Shown here piece after piece: positions 1 through 64,000 of a stretch of 64,000 nt of DNA; position 1 is the first letter of the stretch; each line of letters begins with the position of its first letter. Origin of the DNA: Acinetobacter baretiae (GTDB taxonomy: Bacteria > Pseudomonadota > Gammaproteobacteria > Pseudomonadales > Moraxellaceae); the NCBI RefSeq assembly GCF_015627105.1, contig NZ_VTDM01000004.1, forward strand, positions 1 to 64,000, given 5' to 3'. Both the position numbers and the translations under genes were made by a program. The notes beneath the pieces are model-generated. The model worked only from the letters and a program-made list of their open reading frames with translations, was not told where the DNA came from and made no database searches.

Positions 1-229
1 CATCGTGATGGATAATGCGGCCTTTCATAAGCGATCGGATATACAGGAGTTATTGGAACACTATGGGCATCAGATTTTATGGTTACCGCCTTATAGCCCT
101 GATTTGAATTTTATTGAAAAGACTTGGGCATGGATTAAGAAAAAGAGAAAAGAATGGCAAGAGGATTGTATTGATCGACTCTTTCAGATGTTTTTTCATG
201 TCTGTATGAGTAATTAGATTGTTTGACTA
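1..229 (+). mobile_element. IS630-family insertion sequence, right end only
   Basis: This is the terminal part of an insertion sequence that enters from the left edge. It carries the end of a DDE transposase gene. To its right, cas7 sequence resumes in frame at about position 233, reading leftwards from the cas7 start. The junction contains TATA at 228-231, which fits the TA target duplication of IS630/Tc1 elements. I place the element end at 229, but 227 is equally possible because the TA is doubled. The left end and the terminal inverted repeats cannot be compared inside this window. Confidence 0.75.
2..217 (+). CDS. IS630-family transposase, C-terminal fragment
   Basis: Partial gene that continues off the left edge. 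The visible 70 or so residues contain MDNAAFHK, with the second catalytic Asp, and then [17 protein letters not shown], with the catalytic Glu. This spacing is the end of the DDE domain of IS630-type transposases. The enzyme cuts and pastes the element at TA dinucleotides. The reading frame ends 12 bp before the inferred element end, as is usual for these compact elements. Whether the full transposase is intact cannot be seen. Confidence 0.85.
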
Positions 230-614
230 TAGTACGTTTACACTGGCTAGATGGCACCACATAACCACGGATTAACCCTGTTATCGATGCTAAAACCTGT
301 TGCAAACTTTTTTCTGCTGCAAAGTGTAAATCAAAGGCTTGATCACGAAAGAGGTGGTGACGAATACAGTTTTGACTAATATATAAAGGATTTTCTTTAA
401 AATTAATATCAGCCGCTTCTTTTTTATACTTATAGCCTGTTTCTTCTTTTATTTTTCCAGTGAGATTAGTATAGCCACGTAATTTAGGTAAGGTATGATT
501 ATCTACGGTACGCCCCTCATTACTTAAAGTCGTTGGCCCATTCCAATTCACGACACCATGACCAAAAGCACGAATTTTAAAGTCTACACTCTTAATACCT
601 GTTACTTTTTCCAT
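230..614 (-). pseudogene. cas7fv: Cas7 of the type I-F2 (I-Fv) Cascade, truncated by the insertion sequence
   Basis: The first ~127 codons of a Cas7 backbone gene. The start at 614 is preceded by GGAGAGAGAG as ribosome binding site. Visible stretches are [38 protein letters not shown] and SSQCKRT. From memory these match the N-terminal third of Cas7fv of Shewanella putrefaciens CN-32 (full length near 330 residues), and do not match Csy3 of ordinary type I-F1. Cas7fv coats the crRNA spacer in a minimal Cascade that has no large subunit. After the codons for K-R-T the frame runs into insertion-sequence DNA and continues for about 35 unrelated residues, giving an out-of-family tail that stops at 135. 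Cas5fv, Cas6f and the CRISPR array would be expected further left, outside the window. The effector should be inactive unless a second intact copy exists. Confidence 0.75.
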
Positions 615-683
615 CTCTCTCTCCAACACACTAATAACTTATAAAATTATTTTGATGATTTATTTTTAAATAAACCACATTCA

Positions 684-815
684 CAACTAAAACAACTAAA
701 ACAACTAAAACAACTAAAACAACTAAAACAACTAAAACAACTAAAACAACTAAAACAACTAAAACAACTAAAACAACTAAAACAACTAAAACAACTAAAA
801 CAACTAAAACAACTA
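684..815. repeat. 9-bp tandem repeat (about 14.7 copies) between cas2-3 and cas7fv
   Basis: The unit CAACTAAAA repeats without a visible error. Read on the minus strand, the direction of the cas operon, it is TTTTAGTTG. One minus-strand frame is open through it and would encode (Ser-Cys-Phe)n between a GTG at 844 and a stop near 647, but no ribosome binding site precedes that GTG. The array begins where transcription from the promoter-like sequence at 822-850 would start, so it would form most of the 5' leader of cas7fv mRNA. Perfect short units suggest copy number changes by slippage. It is not a CRISPR array because there are no spacers. Confidence 0.95.
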
Positions 816-821
816 TAGTAT

Positions 822-850
822 TTTATAAATAAACTCCAATGCACTCACAA
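822..850 (-). promoter_or_regulatory. Putative internal promoter ahead of cas7fv
   Basis: On the minus strand TTGTGA (850-845) and TATAAA (827-822) are separated by exactly 17 bp. The predicted start of transcription, near 815, coincides with the edge of the 9-bp array. The 11-bp sequence GGTTGTGAGTG around the -35 box is identical to that in front of cas1 at 4934-4944. Inference from sequence only. Confidence 0.45.
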
Positions 851-909
851 CCTATTATAAAAATAGCTTAGCAAAATAGTATTTTAATTTTTTCCACTGT
901 ATAATTAGC

Positions 910-3900
910 TTATTCAATGACTTGTGGATAAATGAGTTGATCTATGCTCATCATACCCACAGGCTGTTTTTTTGTTTTCACATAATACATCGCATGTGAA
1001 TGTCTAGTTTTTTCGCCACCAATAGGTTCTAAATCTAAGGGGGTATAACTTAAATAAATGGGATATTCAGGTGAACGAGCCAATTTAAGTAATTCCCAAT
1101 CACGATTCGATTTTTTGTATTCTATATCTAAGTTTTTTGCTTTCATCACGTTATGATGCTTTGAATGCATAAAAGCCAGTAAATTCTTATTACTATCTCT
1201 CATTTCAAAACGACCACCCTGAATTTTACTTACCGACTCAGTCAAACCAATCGTTTCTTTTGTATGATCATGTTGTTCAGCGTACGCATATTCATTTAAA
1301 AATTTTGGCTCTAAGCTAGAACTAACCTCACAAACAGCCAATTGCACAAAACGATTATCTCCACGAAGCGATATATTGGCTATTTTAGCTACACCATCTT
1401 TGTTTTTTTTGCTTCGACTCGGCATACTCACTGGATCAAGCACTTTTTGGTTAATCAAACTAACACTTTCTCTTAAAGACTTTTGAAGATCTTCTGTAAT
1501 ATATTTTTGACTCGCAGAGTCAGTATAGAATAACTGATAAATCGCATATAAATCTTTAATTTTTATTACTTCACCATGACCAATATGCTCTTTTAAGAAA
1601 AGTAGCCAAGCTACTGCACTTTGCCATACATGCATCGTAGCTAAAAACTTAGCTTTTTGGCTACTTTGCTTACCTCTTTCAGCTGATTTGGGTACAATTG
1701 TGGTGTAAATATTTGTTGCGCCATGTTTATCAAAGCGATCTAATCGCCCTAAACGTTGCAACCAGTTTTCAGCACTGGTTAAATCCGTATACATTCGCTC
1801 ACAGCTAATATTAAGCGAAGCTTGTACAATAGGGCCGCTTCTTAACACATGATACTGCCGACTGCCATTGTGTTTAAAACTTTCAAATACCCGATTAAAC
1901 CAAAGGGATTTATCTACCTTAGTATATTTTGAATGTAGCAAAATGCTGTTTTCTGTATTTTGATGCAATAAAAAGCCAAGCTGTGCATCTTGTGCAGTAT
2001 TACTAATCACAAAAGTTACTTTATCACTCGGCATTGCTTGTGTAATGAGTGGGCTTTTTTGTTCCGTCTCATCGTAGTTTACAAACTCTATTTGATAATC
2101 TGCTTGGTTAAAACTTGGCACACGAACAATATAACTAGGGTCTATTTTTAAAATATTTTTTATATAAAAATCATGGGGTGTTGCAGAGACAAGAAGTGTA
2201 TTGGCATGCTGATGCTTCAATTTTTTCGCCGCGATGAGTTCTGCAAAAAACAAATTAAATGCAGGCATAACAATCAGCTCGTGAAATTCATCAAAGATAA
2301 TATGTGATTGCATAAAATTAATCATACCTGTCACTTTATGATGCGAAATAATATTATTAATCACTTGATCAATCGTCGTAATAACAATATCACCTGTAAA
2401 ATACTGGTCAGGGTCGGTGTCTTCAGCTTGCTCAAATGTTGTTCCTTGCAATATTTTTTTATACTCACCAGTCAAAATTTCAATACGGCTATGTGGTAAA
2501 TAACTAGATGCTGTTAGATCATGTAATATTCCCAAACATACTTGAACCCGAGGACACACCCAAATAATTTTTTGAGCATCTGTTTTTAATGCCCATTCAA
2601 GCGAAATTTTGGTTTTACCACAACCTGCGGGGCCTTGAAGTACGGCCACATTAGATACCTCATCAAATTCAGCATTATCTTTAAGTGCTGCAAGGGTAGA
2701 TGATGCTTGATCTTGCACTTTATTTTGCTCACTCTCTGAGTATTTAGTATTAAATCCATCTATACACTGTTGAATTTGCTGAGAAATATTGCTTTTTTCC
2801 AATAAAATATGATCAAGTGCTTGAACCAATGTTCCCTCTGCCAAATACTCATTTAAGTCCTCTTTTGTCATTGCAGATACAATTCTATCTGCACTAATGA
2901 CTGCCATTCTCACTAAATTGTGTAATGCATTCGGTTCAACATCACTTACAAATTCTTCTATATTTTCTGATAAATCACTGTATATTTTATATTTTGGTAC
3001 AGCTTTATTTTTTTCTACATGATAGTGATACGACCATTGTGGAAATAGATTTTCAACACTAAAATGTTTCCCCATCAGTTGAATATCTTTTAAAATAGCT
3101 ACTATCTGATCAGTTAGCTTTTCAAGACTCACATCTTTAAGCGAATTTTTAAATTTTTTATCAATACCCTCTGCTGTATCAAAAAATGTATCATCTTTAC
3201 GGTAGGGTCTTGTATGATGCCAATAAACACCATGAAAAATTTGATCACATTGCAATGTATTGAGCTGTGTACTCTTTCTTAATAACGATTCAGCCAATAA
3301 CCAAGAAATTTCGTTGTGTCTAGGATGATTTTCAAAAGAAAAATCTTTAAATCCTCGAACAGTGGTATCAATATGCACACCATCTTCTAAAAGTACAATC
3401 TCATCGGAGGGGTAACTTTTTTTAGATAACCATTGCTGAAATTGTGGATCAAGTTTTCCAATATCGTGCAATATTCCAGTAATAAAAGCAGATTGTGCAA
3501 GATTTTTATTATTAATCTCTAATTTTTCAATGATGTAATAGGCCAAATAACCCACGGAAAATAAGTGCTGGCTCAAGGGTTGTCCAGAAGAATTAGCTAA
3601 AATTGTTTTTGTTTCAATAGGTAAATCCATAAATAACTCCTTTGTTGTATAATTTACTGGAACAATGCCATTACTATTAAATTGACTCCGATTACCCACA
3701 ATCCAAACTAATGCAGTTGATCTGCGGGTGGTTATTTTATGACAAGCTACGGCGGTATTTTTACTCACTGTATTTAACAATAGTCTCTTTACTGCAAGTA
3801 ATCCCTCCTCTGTAATCACCGTTTGCCATGTATGGCTACCTATACGATTTGCAAATGCATCTAAAATTTGTCTTGTTCTCGGTATCGCTTTTTTTTCACA

Positions 3901-3924
3901 CTGACTAATGAAGGTCACAATCAT
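910..3924 (-). CDS. cas3: Cas2-Cas3 fusion nuclease-helicase, type I-F
   Basis: A 1004-residue fusion typical of type I-F. Residues 1-95 form the Cas2 part (starts MIVTFISQCE). The HD nuclease follows, with H120 and the H153-D154 pair in GILHDIGKLDPQF. The superfamily 2 helicase has Walker A GPAGCGKT at 432-439, a DEFH box at 546-549, SATP at 581 and a motif VI-like QRLGRLDR further on. Cascade recruits the protein to unwind and degrade the non-target strand. The Cas2 part also joins Cas1 for spacer acquisition. The start overlaps the cas1 stop by 4 bp (ATGA), so the two are translationally coupled. All motifs look intact even though the downstream effector gene is disrupted. Confidence 0.93.
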   Translation of the reverse strand: MIVTFISQCEKKAIPRTRQILDAFANRIGSHTWQTVITEEGLLAVKRLLLNTVSKNTAVACHKITTRRSTALVWIVGNRSQFNSNGIVPVNYTTKELFMDLPIETKTILANSSGQPLSQHLFSVGYLAYYIIEKLEINNKNLAQSAFITGILHDIGKLDPQFQQWLSKKSYPSDEIVLLEDGVHIDTTVRGFKDFSFENHPRHNEISWLLAESLLRKSTQLNTLQCDQIFHGVYWHHTRPYRKDDTFFDTAEGIDKKFKNSLKDVSLEKLTDQIVAILKDIQLMGKHFSVENLFPQWSYHYHVEKNKAVPKYKIYSDLSENIEEFVSDVEPNALHNLVRMAVISADRIVSAMTKEDLNEYLAEGTLVQALDHILLEKSNISQQIQQCIDGFNTKYSESEQNKVQDQASSTLAALKDNAEFDEVSNVAVLQGPAGCGKTKISLEWALKTDAQKIIWVCPRVQVCLGILHDLTASSYLPHSRIEILTGEYKKILQGTTFEQAEDTDPDQYFTGDIVITTIDQVINNIISHHKVTGMINFMQSHIIFDEFHELIVMPAFNLFFAELIAAKKLKHQHANTLLVSATPHDFYIKNILKIDPSYIVRVPSFNQADYQIEFVNYDETEQKSPLITQAMPSDKVTFVISNTAQDAQLGFLLHQNTENSILLHSKYTKVDKSLWFNRVFESFKHNGSRQYHVLRSGPIVQASLNISCERMYTDLTSAENWLQRLGRLDRFDKHGATNIYTTIVPKSAERGKQSSQKAKFLATMHVWQSAVAWLLFLKEHIGHGEVIKIKDLYAIYQLFYTDSASQKYITEDLQKSLRESVSLINQKVLDPVSMPSRSKKNKDGVAKIANISLRGDNRFVQLAVCEVSSSLEPKFLNEYAYAEQHDHTKETIGLTESVSKIQGGRFEMRDSNKNLLAFMHSKHHNVMKAKNLDIEYKKSNRDWELLKLARSPEYPIYLSYTPLDLEPIGGEKTRHSHAMYYVKTKKQPVGMMSIDQLIYPQVIE

Positions 3925-4883
3925 AATGTAACCTCAGATATATTTTTATTTTTACAAGCTAGTAATTTTATTTGTTCAAACATAAAGTCTAAACATTTAT
4001 GTTCAGTCATTTTTTGTAGCACATACTGACGAAATTCTTGTTCAGTCATTTTTTCTTTGGCACAAATAAAGGCTGATGGTAGTACAACAGCATCTTTAAT
4101 TAAATCAGCCACATCAAATACCAAAGCTCCTCGTCTTGTTTTGCCATGCATCACTGCAAAACTATGTGGAATTCCCAAAACCCATAATGTAGATGCTGCC
4201 AAACCATAAGCCAAATAATTCCCATGATTTAAAAAAGTATTGGTTAAATCACCTTCTTTAGGATTACGAGTAAATGATGTTTGCCCACAACGAGTTACAG
4301 CAATTTTATACAGTTGTTTTGTTGTCTGTGCTTCTGCTAGTAATAAATTTCCCACCTTTGTCAATTTAGGAATTTTTTGAGTAAAGTCTTGTAGTGCAAA
4401 TGCAATATCATGATCACTCAAATGGAAACCATACTCTTTTAAATCTCGGTCTTTGGCCCATACTTTTTCAATATATTGAATACGTGCATATTGAAATTGT
4501 TTGGCAACCTCAAAACGCTTTTGTTCATCAAACCAAAAACTCATCCAATACTGCATGTATTCAGTAGGTCGATACTCATTTTGAGGTGTAAGCCATTCTA
4601 TTTCACTGCCCATAAACAATGGGGTTGCTCCACCGCCAGAAAACCCCACCAATACGCCTGCTGTGGCAAGCATACGCATGGCCGCCTGAGTAATAGATGT
4701 TCCTGTTCCTAAAATAATGACGGTGGTATTAGCAATCGGAATATTCCAATACTGATTTTCATGTTTTGCTTCAGTCAAATATAAAACTCGACCATCTTTT
4801 TGCATCACACGACAGTATTCTAAATAGTAGATATTGGCTCTTTTGGAATGTAAGATTGCTTTCAAATCTGTTATTTGCTGCAT
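3921..4883 (-). CDS. cas1: Cas1 integrase, type I-F
   Basis: A 320-residue Cas1 of the I-F kind. It is the metal-dependent integrase that inserts new spacers at the leader end of a CRISPR array, in complex with the Cas2 part of Cas2-3. Candidate catalytic residues are E184 (LLLAEAQTTKQ), H246 (AVMHGKTRRG) and D257/D260 (LVFDVADLIKD), in the order and spacing known for the family. It is the first gene of the leftward operon and overlaps cas2-3 by 4 bp. No array or leader lies upstream, in 4884-5366. The gene appears complete. Confidence 0.95.
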   Translation of the reverse strand: MQQITDLKAILHSKRANIYYLEYCRVMQKDGRVLYLTEAKHENQYWNIPIANTTVIILGTGTSITQAAMRMLATAGVLVGFSGGGATPLFMGSEIEWLTPQNEYRPTEYMQYWMSFWFDEQKRFEVAKQFQYARIQYIEKVWAKDRDLKEYGFHLSDHDIAFALQDFTQKIPKLTKVGNLLLAEAQTTKQLYKIAVTRCGQTSFTRNPKEGDLTNTFLNHGNYLAYGLAASTLWVLGIPHSFAVMHGKTRRGALVFDVADLIKDAVVLPSAFICAKEKMTEQEFRQYVLQKMTEHKCLDFMFEQIKLLACKNKNISEVTL

Positions 4884-4914
4884 TATTATTAGACTTTTTT
4901 AATTGGTTATTTTT

Positions 4915-4943
4915 ACAATATCTATTTTTTTATACACTCACAA
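4915..4943 (-). promoter_or_regulatory. Putative promoter of the cas1-cas2-3 operon
   Basis: On the minus strand TTGTGA (4943-4938) is followed after 17 bp by TATTGT (4920-4915), about 30 bp before the cas1 start. The sequence GGTTGTGAGTG around the -35 box is the same as at the inferred cas7fv promoter, which raises the chance that both are real and share control. Confidence 0.45.
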
Positions 4944-5366
4944 CCACGTTTCATTCAACTGCGACAAATCAGGTCGCGATGTTTTCCATCTATGTATCAA
5001 AATTATAATGACGCCTTCTAATTTCTCTTTAGACATGACCAAACATCTAAAGAGTGGATCACTGTAAATTTTGGTTATTTGTAATTCACTGCTCGCAAAA
5101 TTCAATAGAGTCTGTATTAGGGCAATATAAATAACCACAAGATTTGATCATTCTTTTTCCAATAATTTTCGTATAGCTATTTTTTATGAAATTTTGCACT
5201 ATCTATGACAATAATTTTTCTTTTCGGTATAGCTATTTAGAAAATACACATTTAAAATTTCAAAAGTAACATCTCTCTAAAAACTAGTCACTTTACACAA
5301 AACAAGGTTATATTAAAACTGTATAATAAGTATACGATTACACTGGCCTATTTTTCAAATCATCAC
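4944..5366. other. Intergenic spacer between cas1 and the ABC transporter operon
   Basis: AT-rich DNA with no gene I can support. It contains a direct repeat of GTATAGCTATTT (5171-5182 and 5227-5238, 56 bp apart) and a short inverted repeat GCGAC/GTCGC near 4961-4977. No CRISPR repeats, leader or tRNA are visible. An open frame on the minus strand (4938-5138) has no recognisable similarity and no good ribosome binding site. Confidence 0.6.
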
Positions 5367-6191
5367 TTATTTGTAGTCACATTTACGGGCTAAATAATCT
5401 GCTGTTAAAGTAAATATTAAACATAATGTAATTAAAATAATAGACAACATGCCTACCACAGGAAAATCTGTACCTCCATCGGATACTTTACTATAAAGCA
5501 CTAAAGGCAAAATATTTAGTTGGGTTCCCGACAGTGCTAAAGCTGTACCATATGCACCCAATGCCACTGAACACATCACACACAAAGACGTGACCATGGC
5601 AGGTAAAATTTGAGGAAATAAAATCAGGCGATAACTTTGTAATGTAGTTGCACCAAAACTTTTAGATATATCAATCTGACGCCAATCAAAACTTTGAAAG
5701 ACTGGCAATAAAATAAATACTGCTCGAGGAATAAGGTAGTAACAATATGCCATACCTAAACCAATGGGTGTAAAAATAAGATTACCAATATGTTGCTCTG
5801 AAAAACCAATCTGTCCTAGCAATTGCGTAATAAAACCCGCTCGACCAAAAACGAGTATAAACCCGTAAGCTACGATTAAACCACTAAAGACCAGCGGTAA
5901 AGAAATAAGTACAATAAAAAACTGTCGTAATTGATCAGAGCAACGACTTAAATGAAAAGATATCAGTACAGCAATAAGCAAAGATATCATTGATGTAAAA
6001 ATAGATAATAAAAGACTCCCCGTAATACTGCTTAATAAGTACTGATCTGATAACATTCGATTTAACGTAATTATCGGTGACTGCAAAGGCTCATAAAAAA
6101 CAAAGACCACTGGAAGAATAAAAAATACTAAATAGCATACCAATGTAGGTATGGTCGCCAACCAATCATGGCATATTGTTTTAAAACTCAC
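5367..6191 (-). CDS. ABC transporter permease, second permease of the operon
   Basis: Integral inner-membrane permease of 274 residues with about six hydrophobic segments. The typical EAA-like loop lies near SFGATTLQSYRLILFPQILP, where the ATPase docks. I chose the GTG at 6191 because AAGGAG sits 6 bp upstream. The longer frame, from 6227, would overlap the binding-protein gene and lacks a site. It is the last gene of the uptake operon. It belongs to the group that serves iron, polyamine or 2-aminoethylphosphonate importers (PotB/FbpB-like). The substrate is not determined by the sequence. Confidence 0.85.
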   Translation of the reverse strand: MSFKTICHDWLATIPTLVCYLVFFILPVVFVFYEPLQSPIITLNRMLSDQYLLSSITGSLLLSIFTSMISLLIAVLISFHLSRCSDQLRQFFIVLISLPLVFSGLIVAYGFILVFGRAGFITQLLGQIGFSEQHIGNLIFTPIGLGMAYCYYLIPRAVFILLPVFQSFDWRQIDISKSFGATTLQSYRLILFPQILPAMVTSLCVMCSVALGAYGTALALSGTQLNILPLVLYSKVSDGGTDFPVVGMLSIILITLCLIFTLTADYLARKCDYK

Positions 6192-6207
6192 AGTAGTCTC
6201 CTTAATT

Positions 6208-7287
6208 TTATTGTGAAAGTACCGCACTAGCCCAACGTTTATCTAACTCGGGCTTAATTTCAGCTGCTAAATTTAAATCTAACGGCTGAATTTGAGGTGC
6301 AGGTTTTAATTTATCTTTTACACTTTCTGGCAATGCAATACTCGTAACAACAGGGCGTACAAAACCCTCTGCAAATAATGTTTGGCCTTTTGATGACATC
6401 ACATAATTAGCCCATAATTTTGCTGCTTCAGGATTAGGTGCATTTTTAACCAATGACATCGCATAAGGAGCAGCCAAAGATACTTCTTTTGGAATCACAA
6501 CAGCAATTTGATCACCCATGCCATCTTTATTCATGGCTTTTAAACCATCATTTTCATAACCAATCCAAATTGGAATTTCACCTTTTAAAAATTGTGCATA
6601 TGGTGTTGTGCCTACAACACGCAATACATTGCCTGTTTTTTGGAGCTTCCCAAAATATTCAACACCAGGGTTTATGTTTTTCATGGTTCCACCCTGGCTC
6701 AAATTTGCAGCAAGTACTACAACTTGCCCTTGACCTGTAGTACGAGGATCTTGATATACAATGCTATTTTTATATTCAGCCTTTTGTAAATCTGCCCAAG
6801 ATTGTGGTACATTTTTAACTAATTTTTTATTGACTAAAATTGCAACAGTAAGGGAGTGAACAGTGAACCATTGACCATTTCCCTCTTTAAATACTTGTGG
6901 TATTTTCTCAAAGTTCACTGGCTTATATGATGCCACTAAATTCTTTTTTGCAGCATCAATTGCAGAAGCACCAAAATAATACGCTGTGTCTGCTTGTGGA
7001 CGATGTTTTGACTTCTCTAAAGCCACAACTGTTGCAGCTGAACCTAAATCATTGTAGACAATTTCAACCCCTGGGTAACGTTTCTTAAAATCAGTAAATA
7101 AATTACTCCAATTTGCCCATGTAGGCCCTGTATCAAAAGAAATCACCATACCTTCTTTCTTTGCTTTTTCGTATTGTAGTTGCTCTTGAGGATACAGCTC
7201 TCCACCCTCCAAAGGACTTGCAAAAGTAGAAGCTATTGACATAGATAACACTGTGCCTAGTATCGTATTTAACCAAATTGATTTCAT
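6208..7287 (-). CDS. ABC transporter periplasmic substrate-binding protein
   Basis: A 359-residue binding protein with a Sec signal peptide (cleavage likely after STFA, near residue 23). It belongs to the COG1840-like family that includes FbpA/AfuA iron and putative 2-aminoethylphosphonate binding proteins. It captures the substrate in the periplasm and hands it to the two permeases. Its ATG overlaps the stop of the ATPase gene by 4 bp (ATGA). The tyrosines that bind iron in FbpA are not evident, so an organic substrate such as a phosphonate or polyamine is at least as likely. The cluster contains no phosphonate catabolic enzymes to settle the matter. Confidence 0.85.
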   Translation of the reverse strand: MKSIWLNTILGTVLSMSIASTFASPLEGGELYPQEQLQYEKAKKEGMVISFDTGPTWANWSNLFTDFKKRYPGVEIVYNDLGSAATVVALEKSKHRPQADTAYYFGASAIDAAKKNLVASYKPVNFEKIPQVFKEGNGQWFTVHSLTVAILVNKKLVKNVPQSWADLQKAEYKNSIVYQDPRTTGQGQVVVLAANLSQGGTMKNINPGVEYFGKLQKTGNVLRVVGTTPYAQFLKGEIPIWIGYENDGLKAMNKDGMGDQIAVVIPKEVSLAAPYAMSLVKNAPNPEAAKLWANYVMSSKGQTLFAEGFVRPVVTSIALPESVKDKLKPAPQIQPLDLNLAAEIKPELDKRWASAVLSQ

Positions 7288-8315
7288 AATGGATTTTCCA
7301 TAATAAGATGTATTGCATGTATAGGAAGTGAAATAAGATGTAACTGATGATCGGCAAAAATCGTATGTATTTTGACTCTCTCACCTTGGCTTTTAATCAC
7401 AAATTCATTCAAATGACCTAAAAATTGAGAGCTCACCACTTCATCCACATTGACCACATTCACGTCATTACTTAATGGATTAATGATAATCTTTTCAGGC
7501 CTGACCATAATGTTCACCTTTGAGCCAATTGCCAAAGTTGTCGCCATTACAGTTAAAATACCTAACTGTGTTTGTACTGTAGTTGGTGTTAACACCACAC
7601 CTAGAAATATATTGTTTTTACCCACAAATCGAGCAACAGCTAAATTATTAGGCTGATGATAAATTTCTTTTGGTGGTGCGCATTGTTGAATTGCACCTTG
7701 CCCCATCACAGCCACTTGATCGGCCATCATCATCGCTTCTTCTTGATCATGTGTAATTAAAAACGTGGTGATATTTAAAGCCTGTTGAATACGTTTAATC
7801 TCTGTACGCATTTCATCTCTTAATGAAGCATCTAATGCAGACAATGGCTCATCAAGTAAAAGTGCTTGTGGCTCAAAAATTAATGCTCTTGCCAATGCAA
7901 CACGTTGTTTTTGCCCCCCTGATAATTGACTTGGAAATTTCTTTTCCATTGCAGTCAATCCCACCAAATCCATCATACGTTGAACTTTGGTTTCAATATC
8001 GGCAACTCGATTAATTTTTAAAGGGTAAGCAATATTTTGTGCTACGGTATAATGAGGAAATAATGCGTAATCTTGAAAAACAATACCTAATCTACGTTCA
8101 GCGCATGATAAATTTTGCTGATTTTTATGATTAACCCAAATTTCACCCTCAGTAGGCTGTTCAAACCCTGCAAGTAGTTTGAGTAAAGTGGTTTTACCAC
8201 AACCACTTTGCCCCAATACTGCAATAATTTCTCCAGTTGCAACAGACAAAGAAATATCAGTGATACCTGCATGGCTATTCGGATAAGTAAAGGAAACTGA
8301 ACGAAACTCTATCAT
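7284..8315 (-). CDS. ABC transporter ATP-binding protein (PotA/FbpC type)
   Basis: A 343-residue ATPase that powers the importer. Walker A GQSGCGKT is at 35-42, the signature LSGGQKQ at 131-137, Walker B ALLLDEP at 151-157, and a switch histidine in FLITHDQEEAM. The last ~100 residues form a TOBE-like regulatory domain with VRPEKI, as in polyamine, iron and aminoethylphosphonate importers. The gene lies 4 bp after the first permease and overlaps the binding-protein gene by 4 bp, so the operon is tightly coupled. Confidence 0.92.
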   Translation of the reverse strand: MIEFRSVSFTYPNSHAGITDISLSVATGEIIAVLGQSGCGKTTLLKLLAGFEQPTEGEIWVNHKNQQNLSCAERRLGIVFQDYALFPHYTVAQNIAYPLKINRVADIETKVQRMMDLVGLTAMEKKFPSQLSGGQKQRVALARALIFEPQALLLDEPLSALDASLRDEMRTEIKRIQQALNITTFLITHDQEEAMMMADQVAVMGQGAIQQCAPPKEIYHQPNNLAVARFVGKNNIFLGVVLTPTTVQTQLGILTVMATTLAIGSKVNIMVRPEKIIINPLSNDVNVVNVDEVVSSQFLGHLNEFVIKSQGERVKIHTIFADHQLHLISLPIHAIHLIMENPL

Positions 8316-8319
8316 GGAA

Positions 8320-9093
8320 TTAAAAACCTTTTCTTTTGTTCCAAGGTTGCCAGTTAGACAACAATGACATACAAATTGCCATACACAATAAAATGACGGT
8401 AGCTGCGCAGGCTAACCCCGTTGCACCATAAAAGGCCTGTAACAATAATGTGGGATAAGTACGATTCAAAAAGCCTGCAATGAAATTACTTAATTGAAAC
8501 TCACCCAAAGATATTGCAGCAACTGTCACTAAAGCGGAAAAAATAGATTTTGCCGCAAGTGGCAAAAAAACTGTTTTGAAACGTGTAAATTGATTCGCAC
8601 CAAAAGATTGAGCAACTTGATCTAAAACAGTCAATGGTGAGCGAGAGATTTCAGCGGTTACACTAAAGTAAAAATACGGGCAAGTAATGACCCAATGTCC
8701 GAGAATCAACAACCATGTTGTTCCCAACCAAGGAGTAATTTCTTGACTAAAAAACAAAATAAAACCAAATGCTAAAATGAGTTCGGGAACAGCAATTGGC
8801 AATAATGCGAACGTACGTACAATCTTTTGTAATCGTTGATTTTCACTGATGTGTAATCTATAAATCAGTGGCGTAATCATAATAAAGTTGAGTATACACA
8901 CAACAACACATACCATTAGACTCGTGATCAATGCACGTTTGTACGCTGTAGATTCCCATATTTCTAAATACCATTGTGTTGTAAAGCCTGTCGGAAGTAA
9001 GCTATTTGTCCAGCTTTGCCCTAAAGACCCCACAAATAACAATACAATCGGCAATAACAAATAAATTAAATACAAATACGTGACTTTTTTCAT
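8320..9093 (-). CDS. ABC transporter permease, first permease of the operon
   Basis: Membrane protein of about 258 residues with six predicted spans and a cytoplasmic loop around SFGANQFTRFKTVFLPLAAK that resembles the ATPase-docking EAA motif. I prefer the ATG at 9093; a GTG two codons upstream is also possible. A 67-bp gap separates it from the upstream SLOG-type gene. That gap holds two TGATCA hexamers (9093-9098 and 9122-9127), echoing the operator-like palindrome at 9847. It pairs with the permease at 5367-6191. Confidence 0.85.
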   Translation of the reverse strand: MKKVTYLYLIYLLLPIVLLFVGSLGQSWTNSLLPTGFTTQWYLEIWESTAYKRALITSLMVCVVVCILNFIMITPLIYRLHISENQRLQKIVRTFALLPIAVPELILAFGFILFFSQEITPWLGTTWLLILGHWVITCPYFYFSVTAEISRSPLTVLDQVAQSFGANQFTRFKTVFLPLAAKSIFSALVTVAAISLGEFQLSNFIAGFLNRTYPTLLLQAFYGATGLACAATVILLCMAICMSLLSNWQPWNKRKGF

Positions 9094-9160
9094 GATCACA
9101 AAAGACCAAAATGATTAATTATGATCATATTTTTAAAACATGACAAAATAATGAAATACA

Positions 9161-9811
9161 TTAGTCATCATTAAAATTTAATAACTCTGCAATAACCAAT
9201 GTAATAATTTCATCTAAATTATCACTTAGAACCACCCCTTCAACATAAGGGGCTGTAGAAGTTATAAAAACAGGTTTACCATAATGCAAACCATAGGCAA
9301 TCTCGCTCAAAGTTCCCATTCCTCCACCTATCGCAACTAAACTAAATGCAGACAATGCGATTAGAGAATTTCTCGTTGGCCCCATATTTGTAGTAACAAT
9401 TTGCTTAACATAATGATTTGATTCAAATAAATTACCACTTGGAATTAATCCTATACTCATACCACCATGTTGATGCACCCCTTTACACACCGCTTCCATC
9501 ACGCCATTACGACCACCACAAATGATAGGCAACCCTAAATCTGCCAAAGATTGCCCTAATTTCTCAGCAAATATATATTCACTTTGTGATGCCTCTTTAG
9601 GGCCAATAATACCCACAGGTGCAATTTGTAAATACTGTGTATATTGTTTTAAAAAGATAAAAAATTGCTTAGTATCGCAACATTGTATTAATGCTTTCAT
9701 CAAATCATCAGTTGCTGAAATCAATCTAATCTGAGTTAAACGCCCATTACATAACAACCGATGTGTATCTTCAGACACACTAAAGTTTAAATTTGAGATT
9801 ATTTTATACAT
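9161..9811 (-). CDS. SLOG/TIGR00725-type nucleotide-binding protein, first gene of the transporter operon
   Basis: A 216-residue Rossmann-like protein. Residues 1-60 match nothing I know. From residue 65 it follows the TIGR00725/LOG pattern: VGIIGP, ICGGRNGVMEAVCKGV (97-112), MGPTRNSLI and AIGGGMGTLSEIAYGL (160-175). The GGGMGT-SE stretch replaces the PGGxGTxxE phosphoribohydrolase motif of true LOG proteins, so enzymatic activity is uncertain. SLOG proteins bind or make nucleotide-related ligands. Its position as first gene of an ABC uptake operon, divergent from a DeoR repressor, suggests a metabolic or sensing role tied to the imported compound. That is inference. Confidence 0.75.
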   Translation of the reverse strand: MYKIISNLNFSVSEDTHRLLCNGRLTQIRLISATDDLMKALIQCCDTKQFFIFLKQYTQYLQIAPVGIIGPKEASQSEYIFAEKLGQSLADLGLPIICGGRNGVMEAVCKGVHQHGGMSIGLIPSGNLFESNHYVKQIVTTNMGPTRNSLIALSAFSLVAIGGGMGTLSEIAYGLHYGKPVFITSTAPYVEGVVLSDNLDEIITLVIAELLNFNDD

Positions 9812-9846
9812 AAGATCAGATATAATTCATAAAACACCATTAAATT

Positions 9847-9862
9847 TGATCATAAATGATCA
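9847..9862. promoter_or_regulatory. Palindromic operator TGATCATAAATGATCA between the DeoR gene and the transporter operon
   Basis: Perfect inverted repeat of two TGATCA hexamers around TAAA. It lies 36 bp before the start of the leftward operon and 22 bp before the preferred start of the rightward DeoR-type gene, so one repressor could control both directions. TGATCA recurs at 9093-9098 and 9122-9127 inside the operon. The role as operator is inferred from position and symmetry. Confidence 0.6.
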
Positions 9863-9884
9863 TTATGACATTTTAAGGAAAATT

Positions 9885-10664
9885 ATGTCTAAAGTGAGAC
9901 AACACCAATTGCTTGAAATTGTAAAGAAAAATGGTTACACCTCTATTGAACAGTTGGCAGAGCAATTAGAGTGCTCACAACCAACTATTCGTAGAGATAT
10001 CACTAAACTTTGTAATGACAACCTACTACAACGTTTTCACGGTGGTGTCAGCCTACTCCATCATAATGATGTGCGCCTAGGTCACAGCTTTAAATCATCT
10101 CACATGGCGAAAGAAAAAAATTGGATTGCACAACACTTATTAGAAAAAATAAAACACGTAGACAGTCTTTTTTTAGATACGGGTACAACCTGTGATCAAG
10201 TAGCCTTTGAAATGAATAAAATCAGTCATAAACAAGTTATTACTCACAACCTCTCTGCCGCACTGATTTTAGCAAAACAAGATAAGCATACCGTCATTGT
10301 TTTAGGTGGAATAATTCGAGGAAGTGATGGTGCTGTTACAGGAGATGAAACGTATCGCCAAATTCAATCCTATTTAACAGATTTAAGTATTATTTCTGCA
10401 TCTGGACTTGATTTAGCAGGCAATGTTCTTGACTTTGATGTAGAAAAAGTTGAGGTTAAAAAATCAATGATGCGTTCGTCGACTACACGAATTTTACTCT
10501 TAAGCTCTGATAAATTTAGAAAAACAGGTGTGAAAATTGTTTCTTCTATTGATAAATTTGATTATCTCATTACAGATCAACAACCCAATGAAGCATACAC
10601 ACAAATGCTTAACACACATCAGCTCAAGCTGATTGTTATTCAAAAAAATACCCTAGCGTTCTAA
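9885..10664 (+). CDS. DeoR/GlpR-family transcriptional regulator
   Basis: A 259-residue repressor. A winged helix-turn-helix lies at about residues 15-42 (SIEQLAEQLECSQPTIRRD), followed by the DeoR sensor domain with FLDTGTTCDQV and IISASGLDL, which binds phosphorylated sugars or related phosphates in this family. I start at 9885 because AAGGAA is 5 bp upstream. The frame could extend 13 codons further but would run through the operator-like palindrome. Divergent from the ABC transporter operon, which it most likely represses. A DeoR partner hints that the inducer is a phosphorylated compound. Confidence 0.88.
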   Translation: MSKVRQHQLLEIVKKNGYTSIEQLAEQLECSQPTIRRDITKLCNDNLLQRFHGGVSLLHHNDVRLGHSFKSSHMAKEKNWIAQHLLEKIKHVDSLFLDTGTTCDQVAFEMNKISHKQVITHNLSAALILAKQDKHTVIVLGGIIRGSDGAVTGDETYRQIQSYLTDLSIISASGLDLAGNVLDFDVEKVEVKKSMMRSSTTRILLLSSDKFRKTGVKIVSSIDKFDYLITDQQPNEAYTQMLNTHQLKLIVIQKNTLAF

Positions 10665-10675
10665 AACACTAGGGT
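10642..10675 (-). terminator. Rho-independent terminator of hfq
   Basis: Stem ACCCTAG-GTT pairing with AAC-CTAGGGT (one mismatch), four-base loop, followed on the minus strand by ATTTTTTT. It overlaps the last codons of the convergent DeoR-type gene, so the two genes share this DNA. Confidence 0.85.
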
Positions 10676-10709
10676 CTTCAGATTATAAAATAACCCTACA
10701 CAAGAGCGA

Positions 10710-11264
10710 TTAACGGTTGTTTTTATCTTCGTCTTGATTATCTTCAAACTTTTGTTCAGCTTCAAAGTTATTGCTTTGAGGTGCTGCACCAAAATTGCCT
10801 TGGTTAAAACCACCGCCGAAGCCACCTTGGTTTCCACCGCCGAAGCCACCTTGGTTTCCACCACCAAAGCCACCTTGATTTCCACCGCCGAAGCCACCTT
10901 GGTTTCCACCGCCGAAGCCACCTTGGTTTCCACCGCCGAAGCCACCTTGATGTCCACCACCGAAGCCACCTTGGTTTCCACCACCGAAGCCACCTTGGTT
11001 GTTGCCTGCATTAAAGTTTGAACCCTGACCTGGAGCACCTGCTGGAGCACCTGCTGGACGTGGATTTCTTGCAGGTACAACTGTAGAGATGGCATGTTTA
11101 TACACCATTTGACTGACAGTATTTTTTAAAAGTACAACGTATTGGTCAAATGATTCAATATGGCCTTGTAGCTTAATACCGTTTACCAAAAAAATAGAAA
11201 CAGGAATACGCTCTTTGCGCAAAGAGTTTAAGAAAGGATCTTGTAAGGTCTGGCCTTTAGACAT
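10710..11264 (-). CDS. hfq: RNA chaperone Hfq with long glycine-rich tail
   Basis: Residues 1-66 are a normal Hfq core. Sm1 spans [20 protein letters not shown] onward, with the distal and proximal RNA-binding residues Q8, Y25-equivalent F25 and K31 region, and Sm2 is YKHAIST. It forms a hexamer that pairs small RNAs with mRNAs. Residues 67-184 are an extension: an Ala/Pro/Gly stretch, eight copies of (N/H)QGGFGGG at 89-152, then an acidic end ([11 protein letters not shown]). E. coli Hfq has 102 residues, whereas Acinetobacter and Moraxella Hfq are known to be long and Gly-rich. It follows miaA, as in many gammaproteobacteria, with its own promoter room of 93 bp. Confidence 0.97.
10809..11000. 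repeat. Eight 24-bp tandem repeats inside hfq
   Basis: Exactly 192 bp made of eight 24-bp units encoding (N/H)QGGFGGG. The nucleotide copies are nearly identical; differences include GAT for GGT and CAAAG for CGAAG. Such in-frame units can expand or contract without breaking the gene. All copies keep the same eight-residue period, apart from one His for Asn in the third. Confidence 0.93.
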
Positions 11265-11357
11265 GTTATTTACTCCAAAAAATAAAAATGAAACTAGCGC
11301 AAAAACTATCTTCAGTTTTTTAAAAATTTATAAAAAAGACAGTTTGCAGATTTTGCT

Positions 11358-12302
11358 TTATCTGTAACAGTTTCGCAAGTGCTCTTGTGCTTGTTTTGTA
11401 GATAAAAACGTTACAATTCGATGTTTTTCACTCAAAGAACGTAACCAAGTGAATTGTCTTTTTGCAAGTTGTCTCGTTGCAAAAAGTGCTTTATCCTCCA
11501 TATTTTTAGTATGACCATTTTTTAGTTGTTCATCGAGCAAAAATTCAACAGCTTGACGATAACCTACAGCCCTCATAGAGGGTGTATCAGCTGAAAGATT
11601 ATATTTTTCAATTAAATTTTTAACTTCACTCAAAAAACCAATATCCCACATTTTGTTGAGTCTTTGCTCAATTGACTGATGCAATTTTAACCGATCTGGA
11701 ACGAGTGCATAATTATGAAAATTGTAACGATATGGTAATGATTTTGGTTGCTCTCTTTGTATTTGTGTAATTGAACATCCTGTTAAACGATAAACTTCTA
11801 ACGCTCGAATAATTCTTTGTTTGTCTGACACTGAAAATTTCTGTGCAGCTTCTGCATCAACTCGTTGTAATTCTTCATGCACAGCACCCCAACCATCTTT
11901 AGCTGCCTGTTGTAAAATCTCATGGCGTACATTTTGATCTGCACTAGGTAAATGGTCAGACAACCCCTCAAGTAAAGCTTTAAAGTACAACATAGTACCG
12001 CCTACCAAAATTGGAGTTTTTCCCTGTGCATGAATTTGATCAATCACACATATTGCATCTGTAACAAACGATGCAGCCGAATACACCTCTAATGGTGTAA
12101 TTAAATCAATTAAATGATGTGGATATTTTTGCTGTTCTTCTAAAGAGGGTTTAGCTGTTCCAATATTCATATCTTGATAGACTAATGCTGAATCCACTGA
12201 GATCAGCTCAAAACCACCATGATCATACAACTCACAAGCGAGTGCAGTTTTGCCACTTGCTGTTGGCCCCATTAAATTAATGACAGGTAATATCTTGCTC
12301 AT
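11358..12302 (-). CDS. miaA: tRNA dimethylallyltransferase
   Basis: A 314-residue enzyme that adds dimethylallyl to N6 of A37 in tRNAs reading UNN codons. Visible are the P-loop [12 protein letters not shown] at about 10-22, the substrate motif [18 protein letters not shown], the [16 protein letters not shown] helix and the C-terminal [14 protein letters not shown]. Length is normal. It sits 6 bp after mutL and ahead of hfq, the usual gammaproteobacterial arrangement. Confidence 0.97.
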
Positions 12303-12308
12303 GAATCC

Positions 12309-14219
12309 TTACTCTCCTCGAGCAAATAATTTATCTAATTGCGACAACGGAAAAGCACGCCATGTTGGTCGCCCATGATTACATTGGCTTGCAAATGCAG
12401 TCTGTTCCATTTGACGCAACAAAGCGTTCATTTCAGGTAAACTCAGCTGCCGATGTGCACGTACCGCACCATGACACGCCATACCCGCTAAAATTTGATC
12501 TCGTTTCTTTAATAAACCTAGCGCCTGATCACTAGGATCTAAATCATTTAATAACTCACAGATCAAACGATTTAAATCTGCATGTTGTAAAATTGCAGGA
12601 ACGCCTCTCACAATTAGCTCATGCTGACCGTATACATCAAGCTCTAAACCAAATTTTAAAAACTGCATTTTTCGTGCTTCAAATTTTTCGATTTGATGCT
12701 CACTTAGGCTAATTATTTTAGGAATTAAAAGTTGTTGAGATGCCCAAAAATCAGGTTGATCCCAGCTACTTTTCATTTGTTCAAATACAATACGCTCATG
12801 TGCAGCATGCATATCTACAATAATTAACCCTTCTGTATTTTGTGCCAAAATATAAATACCATGTAGCTGTGCCATAGCAATACCCAATGGATATTCATCT
12901 TTTTTATCTGACTGTACAGGGTCAACTTCACGTAAAGGTGCTAAATATGACTGTAGAGCATTTTGAAATTGTGGTACTGCCGTATTTTTATGGGCTTGTG
13001 GTGCATAATGAGTGGTTGACTTAACATCTGATTGATTAAAATTTGTCGTTAAACCATCATTAAATGTAGGGGCTGCTTGTTCAGATCGTTGTTCAGATTG
13101 CTGATAAAGACCGAGGGTTTCTTGTAATGTGGGTTGTTGCTTGGCCATTTGGTTGGGCGGTAGTTTTTTCATGGCTTGCGCTAAATCAGCCACTGCGGTT
13201 TGAAACTGTGCCAACACTTCTTTGGCGGTATGACGCACAAACTCATGTACACTGCGCTGATTTAAAAACCGAACTTCACTTTTAGTCGGATGCACATTCA
13301 CATCAATGGTTTCTGGCTCGACCTCTAAAAACAACAAATAACCTGCATATTGATGACCATGCAATATACCATCATAAGCCATACGTAATGCATGTGAAAT
13401 AGTTTTATCTTTAACAATACGACCGTTCACATAAACATATTGCAAATCTGCTTGTGGGCGTGCATCTGAAGGATGACCTAACCAACCACTCAAACGCATC
13501 CCTGTCATTTCTGTATCAATCCAATAGGCATTTTCTGCAAAAGGCTTGCCCAAAAGTTGCTGTACTCGTTGTAATCGAAGTGTTCCTGTGGTTGCTTTGG
13601 GCAAATTTAAACGAATTTGATCATTATGCTCAAGCATAAAACGCACGTCAAAATAAGTAAGTGCCAAACGTCTCACGACTTCTTCAATATGTATAAACTC
13701 TGTGGAAGGTTTTTTTAAAAATTTACGGCGTGCAGGTACATTAAAAAATAAATCTTGTACACGAATATGTGTACCTCGTTCACAAGCACACGCTCTAACC
13801 TGTTGGTGGTTAAATGCCGTCCCATTAATTTCAAGCTGATATCCCACACCTGAGTCATCTTGGCTACTTGAAAGACTTAAACGAGAGACTGCTGCAATAG
13901 ATGCTAATGCCTCACCACGAAAACCTAAGCTGGCAATCGCATGTAAATCATCAGATGTTTTAATTTTGCTGGTTGCATGTCGCATGACGGCTAACGCTAA
14001 ATCTTCTGCATGAATACCTGTGCCATTGTCAATAATTTCGATCAGTGTACTACCACCTTGTGCGACTCGAACAATTAAAGAATTTGCACCTGCATCAATT
14101 GCATTTTCAAGCAACTCTTTTACCACAGAAGATGGGCGTTCAATCACCTCACCTGCGGCAATTTGGTTCGCTAAAGCGGTATCTAAAGTTTCGATTCGCT
14201 GTAGGTTAGCGTTTTGCAT
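12309..14219 (-). CDS. mutL: DNA mismatch repair protein MutL, endonuclease-type
   Basis: A 636-residue protein. The GHKL ATPase motifs are ENAIDAGAN, IDNGTGI and SLGFRGEALASIAA. A proline- and glutamine-rich linker runs from about 340 to 430, and the dimerisation domain carries VDMHAAHERIVFEQ and CNHGRPTWRAF. The DMHAAHE-x4-E stretch fits the DQHA(X)2E(X)4E endonuclease motif of MutL from bacteria without MutH, such as Pseudomonas; E. coli MutL lacks it. I start at the ATG at 14219, with AGGA upstream. The first 14 bp overlap the end of tsaE. Confidence 0.96.
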   Translation of the reverse strand: MQNANLQRIETLDTALANQIAAGEVIERPSSVVKELLENAIDAGANSLIVRVAQGGSTLIEIIDNGTGIHAEDLALAVMRHATSKIKTSDDLHAIASLGFRGEALASIAAVSRLSLSSSQDDSGVGYQLEINGTAFNHQQVRACACERGTHIRVQDLFFNVPARRKFLKKPSTEFIHIEEVVRRLALTYFDVRFMLEHNDQIRLNLPKATTGTLRLQRVQQLLGKPFAENAYWIDTEMTGMRLSGWLGHPSDARPQADLQYVYVNGRIVKDKTISHALRMAYDGILHGHQYAGYLLFLEVEPETIDVNVHPTKSEVRFLNQRSVHEFVRHTAKEVLAQFQTAVADLAQAMKKLPPNQMAKQQPTLQETLGLYQQSEQRSEQAAPTFNDGLTTNFNQSDVKSTTHYAPQAHKNTAVPQFQNALQSYLAPLREVDPVQSDKKDEYPLGIAMAQLHGIYILAQNTEGLIIVDMHAAHERIVFEQMKSSWDQPDFWASQQLLIPKIISLSEHQIEKFEARKMQFLKFGLELDVYGQHELIVRGVPAILQHADLNRLICELLNDLDPSDQALGLLKKRDQILAGMACHGAVRAHRQLSLPEMNALLRQMEQTAFASQCNHGRPTWRAFPLSQLDKLFARGE

Positions 14220-14691
14220 CAAGGTGTTCCTGTATTAACTCAATCAGGCGTTTTGAATCACTTTCAAACGTGAATTTGCGTGCCTGCTCATCTTCAGTTT
14301 TTTCAATACGTAATGTAATATCAGCCATTGGAATTTCACCATCACCTTTAGATGGCCATTCAAATAAAAACAATGCTTGATCTTCTTCTAAGTAATCACG
14401 AATTCCCATCAACTCTAGCTCATACGGATCATCTAAACGATATAAGTCGAAGTGGAAAATATTTCGTCCATCAATATGATATGGTTCAACAATCGTATAT
14501 GTTGGGCTTTTTACCGCACCTTCGTGACCAAATGACTCTAAGAAATAGCGAGTAAATGTAGTTTTACCTGCACCCAGATCTCCAATTAAGTACACCACGC
14601 CTTCCGTAAAACAACTGGCTAACGTATCTGCGTAACGCTGTGTGTCTTCTAGAGATAAAATATCGAAAGTAAGGCTGTGTAACATAGTCAT
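14206..14691 (-). CDS. tsaE: tRNA t6A biosynthesis ATPase TsaE
   Basis: A 161-residue P-loop ATPase of the TsaBDE complex that makes N6-threonylcarbamoyladenosine at A37 of ANN-decoding tRNAs. Walker A is GDLGAGKTTFTRYFL; SPTYTIVEPY and FHFDLYRL follow, as in the family. Its partner tsaD is in this window at 53967-54986, not linked. First gene of the leftward tsaE-mutL-miaA-hfq group. Confidence 0.96.
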   Translation of the reverse strand: MTMLHSLTFDILSLEDTQRYADTLASCFTEGVVYLIGDLGAGKTTFTRYFLESFGHEGAVKSPTYTIVEPYHIDGRNIFHFDLYRLDDPYELELMGIRDYLEEDQALFLFEWPSKGDGEIPMADITLRIEKTEDEQARKFTFESDSKRLIELIQEHLDAKR

Positions 14692-14784
14692 GAATCATAG
14701 AAAAAAGTACCCCGCTATGATAGCATTGCCACACTTGAAAACCTACCATTCACCATTATTTGCCCACACTACAGCACTTCATTT

Positions 14785-15693
14785 ATGCCACTTCATGACC
14801 CTAAACCACCTATGATTCACGGCGTCAGTGCCAGCCGTGTTGTACTTCCATCACACACACCCTATCTGACCATATTTGAGTTTTTATGTGCATACTTTCC
14901 ACACATTAGTGCAAAAGAATGGCAAAAGCGTTGCGATGAAGGCATGATATTTGATCAACATTTAAATATCATCAACACGTCAACACCTTACCAAGCACAG
15001 CAGTATATTTTTTATTATCGTTTTTTAGAGCACGAAACTCATGTGCCATTCTCACACCATATTATCTTTGAAAATGATGACATTATGGTTGTAGACAAAC
15101 CTCACTTTTTGACCGTTAGCCCAACAGGGCGTTATGTACAGCAAACGCTTTTGGTTCGATTAAAACAACTTACAGGCAATGAAAACTTAAGTCCACTTCA
15201 CCGTTTAGATCGTGAAACTGCAGGATTAATGATGTTTTCTAAACAACCTAGCAATAGAGCACTTTATCAACAACTTTTTGCCAATCACAAAATAATCAAG
15301 CACTATCATGCAATTGCACATCATACACAGCAACTATCCTTCCCTCATCATATTCAATGCCATATGAAAAAGGGGAACCCTTTTTATACCATGTGTATTG
15401 ATCCAAGTTTACCGAGTAATAGTGACACCATCATTGAATGTTTAGAATACAACCAACACTATGCAAAATATCTACTAAAACCCAATACAGGCAAACAACA
15501 TCAATTACGTGTTCATCTCAATGCCTTGGGTATTCCTATTTTACATGACTCATTATATCCAACAGTCACACATAAAGCAGAAGACGATTTTACACAACCT
15601 TTGCAATTATTGGCTCACATGTTGGCATTTACCGATCCAATAACCATGCAAAACATGCAATTTTTTTCGCACAAAACACTGACATTGCCATAA
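14785..15693 (+). CDS. RluA-family pseudouridine synthase
   Basis: A 302-residue enzyme that isomerises uridine to pseudouridine in rRNA or tRNA. The catalytic motif is LHRLDRETAGLMMF, with the aspartate of HRLD, and the C-terminal part has LKPNTGKQHQLRVHLNALG, as in the RluA/RluC/RluD/TruC group. I see no N-terminal S4 domain. The target site is not predictable here. Divergent from tsaE, with about 93 bp between the starts. Confidence 0.9.
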   Translation: MPLHDPKPPMIHGVSASRVVLPSHTPYLTIFEFLCAYFPHISAKEWQKRCDEGMIFDQHLNIINTSTPYQAQQYIFYYRFLEHETHVPFSHHIIFENDDIMVVDKPHFLTVSPTGRYVQQTLLVRLKQLTGNENLSPLHRLDRETAGLMMFSKQPSNRALYQQLFANHKIIKHYHAIAHHTQQLSFPHHIQCHMKKGNPFYTMCIDPSLPSNSDTIIECLEYNQHYAKYLLKPNTGKQHQLRVHLNALGIPILHDSLYPTVTHKAEDDFTQPLQLLAHMLAFTDPITMQNMQFFSHKTLTLP

Positions 15694-15789
15694 CAGTGTA
15701 ATGACAATATAATTCAGATGCATATTGTAATTGCTTAAATTTTAGCTAAAATAAGACCATATATATTTATAACGAATTGGTTTAGCCTC

Positions 15790-16074
15790 ATGAGAAAAAC
15801 TGAAGTCTATCAAATACGTTTAGACTCACAAGAAAAAAAACAAGCCTTTGCTGTGTTTAAACAACTTGGTATCACGCCTGCTCAAGCAGTGCGTCTTTTT
15901 TTTAAACAAGTGGTCATTACCAAATCAATTCCATTTTCTATCGAAAATCAAAACATCAATGTAGATCACCCTAAAAACAAAAAAACAGCCACCACTCAAG
16001 CACAGCACAACGTCAACGATGATGAGTTTCTAAAAACACTACAAGAATTACTCAATGTTAAAGATGAAACTTAA
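15790..16074 (+). CDS. RelB/DinJ-family antitoxin, apparently without a toxin gene
   Basis: A 94-residue protein. Residues 1-50 fit the ribbon-helix-helix family of RelB/DinJ antitoxins: a QIRLDSQEKKQA strand and helix, then LGITPAQAVRLFFKQVV and KSIPF. The C-terminal half is polar and should be disordered until it binds a toxin. The next gene starts 7 bp away on the opposite strand and encodes a pseudouridine synthase, so no RelE/YafQ toxin follows. It may be a lone remnant, a DNA-binding regulator, or the partner of an unlinked toxin. Confidence 0.8.
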   Translation: MRKTEVYQIRLDSQEKKQAFAVFKQLGITPAQAVRLFFKQVVITKSIPFSIENQNINVDHPKNKKTATTQAQHNVNDDEFLKTLQELLNVKDET

Positions 16075-16080
16075 CTTCAC

Positions 16081-16785
16081 TTATTGATGTTGTAATTTAA
16101 TTAAATCCGCTGCCTCTAGGTATTGCCAATCACCTTCGGCCAATGTATCAGGCAAAACCCATTCCCCGATTTGACTTCGGTGCAGCGTATCTACTGCATT
16201 GCCTACAGCGGCAATCATACGCTTAACTTGATGATAAATACCCTGATGAATAGTTAATTGTAACGCATGCTCATTTAATTGACGAACATCAGTGGCTTTA
16301 TACAAACCAACCTCATTACGCAGTGCAACACCTTTTGTTAAACGCTCAATCTGAGTAGAATCAATAGGATCTTTTGTGGTTACAAAGTAGGTTTTTGCAA
16401 TATGCTTTTTGGGATGAGTCAACCCATGTAACCACTGACCATCATCAGTAAATAATAATAATCCTGTTGTATCTTGATCTAAACGTCCAACAGACTGCAA
16501 ACCTCGATAAATTAATAACTCTGGCAATAATTCAAATACACTCGAATGATGCTCTGGCTGATGTGAGCACTCATACCCTTGCGGTTTATTCAAAGCCAAA
16601 TAAATATGTTCGCGGTATAGGTAGTCAACATCATGCACCGAGTATTCAAGCCCTTTGGGGTTTACTTGCTGTTTAATATTTTGGCACACTTCACCATCTA
16701 TACGAACAGCACCATGTTGTATCAAGAATTGACATTCTTTTCTTGGGCCAAAACCTTGAGAAATTAACAATTTATCTAAACGCAT
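16081..16785 (-). CDS. rsuA: 16S rRNA pseudouridine(516) synthase RsuA-like
   Basis: A 234-residue enzyme. An N-terminal S4 RNA-binding domain (MRLDKLLISQGFGPRKECQ) is followed by the catalytic SVGRLDQDTTGLLLFTDDG and the late YHQVKRMIAAVGNAV motif. RsuA modifies U516 of 16S rRNA during small-subunit assembly. RluE/RluF-type relatives share these motifs, so the exact target is a best guess. Convergent with the antitoxin-like gene, 6 bp apart. Confidence 0.88.
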   Translation of the reverse strand: MRLDKLLISQGFGPRKECQFLIQHGAVRIDGEVCQNIKQQVNPKGLEYSVHDVDYLYREHIYLALNKPQGYECSHQPEHHSSVFELLPELLIYRGLQSVGRLDQDTTGLLLFTDDGQWLHGLTHPKKHIAKTYFVTTKDPIDSTQIERLTKGVALRNEVGLYKATDVRQLNEHALQLTIHQGIYHQVKRMIAAVGNAVDTLHRSQIGEWVLPDTLAEGDWQYLEAADLIKLQHQ

Positions 16786-16919
16786 TTGAATAACCTAAAT
16801 CATGTATTTGTATAGTTTACTAAAAAGCCTGTGCTTTGCTGAACTTTTTATGATTTATATATCAATAATCTAGATAAAACAGGCTACAATACCATAAGAT
16901 ATTCAGGTAATTTTAGTAT

Positions 16920-17369
16920 ATGGCTTCTATTGACATTAACCTTACTGCGCTTTTTATCCTTTTAGCATGTGGCATCATGAGTCATAATTCTTCTGTCACT
17001 ATTGCCAGTGTCGCTTTGATTATTGTGCGTATCACCCCCTTATCTCAATACTTCCCCTTCATTCAAAGCCATGCATTAAATTTTGGTATCACTATACTCA
17101 CTATTGGTGTTTTGGCACCTATTGCAAGTGGTACAATTGCAGGAGCCACTTTGCTAAAATCATTTGCTAGCTATAAATCAATACTTGCAATTGCAATTGG
17201 TCTCATTGTTGCTTGGCTTGGTGCACGAGGAGTCAAACTAATGAGTACTCAACCCGATGTGATTGCAGGGCTACTCATTGGCACTATTGCAGGTGTGGCA
17301 CTTTTAAAAGGTGTGCCTGTTGGCCCCCTAATTGCAGCAGGGATATTGTCTTTGTTTATATTAAAATAA
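16920..17369 (+). CDS. DUF441 membrane protein (YeaL family)
   Basis: A 149-residue, very hydrophobic protein with about four membrane segments. The GxxG-rich pattern ([18 protein letters not shown], then VGPLIAAGI at the end) is that of the YeaL/DUF441 family. Function is not established in any organism I can name. It stands alone between a convergent region on its left and a 682-bp gene-poor spacer on its right. Confidence 0.85.
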
Positions 17370-17566
17370 AATACTTAAGTGATATTATTTAACTTATAAA
17401 GAACAACAAATACACGATATTGATCCAACCACCTAGACAAAATAAGGCTTCAAGTGGCTTAATTACGGTTCAATCTATTTCACCTACATACGGATTTTTT
17501 TAATATCGGATATTAAAATGAATGACTTATGTATTTTCATCACATAATAAATTTGTATAACCTCTA

Positions 17567-17671
17567 TTTCTTGGCACTTATGCTTATTTTTTCAGGTGAC
17601 ATCACTTGTTTGTCATACAAAAGAGTTTAAAAAAAAATTATACCATTTAAATACAACCATATAAAAAGTAA
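17567..17671. repeat. Dispersed intergenic element, copy Z
   Basis: It aligns by eye with 19119-19218 and 24461-24621. Shared blocks in order are a CACTTATG-like start, a T run, ATCACTTGTTTGTCATACA, an A-rich block, then ATTTAAATA and ATATAAAA. All copies are in the same orientation and in long spacers. Origin unknown; decayed mobile element or MITE-like DNA is possible. Confidence 0.5.
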
Positions 17672-17703
17672 CGTTCTATCGGGTCTTTCACAAGATTCAG
17701 AAC

Positions 17704-17820
17704 ATGAAAAACCTAGATGCTTCATTCTTTATCTTTATGCTTTTTACAACATGTTATCCTACACATCTACATGCTATATCAATGTCCAATTTTAATATTA
17801 GATACTTTAAACGGCCTTAG
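17704..17820 (+). CDS. Possible remnant of a secreted-protein gene (38 codons)
   Basis: ATG at 17704 opens 38 codons. The start reads like a signal peptide: MKNLDASFFIFMLFTTC, then PTHLHA as a possible cleavage site. The frame stops after 16 more residues. It could be the 5' stub of a decayed exported protein or chance. No ribosome binding site is convincing. Confidence 0.2.
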   Translation: MKNLDASFFIFMLFTTCYPTHLHAISMSNFNIRYFKRP

Positions 17821-18051
17821 CCCAACATCTTTATAGTAATTATTTTTTCTACATACAAGACTTTGACGTTTTAATCCAATTACAACACATCAAATCAATG
17901 AAATGAATACCGTGAGTTTTGAATATTCGCTAACATGCCAATTAAAGCAAGTACAGAACACTTTTTTGTGATTACAACAATCACTGTATATAAAACCCAT
18001 GAGCAAAAAAAATTAAATACAATCAATCTTTAAGCTCTTAAAACAAAATTT

Positions 18052-18606
18052 TTAGCATGAAGAATACGTTCGATTTAATAATTGATTTTTAGCATAAACT
18101 AAGTCATTAGCCTCACAGGTACTGGTCATATTTTTCAACCAAAGACCATCAGCTGCCAAACGGATCATTTCAAGATCAAAACAATAATCTGTTTCTTTGT
18201 ATTGAATTAATTTCATTTCGATCCATTTTTGCCAAAATGAATTAAACGTGTTTTCTGTTAACATGGTCATTGCCAAAGCATTCCATGGTGAAATTGTCTC
18301 ATCTATATCTAATGCAATCTGTATATATGCTCGAGTAAACTGCCCATATTCAGCTTGATCTAGGTGAATGAGATGTTCTACTTTAGCATCTAATTGATGC
18401 ATGATTTCAATCATCATTTCATGAATTAAAACATTTTTACTAGAAAAGTGGTGAAAAACACCGCCTTTGGTCACACCTGCTCCACTTGCAACACTTTGAA
18501 TAGAAACACTAGAAATTCCCTTTAAAGAAGCCAAAATGATTGCTTGCTCAATAATTCGCTTACGAACCACTTCAGGCTGTTTTTTAGGTTGTTCTATCTT
18601 TTTCAT
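18052..18606 (-). CDS. TetR-family repressor of the adjacent SMR pump
   Basis: A 184-residue regulator. The N-terminal helix-turn-helix is visible as RIIEQAIILASLKGISSVSIQ followed by GVTKGGVFHHFSSK (about 18-58); the rest is a ligand-binding helical domain. I start at the ATG at 18606; a longer frame from 18678 would encode a hydrophobic stretch overlapping the SMR gene. It begins 4 bp after the SMR stop, so the two are co-transcribed and probably form an autoregulated efflux unit with the operator-like palindrome at 18961-18982. Confidence 0.85.
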   Translation of the reverse strand: MKKIEQPKKQPEVVRKRIIEQAIILASLKGISSVSIQSVASGAGVTKGGVFHHFSSKNVLIHEMMIEIMHQLDAKVEHLIHLDQAEYGQFTRAYIQIALDIDETISPWNALAMTMLTENTFNSFWQKWIEMKLIQYKETDYCFDLEMIRLAADGLWLKNMTSTCEANDLVYAKNQLLNRTYSSC

Positions 18607-18610
18607 GTGA

Positions 18611-18955
18611 TTAATGACCAGCAGATTTAGAAAATAAATTAATAATGACAACACCAATGACAATAAAACCAATTCCAATAAGTGCAGGCATATCTAATGA
18701 CTGTTTAAATACAAAATAGCCAATACATGCTGTAAGTACAATACCTACCCCTGCCCAAATTGCATATGCAATGCCTAAAGGAATCGTTTTAATCACCAAT
18801 GATAAAAAGAAAAATGCAGCACTTAAACAAATAATCATTGCTAAACTCGGTACAAGTTTAGTAAAACCTTCTGATTTCACTAAAAATGTACTACCAATCA
18901 CTTCCGTAATAATTGCGCAAGCAAGCAATAAATATGCAACTAAAATATTGTTCAT
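18611..18955 (-). CDS. Small multidrug resistance (SMR) transporter
   Basis: About 114 residues with four membrane helices. The essential membrane glutamate is in ACAIITEVIGSTFL (E18), and IPLGIAYAIWAGVGIV carries the Tyr and Trp of the EmrE binding pocket. SMR proteins work as antiparallel dimers exchanging cations for protons; SugE/Gdx-type guanidinium exporters are relatives. The EVIGST start and YAIWAG favour an EmrE/QacE-like pump. I start at the ATG at 18955 rather than an upstream TTG, which lies in the palindrome. Its substrate is unknown. Confidence 0.9.
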   Translation of the reverse strand: MNNILVAYLLLACAIITEVIGSTFLVKSEGFTKLVPSLAMIICLSAAFFFLSLVIKTIPLGIAYAIWAGVGIVLTACIGYFVFKQSLDMPALIGIGFIVIGVVIINLFSKSAGH

Positions 18956-18960
18956 AATAA

Positions 18961-18982
18961 AAACCAACCATATGGTATGTTT
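18961..18982. promoter_or_regulatory. Operator-like palindrome upstream of the SMR-tetR operon
   Basis: Imperfect 22-bp palindrome centred at 18971/18972 with 9 of 11 pairs matching; the core is ACCATATGGT. It lies directly upstream of the SMR start codon, where a TetR-type repressor would block transcription. Confidence 0.5.
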
Positions 18983-19118
18983 AAATTATTTTAACGAGGT
19001 TGAATATAAATAGAAAGTCCATTTATGTATTATCACCCGAACCCTATTTAATTATCTATTTTAAAATCAATAATTTAAATTATTTTTTAGCCATAAAAAA
19101 TATTTATATCGCATCAAT

Positions 19119-19218
19119 TTCATGTCACTTGTATTTATCTTTTTTAATGAAATCACTTTGTTTGTCATGCAAGATGATCAGAAAAAACTGCTAATTTAAA
19201 TAAGAGGATATAAAACAA
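19119..19218. repeat. Dispersed intergenic element, copy Y
   Basis: Shares with copies at 17567 and 24461 the ordered blocks TTTGTCATGCAAGATG (compare TTTGTCATACAAAAG), then AAAAAAC, ATTTAAATA and ATATAAAACA. Upstream it also shares ATTTTAA-ATCAATA-TTTA with the 24461 copy. Confidence 0.5.
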
Positions 19219-19276
19219 AAACTTACTTATATGTCTTATCTACGATTCGCAATTGTTATAAATATGCAAATATTTA

Positions 19277-19365
19277 GTTTGATATATAGTAAAGCCATCT
19301 AAATGTTCATACGGTTAATCATACTAAAGCCTTATGTCACCGTATTTGGTGATTTTGAGTGGTCT
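19277..19365. repeat. Second dispersed repeat, copy 1
   Basis: The core CATCTAAATGTTCATACGG followed by TTAATCATACTAAAGC matches 37605-37640 with only a few changes (nearly 90% by eye over 40 bp). Similarity fades over about 100 bp on both sides. Function unknown. Confidence 0.6.
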
Positions 19366-19434
19366 GACTATGGTATCTTTTTATCAACGGTTAAAACTTA
19401 AAGTATTTAATATTCAAGCATATTCATTTTTAAG

Positions 19435-20352
19435 TTAACCATAATATTGCACACGTTTTTTTGAAAACTTTTCAAGCTGTTTTAAAAAACCTTCAAAATA
19501 GTTCTTTTCTTTGCCATCTACTCGATAACCTGCATATAACGTACGGCGTAAGCCTTGGGGCGATACACAACTTAAACGACGACTGGTAACCCATCCTTTT
19601 TGTTCATATTCATTAACCACCCAATCTGGTAATGCTGCAACCCCACGCCCACTTGCAACCAATTGAATTAACATTTGTGTTAGATCCGTAGTTCGTAGAT
19701 TTTTAGGTTGAATTTTTGCTGGAATAAATAAATGTGACATAATATCTAAGCGATGCTTATCTACAGGATAAGTTACGAGTGTTTCATTTGCGAGATCTTG
19801 CACACTAATTTGTGAAGCGCGAACCAGTGGATGTGTATTTGAAAGTACTAAACGCGACTCATATTCAAAAATGGCAAAATACTCTATCCCTTTCAATTCA
19901 ATCGGATCTGCCGTAATCAACATATCAAACTCACTATTTTGCAACAATTCGTGTGGGTTTGATTCAAATGCTGGCGCAAAGTCCAAATCTACATCTGGAT
20001 ATTGCTGACGATATTGGTTTAACAGTGGCATAAGCCAATCAAAACAGCTATGACATTCTGAAGCAAAAATAATACGCCCTGTTTGCCCATGTATAATGCG
20101 CGTAATATCACTCTGTGTAAGATGAATTTGCGGTAAAATATCGTCAGCTAACTTTAATAGACGCTGTCCAACATGTGAAAATTGTATCGGTCGGCTACGG
20201 CGATTCACCACTTCCACTCCATACCAATGGTCTAATTCTTTCAACTGATGTGAAATGGCCGATGGTGTTAAGCACAAATCACCTGCTGCGGCAACTAAAG
20301 AACCATGCTCTCTCAATGCAAGCAGGGTTTTTAAATGACGAATTTCTAACAT
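19435..20352 (-). CDS. metR: LysR-family regulator, MetR-like
   Basis: About 305 residues. The LysR helix-turn-helix spans LVAAAGDLCLTPSAISHQLK. The effector-binding domain has ASECHSCFDWLMPLL and DLDFAPAF, close to the ECHSC-WL-P pattern of MetR, the homocysteine-responsive activator of methionine genes. No met gene is adjacent, so regulation is in trans. The start could be the ATG at 20352 or a GTG at 20358. The MFS gene is transcribed divergently 260 bp away and may or may not be a target. Confidence 0.8.
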   Translation of the reverse strand: MLEIRHLKTLLALREHGSLVAAAGDLCLTPSAISHQLKELDHWYGVEVVNRRSRPIQFSHVGQRLLKLADDILPQIHLTQSDITRIIHGQTGRIIFASECHSCFDWLMPLLNQYRQQYPDVDLDFAPAFESNPHELLQNSEFDMLITADPIELKGIEYFAIFEYESRLVLSNTHPLVRASQISVQDLANETLVTYPVDKHRLDIMSHLFIPAKIQPKNLRTTDLTQMLIQLVASGRGVAALPDWVVNEYEQKGWVTSRRLSCVSPQGLRRTLYAGYRVDGKEKNYFEGFLKQLEKFSKKRVQYYG

Positions 20353-20619
20353 ACTCACGACATATATATTGAATTTATCTTAATATATCATAAAAAAAAT
20401 TAATTTAATTCATGATTAAATCATTTTTAAATCTTCAATCTGAATGATTATATTGACTTTGATTTATTTTGATGCTGTACAAATTTGATGCCATTTTCAA
20501 AAAAATACCACCTCAAAGCACTGTGAGTGTTGTGCGCTTCTGATGAATAAATTTTTCCCCGATTAAATATAAGTGAGTTTTCTTGTAGAATACAAAAAAA
20601 CTTAACAATTTATAATTTT

Positions 20620-21807
20620 ATGACGACAACAACTCCAGCATCTCATTCTTTGTTCCTTGCATTACTTTCGTTAGCTATTGGTGGTTTTTGCATTGGTACA
20701 ACTGAATTTGCCACGATGGGCTTACTTCAAGAAATTGCAAATAATCTCCATATTTCGATTCCACATGCAGGGCATTTAATCAGTGCATATGCCTTAGGAG
20801 TGTTAATTGGTGCTCCTCTATTTGCCATTCTTGGTGCAAGAATTCCTAAAAAGCAATTTTTAATCAGCCTCATGTTATTTTACGGTTTAGCAAATGTCAC
20901 CACCGCATTTGTACATAGTTATGACCTTATTTTACTTTCTCGTTTTGTTGCAGGTTTACCACATGGTGCTTATTTTGGTATCGCTTCTTTAGTTGCAGCA
21001 GAGCTTGCAGGACCTAAACGACGTGCTACAGCCGTTGCACGTATGATGCTTGGCTTAACGATTGCCAATGTCATCGGTGTACCTTTAGCCACATGGATTG
21101 GTCAAAATTTTGGTTGGCAGGCAGGTTTTGGATTTTCAGGTACAGTTGCATTTATTACAATCGTGGCTATTTTATTTTTTGTGCCCAATATTGCCATAAA
21201 AGACAATGAGAGTATTTTAGAAGAATTACGTGGGCTTAAAAATATAAATATGTGGCTCACGTTGGCAGTCGGTGCCATTGGTTTTGGTGGAATATTTGCA
21301 GTATATAGTTATATTTCTCCCATATTACTCAATTATACACATTTAAAAAATGACTTTATTCCAATTGTTTTAGCAATTTGGGGGTTAGGTATGGTGTGTA
21401 GTAACTTTGTCAGTGGTTATTTTGCAGATAAAAATCTAACAAAAACCACCATTGGGATCTTAATTTGCTCGACCCTGTCGTTTTGTATTGCTTTACCAAT
21501 GATGGGGAATATTTATACGGCTGTATTGGCGTTATTTTTGATCGGTATCAGTGTATTAGGACTCACCACCACCTTACAAACTCGATTAATGGATGTTGCA
21601 GGCAATGCCCAATCTTTAGCTGCAACCTTAAATCATTCTGCATTAAACTTTGCTAATGCACTTGGTGCATTTTTAGGGGGCTGGGTATTAAACAAAAACC
21701 TAGGTTGGCTTTCCCCGATTTGGGTAGGTATTTTTTTAACCTTAGGCGGACTCATGATTTTCCTTATCGCGCTCAAAGTTGAAAAGAGCCAATCTTCTCT
21801 ATCTTAA
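20620..21807 (+). CDS. MFS transporter, DHA1/AraJ-like efflux permease
   Basis: A 395-residue permease with twelve predicted membrane helices. Family marks are IGGFCIGTTEFATMGLL in the first helix, the loop LGARIPKKQF, and LVAAELAGPKRRATAVARM between helices 4 and 5. The AraJ/YdhP/NepI group exports sugars, nucleosides or drugs by proton exchange. The substrate cannot be read from the sequence. Confidence 0.9.
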   Translation: MTTTTPASHSLFLALLSLAIGGFCIGTTEFATMGLLQEIANNLHISIPHAGHLISAYALGVLIGAPLFAILGARIPKKQFLISLMLFYGLANVTTAFVHSYDLILLSRFVAGLPHGAYFGIASLVAAELAGPKRRATAVARMMLGLTIANVIGVPLATWIGQNFGWQAGFGFSGTVAFITIVAILFFVPNIAIKDNESILEELRGLKNINMWLTLAVGAIGFGGIFAVYSYISPILLNYTHLKNDFIPIVLAIWGLGMVCSNFVSGYFADKNLTKTTIGILICSTLSFCIALPMMGNIYTAVLALFLIGISVLGLTTTLQTRLMDVAGNAQSLAATLNHSALNFANALGAFLGGWVLNKNLGWLSPIWVGIFLTLGGLMIFLIALKVEKSQSSLS

Positions 21808-21822
21808 ATCAAGTTATTCATT

Positions 21823-23043
21823 TTATTCTGTGGGCTTTTGTGTTCGATATAGCCCACAATTTCCCGAAAACAAGTATGAAAATAAACAAATGATGGTCGC
21901 ATAAATAATCATTTGTGTACCAAACAACTCAACAGCTAAAATTAAAGACGTAATAGGGGCTTTACTGGCACCTGAAAAAATTCCAACCAAACCAAGCGCA
22001 GCCAACAACGATATTGGTAAAGGTAAAAATCCTCCAAGAGCATTGCCAAGCGTTGCACCAACAAAAAATAATGGCGTAATTTCACCACCTTTAAACCCTG
22101 AGCCTAGTGTGAGTGCTGTAAATAAAGTTTTATTCAAAAAATCTGTGACAGGCAACGGTACGTAAAATGCAGCAATCACTTTATTTACACCTAAACCATT
22201 AAACTCTTGTGAACCCACCCAAAGTGTCATGAGCATTAAAAGAATACCACCTACCATCGCTCTAAGTGGCATAAATGGAATCACTGTTTTAAACCCTAAA
22301 CTGACATAATGAATCGATGCGATAAAAAGTCGTGCGGCTATCCCTAAAATTAACCCCACAACCATTAAACACAGTAAATTTTTTAAATTTATTTCCGGAT
22401 AATGACTGACAATGTAAAATACATGTGGATGTACAATATCAAAGGCCTCTGGAACTTTAGCCGCAATCAATGATGATATAAAGCATGGAAATACCGCAGA
22501 ATAACGCAAGTTACCTAAGGCTGTAATTTCAAGCCCATACATTGCTCCTGCAAGTGGCAAACCAAAAATACCTGAAAAACCTGCACCAATACTTGCCATC
22601 AAGAAAATTTTGCGATGATCTCTAGAGACCCTTAAAACTTGTGCAATATGATCTGTGAGTGCTCCAGATAATTGTACAGCAGGAGCTTCACGACCTGCAG
22701 ATCCGCCAAATAATTGCGTTAAAATCGCACTAAAAAAAATCAGTGGACTCATTCGTTTTGGAATAAAAGATTTCGGCTCATGAATTTCATCAATGAGCAA
22801 ATGTGTACCTTTTTCAATAGGTGTACCAAAACGGTAAAATAAATAACCAATAAATAAACCAACAAGGGGTAAAAAATAAATTAAAGATGGATATAACGCA
22901 CGCACTTTATTGGCAATATCAAAACAACTAAAAATCAGTGTAGATGCAAGGCCAGAAATTAACCCTATTGCTATAGAGGCACATAACCAATACCCAGTAT
23001 ATTTTATAATTTGGTGATATTCAGAAGAAGGAAAGATTTTCAT
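21823..23043 (-). CDS. ClC-family chloride channel or antiporter
   Basis: A 406-residue membrane protein. Typical marks are FGGSAGREAPAVQLSGAL, the equivalent of GREGP with the gating glutamate kept but Ala for Gly, and GSGFKGGEITPLFFVGATLG, corresponding to GxFxP. ClC proteins exchange or conduct Cl- or F-. No fluoride-riboswitch pattern is visible upstream, so I do not assign it to the fluoride clade. Convergent with the MFS gene, 15 bp apart. The stop region also contains GTGGGCT/AGCCCAC. Confidence 0.9.
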   Translation of the reverse strand: MKIFPSSEYHQIIKYTGYWLCASIAIGLISGLASTLIFSCFDIANKVRALYPSLIYFLPLVGLFIGYLFYRFGTPIEKGTHLLIDEIHEPKSFIPKRMSPLIFFSAILTQLFGGSAGREAPAVQLSGALTDHIAQVLRVSRDHRKIFLMASIGAGFSGIFGLPLAGAMYGLEITALGNLRYSAVFPCFISSLIAAKVPEAFDIVHPHVFYIVSHYPEINLKNLLCLMVVGLILGIAARLFIASIHYVSLGFKTVIPFMPLRAMVGGILLMLMTLWVGSQEFNGLGVNKVIAAFYVPLPVTDFLNKTLFTALTLGSGFKGGEITPLFFVGATLGNALGGFLPLPISLLAALGLVGIFSGASKAPITSLILAVELFGTQMIIYATIICLFSYLFSGNCGLYRTQKPTE

Positions 23044-23181
23044 GGATATAATCGGTCACTGACGCATGCTGACCATGTCGTCAATCTTATTAATATTACA
23101 TTTTATTATACACAAATTCAGTGACTGCCTATAGTTTATATCACAGTAATTGAGTTGTTATCACAGTTAGTTTAAAGCCAC

Positions 23182-23223
23182 GATATACATTGGATGAACA
23201 CACGCATTCACCCAATGTATATC
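23182..23223. terminator. Long hairpin downstream of proC
   Basis: A 12-bp stem GATATACATTGG/CCAATGTATATC, one mismatch, then TGAA/TTCA around an 8-base loop. It begins 6 bp after the proC stop. There is no U tract after it on the proC strand, so it may protect or process the mRNA end rather than act as a classic terminator. Confidence 0.5.
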
Positions 23224-23229
23224 AAAAAA

Positions 23230-24069
23230 TTATGATTTTTTGTTTAAAGAAAACTCTATTTCCATACTCTGAGCACGATCAATTGCAGCCTGCATGGCTT
23301 CATCGACTGTTGTCTTCAAGCCTTTGTTCTCAAATACAGCCAACGCTTCAACAGTAGTTCCACCTTTTGAACTTACATTTTTTCGTAGCTGATTGAATCC
23401 TAAATCTTTTTCATGTTCAGCCAAAGCAACAATACCTTTTGCTGTTTGCAAAATTGTTTCACGTGCTTGATGAGGCTCAAAACCCAAAGCAATTGCCTTA
23501 TCATACATGGCTTCTAAAAATAAAAATAAATATCCAGGAGCACTGCCTGCAACTGCAATAACATGATTAATCTCTGTTTCTTTCACAACCCATACCACTT
23601 TACCGACAGCACTCATGAGTTCTGTCGTAAATGTTTTGTCGTCTTGAGTAATCATTTCATCTGCAAATACGCCACTAACCCCTTCACCAACTAAAGATGG
23701 AGTATTTGGCATAATACGAATAATTTTTAGCGTTGGACCAAGAATATCTCGGTACAGTTGTACTGCTGTACCCGCAGCAATAGTTAAAAATAATTTTTGA
23801 TCTAAATTTTGAATTGCTTTTAAGCCTTCGCAGACTTCACGCATCAGCTGTGGTTTAACTGCCAATACCACGACATCTGCTTGCGAGGCAGCTTCTACAT
23901 TATTGGCTGTAGTTAAAATACCCATATTTTGTGTAAATCGTGTGCGTGTCGCTTCACTAGGTGCAGATACAGTAATTAAACTTTTTTCATAACCAGATGC
24001 AATCAATCCAGCGATAATTGCAGCAGCCATATTTCCACCACCGATAAAGGCAATCTTACGTTGCATCAT
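23230..24069 (-). CDS. proC: Pyrroline-5-carboxylate reductase
   Basis: A 279-residue enzyme for the last step of proline synthesis, reducing pyrroline-5-carboxylate with NAD(P)H. The Rossmann start is KIAFIGGGNMAAAIIAGL, then VVVLAVKPQLM, RIMPNTPSLVGEGVSG and AVAGSAPGYLFLF with the conserved catalytic region. GGTTVEAL lies near the C-terminus. GGAGTG precedes the ATG at 24069. No yggS or yggT gene is attached. Confidence 0.97.
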   Translation of the reverse strand: MMQRKIAFIGGGNMAAAIIAGLIASGYEKSLITVSAPSEATRTRFTQNMGILTTANNVEAASQADVVVLAVKPQLMREVCEGLKAIQNLDQKLFLTIAAGTAVQLYRDILGPTLKIIRIMPNTPSLVGEGVSGVFADEMITQDDKTFTTELMSAVGKVVWVVKETEINHVIAVAGSAPGYLFLFLEAMYDKAIALGFEPHQARETILQTAKGIVALAEHEKDLGFNQLRKNVSSKGGTTVEALAVFENKGLKTTVDEAMQAAIDRAQSMEIEFSLNKKS

Positions 24070-24460
24070 ATTTACACTCCAGAGTTAATTAAGATTAGTA
24101 AATGGTTTAGTCTTGCAGAAACTGAACCATAAATAAATGAAAAATTTATGTTAAAGTACACTCAAATCAATAAATAGATGGCTAAAACAAAATTTTTAAT
24201 TAAAAATCAATTTTGAATAACCACGTCATACAACCTCCTTTAAGATCAAGCAGCTTTTTAAAATAAACTATAACTTCACGCTTAATCATTTACTTAATTT
24301 TATTTAAAGAGATAAACCCAAAAAATTTATTTCTGTGTTTGTCGTATGCAGTCTAGGGTTTAAATTCCCTCACGATTCAACCCATGATTGCGATTTCAAA
24401 TATATAGATTTTAAGTCAATAGTTTATTACAACTACTCTATAATATATTTCGAGCATATC

Positions 24461-24621
24461 TATTTTTGTTACTTATTATTTTTAGGTAAAATCATCTTTT
24501 TTTCATACACGTCATACACGTCATACACGTCATACACGTCATACACGTCATACACGTCATACACGTCATACACGATAATAAGGGAAAAACAATACAATTT
24601 AAATAATTAAATATAAAACAA
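24461..24621. repeat. Dispersed intergenic element, copy X, expanded internally
   Basis: Same block order as copies at 17567 and 19119: GTTACTTATT, T run, GGTAAAATCATC, TTTCATACAC, AAAAACAATAC, ATTTAAATA, ATATAAAACA. The TCATACA block has become a 9-bp tandem array here. Confidence 0.5.
24504..24574. repeat. 9-bp tandem repeat (about 8 copies of CATACACGT)
   Basis: Seven full units and one of 8 bp, all identical. The period equals that of the array in the cas operon, but the unit is different. It sits inside copy X of the dispersed element. Confidence 0.95.
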
Positions 24622-24668
24622 TCAGTTAATCTAATTTATTAAAACAAGATTCGAGTATTTTATAAAAA

Positions 24669-25139
24669 TTAAGTTTGCTTTAAATCTAAATATAAGCTTT
24701 CTTTAATTTCTTCCATCACAATATAACTATGTGAAGATGCAGATGCTGGTAATTTTCTTAAAATATCAGCCAATAATCGTCGATAGACCCCCATTTCTTT
24801 CAGTCTTGCCTTCACAAGATAATCAAATTCACCTGAAATTAAATGGCATTCTAAAACTTCAGGAATATCGGATAGATTTTTAGCCACTTGATCAAACACA
24901 TCACCTGATTTAGCAGAAAGTTTAATTTCTAGAAAAACCAATAAATTACGATCGACATATTCAGGATTTAATCGTGCATGGTAACCTGTAATAATCCCTT
25001 CTCTTTCTAATTTTTTTACTCGCTCTGAACACGGCGTGGTTGATAAATTCACCTGTGAGGCCAATTCACTAATCGCTATACGACCATTTTTTTGCAATAT
25101 GTCTAAAATCTGATAATCGATTCGATCTAACTTTCGCAT
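24669..25139 (-). CDS. lrp: Lrp/AsnC-family regulator of the dad operon
   Basis: A 156-residue regulator with an N-terminal helix-turn-helix (GRIAISELASQVNLSTTPCS) and a C-terminal RAM/effector domain (LECHLISGEFDYLVKARLK). Divergent from dadA, 134 bp between starts. In Acinetobacter and Pseudomonas an Lrp-type protein next to dadA activates D- and L-alanine catabolism. It may correspond to DadR or to global Lrp; the position supports local control. Confidence 0.9.
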   Translation of the reverse strand: MRKLDRIDYQILDILQKNGRIAISELASQVNLSTTPCSERVKKLEREGIITGYHARLNPEYVDRNLLVFLEIKLSAKSGDVFDQVAKNLSDIPEVLECHLISGEFDYLVKARLKEMGVYRRLLADILRKLPASASSHSYIVMEEIKESLYLDLKQT

Positions 25140-25273
25140 TTTTACTACTTTTACCTACATTTACATGAAAATATATGGATACTTAGATATTAAAGCATTA
25201 AAAACAGTAAAATTCACTATTAAAATAACAATATACTAGGTAAATCGACTTATAAATTTTGCAGGAAACCCAC

Positions 25274-26524
25274 ATGCATGTGATTGTTCTTGGTAGCGGT
25301 GTTATTGGTACAACAAGCGCTTACTATTTATCAAAAAATGGGGCAAAAGTCACTGTTTTTGATCGACAAGCAAACCCTGCAGAAGAAACAAGTTTTGCCA
25401 ATGCAGGCCAAATTTCTCCTGGTTATTCAACGCCATGGGCTGCACCAGGCATTCCAGTCAAAGCCATGAAATGGATGTTTGAACAACATGCTCCGCTTGC
25501 TATCAGCTTAGACGGAAGTGCATGGCAATTACAGTGGATGGCTCAAATGCTAAAAAACTGTAATCCACGCAGTTATGCCATCAACAAAGAACGTATGACA
25601 CGTATTGCAGAATATAGTCGGGACTGCTTACGTACGTTACGCAGTGATACAGGAATTTCTTACGAACACCGTTCGAAAGGCACTTTACAAGTTTTTCGTA
25701 AAGAAGCTCAACTTGAAGCTGTAGAGCGTGATATTGCTGTATTAAAAGAGTGTGGCGTAGCGCACCAGCTACTCTATAGCGATGATTTAAAAACTGTAGA
25801 GCCTGCATTAGCATTTGCAAAAGATAAACTTGTGGGTGGATTACACCTACCCAATGATGAAACAGGTGATTGTTACTTATTCACTCATGCCTTAGCTCAA
25901 TTAGCACAACAACAGGGTGTTGAATTTAAATTCAATCAAAACGTACAGCAACTTATTGTTGAAGGTCAGGAAATTAAAGGCGTTTTAGTCGATGGTGTTG
26001 TGCATACCGCAGACCGCTATGTTTTAGCTTTTGGTAGCTATAGTCGTGAATTTTTAAAACCGTTACATTTAAATATCCCTGTGTATCCTGTAAAAGGTTA
26101 CTCACTCACCATTCCAATTATAGATCGCACACGTGCGCCTGAATCAACAGTTCTTGATGAAAGTTACAAAATTGCAATCACACGTTTTGATCAACGCATT
26201 CGTGTAGGAGGCATGGCAGAGCTGAGTGGTTTTGATTTAAGTCTAAAACAAAAGCGCAGAGCCACGCTAGAAATGGTCACCAATGACCTCTTTCCCGGAG
26301 GAAATACCGCGGAAGCTACTTTTTGGACGGGTCTACGCCCCATGACCCCAGACAGTACACCGATCGTAGGCGCAACACGCTACAATAATTTATTCTTAAA
26401 TACAGGGCACGGTACATTAGGTTGGACCATGGCCTGTGGCTCAGGCAAGCTGATTAGTGATCTTGTGATGAATCAAACCCCTGATATTAGTACAGAAGGT
26501 TTATCTTTACAGCGCTACGACTAG
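25274..26524 (+). CDS. dadA: D-amino-acid dehydrogenase small subunit
   Basis: A 416-residue FAD enzyme that oxidises D-alanine to pyruvate at the inner membrane. The dinucleotide-binding start is [18 protein letters not shown], then [21 protein letters not shown] and late [19 protein letters not shown] and [14 protein letters not shown] start at the ATG at 25274, where AGGAAA is 7 bp upstream; an in-frame TTG at 25259 is less likely. Followed after 27 bp by the racemase, so L-alanine can be channelled through D-alanine. Confidence 0.96.
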
Positions 26525-26551
26525 GCTCATACTTATTATAGGAAGTTCTAC

Positions 26552-27649
26552 ATGCCACGCCCAATCAAAGCCATGATTCATAGCAATGCGTTAAGGAATA
26601 ATCTTGCCATTGCACGAAAATACAGTGGTCAGGCTCAATTAATGACCGTTGTCAAAGCAAATGCTTATGGTCATGGAATCGAAAACGTATACGACTGTTT
26701 TAACGATGGTGATGGTTTTGCATTGCTTGACTTAGATGAAGCCATACGTTTACGGGCACTTCACAATCAAGGTCGGATTTTACTCTTAGAAGGGATATTT
26801 CATAGCACAGATTTAGACCTCTGTGCACAATATAACCTGAGCTTTGCTGTACATAGTCCACATCAAATACAATGGTTACAACACTATCAAGGTACAGCAA
26901 AATTTGAAGTTTTTTTAAAAATGAATAGCGGTATGAATCGTTTAGGTTTTAGGCCCAAAGAATACCGCCTCGCTTGGAATACACTAACTCAATTAGATTG
27001 TGTCTCTACACTACATCATATGATGCATTTTTCAGATGCAGATGGACAACGTTTTGGTAAAAATGGAATTAATGATCAATATCAAACCTTCCAAAAAGCA
27101 ATTCATGGCTTATTAGGTCAACAATCTGTCAGTAACAGTGCAGCCATGTTACGCCACCCTCACCTGCATTCAGATTTTATACGTGCAGGTATTGCCTTGT
27201 ATGGTAGCTCACCTGATCATCCGACCCATACTGCAGCAGATTGGGGATTACAGCCAACAATGAGCTTGCGCAGTGAGATTATTGCGATACAACATGTTCA
27301 GCCCCATGAAAGTGTAGGTTATGGATCAACATATATTGCTAAACAGCCGATGAAAATTGGTATCGTTGCATGTGGTTATGCAGATGGCTATCAACGTGTG
27401 TCTCCAACAGGAACTCCTGTTTTAGTCAATGGTAAACGCAGTACACTCATCGGGCGAGTGAGTATGGATATGTTAGCTGTTGACCTAACACAGCACGATG
27501 CAAACATAGGTGATGAAGTTGTGTTATGGGGGAAGTCTAAATATGGCAACATTTTATCTATCGATGAAGTTGCACAGGCCTCTGGTACTTTGGGCTATGA
27601 ATTAATGTGTGGTGTTACCGCACGTGTGGAAATACAAGTAACGGATTGA
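26552..27649 (+). CDS. dadX: Alanine racemase, catabolic type
   Basis: A 365-residue PLP enzyme. The lysine that binds PLP is in VVKANAYGHG (about 34), the catalytic tyrosine in SVGYGSTYIA, and GRVSMDMLAVD follows near the C-terminus. Its place after dadA and next to an Lrp regulator marks it as the catabolic DadX, although a separate biosynthetic alr would have to be shown elsewhere. AGGAAG precedes the ATG. Confidence 0.94.
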   Translation: MPRPIKAMIHSNALRNNLAIARKYSGQAQLMTVVKANAYGHGIENVYDCFNDGDGFALLDLDEAIRLRALHNQGRILLLEGIFHSTDLDLCAQYNLSFAVHSPHQIQWLQHYQGTAKFEVFLKMNSGMNRLGFRPKEYRLAWNTLTQLDCVSTLHHMMHFSDADGQRFGKNGINDQYQTFQKAIHGLLGQQSVSNSAAMLRHPHLHSDFIRAGIALYGSSPDHPTHTAADWGLQPTMSLRSEIIAIQHVQPHESVGYGSTYIAKQPMKIGIVACGYADGYQRVSPTGTPVLVNGKRSTLIGRVSMDMLAVDLTQHDANIGDEVVLWGKSKYGNILSIDEVAQASGTLGYELMCGVTARVEIQVTD

Positions 27650-27660
27650 AATAACAAAAA

Positions 27661-27690
27661 AGCAGGGCCCAATGGCCCTGCTCATTTTTA
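27661..27690 (+). terminator. Terminator of the dadA-dadX operon
   Basis: Stem AGCAGGGCC/GGCCCTGCT with a 4-base loop, then CATTTTTAAT. Starts 11 bp after the dadX stop. Confidence 0.88.
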
Positions 27691-27971
27691 ATAAAAAACC
27701 ATGTTCGTATAGACGACGCACGGTGGTCCAAAAATGGACGAAACTTTGGTAAAGCAAATCAAATACTTTACACTTTAATGTTCTTATCATTTCATGAAAT
27801 GAACTAAAAGCATAGCTTTTATATGTTACTAATCGTTGCATTTTTCCATTGTATGATGAAATCATTCCACGCAGTAGACATAAATAGTTCTAGATCTAGG
27901 TATCCTTTCCTACCCTTATCGATTTATTTCAAATAACATACATTCATCATTATTCAAGTAGGCAATTAAAC
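27691..27971. other. Spacer between dadX and queC
   Basis: No gene is supportable. It contains the palindromes CATTTCATGAAATG near 27790 and CTAGATCTAG near 27890. I looked for a preQ1 riboswitch in front of queC and do not see its C-rich/A-tail pattern. Confidence 0.5.
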
Positions 27972-28670
27972 ATGAATAAAGCATTAGTTTTATTTTCTGG
28001 CGGTCAAGACTCAACCACATGTCTGATGTGGGCACTTGAAAACTTTCATGAAGTTTATACTGTAGGCTTTGAATACGGACAAAAACATCATGTTGAGATG
28101 GACTGTCGTCATCAAATTTTACGCTCTATCGAATCCATTAAACCTACATGGAAAAATAAGTTAAAATTAGACCACATTTTTAATTTAGATTTTTTATCAC
28201 AGGTTAATACCACTTCTTTAACACATGACGTCAATATAGATCAGACTGAAAAATATCCCAATACATTCGTACCTGGCCGTAATTTAATTTTCTTAAATGT
28301 TGCAAGTACCATTGCCTATAAACACGATATTGAACATATCATTACAGGTGTATGTGAAACAGACTTTTCTGGTTATCCAGATTGCAGAGATAACACGATG
28401 AAAGCACTACAAGTTGCATTAAATTTAGGATTAGATAAGAAAATTGTCATACACACGCCACTCATGTGGATCGATAAATGTGAAACATGGCAAATGACTC
28501 AATCTCTTGCTGGCCAAAATGCGATAGATTACGTCATTAAAGAAACACATACCTGTTATAACGGTGATCGTACACATTTTCATGCTTGGGGATATGGCTG
28601 TGACGATTGCCCATCGTGTGAATTAAGAAAAAAAGGGTATGAATCATTTATCAGTCAGTCTACGCACTAG
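27972..28670 (+). CDS. queC: 7-cyano-7-deazaguanine synthase
   Basis: A 232-residue enzyme that makes preQ0, the precursor of queuosine in tRNA, from carboxydeazaguanine, ammonia and ATP. The PP-loop is LFSGGQDSTT near the N-terminus. The zinc site is CDDCPSCELRKKG, with an earlier Cys in THTCYNGD. Other que genes are not in the window. The length is normal. Confidence 0.95.
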   Translation: MNKALVLFSGGQDSTTCLMWALENFHEVYTVGFEYGQKHHVEMDCRHQILRSIESIKPTWKNKLKLDHIFNLDFLSQVNTTSLTHDVNIDQTEKYPNTFVPGRNLIFLNVASTIAYKHDIEHIITGVCETDFSGYPDCRDNTMKALQVALNLGLDKKIVIHTPLMWIDKCETWQMTQSLAGQNAIDYVIKETHTCYNGDRTHFHAWGYGCDDCPSCELRKKGYESFISQSTH

Positions 28671-28773
28671 ACATAGTACAGACATCTTATAAGTATAAAT
28701 GCCATTTTATCGTCATATCACCGTATAACAGCTCATTTTTCATTATGTTTGCTATACGGTGGATACGTTTCAA

Positions 28774-29106
28774 TTAATACTGCACCAATGGCACAAGCTT
28801 GCCCAGTAATTCAATAAGACTCGGGGTATCTGTTACACCAAAATACTCTACACTGTCGGTATATAATGCAAAAATAACAATATACTGATATAAGTCAGGA
28901 GTGACATCTTTTGCAATGAGCACTGTAATGTACTTTGGAGAGTTTTCAGGGTTAAAAAATAGACTCTGATCACAAATATAGCCCAACTCTTCAATTGCTT
29001 GCTCTTGTGTGGTTGGCTCACCTAATGCTTGGACTTCTTTATTTAACTCCGTACTAAAGTCATATTTAGCTTCACCCCAACCTGTTCTATAGTTATATTC
29101 GTACAT
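28774..29106 (-). CDS. Hypothetical protein, 110 residues
   Basis: I do not recognise a family. The protein is acidic, with no membrane segment or signal peptide, and alternates strands and helices (TVLIAKDVTPDLYQYIVIFAL, then a helix with SLIELLGKLVP). Codon use resembles that of the neighbours and the frame is clean, so it is probably real. It sits between queC (3' to 3') and the glycosylase-like pseudogene. Confidence 0.6.
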   Translation of the reverse strand: MYEYNYRTGWGEAKYDFSTELNKEVQALGEPTTQEQAIEELGYICDQSLFFNPENSPKYITVLIAKDVTPDLYQYIVIFALYTDSVEYFGVTDTPSLIELLGKLVPLVQY

Positions 29107-29228
29107 AAAATCAACTTTAATGCTTTAAGATACTCACAACCATATCATGAACAGATATAGATCCATAATTCATTTCAGCTAAAATACATCTACTTCGATT
29201 ACAACTTCATTGAGGCAAGATAAAAAGT

Positions 29229-29809
29229 ATGCATGATATAGAAACACATCCTCTATCGCCATTTCTACCAAGCAAAACAAAAGTACTCTTACTCGGTAGC
29301 TTTCCACCACCAAAAAATAAATGGAAAATGGATTTTTATTATCCAAACTATCAAAATGATATGTGGCGTATTATGGGAATCATTTTTTTAATGAAAAAAA
29401 TTATTTTTTAGACTTAGCGCATAAACAATTCAAATTAGAGCAAATTAAAGAATTTTTAATCACAAAAGAAATTGGTATTTTTGATACAGCATATAAAGTT
29501 ATTCGAAAAAAACACAATGCATCTGACTTACACTTACACATTGTAGAACCCACCAATTTGGTTGAATTACTCAAAAAAATCCCCGATTGTCATACCATCA
29601 TGACCACCGGGGAAAAAGCAACACAGGCGATGATGTTGCATTTTTCAGATACGCCCACACCTAAAATTGGGCAGCCTAGTCAGGTTAAGATACATCAAAA
29701 ACCATTTAACCTATACCGCTTACCCTCTAGCTCTAGAGCATATCCTTTAGCTTTAGAAAAAAAAGTAGAAGCATATCGACAATTTTTTCAAGAAATTCAA
29801 ATTATTTAA
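29229..29809 (+). pseudogene. Uracil-DNA-glycosylase-family protein, frameshifted at a T run
   Basis: Two overlapping frames together make one protein of about 193 residues. Frame 1 (from 29229) has KVLLLGSFPPPKNKWKMDFY and YPNYQNDMWRIMG, and stops at 29411. Frame 2 continues FNEKNYFLDLAHKQF to 29809 and ends with LPSSSRAYPLALEKKV, a motif typical of the superfamily. The break maps to a run of seven T at 29383-29389; eight T would join the frames as ..MGIIFFNEKNY... It could be a true mutation, a sequencing error, or a slippage switch. The family removes damaged or mispaired bases; the exact substrate is unknown. It overlaps the stop of gltL by 4 bp. Confidence 0.8.
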
Positions 29810-30549
29810 TGTACTGCTTGAATTTTGTCTAAGAAAATACGTGCACGCTCATGACGCTCATCAATATTTTCAAAGAAGTCTTTCGTTGAACAGTCTTCTA
29901 AAATCTCACCTGCATCCATAAAGATCAAACGGTTAGATACTTTTTTTGCAAACCCCATTTCATGGGTAACACACATCATCGTCATGCCTTCATTTGCAAG
30001 CTGAACCATAACATCTAGAACTTCTCCGACCATTTCAGGGTCAAGTGCAGACGTTGGTTCATCAAACAACATGCACACAGGGTCCATACATAAGCCACGA
30101 GCAATTGCAATACGTTGCTGTTGACCACCTGAAAGCTGGCCTGGAAATTTATCTTTATGCGCAAGCATGCCTACACGATCAAGATATTGCTGTGCTTTTT
30201 TCTGTGCGTCTGCTAGGTTACGCCCTAAAACTTTTACTTGTGCAATTGTTAGGTTTTCCATCACTGTCATATGTGGAAACAGCTCAAAATGCTGAAAGAC
30301 CATACCCACTTGTGATCTAAATTGCGCCAAGTTAGTTTTAGAGTCTTTTAGTGATGCACCATTGACAATAATATTACCTTTTTGAAAAGGCTCAAGAGCA
30401 TTCACTGTTTTAATGAGTGTTGATTTTCCAGACCCTGATGGTCCACAGACAACAACTACATCACCTTTTTCAATTGAGGTTGAACAATCTGTCAATACTC
30501 GGAAGTCACCATACCATTTAGAGATATGTTGGATGTCAATCATTGGCAT
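29806..30549 (-). CDS. gltL: Glutamate/aspartate ABC transporter ATPase
   Basis: A 247-residue ATPase of the polar amino acid group. Walker A GPSGSGKST, the signature LSGGQQQR, Walker B MLFDEPTSALDPE and the switch VTHEMGFAKKV are all intact. Last gene of gltI-J-K-L, 14 bp after gltK. GltL energises uptake of glutamate and aspartate through the two permeases. Confidence 0.93.
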   Translation of the reverse strand: MPMIDIQHISKWYGDFRVLTDCSTSIEKGDVVVVCGPSGSGKSTLIKTVNALEPFQKGNIIVNGASLKDSKTNLAQFRSQVGMVFQHFELFPHMTVMENLTIAQVKVLGRNLADAQKKAQQYLDRVGMLAHKDKFPGQLSGGQQQRIAIARGLCMDPVCMLFDEPTSALDPEMVGEVLDVMVQLANEGMTMMCVTHEMGFAKKVSNRLIFMDAGEILEDCSTKDFFENIDERHERARIFLDKIQAVH

Positions 30550-30563
30550 ATTTAATTTCCCTA

Positions 30564-31241
30564 CTAACGTATGATGGCTATTTTTTCTTGTAAACGTTTC
30601 ACTAAACGAGACAAGAAGAAAGAAATAGCAAAATAAACGATCGCAACTACTGCATAAAATGTCGCTTTGGTTTCTGGACCATAAGTATTTGATAATGTAT
30701 CTGCATTTCCTAAAAAGTCAGGTGCACTGATCACATAGACCAAAGAAACATCTTGGAATAAGATAATAGTTTGTGTTAACAACACAGGAATCATGTTACG
30801 AAAGGCCTGTGGTAACACAACATAGCGCATAGATTGGCTATACGTAAAACCAATCGCATACCCTGCTGAAACTTGTCCTTTAGAAATAGATTGTATTCCT
30901 GAACGAACAATTTCAGAGAAAAAAGCCGCTTCAAAAATTGCAAATGTAATCACACTTGAAAACAACGGCCCATAATATGTATCTGTTTGAAATTCAAAAA
31001 CTTTTGGGAGTAAAAAGTAAAAAATAAAAATCACTTGAATGAGTGGAATACCACGAAAACAATCTACATATACTTTAGCAAAGTTACTTGCAAACTTGTT
31101 ATTAGATAAACGCATCATTGCTAATGGCGTACCAATTAAAATACCACCAATCATCGATAAAACTGTGACTGTCAGTGTAAATTGTAAGCCTTTTAATAAT
31201 GCCTGAGAGACTTCTGCATGCTGTAGTAAACTAAAATCCAT
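30564..31241 (-). CDS. gltK: Glutamate/aspartate ABC transporter permease GltK
   Basis: A 225-residue permease with several membrane spans, the His/Glu/Arg permease family. The docking loop follows IVRSGIQSISKGQVSAGYAIG and ends in RYVVLPQAFRNMIP. Two bp separate it from gltJ. It pairs with GltJ to form the translocation pore. Confidence 0.92.
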   Translation of the reverse strand: MDFSLLQHAEVSQALLKGLQFTLTVTVLSMIGGILIGTPLAMMRLSNNKFASNFAKVYVDCFRGIPLIQVIFIFYFLLPKVFEFQTDTYYGPLFSSVITFAIFEAAFFSEIVRSGIQSISKGQVSAGYAIGFTYSQSMRYVVLPQAFRNMIPVLLTQTIILFQDVSLVYVISAPDFLGNADTLSNTYGPETKATFYAVVAIVYFAISFFLSRLVKRLQEKIAIIR

Positions 31242-31243
31242 GC

Positions 31244-32086
31244 TTATTTACCTCCCGAACCAAGACCAGGTACAGCCATTTTTTTCTCAATCCATACCAT
31301 TAAGTATTTAATCAAATATGTAATAACCAAATACACAGGTGTAGATAGAATTAAAATAACAATATCTTGAGATGTTTCTTCTCGCATGGTTTTGGTATAT
31401 GCGAAAAAGGTTAATACACTCAAAGCATACAATACAGCTGAATTTTTAAACACATTCATTGCTTCAGAGGTTACCGTTGGCCACACCATACGATAAGCAA
31501 TAGGCAGTATAACGTAACGATAGCTTTGAGCCGTTGTAAAACCCATTGCAGATGATGCAAATTTTTGACCACGAGAAACCGTCAAAATACCTGCACGTAT
31601 GTGTTCAGATACACGCGCTGCGGTATATAAACCTAAAGCCAATACACCAATAGCAGCAGGATGGGTATTTAGTAAACCTTTCCACCAACCACCAGCAACC
31701 AACTCACCACTACCACTACTAATACTATGTGGTAGAAACTCTGGAAAAATAAATGCCCAAAAAAATAGTTGCACAATGAGTGGTACGTTTCGGAATATTT
31801 CAACGTACACATTTCCCACACCAGCTAACCACTTATTTGGTAGTGTGCGAGCAACCCCAAGTAAAGAGCCTAAAAAGAAAGCGATAATGAATGCGCCGAA
31901 TGCTGTCCACACCATAGTGAACACCCCAGAGCCAAGCATTTGCAACCATGTTGGTGCTTCTGCAGCTGCAGAATAACTTTGCCCACCAATATGTTGGCAT
32001 ATCGACTCAGCCCATCCAGCTTTGTCTACCCCAAACTCATTTGAAGCCGAACAAAATACTGTCCAATTTAATGAACCAAATGACAT
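31244..32086 (-). CDS. gltJ: Glutamate/aspartate ABC transporter permease GltJ
   Basis: A 280-residue permease, longer than GltK because of an N-terminal periplasmic-type stretch before the first hydrophobic segment (MVWTAFGAFIIAFFLGSLLG). The loop HIRAGILTVSRGQKFASSAMG is the ATPase contact. It is preceded by an AGGGGGA binding site right after the hairpin at 32094-32132, so its expression is set apart from gltI. Confidence 0.92.
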   Translation of the reverse strand: MSFGSLNWTVFCSASNEFGVDKAGWAESICQHIGGQSYSAAAEAPTWLQMLGSGVFTMVWTAFGAFIIAFFLGSLLGVARTLPNKWLAGVGNVYVEIFRNVPLIVQLFFWAFIFPEFLPHSISSGSGELVAGGWWKGLLNTHPAAIGVLALGLYTAARVSEHIRAGILTVSRGQKFASSAMGFTTAQSYRYVILPIAYRMVWPTVTSEAMNVFKNSAVLYALSVLTFFAYTKTMREETSQDIVILILSTPVYLVITYLIKYLMVWIEKKMAVPGLGSGGK

Positions 32087-32093
32087 AAATCCC

Positions 32094-32132
32094 CCTAAAA
32101 AAATAGACTGACTATCTTTAAAAGATAGTCAG
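32094..32132 (-). terminator. Intercistronic hairpin between gltI and gltJ
   Basis: On the minus strand a stem CTGACTATC/GATAGTCAG with an AT loop is followed by TCTATTTTTTT and then the gltJ ribosome binding site. It should end part of the transcripts after gltI, giving more binding protein than permease. Confidence 0.75.
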
Positions 32133-32151
32133 TATTTAGCACGTTGGTCTA

Positions 32152-33048
32152 TTAAACACCAGCGTCGGTAGGATGTTGTTTCAACTGTTTGAATGATTCA
32201 CTTTGATGCATATTCAAGTTTACATTTTTAGGTGCAATCGGTGATTGGAACCATTTTTTGTATAATTGATCCATTTGCCCAGATTTCCACATACCAGTGA
32301 CTACACGATCTGCAACTGCTTTCATTTTTGTATCGCCTTTAGCCAACATAATGCCGTAAGGCTCAGATGACAGTACAGGACCAACAATAGCAAAGTCTTT
32401 CGGATTTGATGATTTTGCAATGAGTCCTGCAAGAATATTGTCATCCATCACAAATGCGGCTGCACGGCCAGACGCAAGCATTGCAAATGAATCTGCATGG
32501 TCTTTACCGTAAACATTTTGTACGTTTACTTGTTGACCTTTTTCATTCATTTTAATGTATTTATCAGATGTTGTACCTTGAGTAGTTACAACGGCTTTAC
32601 CATTTAAATCTGCAATACTCTTAATACTAGATGCTGCTTTTACTGCCATACGAACTTCAGTTGCATAATAGTTCGTAGAAAAACCAACCTGTTCTTGACG
32701 TTGTTTAGAGTTGGTTGTTGTACCACATTCCATATCGATATTTCCTGACAACAGTTCAGGAATACGAGTAGAAGATGTGATTGCTTTATATTCTACTTGC
32801 AGGTTAGGCATTTTTAATTCTTTTTTAATTTCATTTGCCACATTGTTGCAAATATCAACCGCGTAACCAACGGCTTTACCACCAGCAACATATGAAATAG
32901 GGTCAGACGATTCACGGTGACCAATAATAATTTTACCACTCGTTTTAATTTTCTCTAACGTATCAGCGGCATTTGCTGAAGTCACTAGACCACCGAAACT
33001 AGACACCATTAATGCTGAAATTAGCGCAGATTTTGATAAAAATTTCAT
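32152..33048 (-). CDS. gltI: Glutamate/aspartate-binding periplasmic protein
   Basis: A 298-residue binding protein with a clear Sec signal peptide (cleavage likely after SANA, residue 27). DTLEKIKTSGKIIIGHRESS and YAVDICNNVANEIKKEL begin the ligand-binding fold, and VVTTQGTTSD is the typical lobe hinge region. First gene of the operon, with a 295-bp upstream region that must contain its promoter. Confidence 0.94.
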   Translation of the reverse strand: MKFLSKSALISALMVSSFGGLVTSANAADTLEKIKTSGKIIIGHRESSDPISYVAGGKAVGYAVDICNNVANEIKKELKMPNLQVEYKAITSSTRIPELLSGNIDMECGTTTNSKQRQEQVGFSTNYYATEVRMAVKAASSIKSIADLNGKAVVTTQGTTSDKYIKMNEKGQQVNVQNVYGKDHADSFAMLASGRAAAFVMDDNILAGLIAKSSNPKDFAIVGPVLSSEPYGIMLAKGDTKMKAVADRVVTGMWKSGQMDQLYKKWFQSPIAPKNVNLNMHQSESFKQLKQHPTDAGV

Positions 33049-33302
33049 TACTTAAACCTCTAAGACTTCGCCCTGTTTTAGCCTCTTTTTTAGATATAAA
33101 AAAGATTACCAAAACCCTAACCAATTAGAAGCAAATACTGTACCAACTTTGAAGCAGGTATCACATTTGATTAAAAAGTGTCTATTTATAATGATTATCA
33201 CACTGTATTGGTTAAATTATTTTATTTATAAATTAATATGTATTTAATCTAAGTTAGATATGTAAAAAATAGTACAATAATTTTTTTGCACCAAAATTAG
33301 TC

Positions 33303-33337
33303 ATTAAAAAAATAATGCCCAATTAGTGGGCATTATT
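33303..33337 (-). terminator. Terminator after tmk
   Basis: Stem AATAATGCCC/GGGCATTATT, 7-base loop, followed on the minus strand by a T run. It begins 7 bp after the tmk stop and closes the pabC-mltG-tmk operon. Confidence 0.9.
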
Positions 33338-33343
33338 GCTATT

Positions 33344-33955
33344 TTAAGTTGCAACGTGTAGATCTATGTATTTTAGTGCCTGAGCCAACACTTCTTCAGA
33401 TGTCTGAGTTGCATCAATTTTTTTCACTCGACTTGGCTGTGTTTCATGTAAAAACTGATAACCTGAACGAACTTTATTAAAAAAAGAGACTTTTTCTTGC
33501 TCAAAGCGATCTAACTCACCACGTGCTTTTGCCCGTGCCATGCCCACTTCAACAGGCGCATCTAACCAAAGCGTTAAATCTGGCATACGAGAAATAAATG
33601 TTTGATTTAGGGTATGAAGTTTTTCTGCATCTAGACCACGCCCCATTACCTGATAGGCAAAACTTGCATCTGTAAAACGATCACATAATACAATATGATT
33701 CATATTTAATGCTGGTAAAATCACATGCGATAAATGTTGACTACGTGCTGCATACATTAATAAAAGCTCTGTTTCCGAAGACATTTGTTCATCATGAATT
33801 TCAAGTAGTAATGCTCGGATTTTTTCAGCAATCGCTGTTCCCCCTGGTTCTCGAGTCAAGGTCACTTGCTTTGCTTGTTGAATCAGATGATCATAAATTC
33901 GCTGAATTAGCGTACTCTTACCCACACCTTCTGTACCTTCAAAACTAATAAACAT
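33344..33955 (-). CDS. tmk: Thymidylate kinase
   Basis: A 203-residue enzyme that phosphorylates dTMP to dTDP. The P-loop is FEGTEGVGKSTLIQ, the substrate motif TREPGGT, then CDRFTDASFAYQ and a lid region with RARGELDRFEQE. Directly follows mltG with no gap, the common gammaproteobacterial pabC-mltG-tmk order (holB would often come next but does not here). Confidence 0.97.
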   Translation of the reverse strand: MFISFEGTEGVGKSTLIQRIYDHLIQQAKQVTLTREPGGTAIAEKIRALLLEIHDEQMSSETELLLMYAARSQHLSHVILPALNMNHIVLCDRFTDASFAYQVMGRGLDAEKLHTLNQTFISRMPDLTLWLDAPVEVGMARAKARGELDRFEQEKVSFFNKVRSGYQFLHETQPSRVKKIDATQTSEEVLAQALKYIDLHVAT

Positions 33956-35014
33956 TTAAGGTGTTACTCCATCTTTTTTAGATCTTAAAACTGAAAGATA
34001 TTCTTGCACAGCTTGGTTATGATCCGTCAAGTTTTCACTAAATTTATGACCACCATTCCCTGTTGCTACAAAATAGACATTTTTTGAGTCATCTGGGTGC
34101 ATCACTGCATTTATAGATTTTTCGTCTGGTAAAGCAATTGGAGTTGGAGGTAATCCTGTAATGGTATAAGTATTGTAAGCCGTTGGCGTGCGTAAATTTT
34201 GTTTTGTAATTTTCCCATTGTAGTCATCTCCCATCCCGTAAATGACTGTAGGGTCTGTTTGTAAACGCATACCTTGCTGTAAACGGCGTGCAAAAACACC
34301 AGATACTTGTGTTAACTCTCGATCTAAGCTGGTTTCTTTTTTAACAATAGATGCCATGATGAGGGCTTCATATTTGTTTTTATACGGCAATCCATGAGAT
34401 CTAGCTTGCCATTCACGTTCTAATGTATCCATTTGACGGTGATATAAATGTAGTATGATTTTTTTATCTGTCTCGCCTTTCATAAAAAAATAAGTATCTG
34501 GTGCAAGCAATCCTTCTAAATTCGCATAAGGAATATCTAACGCTTTCATCATTTCTGATTCAGGCAAATTCACAACCGTTTTCACAACATTTGGATCTTT
34601 TTTTAAACGTTCAAGTAATTGTTTAGACGTTGTTCCATCAATGACCATAATTTTATTCATTTGTGCATTATCTGCATCTGACATTAAATCAAAGACTTCT
34701 TTTACCGTCATGCCAGAATGAATTTCGTAAACACCTGCTTTAAGCTGACTTTGTATAAATAGTTTTCGATACGCTTTCAATACCCATGGAAACTCTACTT
34801 TGTTTCGCTCAGCCAATTTATCAATTAAACCACTATAGGTTTCACCATTGTTAATTGAAATAAATTGCTTATTGGCTGTTACCGGATAAATACGTCCTAA
34901 ACTCATTTTATAGACCACAAAAATCATCAATATAGTGGCTAAAATGAAGCAGACCATTAATATTCGACCCATTATAGGTTTTTTTGCGTTCTTTTTAAGT
35001 GCATCTGAACCCAT
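33956..35014 (-). CDS. mltG: Endolytic murein transglycosylase MltG
   Basis: A 352-residue YceG-family enzyme that cleaves nascent glycan strands in the periplasm and sets strand length. One N-terminal membrane span is near residues 17-40, followed by a LysM-like part. The YceG domain has ASIVKKETSLDRE with the catalytic glutamate and YNTYTITGLPPTPIALP near the end. It overlaps the pabC stop by one base. Confidence 0.95.
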   Translation of the reverse strand: MGSDALKKNAKKPIMGRILMVCFILATILMIFVVYKMSLGRIYPVTANKQFISINNGETYSGLIDKLAERNKVEFPWVLKAYRKLFIQSQLKAGVYEIHSGMTVKEVFDLMSDADNAQMNKIMVIDGTTSKQLLERLKKDPNVVKTVVNLPESEMMKALDIPYANLEGLLAPDTYFFMKGETDKKIILHLYHRQMDTLEREWQARSHGLPYKNKYEALIMASIVKKETSLDRELTQVSGVFARRLQQGMRLQTDPTVIYGMGDDYNGKITKQNLRTPTAYNTYTITGLPPTPIALPDEKSINAVMHPDDSKNVYFVATGNGGHKFSENLTDHNQAVQEYLSVLRSKKDGVTP

Positions 35015-35844
35015 TATATGTGCTCCAATCTCAACAGATTAAACAACGCTTGGGTCATTGAGCAATCTAAACGACGTCCTGAAAAAGTATGTACTGCTTG
35101 CATAGGATGCAGTGCGTTACAAAAAAATAAAGCATCCACTTGCGATAACATCGGTTTATATATATCCGTCTCACAGACATCAATATCCACAGAGCGCATA
35201 CGAACTAAAATTTCTTCTCGCATAACACCTTGTATTCCAGCACCGATAAGTTTAGGCGTCTGCCAGACTCCTCCCACATATAAAAAACAATTACTACTCA
35301 CACCTTCAATGACTCTTTGATTTGTATCTAATACCAAGGCTTCATCAACACCTTTGGTTTTTGCTTCACGTTTCAATAAAACTTGCTCTAAACGATTTAA
35401 TGATTTCACTCCAACCAATATAGGCATCAGTTGCGCTGAAATAGGCAATGTTAAAACATCAGAATGAATTTCATTATAATTGATTTGGATCGCATGATTT
35501 GGATAAAAACAGACATAAACATCTGATTTTTGTGAATGAGAAAATCCATAGCCTCGATGGCTTTGGCCACGGCTGATAATGATTTTTATGGTTCCCGTCA
35601 GGCTATCCATTCCACTAAATTTTTGTAAATCAGCAACAAGCTGTTCTAAATGATGAAAACAGGGCTGTAAATGTAATTTATCACAATCTCTTTTTAAACG
35701 TTGTAGATGTCTTTCCCAAAGTAAAATATTGTTTTGCTGTATTTTAGCTGTTGTAAAACAACCATCTCCGTACTGAAAAGCTCGATCTTGAATCGGAATA
35801 TTTGGTATATTTAACCATTCACCATTTTTTAAATACAGCTCCAC
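35014..35844 (-). CDS. pabC: Aminodeoxychorismate lyase
   Basis: A 276-residue PLP enzyme of fold type IV that releases p-aminobenzoate for folate synthesis. The lysine that binds PLP is in GVKSLNRLEQVL, and VIEGVSSNCFLYVGG is the PLP phosphate loop. RAFQYGDGCFTT near the start is the usual family signature. Branched-chain or D-amino-acid aminotransferases share these motifs, but the pabC-mltG-tmk order supports this assignment. Confidence 0.92.
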   Translation of the reverse strand: MELYLKNGEWLNIPNIPIQDRAFQYGDGCFTTAKIQQNNILLWERHLQRLKRDCDKLHLQPCFHHLEQLVADLQKFSGMDSLTGTIKIIISRGQSHRGYGFSHSQKSDVYVCFYPNHAIQINYNEIHSDVLTLPISAQLMPILVGVKSLNRLEQVLLKREAKTKGVDEALVLDTNQRVIEGVSSNCFLYVGGVWQTPKLIGAGIQGVMREEILVRMRSVDIDVCETDIYKPMLSQVDALFFCNALHPMQAVHTFSGRRLDCSMTQALFNLLRLEHI

Positions 35845-36039
35845 ACGCTTTCCTTCCTCAACCTATTTACACCTATAGTTTATTCGGATTATGTTTATAT
35901 TTCTTGTTATTTTACTCAAAAAGCAAGGTTTAACAGACAAATTTAACCTCTTAAGCTATGATGAATATGATCAGCAAAACAAAATTATAAAACCACCTTC
36001 TTCTGTTGATGATAATGTACTCACTATAGGAACAATACG

Positions 36040-36774
36040 ATGCAAAACATTAAAATACATGTCATTGATGTTGCAAACTCATCTCAAAACTACATTTGGC
36101 TGATTGAAAATCAAAATAATAAAAGCACGATCGTGATTGACCCTACCGAATCTGCATGCGTTCTCGATTACTGCGCTCAACACAAATTAGATATAGAACA
36201 AATTTGGCTTACTCATTGGCATCAAGACCATACTGGTGGACTATCGGGTTTACTTGAAGTGCATCAAGTTCCTGTATATGGCCCGATGTATGAACAGCAA
36301 AAAATTCCAATGATTACACATGCATTAAAAGATGGTGATAACTTTAATTTTGCTGACTTAGACATTGATGTAATTTATACGCCTGGGCATACACTCGGTC
36401 ATATTTGTTATTATATTTCCTCTATTGATTGTGCGTTTGTGGGCGACACTTTATTTGCTATGGGCTGTGGGCGTATTTTTGAAGGTACGCATCAAGACAT
36501 GTTCAACTCTTTACAACGTCTATCTGCGTTACCTACTCATACCAGCCTATATTGTGCTCATGAATATAGCTTATCCAATGCACAATTTGCTTTAACTATA
36601 GAACCCAATAATTTAATACTACAAGAGCGTGCTCAACACATAGAAGCTTTGCGTTTATTAAATCAAATCACTTTACCCACGACACTATCAGTAGAACTCG
36701 AAACCAATCCATTTTTACGTGTAGAGTCAGTTGAACTATTTAGTCAAATTCGTACATTAAAAGATCATTTTTAA
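36040..36774 (+). CDS. gloB: Hydroxyacylglutathione hydrolase (glyoxalase II)
   Basis: A 244-residue metallo-beta-lactamase-fold enzyme that hydrolyses S-lactoylglutathione in methylglyoxal detoxification. The metal motif is THWHQDHTGG, then TPGHTLGHICYY and FVGDTLFAMGCGRIFEG, and CAHEYSLSNAQFA as in GloB. AGGAACAATACG lies just before the ATG at 36040. The frame open upstream (35891) is not the gene. Confidence 0.94.
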   Translation: MQNIKIHVIDVANSSQNYIWLIENQNNKSTIVIDPTESACVLDYCAQHKLDIEQIWLTHWHQDHTGGLSGLLEVHQVPVYGPMYEQQKIPMITHALKDGDNFNFADLDIDVIYTPGHTLGHICYYISSIDCAFVGDTLFAMGCGRIFEGTHQDMFNSLQRLSALPTHTSLYCAHEYSLSNAQFALTIEPNNLILQERAQHIEALRLLNQITLPTTLSVELETNPFLRVESVELFSQIRTLKDHF

Positions 36775-36922
36775 ATGTGATCATGTAGATTTCCTCAAGG
36801 AAATACTCATTTCTTACAAAAGAGAAAAAAAATCACAATTATTATATCAATTCACCCTTTAAAAATACGTGAAATAGCCTTATAAAGAATTTAAGTCGGC
36901 AACATTAAAGGGCATTATTAAA

Positions 36923-37126
36923 ATGAAGAAAGTTGTTAAAGCAAAAAATTTAATTGCGTTTAAAATTTGGTTAGAAAACTTAGGCTATTCTGTTAAAAGC
37001 TTAACAGATAATCGTGGTTTTACCTTTAGTTTTAAAAAAGAGTACGGCCTTGTGACATGTGAGCTATCGGGTAATCCATTAGCCATGCAACTAGGCGAAG
37101 AGTTCGAAGACCATTTAAAAGCTTAA
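36923..37126 (+). CDS. Hypothetical protein, 67 residues
   Basis: A short basic-to-acidic protein (begins MKKVVKAKNLIAFKIWLENLG, ends EEFEDHLKA). I do not recognise a family. The clean ATG, gene-like codon use and 148-bp upstream spacer suggest it is real. Secondary structure looks like helix-strand-strand-helix. A small hairpin ATTTCC/GGAAAT at 36789-36804 separates it from gloB. Confidence 0.55.
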   Translation: MKKVVKAKNLIAFKIWLENLGYSVKSLTDNRGFTFSFKKEYGLVTCELSGNPLAMQLGEEFEDHLKA

Positions 37127-38336
37127 AGTATTGTTTTGGAAAATGCATTCGGATTATAAATAAGACACCGATTGCAGTAAACTAAATGTTTTTATAGATT
37201 AGCTTATTCATATTCAGGATAGATATAAAAAAGAATCACGGTATACCCTATACATCATGGCCTGTCAGATTTAAATGATATAAATACCTGCCTACATCAC
37301 ACCATCGCTGTTTAACCCGTGATTCAATACACATTCGACTTACACCTTTTCATCGTGTAACCATGACCTCACCCATCTTTGCTTTTTCAAGCCTGGATGT
37401 CTTTTTGAAAAAATATGCTTTTCTTACATTGAACAATTCCACTTCATATAAATCACAAAATTTACTTTTTAACCGTTCACAGTGATCTCTAAATACAACC
37501 ACTTTTATTTATGGCTGAATCACCAACAGGCTTGTCGCAGATAACGCGTAGAATTTATCAAAATGTAGATATTTACATGTGTAATCAAATATCTTTAGTG
37601 AAAGCATCTAATTGTTCATATAGCTAATCATACTAAAGCTTTGTATAGTCATCTTTAGTAATTTTTAGGTGTATGTAGTTTCGAGTAGTTTACCATATAA
37701 TGACCTAAACTTTCTAAGTTTATCTATATTAATCAAGTGAATCTTACTCATCACCCAAAAAAGCGCGCACAAGAAATATAAATAAGTTTATGTTTTATAT
37801 ACTCTCATTTAAATGAGAAGATTTTTCTTGATCTTATTACATAGCAAACAACACAATTTCACCTAAAAGATAAGTACACGTGACAGGAAATAGATGAGAT
37901 ATAAATATTCTTTATGGCTGAAAATATAAATGATTAAACAAGATTCAGGTTATTCATAGCAATATTTATCGTAGCGAAGGCTATCCAGCCCTTCTCAATC
38001 AAATGTAACTTCATCTTTTTGAAAAAAGACTCTAGACTGTATTTATTCAGATCACGAACCATAAATTTAACAATAAAAATATATTTAGTATTTACAGATA
38101 CAGTACACTCAACCACAAATACACATGAGTTTTAAAGTTAAATACAGAAGTGATACTTTGTCTCGAGTGTTTTTTATCATATTGACAGTAAAATCATTTA
38201 ATTAGCTAACTAGCGAACAACATTAACGTCTTTTTTAACTACGTTCTTCATTTTTACTTGTATATATGTTCTAACAGTTTTTATAGGAATAATTATTTTA
38301 ATTTGAAATTAAGGCAAACAAAGCGATAAAATTCAG
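37127..38336. other. 1.2-kb gene-poor region
   Basis: AT-rich DNA with no gene I can support. It contains a member of the second dispersed repeat pair (37586-37675) and the 16-bp palindrome TCTCATTTAAATGAGA (37803-37818) followed by ATTTTT. An open frame on the minus strand (37934-38116, 60 codons) has no family resemblance. It may be a graveyard of decayed genes or mobile DNA next to a tRNA cluster, a common integration site, but I see no integrase or att repeat. Confidence 0.6.
37586..37675. repeat. Second dispersed repeat, copy 2
   Basis: CATCTAATTGTTCATATAG and CTAATCATACTAAAGC match 19297-19330 almost fully. Upstream ATATTTAC-ATG and downstream AATTTTTAGG are weaker matches. Same orientation as copy 1. 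Confidence 0.6.
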
Positions 38337-38359
38337 ACACAAAAAAAGCAAGATGCTTT
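38337..38359 (-). terminator. Terminator of the tRNA operon
   Basis: On the minus strand AAAGCA-TCT-TGCTTT is followed by TTTTT. It lies 15 bp after the last tRNA. Confidence 0.75.
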
Positions 38360-38373
38360 ATCTTTCTTTTTAA

Positions 38374-38458
38374 TGGTGGGGATGAAGAGACTCGAACTCT
38401 TACACCTTGCGGCGCTGGAACCTAAATCCAGTGCGTCTACCAATTTCGCCACATCCCC
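38374..38458 (-). tRNA. tRNA-Leu (anticodon UAG)
   Basis: An 85-nt gene with encoded CCA. The acceptor stem is GGGGATG/CATCCCC, the long variable arm is typical of leucine tRNAs, and the loop TTTAGGT gives anticodon TAG, reading CUN codons. Last of three tRNAs in one leftward operon. Outside the acceptor stem it is identical to the Leu gene at 38557-38641. Confidence 0.96.
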
Positions 38459-38463
38459 AATCA

Positions 38464-38537
38464 TGGCAGAGGATAAAGGATTCGAACCTTTACGAACGGT
38501 TTTGGAGACCGTCATGCTACCATTACACCAATCCTCT
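38464..38537 (-). tRNA. tRNA-Trp (anticodon CCA)
   Basis: A 74-nt gene with encoded CCA and discriminator G. Acceptor AGAGGAT/ATCCTCT, anticodon stem ACGGT/ACCGT with loop CTCCAAA, so the anticodon is CCA. The loop could be misread as TCC (Gly), but U33 and the 7-base loop place CCA at 34-36. The D-arm is short. A second Trp tRNA elsewhere, for example near tuf, cannot be excluded. Confidence 0.88.
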
Positions 38538-38556
38538 ATAACACACTCTCATGTGT

Positions 38557-38641
38557 TGGTGGGGGCGAAGAGACTCGAACTCTTACACCTTGCGGCGCTG
38601 GAACCTAAATCCAGTGCGTCTACCAATTTCGCCACGCCCCC
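38557..38641 (-). tRNA. tRNA-Leu (anticodon UAG), second copy
   Basis: An 85-nt gene, first of the leftward operon. It equals the gene at 38374-38458 except in the acceptor stem, where GGGGGCG/CGCCCCC replaces GGGGATG/CATCCCC with both strands changed together. Confidence 0.96.
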
Positions 38642-38652
38642 AATGGCTGTGT

Positions 38653-38681
38653 ATAATATAGATAACCACTATACCTGACAA
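38653..38681 (-). promoter_or_regulatory. Promoter of the tRNA Leu-Trp-Leu operon
   Basis: TTGTCA (38681-38676), 17-bp spacer, TATTAT (38658-38653) on the minus strand. The start of transcription would fall about 5 bp before the first tRNA. Confidence 0.75.
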
Positions 38682-38733
38682 GCCTTTTTATTAAAAAAGT
38701 TTTTGCATGTGCAAATATCAATCAAAATAAAGA

Positions 38734-39543
38734 TTAATCTTCATGATTCATAGCAATTTGTTGATTTAATATACTTTTTAACTGTTTTAGTTTTTCCTTT
38801 CTTTTAAAAAGCGATTTTTCCAGCAGACAGTCCAATATCGGTTGAAGGGGTTCATACTTCATAGGTAGCGTATAAAAATAATGTTGACAGTGTATTACTG
38901 CCCAGTCTTGATAGCTTGAAGCAGATAATTTCTGCTCTGTCAGCCATTCATAAATTACAACACCTAAAGCATAAAAGTCGCTTTCTGCACTTTTTGATAC
39001 CCCATGAAATAATTCTGGTGCCATATATCTTGGAGTTGCATGTATTCCACTTAGTGGTGTATAAATATTAAAACTATGTTCAAAATCAATCATATAAATA
39101 TGATCTTCATCCATTAAAAAATGTTGTTTCTTAATATCACCATGCACATAGTCAAGTAAGTGTAATTCAAATAAAAGTTCGCACAGTGCTTTAATCGATT
39201 GTTGGATCTCATCTATATTTCGAGAAATAGATTGAAAATAATTTTTTTTATGAGGGAAAATTAAACCATAACCCTCATCTTCCATATTATTTAAATCCTT
39301 TAAATCAATCACTTGATGTGGTATGACGAATGGTTCATTTTTATGTATATTGTAAAAATGACATTCTCGTTTCCAACCATCGATATGTATTTGACTACAT
39401 ATTTTAACATCATTGAGTTTTTGGTATTTCAGCCAATAAACTTGCCCCTGTTGTACTACTTGATATAATTTTCGCCCATACTGCTCACTAGATTGTCGAT
39501 GATACGCTTGCATGGCATATGGTATATTGATGTCAAAATACAT
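38734..39543 (-). CDS. Small Ser/Thr-type protein kinase
   Basis: A 269-residue kinase fold. K39 and E60 could form the ATP salt bridge, and the catalytic loop is VHGDIKKQH (133-141). The metal-binding motif is DFE (153-155) instead of DFG, and APE is at 175-177, followed by ESDFYALGVVIYEWLTEQ. This looks active, with substitutions seen in bacterial and lipopolysaccharide/RIO-like kinases. It follows a patatin phospholipase with 5 bp between, so they are co-transcribed; lipid or stress signalling is possible, but nothing here proves it. Confidence 0.85.
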   Translation of the reverse strand: MYFDINIPYAMQAYHRQSSEQYGRKLYQVVQQGQVYWLKYQKLNDVKICSQIHIDGWKRECHFYNIHKNEPFVIPHQVIDLKDLNNMEDEGYGLIFPHKKNYFQSISRNIDEIQQSIKALCELLFELHLLDYVHGDIKKQHFLMDEDHIYMIDFEHSFNIYTPLSGIHATPRYMAPELFHGVSKSAESDFYALGVVIYEWLTEQKLSASSYQDWAVIHCQHYFYTLPMKYEPLQPILDCLLEKSLFKRKEKLKQLKSILNQQIAMNHED

Positions 39544-39548
39544 TTCAT

Positions 39549-41033
39549 TTAACTCATATACTGCTGCCGCTTTAAATCATCAATAATATGCTCAATCGTT
39601 TTGCCCACTCGTGCATACATTTCTATCATTGATAATTTAGGCCAAGTTGCACGCTCACCCTCTTTTTGAAGTTCTTTAAAAATTTCAGCACTTGGATTTT
39701 GTAATAAATAACGATAATGCCGTAAGCTGTACTGACCAATAATATTGATGTCACCATAATAATGCTGATCGACAATCCCATATCCATGATCGAGTAATCG
39801 TCTCATTTGAGGTACAGCTGCCACTCGCTCACGAGTAAAATCCATGACCCCTTTAGCAAGCAATTTGCCCTGTTGGCGTACAATTCGCTCAGGCCAACTG
39901 AGTAAATCTTGTCTATATCTTTCAACATCAGTTTGCATAAACGGAACAACGTGTGGATTCGCTTGACTCGCTATACTGTAATTCATGTTATATAGACGCG
40001 CCATCTTCTCTTGTGGGAAATCACTGCGTACACTTCCATCAACCCACTGTGTATCACCTAAAAATGCAACATGCTGACCATCATATCTTTTCGCCAACAA
40101 TTTGATAGGTGCAAATAAAATCGGCACTGCACAAGAAGCCAACACTGCACTCCAAATCAAAACATCTGGTGAGGTATATTGATTTAATAATTGTGGTTTT
40201 TGCGTTGCATCATAGGGTGCAACCGCGATATTTAAATGTAACCCAGATTTTTCATAAGCCTCGGAAAATGTTAAATCACCTAAATGTGCAATTAAAAATT
40301 TCTTGAGTGCTTCATTACTTGTAAAACCTGTCGGTTCTTTAAGTAACATTCTAAATGATTTAAATTGAAAAACATCACTAAATAAATTTTCACTTTGTGT
40401 CAGTAAATCAAGATTGTTTGCATCTATTGTACCCAATAAAGCAGCCATTACCGCCCCTGCACTTGAACCAGATAAAACATTAGGTAGTAAATCTTGCTCT
40501 TTAAGTGCTTTACACACACCACTATGAAACAACCCCAATGTTGCACCACCGGAAAACATTAAAGCAGGTTGGCCATAGGCCGTTTGACATGTTTCAAAAA
40601 ATTGCTGTTTTTTGATAAAGCTCATTTCGGAGTCAGGTAATAAGTGTATGTAACGTAAACATTCACTGACTTCAGCCACATATTCTTCAATGACCTGTTT
40701 TGTTCCTAAACGAGTCACAGAAAAAAGCATCGGATGACAAATATTGGCAATATCATAACTTAGCCCCTCTCGAAGTAAATGTATGACAGCCGAAATATGA
40801 TGTTGTGTTCTGTGTTGTTTTAAAGCATTCAGTCGGCTTAAAATTACTTCTGCATTAAAATAAGGAGATTGTAAATCATGCTTCCATGCCATAGCATCTG
40901 TACATTGATCAAGCTCAGAAGCGATGTGTTGCCACTGTGCATAGTTTTGTGCGCGAACTAACTGATGCTCTAGCTTTTTAATTTTAAAACTCTGTTGAAT
41001 ATTTGATCTATATTTCGACATCAAATCAAGCAT
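39549..41033 (-). CDS. Patatin-like phospholipase with DUF3336 N-terminus
   Basis: A 494-residue lipid hydrolase. A helical DUF3336-type region covers about 1-135. The patatin domain has the oxyanion glycines SGGATLGLFHSG (161-172), the nucleophile in GSSAG (S191) and the second catalytic residue in VDGSVRSD (D332). Such enzymes act on phospholipids or triacylglycerol, and fungal and plant relatives are lipid-droplet lipases, which would suit wax-storing Acinetobacter. Forms a two-gene unit with the kinase. Confidence 0.9.
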   Translation of the reverse strand: MLDLMSKYRSNIQQSFKIKKLEHQLVRAQNYAQWQHIASELDQCTDAMAWKHDLQSPYFNAEVILSRLNALKQHRTQHHISAVIHLLREGLSYDIANICHPMLFSVTRLGTKQVIEEYVAEVSECLRYIHLLPDSEMSFIKKQQFFETCQTAYGQPALMFSGGATLGLFHSGVCKALKEQDLLPNVLSGSSAGAVMAALLGTIDANNLDLLTQSENLFSDVFQFKSFRMLLKEPTGFTSNEALKKFLIAHLGDLTFSEAYEKSGLHLNIAVAPYDATQKPQLLNQYTSPDVLIWSAVLASCAVPILFAPIKLLAKRYDGQHVAFLGDTQWVDGSVRSDFPQEKMARLYNMNYSIASQANPHVVPFMQTDVERYRQDLLSWPERIVRQQGKLLAKGVMDFTRERVAAVPQMRRLLDHGYGIVDQHYYGDINIIGQYSLRHYRYLLQNPSAEIFKELQKEGERATWPKLSMIEMYARVGKTIEHIIDDLKRQQYMS

Positions 41034-41207
41034 AACTCACCCTAAACTCATGTTTATCAACCCAAAGCGACAGCTATGTTTTTTTATATTGTGACGTAAA
41101 TATAGCAGTTCTTTGTCAAAAAATCGTAAAGATTTTATTGTTCGTACCTATACTTTATAGCTAAAAAACGCCAAGATAGAAAAAATACTCTTTTGTTGGT
41201 TATAAGA

Positions 41208-42077
41208 ATGCAATTACAACTCCCTGATACCATCATCAACACTCTTTCAGATGTACTCAAAAGAATACAACAAACTTTACCAGAACTCCGCAAAGACACC
41301 GACTTTTCCGCCATTTCCTATCATTGGAAAAACAAACAACTTGTTCCTATTCATCAACCTAAAATGATTGCTTTAGATGATTTAAAAGGTATTGAGCGAC
41401 AAAAAGAGAAAATTATTCAAAATACGTTACAGTTTATTCATGGTTTACCTGCAAATGATATTTTATTAACAGGAGCACGGGGTACAGGAAAATCCTCCAT
41501 CGTCCGTGCACTATTACATCATTATCAAGATCAAGGGCTACGTTTAATTGAAATTGAACGTAATGATTTATCAGATTTACATTTAATTGAACAACAACTG
41601 ATTGGTCGCTCTGAACGCTATATTATTTACTGCGATGATTTAGCATTTAATGCAGAAGATGAAAACTATCGTAGCTTAAAAAGTGCTTTAGATGGCTCAT
41701 TACAATCCGGCAATAATCCATTTATTGTATATGCAACGAGCAATAGACGACACTTACTCCCAGAATTCATGCATGAAAATACACCTGTTACGCGTGTTGA
41801 TGTGCCCCAATATAATGAACTACACCCTCAAGAGGCCATTGAAGAAAAAATTTCACTCTCTGATCGTTTCGGATTATGGCTGTCTTTTTATCCAATGGAT
41901 CAAAATTTATATTTAGAGATTGTAGAACACTATCTACAAAAGTCAGGTCTTGCATATGATGAACTTGTAAGAGCTGAAGCATTAAGATGGTGTCAAAGCC
42001 GAGGACAACGTTCAGGACGTGCCGCATATCAGTTTTCTAAACATTGGGTGGGTATGCAACGACTCAATAAGCTTTGA
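41208..42077 (+). CDS. DUF815 AAA-type ATPase
   Basis: About 289 residues. Walker A is GARGTGKSSIVRALL, followed by YIIYCDDLAFNAED as a Walker B-like element and VYATSNRRHLLPEF as a sensor region, which is the DUF815 pattern. I use the ATG at 41208; a TTG five codons upstream is the alternative. Function in bacteria is unknown. It stands alone, divergent from the patatin gene. Confidence 0.88.
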   Translation: MQLQLPDTIINTLSDVLKRIQQTLPELRKDTDFSAISYHWKNKQLVPIHQPKMIALDDLKGIERQKEKIIQNTLQFIHGLPANDILLTGARGTGKSSIVRALLHHYQDQGLRLIEIERNDLSDLHLIEQQLIGRSERYIIYCDDLAFNAEDENYRSLKSALDGSLQSGNNPFIVYATSNRRHLLPEFMHENTPVTRVDVPQYNELHPQEAIEEKISLSDRFGLWLSFYPMDQNLYLEIVEHYLQKSGLAYDELVRAEALRWCQSRGQRSGRAAYQFSKHWVGMQRLNKL

Positions 42078-42095
42078 TTTCCACAACATCACAAT

Positions 42096-42126
42096 AAAAA
42101 GCCCCCGACAATGCGGAGGCTTTTTT
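42096..42126. terminator. Bidirectional terminator between the DUF815 gene and tkt
   Basis: GC-rich stem AAAAGCC-CCG/CGG-GGCTTTT, with T runs on both strands. It serves both convergent genes. Confidence 0.92.
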
Positions 42127-42139
42127 AAATCACATTACA

Positions 42140-44128
42140 TTAAGCAGTTAATGTTTTCACTGAATTTACAATTGCTTCAACAGTAATACCAAAATGCTCA
42201 AACAGTGCTTTTGCAGGTGCAGACTCACCGTAAGTGCTCATACCAATTACTTGACCATCTAAGCCAACAAATTTCCACCAATAATCAACATGGGCAGCTT
42301 CTACCGCAACACGAGCACGAATCTGAGATGGTAAAACAGCTTCACGATACTCAACATCTTGTTGCATAAACACTTCAGCACACGGCATAGAAACGACACG
42401 CACACCCTCTAATTGAGCATAAGCTTGCATTGCAAGATCAACTTCAGAACCTGTTGCAAGAATAATTGCTTGTAATTGACCTTTTTCTTCAGCCAATACA
42501 TAGCCACCTTTTGCAATATTTGCAATTTGTGCGTCTGTACGTGTTTGAAACGCTAAATTTTGACGAGATAAAATCAATGCAGATGGGCCATCTTTACGAA
42601 CTAAAGACGACTTCCAAGCCACAGCGGTTTCTACCGTATCGGCAGGACGCCATGTATTTAAATTTGGCGTATTACGTAAAGATGCGATTTGCTCAATCGG
42701 TTGATGTGTTGGGCCATCTTCACCCAAACCAATTGAATCATGCGTATATACATGAATAATACGTTGTTTCATGAGTGCAGACATACGCACAGCGTTACGT
42801 GCATATTCCATAAACATCAAAAATGTTGCGACATAAGGTACAAAGCCACCATGTAAAGCAACACCATTTGCAATAGCAGTCATACCAAACTCACGTACAC
42901 CATAGTATACGTAATTGCCTGCAGGATTGTTTTGCACCCCCTCACAACCCTTCCAAAGCGTTAAGTTTGATCCTGCTAAGTCAGCAGAACCACCCAAAAA
43001 TTCAGGCAATAACGGACCAAAAGCTTGTAGCGTATTTTGACTTGCTTTACGTGTTGCAATCGTTTCGGCTTTTTTTGCAGTTTCTGCAATAAATGCATCT
43101 GCCTGTTCAGCAAATGTCTGTGGCAAATCGCCATGTACACGGCGTAATAATTCAGCCGCTTCTACAGGATATTGCGATTCATATTTGGCAAACAATGCAT
43201 TCCATTGTGTTTCTGATTGCTGACCTTTTTCTTTCGCATCCCACTGCGCATATATATCTTCAGGAACTTCAAATGCAGGTGTATCCCAACCCAAAGCTTG
43301 GCGTGTCAGCGTAATTTCATCTGTTCCTAACGGCGCACCGTGGCTCGACTCTTTACCTTGTTTGTTTGGTGACCCCAAACCAATCACTGTTTTACATACC
43401 ACCAGTGTTGGTTTTTGTGTTTCTTGTCTTGCATCAATTGTTGCTTGACGAATGGCAGCATGGTCATGGCCATCAACATGAAGAACTTGCCAACCATATG
43501 CTTTGAAACGTTGGTCTGTATCATCACTAAACCAACCTTCAACCTCACCATCAATTGAAATGCCATTATCGTCATAATAAGCAATCAATTTACCTAAACC
43601 AAGTGTACCTGCCAATGAACATGCTTCATGAGAAACACCTTCCATCAAACAACCATCACCTAAAAACACATATGTAAAATGATCAACTACATTGAAATTT
43701 TCTTTATTAAATTGGGCTGCAAGTGTTTTTTCAGCCAATGCAAAACCAACAGCATTTGCAAGCCCTTGACCTAAAGGACCAGTCGTTGTTTCAATACCTG
43801 GCGCATAGCCTAATTCTGGATGACCTGGTGTTTTAGAATGTAACTGTCTAAATTGTTTTAGATCGTTTAAAGATAAATCGTAGCCTGTTAAATGAAGTAG
43901 TGCATATTGCAACATCGAGCCATGACCATTTGACAATACAAAACGGTCACGGTTCACCCACTGTGGATTCGTTGGGTTATGGTTAAAAAACTCACGCCAT
44001 ACAACATCAGCGATGTCTGCCATCCCCATTGGTGCACCAGGATGCCCCGAGTTCGCTTGTTGAACAGCATCCATAGCTAATACACGAATCGCATTGGCAA
44101 TACGACGTTCATTTAAAGGGGTTGTCAT
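42140..44128 (-). CDS. tkt: Transketolase
   Basis: A 662-residue thiamine-diphosphate enzyme of the pentose phosphate pathway, moving two-carbon units between sugar phosphates. [12 protein letters not shown] begins the substrate site, [14 protein letters not shown] binds TPP, and [16 protein letters not shown] lies in the pyrimidine domain. Length is standard. Single-gene unit with its own terminator. Confidence 0.97.
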
Positions 44129-44423
44129 AGGTCAGATCCAAGAATAAATGGTAAAGAAAAAGAATAAGTATTCAAGCTGTGCGTATTGTCTTAAAAAAAA
44201 GCGACGGGGTAAAGGCTATAAGTCATGATTTATGTACGAAAAGGAGCTGTAACCCCATAAAATTCGCAATATGCCTGTTTTTTAGGCAAAAATATTTTTT
44301 TACGTTACAACTTCATAACAAGACTATTATGATCACCCAACAAACTCATAAACATAGACTAACAGCAAAAAATAAGACAACTTGCTAATATTATTATGAG
44401 TTTCATATATTTAAGGTATAACA

Positions 44424-44963
44424 ATGAAGATTAAAAAGATTATTTTCGTAGGGGCTACCCTTTTATCCGTTACTAGCTTAAGTGCAGTGACCAATGCAGC
44501 TGAAACAAGTGCAAACAACAGTGTTACACAAAGCATTTCGCAAGATTACCAAGAAATGAAAAAGTCTGCTACAACACATACTGAACATCTAAAAGATGAT
44601 GCAAAACAAGCATGGCATAAAGCTGAAGCAAAAACCGATGCAGCAGGCAATACAATTAAGAAAGATTCACATACAGTAGATACAGGTGCAAAAGATAAAT
44701 TTATCGAAGCAAAAGATGCAACCAAACACACTTACGATAAAAACAAGCACGCCATTGAAAAAACAACCAACGAAGGTAAAAAATACACGGCTGAAACATG
44801 GGATAAAACCAAAGCTGAAACTGCATCAAAATGGGACAAGAGCAAAGACTACACTGCTGACAAGTGGGGGAAAAGCAAAGAATATACCAAAGAAAAAACA
44901 GGAGAAATTAAAAAAGGTATGGATCATCAAGTCGACAGCCTAAAACAAACTTTTACCCCTTAA
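44424..44963 (+). CDS. Lysine-rich secreted LEA-like protein
   Basis: A 179-residue protein with a Sec signal peptide (cleavage likely after TNAA, near residue 26). The rest is hydrophilic, rich in Lys, Ala, Thr and Asp, and repeats 11-residue-like motifs such as ETWDKTKAETASKWDKSKDY. This resembles group-3 LEA or apolipoprotein-like amphipathic helices that protect proteins or membranes in drying or osmotic stress. The similarity is compositional, not a family hit I can name. It has its own terminator. Confidence 0.7.
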   Translation: MKIKKIIFVGATLLSVTSLSAVTNAAETSANNSVTQSISQDYQEMKKSATTHTEHLKDDAKQAWHKAEAKTDAAGNTIKKDSHTVDTGAKDKFIEAKDATKHTYDKNKHAIEKTTNEGKKYTAETWDKTKAETASKWDKSKDYTADKWGKSKEYTKEKTGEIKKGMDHQVDSLKQTFTP

Positions 44964-44973
44964 AATATAAAAT

Positions 44974-45006
44974 AAAAGCCTATTTGTTTTAAATAGGCTT
45001 TTATTT
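44974..45006 (+). terminator. Terminator of the LEA-like gene
   Basis: Stem AAAAGCCTATTT/AAATAGGCTTTT with a GTTTT loop, followed by ATTTC. Begins 10 bp after the stop. Confidence 0.9.
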
Positions 45007-45143
45007 CACCAAAATACTGAATAAAACTCAAATAATTATTTCTTTGCAAGAATTTTATTCAATTAGTGCAACTGCCCCTAGTGATTCTACTGAAGTCAAT
45101 GTAAAATGTTTGGTCTTTAAAAAATTACTGTTATAGGGCTTTC

Positions 45144-46310
45144 ATGCGCGAGTACGCTGTTTTTACTTCGGAATCTGTAAGCGAAGGTCATCCAGATAAA
45201 ATGGCCGACCAAATTAGTGATGCAATTCTAGATGCAATTTTAAAAGAAGACCCTCATGGTCGGGTTGCCTGTGAAACTTTAGTAAAAACAGGGGCTGTTG
45301 TACTTGCCGGTGAGGTCACGACCACGGCAAATATAGATATCGAAGCTATTGTGCGCCAAACGGTCAATGCGATTGGTTATAACCACTCAGACTTAGGCTT
45401 TGACGGTTCAACCTGTGCTGTCGTCAACATGATTGGTAAACAATCACCTGAAATTGCACAAGGGGTTGACAGACAAAATGCTGAAGATCAAGGTGCAGGT
45501 GACCAAGGCCTCATGTTCGGTTACGCAAGCCGTGAAACCGATGTACTGATGCCAGCACCTGTTTCATATGCACATCGCCTCATGGAACAACAAGCAAGAT
45601 TACGTCGTAATGGCACACTCGCTTGGCTAAGACCAGATGCCAAAAGCCAAGTCACGTTTGCTTATGAGAATGGTCGTCCAGTACGTTTAGATGCTGTTGT
45701 ACTTTCTACACAACATGACCCAGATATTTCACAAGAACAACTGAAAGAAGCAGTGATCGAAGAAATTATTAAACCGATCATTCCTTCAGATATGTTCCAC
45801 GCGAGCACCAAATTTCATATTAATCCTACAGGTAAATTTGTGATTGGCGGCCCTGTCGGTGACTGCGGGCTAACAGGTCGTAAAATTATTGTTGACACCT
45901 ATGGCGGTATGGCTCGTCATGGCGGTGGGGCTTTTTCTGGTAAAGATCCATCGAAAGTTGACCGCTCAGCGGCTTATGCAGGTCGCTACGTTGCAAAAAA
46001 TGTCGTTGCCGCAGGTCTTGCTGAAAAGTGTGAAATTCAAGTCAGTTATGCAATTGGTGTAGCTGAACCTACATCTATTTCTATTAATACATTTGGCACA
46101 GCAAAAGTTGACGAATCACTGATTATTGCTTTAATTCGTGAACATTTTGATTTAAGACCTTATGGCATTACACGTATGCTTAACCTTATCCAACCAATGT
46201 ACCAACAAACTGCAACTTATGGCCATTTCGGTCGTGATGGTTCAGATCATGCATTTACTTGGGAAAAAACTGATAAAATGCAAGAATTACGCGATGCAAG
46301 TGGCTTATAA
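45144..46310 (+). CDS. metK: S-adenosylmethionine synthetase
   Basis: A 388-residue enzyme making SAM from methionine and ATP. The start [17 protein letters not shown], the [12 protein letters not shown] loop and [19 protein letters not shown] are fully conserved. No SAM riboswitch is visible in the leader. The MetR-like regulator in this window (19435-20352) is a candidate for control of methionine metabolism, by inference. Confidence 0.98.
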
Positions 46311-46327
46311 TTAGATTCAGCCACATA

Positions 46328-46353
46328 AAAACCCACTTTTAAGTGGGTTTTTT
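46328..46353 (+). terminator. Terminator of metK
   Basis: Stem AAAACCCACTT/AAGTGGGTTTT and a short T run, starting 18 bp after the stop. Confidence 0.9.
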
Positions 46354-46373
46354 AATCTCAATACAAAGAGCAC

Positions 46374-46568
46374 ATGAACATGTTAATTAATCAAGGAAAA
46401 TTTCGAGAAAGAGCCAATCGAAGTAAACGCTATAAAGGTTCTGAAAACCATGTTGCACAACTCATAGATCATTCTTATGATCATCACCATACCGTAAAAA
46501 AGCCATTGCCCAATACAGATCAATCCATTGATCAAACACAATTAAAGCCAAATGACACTCAACTTTAA
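46374..46568 (+). CDS. Hypothetical protein, 64 residues
   Basis: A small basic, histidine-containing protein (FRERANRSKRYKGSENH, then SYDHHHTVKKP). No family is recognised. It begins 20 bp after the metK terminator and ends just before the convergent fxsA. The N-terminus could bind nucleic acid; this is a guess from charge only. Confidence 0.5.
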   Translation: MNMLINQGKFRERANRSKRYKGSENHVAQLIDHSYDHHHTVKKPLPNTDQSIDQTQLKPNDTQL

Positions 46569-46593
46569 GTGATCTGAGCCATCAATAAAAAAG

Positions 46594-47157
46594 TTATTTC
46601 ACGTCTTTCATATTAATTTTTTTCACATCTGGGTTTACTTCTTTTGCTTCACCATCAATCACTTGTGCACCATTTTTTGCTCGTGGTGATGAATTACCCT
46701 GTCCTTGCATTTGTTTCATGAGATCTTCAAAAGGATTAGCACCACCTGCTGATCCAGTACCCCCCATCATTCCTCCCATCATTTTATTCATCATTGCTTG
46801 CTGACGTTTTGCCATTGCAGCCATCAACGCAGAAACAACCATTTTTTGCACAGGAGGCAACAAAATCAAGACAGCGATCACATCTGAAATTAGTCCAGGA
46901 ATAATCAATAAAATACCTGCAATTGCCATAGCAATCTTACGTGAAACGTTGGTATCTAAAGACATTTGCCCTGTCATTTGCATTTGTTGTAATTGAGGCA
47001 TAATCGTTGCTGTACTTGAGCGCAACAACTTAAACCCAATGATTGCCGCCAAGATAAACCAAAAAAACACATACCAGCCACTAATAAACTGAGCAACGCC
47101 AATCCATACAGCAATTTCTAAAATTGCGCCGATAACAACCATAAAAACAATATTCAT
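46594..47157 (-). CDS. fxsA: FxsA family membrane protein
   Basis: About 187 residues with three hydrophobic segments and a Gly/Met-rich C-terminal half (MNKMMGGMMGGTGSAGG). The start MNIVFMVVIGAILEIAVWIG and the later GILLIIPGLISDVIAVLILLP are the FxsA pattern. E. coli FxsA, when overproduced, blocks phage T7 exclusion by F plasmid PifA; its normal role is unknown. I prefer the ATG at 47157 over an upstream GTG. Confidence 0.88.
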   Translation of the reverse strand: MNIVFMVVIGAILEIAVWIGVAQFISGWYVFFWFILAAIIGFKLLRSSTATIMPQLQQMQMTGQMSLDTNVSRKIAMAIAGILLIIPGLISDVIAVLILLPPVQKMVVSALMAAMAKRQQAMMNKMMGGMMGGTGSAGGANPFEDLMKQMQGQGNSSPRAKNGAQVIDGEAKEVNPDVKKINMKDVK

Positions 47158-47366
47158 GAAATTTTGTTTACCTTTTAACACTCAAATGAAGTCATATACG
47201 CTGCACAGCGCAACACTATATTTATATCTTGTTTTATAAGATAAGGCCTTTTTATAAAAATTAAAGTCAATTTAAATATAAATTAAACAAATAGCATCAA
47301 ACATTGGCCTTATTCAGATTGAAACCCTCTATACTCCCCTTATAATTTTATAAGCTACTTTTTATT

Positions 47367-47912
47367 ATGTCTTTAATTATTGGAATTGATCCAGGTTCAC
47401 GACTGACAGGTTACGGTATTATCGAACGTCAGGGAAATGATCTTAAATTTATTGATGCAGGTACCATTAAAACAGAAACGCAAGAAATACCTGAAAGGCT
47501 AAAAAGAATTTTTGCTGGCATTGAACGAATTGTAAAATTTTATGGACCAACAGAAGCGGCTGTAGAACAGGTCTTTATGGCACAAAACCCTGATTCAGCT
47601 TTGAAACTTGGACAAGCCCGTGGTGCAGCCATTGCAGCACTCGTAAATCTAGATTTACAAGTGGCAGAATACACAGCAAGACAAATCAAACAGTCTGTTG
47701 TCGGTTATGGTGCAGCAGATAAAGAACAAGTTCAAATGATGGTCATGCGTATTTTAAAACTGACCATCAAACCACAATCCGATGCAGCCGATGCTTTGGC
47801 CGCAGCCATTTGTCATGCCCATGCATCTGGTAGTATGAGCAAAATGGCTGTATTAAATGCACTAGGTGGCATGGCACGTGGACGTAGTCGCTCTAGTTCT
47901 CGAAGAAGATAA
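47367..47912 (+). CDS. ruvC: Holliday junction resolvase RuvC
   Basis: A 181-residue endonuclease that cuts four-way junctions with RuvAB. The acidic active site is seen in [25 protein letters not shown] and [15 protein letters not shown]. ruvA and ruvB do not follow, unlike in many genomes. The tail is Arg/Ser-rich ([11 protein letters not shown]). Confidence 0.96.
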
Positions 47913-48036
47913 CCCATTTCACCCATCATGATATTTACAAATCCAAGAAAGTTTGGAGTATTTTGCCTAATCACAGCAGATTATTTTCGGTATGATAACG
48001 ACATAAAATCATATTGCAACTGATGTGGAACACAAA

Positions 48037-49032
48037 ATGACTGTAAGAAATGATTGGAGCCGTGAGGAAATCCAAAAACTTTATGATCAACCCTTTTTAG
48101 ATCTTGTTTTTGATGCTCAACGCATTCATCGCCAGAACTTTCAAGCAAACAGCATTCAAGTGAGTACACTCCTTTCTATTAAGACAGGTCGTTGCCCTGA
48201 AGATTGCAAATATTGCTCACAATCATCTCGTTATGATTCAAAACTAGAAGCTGAAAAACGTATTGCCGTTGAAAAAGTCATCGCTGAAGCTAAAGCAGCG
48301 AAAGAAGCTGGGTCATCTCGTTTTTGTATGGGTGCTGCTTGGCGTAACCCACACGAACGTGACATGCCCTACGTCTTAGAAATGGTTCAAGAAGTCAAGT
48401 CTTTAGGACTTGAAACTTGTATGACACTCGGTATGCTTGATCAATCGCAAGCAGAACGTCTAAAAACTGCAGGTTTAGATTATTACAACCATAATCTTGA
48501 TACATCTCGTGAATACTACAGTAATATTATAACGACACGAACTTTTGACGATCGTTTAGATACACTAGACCATGTACGTCGTGTAGGAATGAAAGTTTGT
48601 AGTGGAGGTATTGTTGGTTTAGGTGAAGGCAAACAAGACCGTATTGGCTTATTACATGAGTTAGCTACATTGCCGATTCATCCTGAATCTGTTCCAATTA
48701 ATATGCTTGTTCCTATTGAAGGTACGCCCCTTGCAAATGTGGACAAACTAGATACAACCGAATGGATTAAAACCATTGCTGTCGCTCGTATTATTATGCC
48801 AAAAAGTTATATTCGACTTTCGGCAGGTCGTGAGGCTCTGAGTGACTCAGACCAAGCATTGGCCTTTATGGCAGGTGCAAATTCACTGTTTTCTGGTGAA
48901 AAACTCTTAACGACACCCAATGCAGGTGAAGGCAAAGACAAAGTGTTATTTGCTAAATTAGGTCTTACCCCTGAAAAACCTAAACCAACTGTTACTGAAC
49001 TCTCTGTTGATGCAATGGCCATTTCAGCTTAA
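48037..49032 (+). CDS. bioB: Biotin synthase
   Basis: A 331-residue radical-SAM enzyme that inserts sulfur into dethiobiotin. The 4Fe-4S motif is [12 protein letters not shown], then [29 protein letters not shown] and GTPLANV. I use the ATG at 48037; a GTG four codons upstream is possible. The other bio genes are not adjacent. Confidence 0.96.
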
Positions 49033-49047
49033 AACATACACTATCAA

Positions 49048-49087
49048 AAAAACCATGGTGCACAATCAATGACCATGGTTTTTTTAA
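49048..49087 (+). terminator. Terminator of bioB
   Basis: Stem AAAAACCATGGT/ACCATGGTTTTT around a 12-base loop, then more T. Palindromic arms. Confidence 0.88.
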
Positions 49088-49150
49088 CCTAAAATAAATA
49101 ATAACAACCGTACACTAGAACCAACTCTTTCTCACAAATAGATACTCACA

Positions 49151-50419
49151 ATGCACCGTAAAACAGTTTCAGCAATTGCTTCAATACTGCTATTTACTTC
49201 ATGTTATACCTTTGCAAATCCAACAAAACAGTATCAACTAGAACAGGTCGTGACTCTAATTCGACATGGCATTCGTCCTCAAACCAACACCGAAGCATTA
49301 AATGAAGCCACAGGTAAAGCATGGCCAGTGTGGTCGGTACCTGATGGACACCTTACTGCTCGTGGATATGCAGGCATGCTTAATCAAGCCCAATATCAAA
49401 TGAGTATATGGCAACAACAAGGATTGCCATTACTCTCCAATCAACCTTGTAGCCTACAACAAAATCAGTTATTTATTTGGGCTGCTCCTGATGAGCGAAC
49501 ACAAAAAACTGCTCAAGCCTTTGCAGAAGGAATCAATCCACATTGCCGTTTTAACGTCAATGTTAGTCAATATAAACAAGACCCATTATTTGATGCCGTA
49601 AAAATGCAAAGTACAACCCCTTCGTTTGAAGCAATCCAACAACAATTTAAAGCAAAAATCATCAGCCAAGATAAAATACAGACCCGCTATAAAACAATAA
49701 ATCAAGCTTTTAAACAAGCGGTTTGCACGTCAGACCACTGTCAATTTCTAGATGAACCATGGGAGCTAAAATTAACACATAAAGGACAACCTAAGCTGAG
49801 TGGCCCAGCCAATGAAGGGGCAAATATTGGCGAAACCATTCGACTACAGTACAGTGAAAACTTCTCACTTGATCAAATTGCATTTGGGCATGTTCGTGAT
49901 GTAAGTGATGTTAAATCACTCATGCAACTACATCAGGCAAAGTATATTTATCTCAATGAGATCATGCCTTATGCCCAAATGGGAGGATCCATTTTATACC
50001 AGCAAATACTAAATGCACTTTCAACACCACAGACCAATGACCCTTTATCTAGACCTTTGGTTATTTTTGTAGGTCATGACACCAATATTTCACAAATAAA
50101 AACATTGCTAGGTTTTCATTGGCAACTACCACAATATTTAGCAGATGACATTCCACCAGGGGGTAGCTTAACTTTTAGTAAATATAAAGAACTAAAAACG
50201 CAGCAATATTTCGTAAAAATCGATTTTAGTGCGAGAACACTTGACCAATGGCGACAACTTACGCCTCTTTCAAGCAAAGCACCTTTGGCACAAAATACCC
50301 TCAGATATGCTTATTGTAAATCAACCTCTGTAGGTACACTTTGCCCCCTTGAACAATTTTTACATGATGCACAACAAAAAATTATCCCTACCACAATAAA
50401 TCAGCCATTATTTCAATAA
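49151..50419 (+). CDS. Periplasmic histidine-acid phosphatase (AppA/Agp-like)
   Basis: A 422-residue exported phosphatase. Signal peptide to about residue 22 (CYTFA-N). The catalytic motif VTLIRHGIRPQT supplies the phosphohistidine, and FVGHDTNIS supplies the general acid HD. The family includes phytase and glucose-1-phosphatase, which release phosphate outside the inner membrane. The exact substrate is unresolved. Confidence 0.9.
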   Translation: MHRKTVSAIASILLFTSCYTFANPTKQYQLEQVVTLIRHGIRPQTNTEALNEATGKAWPVWSVPDGHLTARGYAGMLNQAQYQMSIWQQQGLPLLSNQPCSLQQNQLFIWAAPDERTQKTAQAFAEGINPHCRFNVNVSQYKQDPLFDAVKMQSTTPSFEAIQQQFKAKIISQDKIQTRYKTINQAFKQAVCTSDHCQFLDEPWELKLTHKGQPKLSGPANEGANIGETIRLQYSENFSLDQIAFGHVRDVSDVKSLMQLHQAKYIYLNEIMPYAQMGGSILYQQILNALSTPQTNDPLSRPLVIFVGHDTNISQIKTLLGFHWQLPQYLADDIPPGGSLTFSKYKELKTQQYFVKIDFSARTLDQWRQLTPLSSKAPLAQNTLRYAYCKSTSVGTLCPLEQFLHDAQQKIIPTTINQPLFQ

Positions 50420-50492
50420 TCAGTATTCTTATCGGTCATGAATTGTATACAATCCATCACAGCTTTTAGTTATAGATTGATACGGTATTACA

Positions 50493-51158
50493 ATGCAAAA
50501 AACTTGGTCTGATCTTGATCACTATATTGAATCTCACCTTATTCCTCAAGATCAAAAATTACAACAGGTGATAGATAACACAGACCAATATGGGTTATCT
50601 AATCATCTTGCTGTTGCCCCCAATCAAGGCATGTTATTGCAAATGCTCATACAAATGAACAAAGCCAAACGTGTATTAGAAATCGGAACATTTGCTGCCT
50701 ACAGTACACTTTGGCTTGCTAGAGCACTTCCAGAAGATGGTTATTTACTCACGATTGAGGGAAGATATAGCCATGCTCGCGTTGCACAAGAAAATATTCA
50801 GCAGGCTCAAATGCATGTTGATATTGATTTACGTATTGGTATGGCGGCAGACGTCCTAAATGCTTTACCGAAAGACACCTCTCCTTTCGATTTTATTTTT
50901 ATTGATGCAGATAAAGGTAGTTATCCGACATATTTAGAATTGGCACTTCAATTTAGCCATTCTGGTACTATTATTGTTTTAGATAATGTCATTCGTGCAG
51001 GGGATATTATTGATGCTTCAAATCAAAAACCAAGCATTGTAGGAATTCGTAAAATGTTTGAAGCCCTACAAAACCATCCTCGCCTATTATCTTGCACAGC
51101 ATTACAAACTGTAGGAAGCAAAGGACACGATGGTTTAGCAATTGCTATTGTGAAATAG
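50493..51158 (+). CDS. Class I O-methyltransferase (catechol/caffeoyl-CoA type)
   Basis: A 221-residue SAM-dependent methyltransferase. Motif I is RVLEIGTFAAYSTLWLARALP, then DFIFIDADKGSYPTYLELAL as metal and substrate loop and IIVLDNVIRAGDIID. Such enzymes methylate hydroxyls of small phenols or other substrates with Mg2+. The substrate is unknown. Begins 73 bp after the phosphatase gene, possibly the same transcript. Confidence 0.9.
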   Translation: MQKTWSDLDHYIESHLIPQDQKLQQVIDNTDQYGLSNHLAVAPNQGMLLQMLIQMNKAKRVLEIGTFAAYSTLWLARALPEDGYLLTIEGRYSHARVAQENIQQAQMHVDIDLRIGMAADVLNALPKDTSPFDFIFIDADKGSYPTYLELALQFSHSGTIIVLDNVIRAGDIIDASNQKPSIVGIRKMFEALQNHPRLLSCTALQTVGSKGHDGLAIAIVK

Positions 51159-51220
51159 ACAAAATTTAAACGTTTTTTTATTTCAAATAAAAAACAAACA
51201 CTTAAGTAGATAAAATCATA

Positions 51221-51262
51221 TTATCCATAAAGTTATCCACAGGATTTGCGGATAACTTTTTT
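51221..51262 (+). terminator. Hairpin with DnaA-box-like sequences
   Basis: AAGTTATCC (51230-51238) pairs with GGATAACTT (51250-51258), followed by TTTT; this serves the methyltransferase gene. The same DNA holds TTATCCATA (51221-51229), a consensus DnaA box TTATCCACA (51233-51241) and, on the other strand, TTATCCGCA (51255-51247). Which role matters is open. Confidence 0.6.
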
Positions 51263-51271
51263 GGAAAGGAA

Positions 51272-52114
51272 TTACTTCGCTACAATTAAAGGAACATCAA
51301 TTTCTCGATACACTTTAGTTGTAATACTTCCTAAGAAAAATTGCTGGATACGGCTTTGACTAAATGCACCTAAAATTACGAATTGAATGCCATGTTCTCG
51401 TTGGTAATCAATAATATTTTGAGCGACATCACCATGACGATGCTCAACAACCACATCGAATCCATGCTCTCTTAAATAATTTTCTGGAGTTTCCAACAGT
51501 TCTGGGTAATCACCTACATATAATAGATGACACTGTAAATGTTTAAATAAATCGCTCTCTACAATGCTATGCATCATTTTAGTACATACATCAGAGTATT
51601 CATAAGCAAAAATAAAACGAGTTGGTGGCTTAAAATGCTCACTTACTGTCATCACAGTGCATTTAGCACCTCGAATAAAGTTTTCAACATTACCGCCTAG
51701 ATCTTTATTTTTCTCAGCAGCACTATCACCAACCTTACCAATCAAGGCAATATCATCCTCTTGTAATGCACCTAAGCTTTGTTCTAAAAAATCACCTTTT
51801 TCTTGTACAATAGAAACATCTAACCCATGTTTTTCTTCAATTTGTTGCTTAATATGTTTCAGCAAATTATTACTATAATCTAATGCAAGCGTACTTTGTT
51901 TTTGCTCTAGCTCAGCGAGCTCTTTTAGCAGCATCGCATTACTTTCAAAGCCAATAACACCGCTAATTTCGCCTAAATGATAACTGGATGGGTAATAATC
52001 TAAAACCTGTAATAACACGAGCTCACGGTGAGTTGTTTTTGCAATCCATGCAGCCGCTTCAGCGATGGCATTAACACATGGAGATGAGTCAATACATGCA
52101 ATAACACGTTTCAT
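51272..52114 (-). CDS. Tandem universal stress protein (UspA domains)
   Basis: A 280-residue cytoplasmic protein with two Usp domains (about 1-145 and 150-280). The first starts MKRVIACIDSSPCVNAIAEA; the second ends VILGAFSQSRIQQFFLGSIT followed by DVPLIVAK, keeping part of the GxxGxxxxxxGS ATP-binding pattern. Two-domain Usps (UspE-like) respond to starvation and oxidative stress. Single gene between two DnaA-box-like sites. Confidence 0.9.
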   Translation of the reverse strand: MKRVIACIDSSPCVNAIAEAAAWIAKTTHRELVLLQVLDYYPSSYHLGEISGVIGFESNAMLLKELAELEQKQSTLALDYSNNLLKHIKQQIEEKHGLDVSIVQEKGDFLEQSLGALQEDDIALIGKVGDSAAEKNKDLGGNVENFIRGAKCTVMTVSEHFKPPTRFIFAYEYSDVCTKMMHSIVESDLFKHLQCHLLYVGDYPELLETPENYLREHGFDVVVEHRHGDVAQNIIDYQREHGIQFVILGAFSQSRIQQFFLGSITTKVYREIDVPLIVAK

Positions 52115-52229
52115 TTTTGCCTCTCTTACGAGTTTGTTCTATACATAATCATAGCTTCAAATTAACACAAGTGGATAACCGTGCAACTGTTTTATGCAAG
52201 TTACGCACAAAAATTACGATATTTATGGA

Positions 52230-52844
52230 TTAATCAGGCCTAAATTTAATGAATTTTGCAGGATTTCCAGCAACTATCGTGTAAGGCTCCACATTTTTGG
52301 TCACCATGCTGTGCATACCGACCACTGCATGATTTCCAATTTTTACTCCATCTCGAACACCTGTATGTGCACCTAACCAAACATCTTGACCAATTTCTAT
52401 GCCTTTAGATGTAACCGATTGTTGATAAATTGGAGAATCTGACGCCATACCATGGTTAAATGCATAAAGATGACTATATGCAGCCAATCTCACTTGATCA
52501 TGAAGAATAATACCTGCTCGGCCACCATCTAAAATACAATGGTGATTAATTGCGACTTCATTACCAATCGTTAATGGACCATGTAACACGCTGTCTGCTG
52601 CAATAAAAGTATTATCTCCGATCGTTATTTTTCTTCCACGTTCTGCAAAAATATGAGCCTGTGGTGAAATAAAAACATTTTCACCAATCTCAACGGTTTC
52701 CATATCCATTAAGTAGGCCTGATATTCTTGTTGCCATTGTACCGCCCATTGTTTATGTTGATCTTTTAATCGCCAATACAACCACGGCATATAATTTAAA
52801 CGTTGTTTATGCTGTTCGCGGTATTTTAACAACCTATCTGTCAT
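52230..52844 (-). CDS. Left-handed beta-helix acyltransferase (LbetaH)
   Basis: About 204 residues with hexapeptide repeats (ITIGDNTFIAADSVLHGPLTI region, then EIGQDVWLGAHTGVRDGVKI and HAVVGMHSMVTKNVEPYTIV), typical of maltose/galactoside O-acetyltransferases and related enzymes. AGGAG is 6 bp before the ATG at 52844, so I drop two upstream codons. It overlaps the end of the YigZ gene by 11 bp. The acceptor is unknown. Confidence 0.88.
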   Translation of the reverse strand: MTDRLLKYREQHKQRLNYMPWLYWRLKDQHKQWAVQWQQEYQAYLMDMETVEIGENVFISPQAHIFAERGRKITIGDNTFIAADSVLHGPLTIGNEVAINHHCILDGGRAGIILHDQVRLAAYSHLYAFNHGMASDSPIYQQSVTSKGIEIGQDVWLGAHTGVRDGVKIGNHAVVGMHSMVTKNVEPYTIVAGNPAKFIKFRPD

Positions 52845-53433
52845 GATCAACTCCTTTGAGTCGTTCTCTTCCTCTGGTTACATCTTGAATTTTTTGTGCC
52901 AATTCACTTTGTTGATGATGTTGAATTTTCGCTGAAATTTTCACACCACTTATCAAATATTCTTGAGTAAATACAATTTGCTGGTGTAGTAATTCATATT
53001 GTAAAATTGGCCATTCACTAAAATTACATTCAAAATAAACATCAATTTTTTCAACTAAAGCAATTTTCTCTGCTAATAGCAGTGCTTTACCTGCAGTTCC
53101 ACCATACGCACGAACCAAGCCACCTGTGCCCAATTTCACACCACCATACCAACGATTTACCAGTACAAGAATATTGGTTAATTCATTGCCTTCTATTGTG
53201 GCCAGAATAGGTCTCCCTGCTGTTCCTGAGGGCTCACTATCATCGTTGATACGAACATTATGGCCAATTTTCCATGCCCAACATTGATGTGTTGTCGAAT
53301 GATCTTGATACTCTTCTAAAGTCATTTTTACATCTTCTTCTGTTTCAACAGGAATGACGTAAGCTTGGAAGCGACTTTTTTTTATGTCTTCTTCATAAAC
53401 AACAGGGTCTAAAATTGTAAATGGCATACTCAC
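52834..53433 (-). CDS. yigZ: YigZ/IMPACT family protein
   Basis: A 199-residue protein. The UPF0029 domain carries KKSRFQAYVIPVETEEDV, NDDSEPSGTAGRPIL and NRWYGGVKLGTGGLVRAYG, followed by a DUF1949-like C-terminal domain. The IMPACT family is linked to translation control and GCN1 binding in eukaryotes; the bacterial role is unclear. Upstream of the acyltransferase in one operon. Confidence 0.92.
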   Translation of the reverse strand: MSMPFTILDPVVYEEDIKKSRFQAYVIPVETEEDVKMTLEEYQDHSTTHQCWAWKIGHNVRINDDSEPSGTAGRPILATIEGNELTNILVLVNRWYGGVKLGTGGLVRAYGGTAGKALLLAEKIALVEKIDVYFECNFSEWPILQYELLHQQIVFTQEYLISGVKISAKIQHHQQSELAQKIQDVTRGRERLKGVDHDR

Positions 53434-53606
53434 TCATTGTTTTGAATTTTAAATCATTATAGCCTTTTCTCAGCGCAGACCAAATGTCATCTAAAACCAC
53501 TTTCATATTAAATCACATATCATTTTTATGAGACGCAGTTGCGATAATGAATGTTTAAAATAAATAAATGAATGCGTGAAATATTGGTTCAAACAAAAAT
53601 AATCTT

Positions 53607-53676
53607 GAGTAGTGAGTAGTGAGTAGTGAGTAGTGAGTAGTGAGTAGTGAGTAGTGAGTAGTGAGTAGTGAGTAGT
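53607..53676. repeat. 7-bp tandem repeat (10 copies of GAGTAGT)
   Basis: Ten perfect units, in the divergent spacer between yigZ and the DUF1653 gene. A TATAGA/TACTAT-like -10 is 10-15 bp downstream, so repeat number could alter promoter spacing. Third short tandem array in this window. Confidence 0.95.
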
Positions 53677-53716
53677 GTAGAAAAATACTATAGAATATTA
53701 CAAATCAACGACCACC

Positions 53717-53983
53717 ATGAAATTCGCTCACTTTCTTCAATTCCCTATTTTAGGATCAAATATGCATATTAAACATGGCATTTACCAACATTATAAAGGC
53801 CAAAAATATCAGGTCATAGGCACAGCTCAGCACAGTGAAACACAAGAACAACTGGTTGTTTATCAGTGCCTATATGGTGATTTTTCTCTTTGGGTCAGAC
53901 CATTAAGTATGTTTGAAGAACACGTCGTTTTAGCTGATGGAAAAAGTGTGGCTCGCTTTCAGTTTATTAAAGCGAGCTATTAG
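53717..53983 (+). CDS. DUF1653 protein
   Basis: An 88-residue protein. From residue 16 it follows the family: [20 protein letters not shown], then [20 protein letters not shown] and RFQF. The first 15 residues are not family-like, so the ATG at 53762 is an alternative start. Its last 17 bp overlap the 3' end of tsaD on the other strand. Function unknown. Confidence 0.85.
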
Positions 53984-54986
53984 GTTTACTGAGTTCATTC
54001 ATCGGCCAACGAGGTGTTGTAGTTACCACTAAGCCGTCACTTGCCCCTTCTTTTAAACGCTGATAGCCTGCAAAAGCAATCATTGCACCATTGTCTGTGC
54101 ATAAAGCAGGCTCTGCGTAGTACACCTCTGCTTTCATTTTAGGCAAAGCGTGCTCTAATTGTTCACGCAACCTCAGATTTGCACTAACACCACCTGCAAT
54201 CACTAAACGTTTGAGCCCCGTTTGTTTTAACGCATTCACTGATTTTTTAACCAGTGTATCAACAATAGCTTCTTGAAATGAAGCTGCAATATCTGCATCT
54301 TTATTTTCACCATTCAATTTTTTAAGCTGAACGGATACAGCTGTTTTCAATCCACTAAACGAAAAAACAAGGCCTTTATGTAACATAGGACGTGGAAAAT
54401 CAAATGCCTTAGGATCACCATTTAAAGCAAGTTTTGCAATATTTGGCCCACCGGGGTAAGGCAAATTCATCATTTTAGCAACTTTATCAAATGCCTCTCC
54501 TGCTGCATCATCAATTGATTCGCCCAACATTTCATACTCACCAATTCCATATGCGGCCATTAATTGTGTGTGTCCGCCCGACACCAACAGTGCCACAAAA
54601 GGAAATTGCGGAGGATGTTCGGACAGTAAAGGTGCAAGCATATGACCTTCCATATGATGAACACCTATGGCCGGTTTATTTAACGCAAATGCCAATGTTC
54701 GACCAAATAAAGCCCCTGTCATCAATGCACCCATTAAACCTGGGCCTCTTGTATATGCCACTGCATCAATTTGCTTTTTTTGAATATTGGCTTGACTTAA
54801 CAGGCGATCTAAAAGGGGAACCATTTTACGCACATGGTCGCGAGATGCTAACTCAGGTACAACGCCACCATATTCTGCATGTAATTGCATTTGTGTATAA
54901 AGCACTTGACCTAACAAGCCTTTTTCACTGTCATACAATGCAAGTCCAGTTTCATCACAAGATGTTTCCAAGCCTAAAACAATCAT
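53967..54986 (-). CDS. tsaD: tRNA N6-threonylcarbamoyltransferase TsaD
   Basis: A 339-residue protein that transfers threonylcarbamoyl to A37 of tRNA with TsaB and TsaE. Visible are [16 protein letters not shown], the metal-binding [21 protein letters not shown] and [14 protein letters not shown]. Divergent from rpsU, as in many gammaproteobacteria. A tsaE gene is at 14206 of this window. Confidence 0.97.
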
Positions 54987-55075
54987 TTATACGCCTATTT
55001 TTCACATTCAATTCGCAGCAAAGCTATTATAGGCTTGTAGTATGAGATGTAAATGAGTAAAATACTGCACTTCAC

Positions 55076-55104
55076 TTGTTTTCTAGTGCATACCGCGCTA
55101 GATT
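55076..55104 (+). promoter_or_regulatory. Putative promoter of rpsU
   Basis: TTGTTT, 17-bp spacer, TAGATT; the start of transcription would be about 15-20 bp before the ATG. Inference from spacing and position. Confidence 0.5.
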
Positions 55105-55128
55105 TTATCCATAATATTGAGGATTTTC

Positions 55129-55344
55129 ATGCCACAAGTTAAATTGAAAGAAGGCGAACCAGTAGACGTAGCAATCCGTCGTTTCAAACGTTCTTGCGAA
55201 AAAGCTGGTGTTTTAGCAGATGTTCGTAAACGTGAATTTTACGAAAAGCCAACACAAGAACGCAAGCGCAAAAAAGCTGCTGCTGTGAAACGCTACCAAA
55301 AGAAATTGACTCGCGAATCTGTACGTACTACTCGTCTTTACTAA
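55129..55344 (+). CDS. rpsU: 30S ribosomal protein S21
   Basis: A 71-residue basic protein ([20 protein letters not shown], ending [10 protein letters not shown]) of the small subunit near the mRNA exit. TGAGGA lies just before the ATG at 55129. It is followed 27 bp later by yqeY and faces tsaD, the usual rpsU locus, but dnaG and rpoD do not follow here. Confidence 0.98.
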
Positions 55345-55371
55345 TTTTAATTTGTGACTGAGGTTGCTTGT

Positions 55372-55821
55372 ATGAATAACTTGAAAAACCAAATTACTGA
55401 TGCATTGAAAAATGCCATGCGTGCAAAAGAAATGTCTACAGTAACTGTTATTCGTAGCTTACAAGCAGCAATTAAACAAATTGAAATCGATGAACGTATA
55501 GAACTTGATGAAAATCGAGTCCTTACAATTGTCGAAAAGCAAGTTAAACAACGTAAAGAGTCAGTCAAAGCATTTTCTGCGGCTGACCGTGACGATTTAG
55601 CTAGTAAAGAGCAAGCTGAAATTGAGATTCTATCTCAATTTCTACCAGTTGCTATGACTGAGGAAGAACTTGACTCTATTATTGCAAAGATTATTTCTGA
55701 GCAAAACGCAACTAGCATGAAAGATATGGGTAAGGTGATGAATTCTCTACGTCCGATCATAGCCGGACGTGCCGACCCTTCTATTGCATCTACAAAAATT
55801 AAAAATCAGCTCAACGGCTAA
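55372..55821 (+). CDS. yqeY: GatB/YqeY domain protein
   Basis: A 149-residue protein (NLKNQITDALKNAMRAKE, QLKRK-like EIEILSQFLPVAMTEEELD, then MKDMGKVMNSLRPIIAGRAD). YqeY resembles the tail domain of GatB that recognises tRNA; its function is unknown. I start at the ATG at 55372; six upstream codons from a GTG have no site. Co-transcribed with rpsU. Confidence 0.93.
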   Translation: MNNLKNQITDALKNAMRAKEMSTVTVIRSLQAAIKQIEIDERIELDENRVLTIVEKQVKQRKESVKAFSAADRDDLASKEQAEIEILSQFLPVAMTEEELDSIIAKIISEQNATSMKDMGKVMNSLRPIIAGRADPSIASTKIKNQLNG

Positions 55822-55844
55822 CTCAGACGTTATAGTTGCTCATT

Positions 55845-56516
55845 CTACATATTTTTAATCATTGCCCACAATGCTCTTTTTTGAGTTGGGTCATTAATAA
55901 TATCCGTCATACTTGGCATATTTTTTTTCACCTCAAGGTTTATGCTAGACGGTAATTGTCCCAATAAAATAACCTCTTTGTCTAATGACACATGATCAAC
56001 AAACCCTTTTACATAACTATTTGCAAAACACCCCTGTTGAAAATCAGGCAAATTGGGTGGCCAATGTAAATTTGTCGATGTTGCGGCCAATGCATAAGTT
56101 AAATTTTCTAAAAATATTTTTTCTTGTACTGATATTTCAGTCACGTTTAACAATAAGCTGTATTGATCTGTACTCAATAAAATAAGCGTAAATGGTGGAA
56201 TTACTTGCTGTACTAATGCTTGAGGCATTTCAGGAGTTAAAACAGATTCTACATGCATCAGATCTTCATTTTTTTGAAGATCATCAAGTACTTTCGTTTG
56301 GATCTGAATATGCTTTTGGCGCGTGTCTTTTTCTGATATTAAATCTTGTTTAATAATACTAGGCTGTTGATCTTCAAGCTCAAAAAATGCACTAGATTGA
56401 TTGCGCCAAAACTGCTCGGCTGAAAAATTTTTAGGTTGTGTATCTTTTACAATCCACACATCCACCCCCATACTATGTAATAGGTGGCGTTGCTGTTGTA
56501 ACATCAGATCATTCAT
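55845..56516 (-). CDS. holD: Probable DNA polymerase III psi subunit (HolD-like)
   Basis: A 223-residue protein. The start LLHSMGVDVWIVK and the end MTDIINDPTQKRALWAMIKNM resemble the two ends of E. coli HolD (LQQLGITQWSLR and LTDLRANPTARAALWQQI), with a similar middle (FTLILLSTDQYSL against VRLVMVANDLPAL). A polar insertion at 35-100 makes it longer than HolD (137). Psi links chi to the clamp loader and binds tau/gamma. The usual partner rimI is not adjacent. Similarity is from memory and by eye, so the call is tentative. Confidence 0.5.
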   Translation of the reverse strand: MNDLMLQQQRHLLHSMGVDVWIVKDTQPKNFSAEQFWRNQSSAFFELEDQQPSIIKQDLISEKDTRQKHIQIQTKVLDDLQKNEDLMHVESVLTPEMPQALVQQVIPPFTLILLSTDQYSLLLNVTEISVQEKIFLENLTYALAATSTNLHWPPNLPDFQQGCFANSYVKGFVDHVSLDKEVILLGQLPSSINLEVKKNMPSMTDIINDPTQKRALWAMIKNM

Positions 56517-56573
56517 AAACAGTGAAATTTACTTCTATGGTCGACTATTTTATCACTCACAGATATAAATAAA

Positions 56574-58463
56574 CTACATTATCATCATATTATTATGATT
56601 TAGTACTCGATTAACCATCGCATCGCTTTCAAAACCAAATCTCCAATACAATAATGTCAGTACATCTAATTCTTCTTGTGTAATCATTCGATCATTCCAC
56701 AAACATTGTTCAGCAATATACAAAAACTTCAAACGATCTCTAAGTAACAAACCTTCCATATGATGAAGAATCAAGCCTAAATCAACACCATCATGCACCG
56801 CTTGTATAATTTCTCCCGTTAATTGTAATAACATCTCATCACGACGTTTCTTTTGATTGGCCTGTCCAAGATATTGCACATGTAACAGTGCATCCACCAA
56901 TGTGGTTAATTCTTTTGAAATACTTTCATTTGACGTTGGCATATGTACGGGTAAAAGATTTAATTTCTCTTTTACTTTTTCTAGCAGTAAAATATCAAGT
57001 AACCCAACAGAACCATCACTTTGAATAATGTTTGCTAGGCGTGTTAAAAATTTTCGAGCCATACTTAAAGGCATTGGCTTTAATTGTTGGCATGCATCCA
57101 GAAAAATTTGTACGTGTAAACGATGGTCTATATGTTGTAATGCTTCAATAATGGCATAGCTGACAACAACTGTTTGTGGAATGAATGCTTTGTACTGTCG
57201 AATCATAAAAATGGCAACCAAAACCTCCCGTACACCTGTTGCAGTTTGCAATGCTCGAATCACCACTTGAGGGCTGTCTATATTCTTTCTTGTTTCTGGA
57301 TTGAGTGCATATATTTTATCGTATTCAGGATTTACTCTTAAATCATTCGCCCGTCTTAAACTTGGTAACGGTTGAGGCGTAGACCACAATATATGCGCTG
57401 TAGCAAACTCTTCATATTCAAAAGGCTTAAATAAGCTAAATGATGTTAAATGTGTCAGTTTTTTTAATTTTTCTTGCTGTAATTCTTTTATTAAATGTGG
57501 CGATAATCGATAAATACGACTCTTAATACTTGGATGTGTATTAAGCCAGCTTTGTGGACTTAAGGAGTTTGCAAAACACATATGAGCAATTGATTCAGAA
57601 TAAGAGCTATGGATTTGAGAACCGGCATGATGCACATAAATTCTTAACAAAGTTTGTAAATTGGTATCTCGTTGTAATAGTGCTTGTGTTTGCACATCAT
57701 TTTTAAATGTTCGACCTGAAAGTGTAAAATATTTAACTAATCTAGAAATTAAAAGTCCTAAGCTCCCCATCAACCAAATAATACCGCCTATGGCAACAAG
57801 AACACTTTCAAATTTATGACGTTTTTGTTTTACATCTGAACGAAATCCCCAGCGAGCGATTTCACTGCCTAATTGATTAAAAGTAATTAATGCACTAAAT
57901 AAAATTTTGAGGCGAATATTTTGTTGTGCCTCTCCTGTCATAATTTGATTAAAAGTATAACTTAATAAGCCATGTAGCTCTAATTCATCTAAGTTTTGCA
58001 ATGCACCCCAAGTTAAAATAATCACCGTATCAGTATCATCTGCACCTGCTGTAAGCGCATTCACACCAACTTCATGGGGTAAAATATAAACAGATGGCAC
58101 AACAATATTAAACTGTTCTGCAAGTGATTCTGTAATATGTACTGCAATCATTTCTTCAGGTGTACATTCAGAAATATCTAAATAACGCGCATTCATTTGA
58201 CGCGCTAAAGAATGCCCTCCTTTTCTAAAAATGTATATTTCATACATTAAAGAGGCCAACATAATCATCATTACGCAAATTAAAAAAGTCTGACTATAAC
58301 AATTCCACCAAATTGACTGTGTTTGATCTAAATAATAAATCATTAAACCAAATGAAAAATTCAAAATTGCCAATGTAAGTATAATTGCAAATAAACAAAT
58401 GACCGTTGCAATAAATAAATTCTTTTTATGCATGGCGGTTGTTCTATGCTGTGTCAATTTCAA
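56574..58463 (-). CDS. M48-like membrane protein without the zinc motif
   Basis: A 629-residue protein. Two or more hydrophobic segments lie in 15-75 and near 225-250. Residues 110-180 follow HtpX/M48 peptidases (VPSVYILPHEVGVNALTAGA, then VIILTWGALQNLDELELHGLL), but where HExxH is expected the sequence reads SYTFNQI (168-174): H to Y169, E to T170, H to Q173. It should not bind zinc. A long C-terminal part (about 370-629) is helical and unrecognised, ending in a TerB-like or EF-hand-like region at best. The frame is intact, so the loss of catalysis seems tolerated. The start is a TTG at 58463, or the ATG at 58433. Confidence 0.75.
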   Translation of the reverse strand: MKLTQHRTTAMHKKNLFIATVICLFAIILTLAILNFSFGLMIYYLDQTQSIWWNCYSQTFLICVMMIMLASLMYEIYIFRKGGHSLARQMNARYLDISECTPEEMIAVHITESLAEQFNIVVPSVYILPHEVGVNALTAGADDTDTVIILTWGALQNLDELELHGLLSYTFNQIMTGEAQQNIRLKILFSALITFNQLGSEIARWGFRSDVKQKRHKFESVLVAIGGIIWLMGSLGLLISRLVKYFTLSGRTFKNDVQTQALLQRDTNLQTLLRIYVHHAGSQIHSSYSESIAHMCFANSLSPQSWLNTHPSIKSRIYRLSPHLIKELQQEKLKKLTHLTSFSLFKPFEYEEFATAHILWSTPQPLPSLRRANDLRVNPEYDKIYALNPETRKNIDSPQVVIRALQTATGVREVLVAIFMIRQYKAFIPQTVVVSYAIIEALQHIDHRLHVQIFLDACQQLKPMPLSMARKFLTRLANIIQSDGSVGLLDILLLEKVKEKLNLLPVHMPTSNESISKELTTLVDALLHVQYLGQANQKKRRDEMLLQLTGEIIQAVHDGVDLGLILHHMEGLLLRDRLKFLYIAEQCLWNDRMITQEELDVLTLLYWRFGFESDAMVNRVLNHNNMMIM

Positions 58464-58656
58464 TCATTCCTAGATAAAGACTATTCCATGTATATCTCTT
58501 ATGATAAGTAAACAATGACAATAAATTGTGCTTTCCTTCTCACTTTTTATCACCATCACTTATCAAAACCGTTTTTTATTTTTATACGATGTTCTTTACT
58601 CACAATATCATGAATCTTTTATAATGATACAAGAAATAGTTCAAACTTAAGCAAAT

Positions 58657-58681
58657 AAAAAGTGGGATATACCCACTTTTT
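58657..58681 (-). terminator. Terminator after purF
   Basis: Stem AAAAAGTGGG/CCCACTTTTT with a 5-base loop. The T run is on the minus strand after purF, and the structure is nearly symmetric. Confidence 0.9.
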
Positions 58682-58691
58682 ATTTATTCAT

Positions 58692-60230
58692 TTAGGCTTC
58701 TGTAATCCCTGTAAGATCGACTGATGCTGCATCAATATTCACATCAATGTAGCTGTCTTTTTTCTTGGCTTTATCTGAACGACTTTGTTCTAAGTTGTTC
58801 AAATACGCAGTATCTATATCACCTGTAATATACTGGCCATCAAATACAGAACAGTCAAAATCAGTAACTTGTGGAACTTTGGTCACTCGAATGGCATCTT
58901 TTAACTCTTCTAAATCTTGAAAAATTAAACGGTCTGCGCCAATTAAAGCTCTAATTTCTTCTACATTACGATCAGATGCAATAAGCTCTGTTTTCGCTGG
59001 CATGTCAATACCATACACATTTGGATATTTCACCATAGGTGCAGCAGAAGCAAAGAATACTTTTTTAGCGCCTGAATCTCTAGCCATCTGAATGATTTCG
59101 TTACACGTTGTACCACGTACAATTGAATCATCGACCAATAAAACATTTTTCCCTTTAAACTCAAGTTCAACAGGGTTTAGTTTTTGACGTACAGATTTTT
59201 CTCGTTGCTGTTGGCCTGGCATAATAAATGTACGCCCAATGTAACGGTTTTTCATAAAGCCCTCTCGGAACTTTACACCTAACACATTGGCCAACTCTAG
59301 TGCAGAAGTACGACTAGTATCTGGAATTGGAATCACAACATCAATATCATGACTCTCACCCCATTCTTTTAAAATACGATGAGCAAGTTTTTCACCCATT
59401 TTTAACCGTGCTTTATATACCGAAATGCCATCAATAATCGCATCTGGACGTGCAAAGTAAACGTATTCAAAAATACATGGAAAATATTGTGGATTAGTTG
59501 CACATTGCTTACTAAATAAATTGCCAGATTCATCAATATAAATTGCTTCACCTGGTTCAATATCACGTTCAACTTTGAACCCTAGTGCGGTGATTGCAAC
59601 AGATTCTGAAGCAATAATATATTCTTTTTGACCATTATCGAGCTCACGTGAACCATAAATCAGCGGTCGAATACCATTTGGATCACGAAATCCAACAATT
59701 CCTTGCCCTGTGATCATTGCAAGTACACCATATGCACCTTTACAGCGTTGATGCACGCGATGTACAGCATAGAAAATATCTTCAGGTGTTGGGTGTAATG
59801 TTCTGAGTTTTTGTAACTCGTGCGCAAATACATTCAGCAACACTTCTGAATCTGAATCGGTATTCATATGACGAAGATCTGTTTCAAAAAGATCCTGTCG
59901 AATATCATCTGCATTGGTTAAGTTACCATTATGTGCCAACGTAATACCATACGGTGAATTCACATAAAATGGTTGTGCCTCTGCACTACTGGACGAACCT
60001 GCAGTCGGATAGCGTACATGGCCAATGCCATAGTTGCCTTGCAAAGCTCGCATATGACGTGTATGAAAAACATCACGCACTAAACCATTGTCTTTTCTAA
60101 GAAATAAACGCCCTTCTTTACAAGTGACTATGCCAGCAGCATCTTGTCCACGATGTTGTAACATCGTTAAAGCGTCAAACAATAATTGGTTTACTGGTGA
60201 TTTTCCAGCGATCCCAACAACTCCACACAT
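58692..60230 (-). CDS. purF: Amidophosphoribosyltransferase
   Basis: A 512-residue enzyme for the first step of purine synthesis. The glutaminase nucleophile is Cys2 (MCGVVGIAG). The PRPP loop is [17 protein letters not shown], and the glutamine pocket shows [13 protein letters not shown]. Length and the cvpA-purF order are as in most gammaproteobacteria. Last gene of the pyrD-cvpA-purF group. Confidence 0.98.
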
Positions 60231-60254
60231 AGCAACCTCGCAATCAAGCTTGGA

Positions 60255-60836
60255 TTAATTAAAAGGGTTTTCTGTTGTATGCCCAGAAGCACTTCTTTTG
60301 ACTGAAGACTCTGAACGAACAGGTGAAGCACCTTGTGCCTCGGTTTGTTGAAAATGTTCTATTGCTTCATGTGCAACACTTTTTGTCATGTCTGTTGCAA
60401 CAGGAGCATATGGCAATAGTGTTTGTACAACTTTCGACTGTTTCCAATTTTGTGCTGCATGTACCCAAGGCTCTACACCTTGCATAATGATGAGAAGAAC
60501 AAAAACCGTTTTGATGATACCTAATACACCACCTGCAAAACGATTTAATGGACCTAAATTCAGACTCACGAAAATTTTATTAATCACTGCAGAGACAAGC
60601 CATGTTAACGCCATGACCATTAAAACTAAAGCGGAAAAAGCAACAATTTTTTGTACAACGATGTCTTGACTTAAACTAGACATCACGGGCGCAAGTTCAC
60701 CTGCATATTTTGCACCTACAAATAATGCTAATATCCAACCTCCCAAGTTCGCCAAGGCTTGAATCAATCCTTGTCGCAAACCATGTACTCCTCCTAGCAC
60801 CACCATGATTACAATAACAATGTCTAATGCGTTCAT
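60255..60836 (-). CDS. cvpA: CvpA family membrane protein
   Basis: A 193-residue protein with four predicted membrane spans in the first ~150 residues (ALDIVIVIMVVLGGVHGLRQG start, GGVLGIIKTVFVLLII) and a Ser/Thr-rich tail. CvpA affects colicin V export, envelope stability and curli in E. coli. Directly upstream of purF, as usual. Confidence 0.93.
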   Translation of the reverse strand: MNALDIVIVIMVVLGGVHGLRQGLIQALANLGGWILALFVGAKYAGELAPVMSSLSQDIVVQKIVAFSALVLMVMALTWLVSAVINKIFVSLNLGPLNRFAGGVLGIIKTVFVLLIIMQGVEPWVHAAQNWKQSKVVQTLLPYAPVATDMTKSVAHEAIEHFQQTEAQGASPVRSESSVKRSASGHTTENPFN

Positions 60837-60841
60837 GCGTG

Positions 60842-61846
60842 TTAGGTCATCGCTTGAATACTATCTTGTACAAGTTTTGGTCCTGTATAGATTAATCCTG
60901 TATAAATTTGCACTAATTGCGCACCCGCTTGTTGCTTCATTAACGCCTGTTCACCAGTTAAAATACCACCAACACCAATGATTGGAATCTCTTGCTTTAA
61001 ATGGGCTGCAAAACGTGCCAAACATGCTGTGCTTTTTTCAAAAACAGGTGCTCCAGATAAACCACCCGCCTCGTCTGCAAACGCTAAGTCTTCCACACCG
61101 TCACGAGACAATGTTGTATTTGTCACAATCAAGCCATCAATATTATACTGCAATAATGCTGCTGCAATAAAATCGACATCTTCTTCAGATAAATCAGGAG
61201 CAACCTTTAACACCAATGGTACATAATGCTGATACTGCTCTGCAAGTTCAAGTTGACGTGCTTTGAGTGTTGAAAGAAGTAATGTCAACGCGTCACCACT
61301 TTGCAAACTTCTAAGATTTTTTGTGTTCGGAGATGAGATATTTACCGTAATATAAGACGCATAATGATAGACTTTTTCTAAACAGTACAAATAATCATCG
61401 ACTGCATTTTCTACAGGTGTATCTGCATTTTTACCAATATTAATACCAAGCACACCTGTATATTTGGCTTGCTTGACATTTTCAACTAATTTGTCTACAC
61501 CATCATTATTAAAACCCATACGGTTAATAATGGCTTGTGCTTTTGGAAGTCTAAATAAACGAGGTTTTGGATTTCCACTTTGCGGACGTGGCGTTACTGT
61601 ACCGATTTCAATAAAACCAAACCCTAATGCGGCAAGTGCATCAATATGAGCACCATTTTTATCTAAGCCTGCAGCAAGCCCAACAGGGTTTTGAAATTCA
61701 ATCCCCATACAAGTCACTGGTTTTTGGACTATTTTTGCTTTAAGTAAGCCTAATCGATACGCCCGATTTAACCAAGACAATGTCAACTCATGTGCATGTT
61801 CTGGTGACAAAGAAAATAACAAAGGTCGGGCGAGTGAATACATCAT
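60842..61846 (-). CDS. pyrD: Dihydroorotate dehydrogenase (quinone), class 2
   Basis: A 334-residue membrane-associated FMN enzyme of pyrimidine synthesis. Motifs are [39 protein letters not shown] with the catalytic serine, and [13 protein letters not shown]. Five bp before cvpA, probably the same transcript. Confidence 0.97.
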
Positions 61847-61894
61847 ATGCGATCAAGTTTATTTGCTTTAACTCGTCCTATTATAGGGCATTTA

Positions 61895-61922
61895 CCCACA
61901 TAAATACTATGTCTTATGTGGG
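61895..61922 (+). terminator. Hairpin between sixA and pyrD
   Basis: CCCACATAA/TTATGTGGG around a 10-base loop; followed on the plus strand by ATTATTTTT, with no T run on the minus strand. Both flanking genes read leftwards, so its role is unclear. Confidence 0.4.
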
Positions 61923-61963
61923 ATTATTTTTCATAAAACTGTCACACTGGCCAACACTCAAGG

Positions 61964-62425
61964 TTAATCCTTCGGAACAAAGTGAGCCTTTAATGTTGAT
62001 AGACCTTGAGTAAGAACAGTTTGTTCATATATTCGAGCTTCAGCCAACGCAAAAGGATGGAAAGGCTGTTGCACCAAAATTTCTTCAATATGGGCAACAA
62101 TATTCATATGACACACCACGACCACATGCTCAAAATCTAAATACGACAACCACTCCACTGCTAATTCAGCCTCGTCATCTGGCTTAATATAATCACATAA
62201 CATCACTGGAATATTAGGATACTTTTGTTGTATGTGTTTGAGCGTTTGTTGTGCTCTGACCAAGGGACTCACCACAAACAAATCTGGTTGAGTAATATTT
62301 TCTTTTAAAAAATCAGCAGTCTGCGCTGCTTGCGTATGTCCTTTTGGGGTAAGCTGACGAACAACATCATTATGATCCGATCCTGCTGGATGTGCTTCAC
62401 CATGACGAACTAAAGTAAGTTGCAT
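61964..62425 (-). CDS. sixA: Phosphohistidine phosphatase SixA-like
   Basis: A 153-residue histidine phosphatase. The RHG motif is LTLVRHGEAHPAG, and the later HMN histidine is VVVVCHMNIVAH. SixA removes phosphate from His in phosphorelay and PTS proteins. Nineteen bp after gpsA in the same operon. Confidence 0.88.
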   Translation of the reverse strand: MQLTLVRHGEAHPAGSDHNDVVRQLTPKGHTQAAQTADFLKENITQPDLFVVSPLVRAQQTLKHIQQKYPNIPVMLCDYIKPDDEAELAVEWLSYLDFEHVVVVCHMNIVAHIEEILVQQPFHPFALAEARIYEQTVLTQGLSTLKAHFVPKD

Positions 62426-62443
62426 TTTTTTTAGACTCCAAAA

Positions 62444-63526
62444 TTATTTGAATGACATATTATGTTGATGCGGTAATACAAACTCGACATCGCTACGATG
62501 TCCATTTTTCATTAATGAGAGTGCCATGTTTAAAGCAGGTGCTTGTTCAAAAATAACTTCATACAATGCATTAGTAATTGGCATGTAAACATCAAGTTCA
62601 GCTGCTCTTTTACGCACTTGTATAACCGTGTTAACCCCTTCTGCAGTTTGTCCTAAGGCTTTAGTTGCTTCATCAAGCGTTTTTCCTTTACCCAAAGCAA
62701 AGCCAACTTGGTAGTTGCGACTTAATGCACTATTACAAGTTGCAAATAAATCACCTACACCTGATAGTCCTAAAAACGTTAAAGGGTTTGCACCCAATTT
62801 AACAGCAAAACGACTCATTTCAGCCAAGGCTCGGGTTAAAATCATACTACGAGTATTTTCACCAATATTGTATGCAGCGGCCATACCCATTGCAATTGCA
62901 TAAATATTTTTCAGTGCACCACCAAGCTCTACACCATAAATATCATCACTTGCAAAGACACGAAAAACTGCGCTGTGTAACGAGGTTTGTACGGCATGTC
63001 GAACTAAATCAGAATGACTTGCAACCACTGTTCCCGTTGGCATACCCGCAACAATTTCTTTAGCTAAATTCGGCCCAGAAACCACACCATAAGGCACTTC
63101 TGGCAACTCTTGCTGTATAATTTCACTCATAAAACAAAAGCTGTCGGGCTCAATTCCTTTCGTTAAAGAAATGACTGCTTGTGCTGTAATATAAGGTTTA
63201 ATTTGCTGTAAAATTGCTCGAAAAGAGTGGCTTGGGATAGCCACTAAAATCAAATGACAACCTAGAACAGATTCTTCTAAAGAAGCAGACACTTTTAAGT
63301 TGGTATCTAATTTAAAATCAGGTAGGTATTTTGCATTGATACGTGTTTTTGTAATTTGTGCAGCAACATCAGCACTACGAATCCATAATGTCGTATCACA
63401 ACCATTTTTTGCCGCCATATTCGCAATGGCTGTTCCAAAGCTACCACCACCTAAAATCGTGATTTTTAATCGATTTTGATCACCTTGCGACGATGTCACT
63501 GCTTCAGAAAATACATGTTCTATCAT
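62444..63526 (-). CDS. gpsA: Glycerol-3-phosphate dehydrogenase [NAD(P)+]
   Basis: A 360-residue enzyme that makes glycerol-3-phosphate for phospholipid synthesis. The Rossmann motif is ITILGGGSFGTAIANMAAKNG, then VSGPNLAKEIVAGMPTGTVV and GLSGVGDLFATCNSALSRN. An N-terminal extension of about 20 residues (MIEHVFSEAVTSSQGD) is beyond the E. coli length of 339. Confidence 0.96.
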   Translation of the reverse strand: MIEHVFSEAVTSSQGDQNRLKITILGGGSFGTAIANMAAKNGCDTTLWIRSADVAAQITKTRINAKYLPDFKLDTNLKVSASLEESVLGCHLILVAIPSHSFRAILQQIKPYITAQAVISLTKGIEPDSFCFMSEIIQQELPEVPYGVVSGPNLAKEIVAGMPTGTVVASHSDLVRHAVQTSLHSAVFRVFASDDIYGVELGGALKNIYAIAMGMAAAYNIGENTRSMILTRALAEMSRFAVKLGANPLTFLGLSGVGDLFATCNSALSRNYQVGFALGKGKTLDEATKALGQTAEGVNTVIQVRKRAAELDVYMPITNALYEVIFEQAPALNMALSLMKNGHRSDVEFVLPHQHNMSFK

Positions 63527-63533
63527 TTTTAAA

Positions 63534-64000
63534 TTACTTCGCTTCTAAATCTGTATCATTTTGCCAGATGGAAATATGTCCCTCTACACTATGATCAGTA
63601 CGATGCTGTAAGGCTTTATCTGTCGTGCCAATATAAATAATTCCAGAAATATAATCACGCACTTGTAGGCCAAGCGCTTTTTTCAAGGTATTTGATTCAA
63701 CGACAGCGCCTGTACGCCAAATGGTCGAAAAACCTTGTGATTGTAATGAAAGTAAAAAGTTTTGTACTGCAGCACCTGTACTTAAGATTTGTTCGTAATG
63801 CGGTACTTTAGGGTGATCTGTTAATTCGGTTAACGCAAGGACTAAAAGTGGTGCTCTTAAAGGATGTGCTCTTACACGCTCTACTTGTGCTGGATCTATA
63901 TCTTCAAAATCTGCCATAGACTGCGACAACAAATGACCAAACTCTTGACGTTTTTCTTCACTCACAATCACAAAACGTGTTGGTTTCAGGCGATGATGAT
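63534..64000 (-). CDS. Nitroreductase family protein (YdjA-like), 5' end missing
   Basis: Partial: the gene begins beyond the right edge and the visible 155 codons end at 63534. RLKPTRFVIVSEEKRQEF is the FMN-binding start region; GAAVQNFLLSLQSQGFSTIWRTG and IIYIGTTDK follow. The family reduces nitro compounds or quinones with NAD(P)H. Seven bp upstream of gpsA, so probably one operon. Confidence 0.9.
   Translation of the reverse strand, partial: HHRLKPTRFVIVSEEKRQEFGHLLSQSMADFEDIDPAQVERVRAHPLRAPLLVLALTELTDHPKVPHYEQILSTGAAVQNFLLSLQSQGFSTIWRTGAVVESNTLKKALGLQVRDYISGIIYIGTTDKALQHRTDHSVEGHISIWQNDTDLEAK

Follow-up and report, generated by a model that had tools for sequence, protein, structure and literature searches.

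Type I and V-A CRISPR-Cas systems can possess CreR, a crRNA-like RNA that regulates cas genes and represses cas promoters (PMC12737573). In Acinetobacter I-F1 loci (WCHA45, LoGeW2-3 and ANC3789) the spacer between cas3 and csy1 holds CreTA, which is built from two psi-repeats and a 20-nt guide, uses a CC PAM and leaves positions 6, 11 and 18 unpaired (PMC10097628). Type I-Fv (I-F2) systems have also been described in Acinetobacter (PMC9428484), and the locus considered here is of this type. It lies in a stretch of 64,000 nucleotides, called the window below, from a genome of 2.58 Mb in 70 contigs (G000).

In the window, cas1f (3921–4883), cas2-3 (encoding Cas3f; 910–3924) and a 5′ fragment of cas7fv (232–614, about the first 126 codons) are all on the minus strand. 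The Cas3 protein is 75% identical to that of Acinetobacter apis. The cas7fv fragment is cut by the end of an IS630-family element (1–231, plus strand, with a transposase C-terminus at 2–217), and this end has 19 matches across the genome. The gene is found in two pieces, with profile positions 1–126 in the window and positions 128–317 at the extreme end of contig C25 (L046), where cas5fv, cas6f and an ordinary I-F repeat array (repeat GTTCACTGCCGCATAGGCAGCTTAGAAG, about eight copies) follow. The type I-Fv gene set (cas1f, cas2-3, cas7fv, cas5fv and cas6f together with an I-F repeat array) is therefore complete except that cas7fv is split. Gene content, gene order and the I-F repeat are the same as in the Acinetobacter I-Fv systems described previously, while the interruption of cas7fv by IS630 and the long, array-bearing cas3–cas7fv spacer set the present locus apart (PMC9428484). 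Since IS630 separates the two halves of cas7fv, the gene for the Cascade backbone is broken in this assembly. In a further I-Fv locus from the Moraxellaceae (L065, genome G305) cas7fv is interrupted by a mobile-element-like insert.

Repeat-guide elements in cas3–cas7fv spacers

With one genome per species, cas7fv is present in 15 of 176 Acinetobacter genomes. The spacer between cas3 and cas7fv measures 1–15 nt in eleven Acinetobacter loci, 91 nt in A. apis, 100 nt in G148, 329–391 nt in two further loci and 295 nt in the window. Spacers of at most 20 nt, which have no room for a repeat-like element, are seen in 26 of 37 I-Fv loci, and none of the ten I-Fv loci from other Proteobacteria has a long one. 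Wherever the spacer exceeds 150 nt and the locus can be judged (six loci, the window included), it contains a repeat-like element oriented opposite to the cas strand; L062 stands outside this count as a masked stretch prevents judgement. In L062 three antisense repeat-like elements with spacers of about 26 nt are located at 4380–4530, close to the N-terminus of a cas3 fragment. For A. apis (L040) and G148 (L033) the spacers yield no convincing element, at most a partial hairpin (E 0.022).

In five loci (L034, L043, L057, L060 and L061) the antisense repeat-like element precedes a short guide for which the spacer also contains a matching second site, flanked by CC. The match extends over 15 of 15 scored positions in L034, L060 and L061 and over 14 of 15 in L043, and none of 2000 shuffled guides does as well in any of these four loci. 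For L057 it is 11 of 15 (P = 0.015, 2000 shuffled guides). Positions 6, 12 and 18, which are flipped out in type I complexes, are skipped in the scoring, and the mismatches in L034, L060, L061 and L043 are almost all found there. Given their sequence similarity, L034 and L043 are best counted as a single lineage. The guide target of L057 is directly abutted by TTGAAA-N17-TACAAT, a promoter-like sequence for cas7fv.

On the basis of these sequences the five elements are candidate CreR elements in type I-Fv. As in CreR, a degenerate repeat-guide element adjoins the cas genes and its guide finds a match beside a PAM in the control region of the effector, nearly perfect in four of the I-Fv relatives; the differences are the subtype, I-Fv (I-F2), and the location within the cas3–cas7fv spacer (PMC12737573). 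The I-F1 CreTA of Acinetobacter is likewise a spacer element after cas3 with two psi-repeats, a 20-nt guide and a CC PAM, and the likeness extends to the unpaired positions 6, 11 and 18. There, however, the downstream gene is csy1, which is absent in I-Fv, and the window has no recognised toxin-like mini-ORF (PMC10097628). We found no published account of self-matching guides in I-Fv in the literature available to us, and they may already be known. With the intact spacers of the five loci, self-regulation could be tested in the smallest I-F Cascade.

The corresponding element of the window is degenerate. Its repeat-like part, psiR1 (847–874, plus strand), has a hairpin with a 5-bp stem and a 5-nt loop (5-5-5) and the handle CTTAGCAA, identical to that of L057. 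Using a covariance model built without the window element, psiR1 scores 17.3 bits and is the top match in the 64 kb, with E 0.03 for the window and 2.2e-4 for the spacer. A psiR1-like element arises in 0.17% of dinucleotide shuffles of the spacer (P about 0.002, computed once the pattern had already been seen). The stem is nearly all A-U, with −0.9 kcal/mol compared with −8.6 for the true repeat, and it vanishes when folded in context. A possible psiR2 (894–912, plus strand) is very degenerate and not significant alone (3.5 bits, E 2.2). Outside the array and adjoining the cas genes there is thus a CRISPR-repeat-like element, of which only one repeat is clear; a search of the spacer against Rfam gave no CRISPR repeat and nothing relevant.

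The guide-like sequence AATAGTATTTTAATTTTTTC (875–894, plus strand) shares 11 nt with the candidate target ATAGTATTTTA at 815–825 (plus strand), on the edge of the array and the −10 hexamer (P about 0.004, again calculated after the pattern had been noticed). At the PAM position (812–813) the sequence is AC, the guide does not match at position 1, and other sites score equally when flipped positions are tolerated. No better CC-flanked target was found for this guide when the whole window was searched. A candidate crRNA-like RNA is predicted to start at 867 on the plus strand (CUUAGCAA). We consider that the window element may be a decayed CreR-like element, distinguished from CreR by its degenerate repeat, its non-CC PAM and the IS-broken locus in which it is placed (PMC12737573).

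The 9-nt array, the promoter-like sequence and the leader

The sequence-only reading had described a perfect 9-nt repeat array before cas7fv, and this is indeed present between cas3 and cas7fv, at 683–815 (minus strand), with the unit TTTTAGTTG as read on that strand, period 9, 14.8 copies and 100% matches. The genome contains no second array of this unit. The array is flanked by two direct repeats on the minus strand, GTTGTGAGTGCATTGGAGTTTATTTATAAAATA (819–851) and a diverged copy, GTTGTGAATGTGGTTTATTTAAAAATA (661–687). As both flanks are diverged copies of one segment, GTTGTGARTG..GTTTATTTA (equalled in 0 of 2000 shuffles), the sequence suggests that the array arose from a local duplication. 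None of the 14 other Acinetobacter I-Fv genomes has this array, and a plasmid search with the cas3–cas7fv spacer as the query returned no match.

The promoter-like sequence noted earlier, TTGTGA-N17-TATAAA at 850–822, exists as written on the minus strand: the −35-like hexamer (845–850) extends into the 5′ end of the opposite-strand repeat-like element and is separated by exactly 17 nt from the −10-like hexamer (822–827). The exact pattern TTGTGA-N15..19-TATAAA, which was picked post hoc, is found at two sites in the 64 kb, with 0.21 expected. Its sigma-70-type score is 9 out of 12, with a −10 hexamer that ends in A. A scan at this score gives 20 sites in 5.4 kb compared with 24.7 in shuffles; since such sites are equally common in shuffled sequence, the promoter match by itself is not above chance.

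What speaks for a promoter of cas7fv itself is the surrounding spacer. The gap of 295 nt is long, as in the five I-Fv loci whose gaps contain a guide-matched, CC-flanked site, and the window guide shares 11 nt with the −10 region. This makes an own promoter plausible, and the putative decayed CreR-like element gives the candidate moderate, not strong, support. As regards an own promoter of cas7fv, the earlier proposal is at most partly supported. The repeat leader of about 130 nt that was also proposed depends on a transcription start near 815, and this start is a prediction. Leader RNA from 815 to 560 is less stable than 200 of 200 shuffles (z +2.3), so that the array would leave the leader unusually unstructured; folding against these shuffles revealed no regulatory fold. 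The good Shine-Dalgarno sequence of cas7fv (GGAGAGAGAG followed by ATG; 624–615, minus strand) is placed about 60 nt past the array.

Possible explanations for the spacer

We favour, with modest confidence, a decayed autoregulator and a passive array in an IS-broken locus. The cas3–cas7fv spacer would then serve to control the I-Fv effector operon. In the intact form, represented by the relatives, it would hold a promoter for cas7fv–cas5fv–cas6f and an antisense mini-CRISPR, and the short guide would steer the I-Fv Cascade to the spacer site flanked by CC and so repress expression, following the CreR/CreA logic. In this genome only a degenerate remnant of the mini-CRISPR would be left. A 9-nt minisatellite would have expanded between the promoter with its target site and cas7fv. 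This array would belong to a lineage-wide tendency to perfect 7–9-nt intergenic arrays and would probably be passive leader DNA. As IS630 has cut cas7fv, neither regulation nor leader would matter for interference in this strain. Observed are the sequence features, the matches between guide and target in the relatives, the split by IS630 and the further arrays; promoter activity, the CreR function with its decay here and the passivity of the array we infer. A bolder version, which we think unlikely, holds that CreR-type self-regulation recurs in I-Fv with its seat in the cas3–cas7fv spacer, that growth of the minisatellite as far as the edge of the guide target altered the PAM and freed the operon from its repressor, and that the IS insertion came afterwards.

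The main competitor, which we judge somewhat unlikely, is that both the repeat-like element of the window and its guide match are chance features of AT-rich DNA, with cas7fv being read through from the cas1 promoter across a neutral, array-swollen spacer. The weak hairpin, the non-CC PAM, the insignificant second repeat and the absence of an Rfam match are all in agreement with this, as is the tight operon found in most I-Fv loci. Against it, psiR1 is the best match in 64 kb and has the same place and strand as the elements in the other long I-Fv spacers. Alternatively, the promoter could drive not cas7fv but CreT, the toxic small RNA of a CreTA module, within whose gene the array would lie and which it would have destroyed. 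CreTA does fill the corresponding spacer of I-F1 loci (PMC10097628), and a dead toxin would be needed to survive the disruption of cas7fv. However, no toxin candidate was found, and no mini-ORF with a Shine-Dalgarno sequence is present between 815 and cas7fv, so that the locus lacks this mark of a CreTA addiction module; such an origin appears very improbable.

The sequence-only reading itself saw the array as a regulatory 5′ leader, a contingency locus in which copy number tunes cas7fv expression. A perfect array that separates a promoter-like sequence from cas7fv, the ability of such arrays to slip and the unusually unstructured leader would all suit this role, but the array is not conserved in relatives, unrelated arrays are present elsewhere in the genome, the ribosome-binding site is 60 nt away and cas7fv is disrupted by IS630. 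Copy-number tuning is hence not supported, and we regard it as quite unlikely. A (Ser-Cys-Phe)n leader peptide, proposed as another product of the array, has next to no chance of being real. There is an open frame at 844–647 on the minus strand, yet any 9-nt unit without a stop always yields a stop-free frame. The predicted transcription start at 815 lies downstream of the sole start codon, GTG at 844, and below 815 this frame has none, which contradicts the peptide. Because of the position of this GTG, the proposed promoter and the peptide are mutually exclusive, barring transcription from further upstream.

Perfect short arrays elsewhere in the genome

In 371 kb sampled from the same genome there are five perfect arrays with units of 7–9 nt, all unrelated to each other and none within an open frame of at least 100 codons, compared with none in 272 kb sampled from A. 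apis. Besides the cas7fv array, the window has two perfect intergenic arrays: (TCATACACG)8 at 24503–24574, upstream of proC, and (TGAGTAG)10.3 at 53606–53677, with a small ORF about 40 nt downstream. Contigs C1 and C17 open within 199-base perfect 8-nt arrays (L080:1–199 and L128:1–199, units TTTAGATG and GAATGGTT; two of the 23 contig ends inspected). Long arrays thus fragment the assembly, and their exact copy numbers need caution.

Given the lack of the cas7fv array in relatives and the unrelated perfect arrays elsewhere in the genome, the simplest reading is that it reflects a lineage-wide minisatellite habit and is not a device of cas7fv. In Beggiatoaceae, abundant intergenic TAACTGA direct repeats are described with a possible role in RNA leaders (PMC4679880). 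Numerous short-unit intergenic arrays in one genome are common to both cases, but there one unit is found at many loci, whereas here each array has its own unit, so that they have no binding site in common. The array by itself is ordinary and of low interest, and it is the self-matching I-Fv spacers of the relatives that are worth an experiment. A 24-nt tandem repeat (CCACCGCCGAAGCCACCTTGGTTT, eight copies, 10810–11000) is also present in the window and is probably coding.
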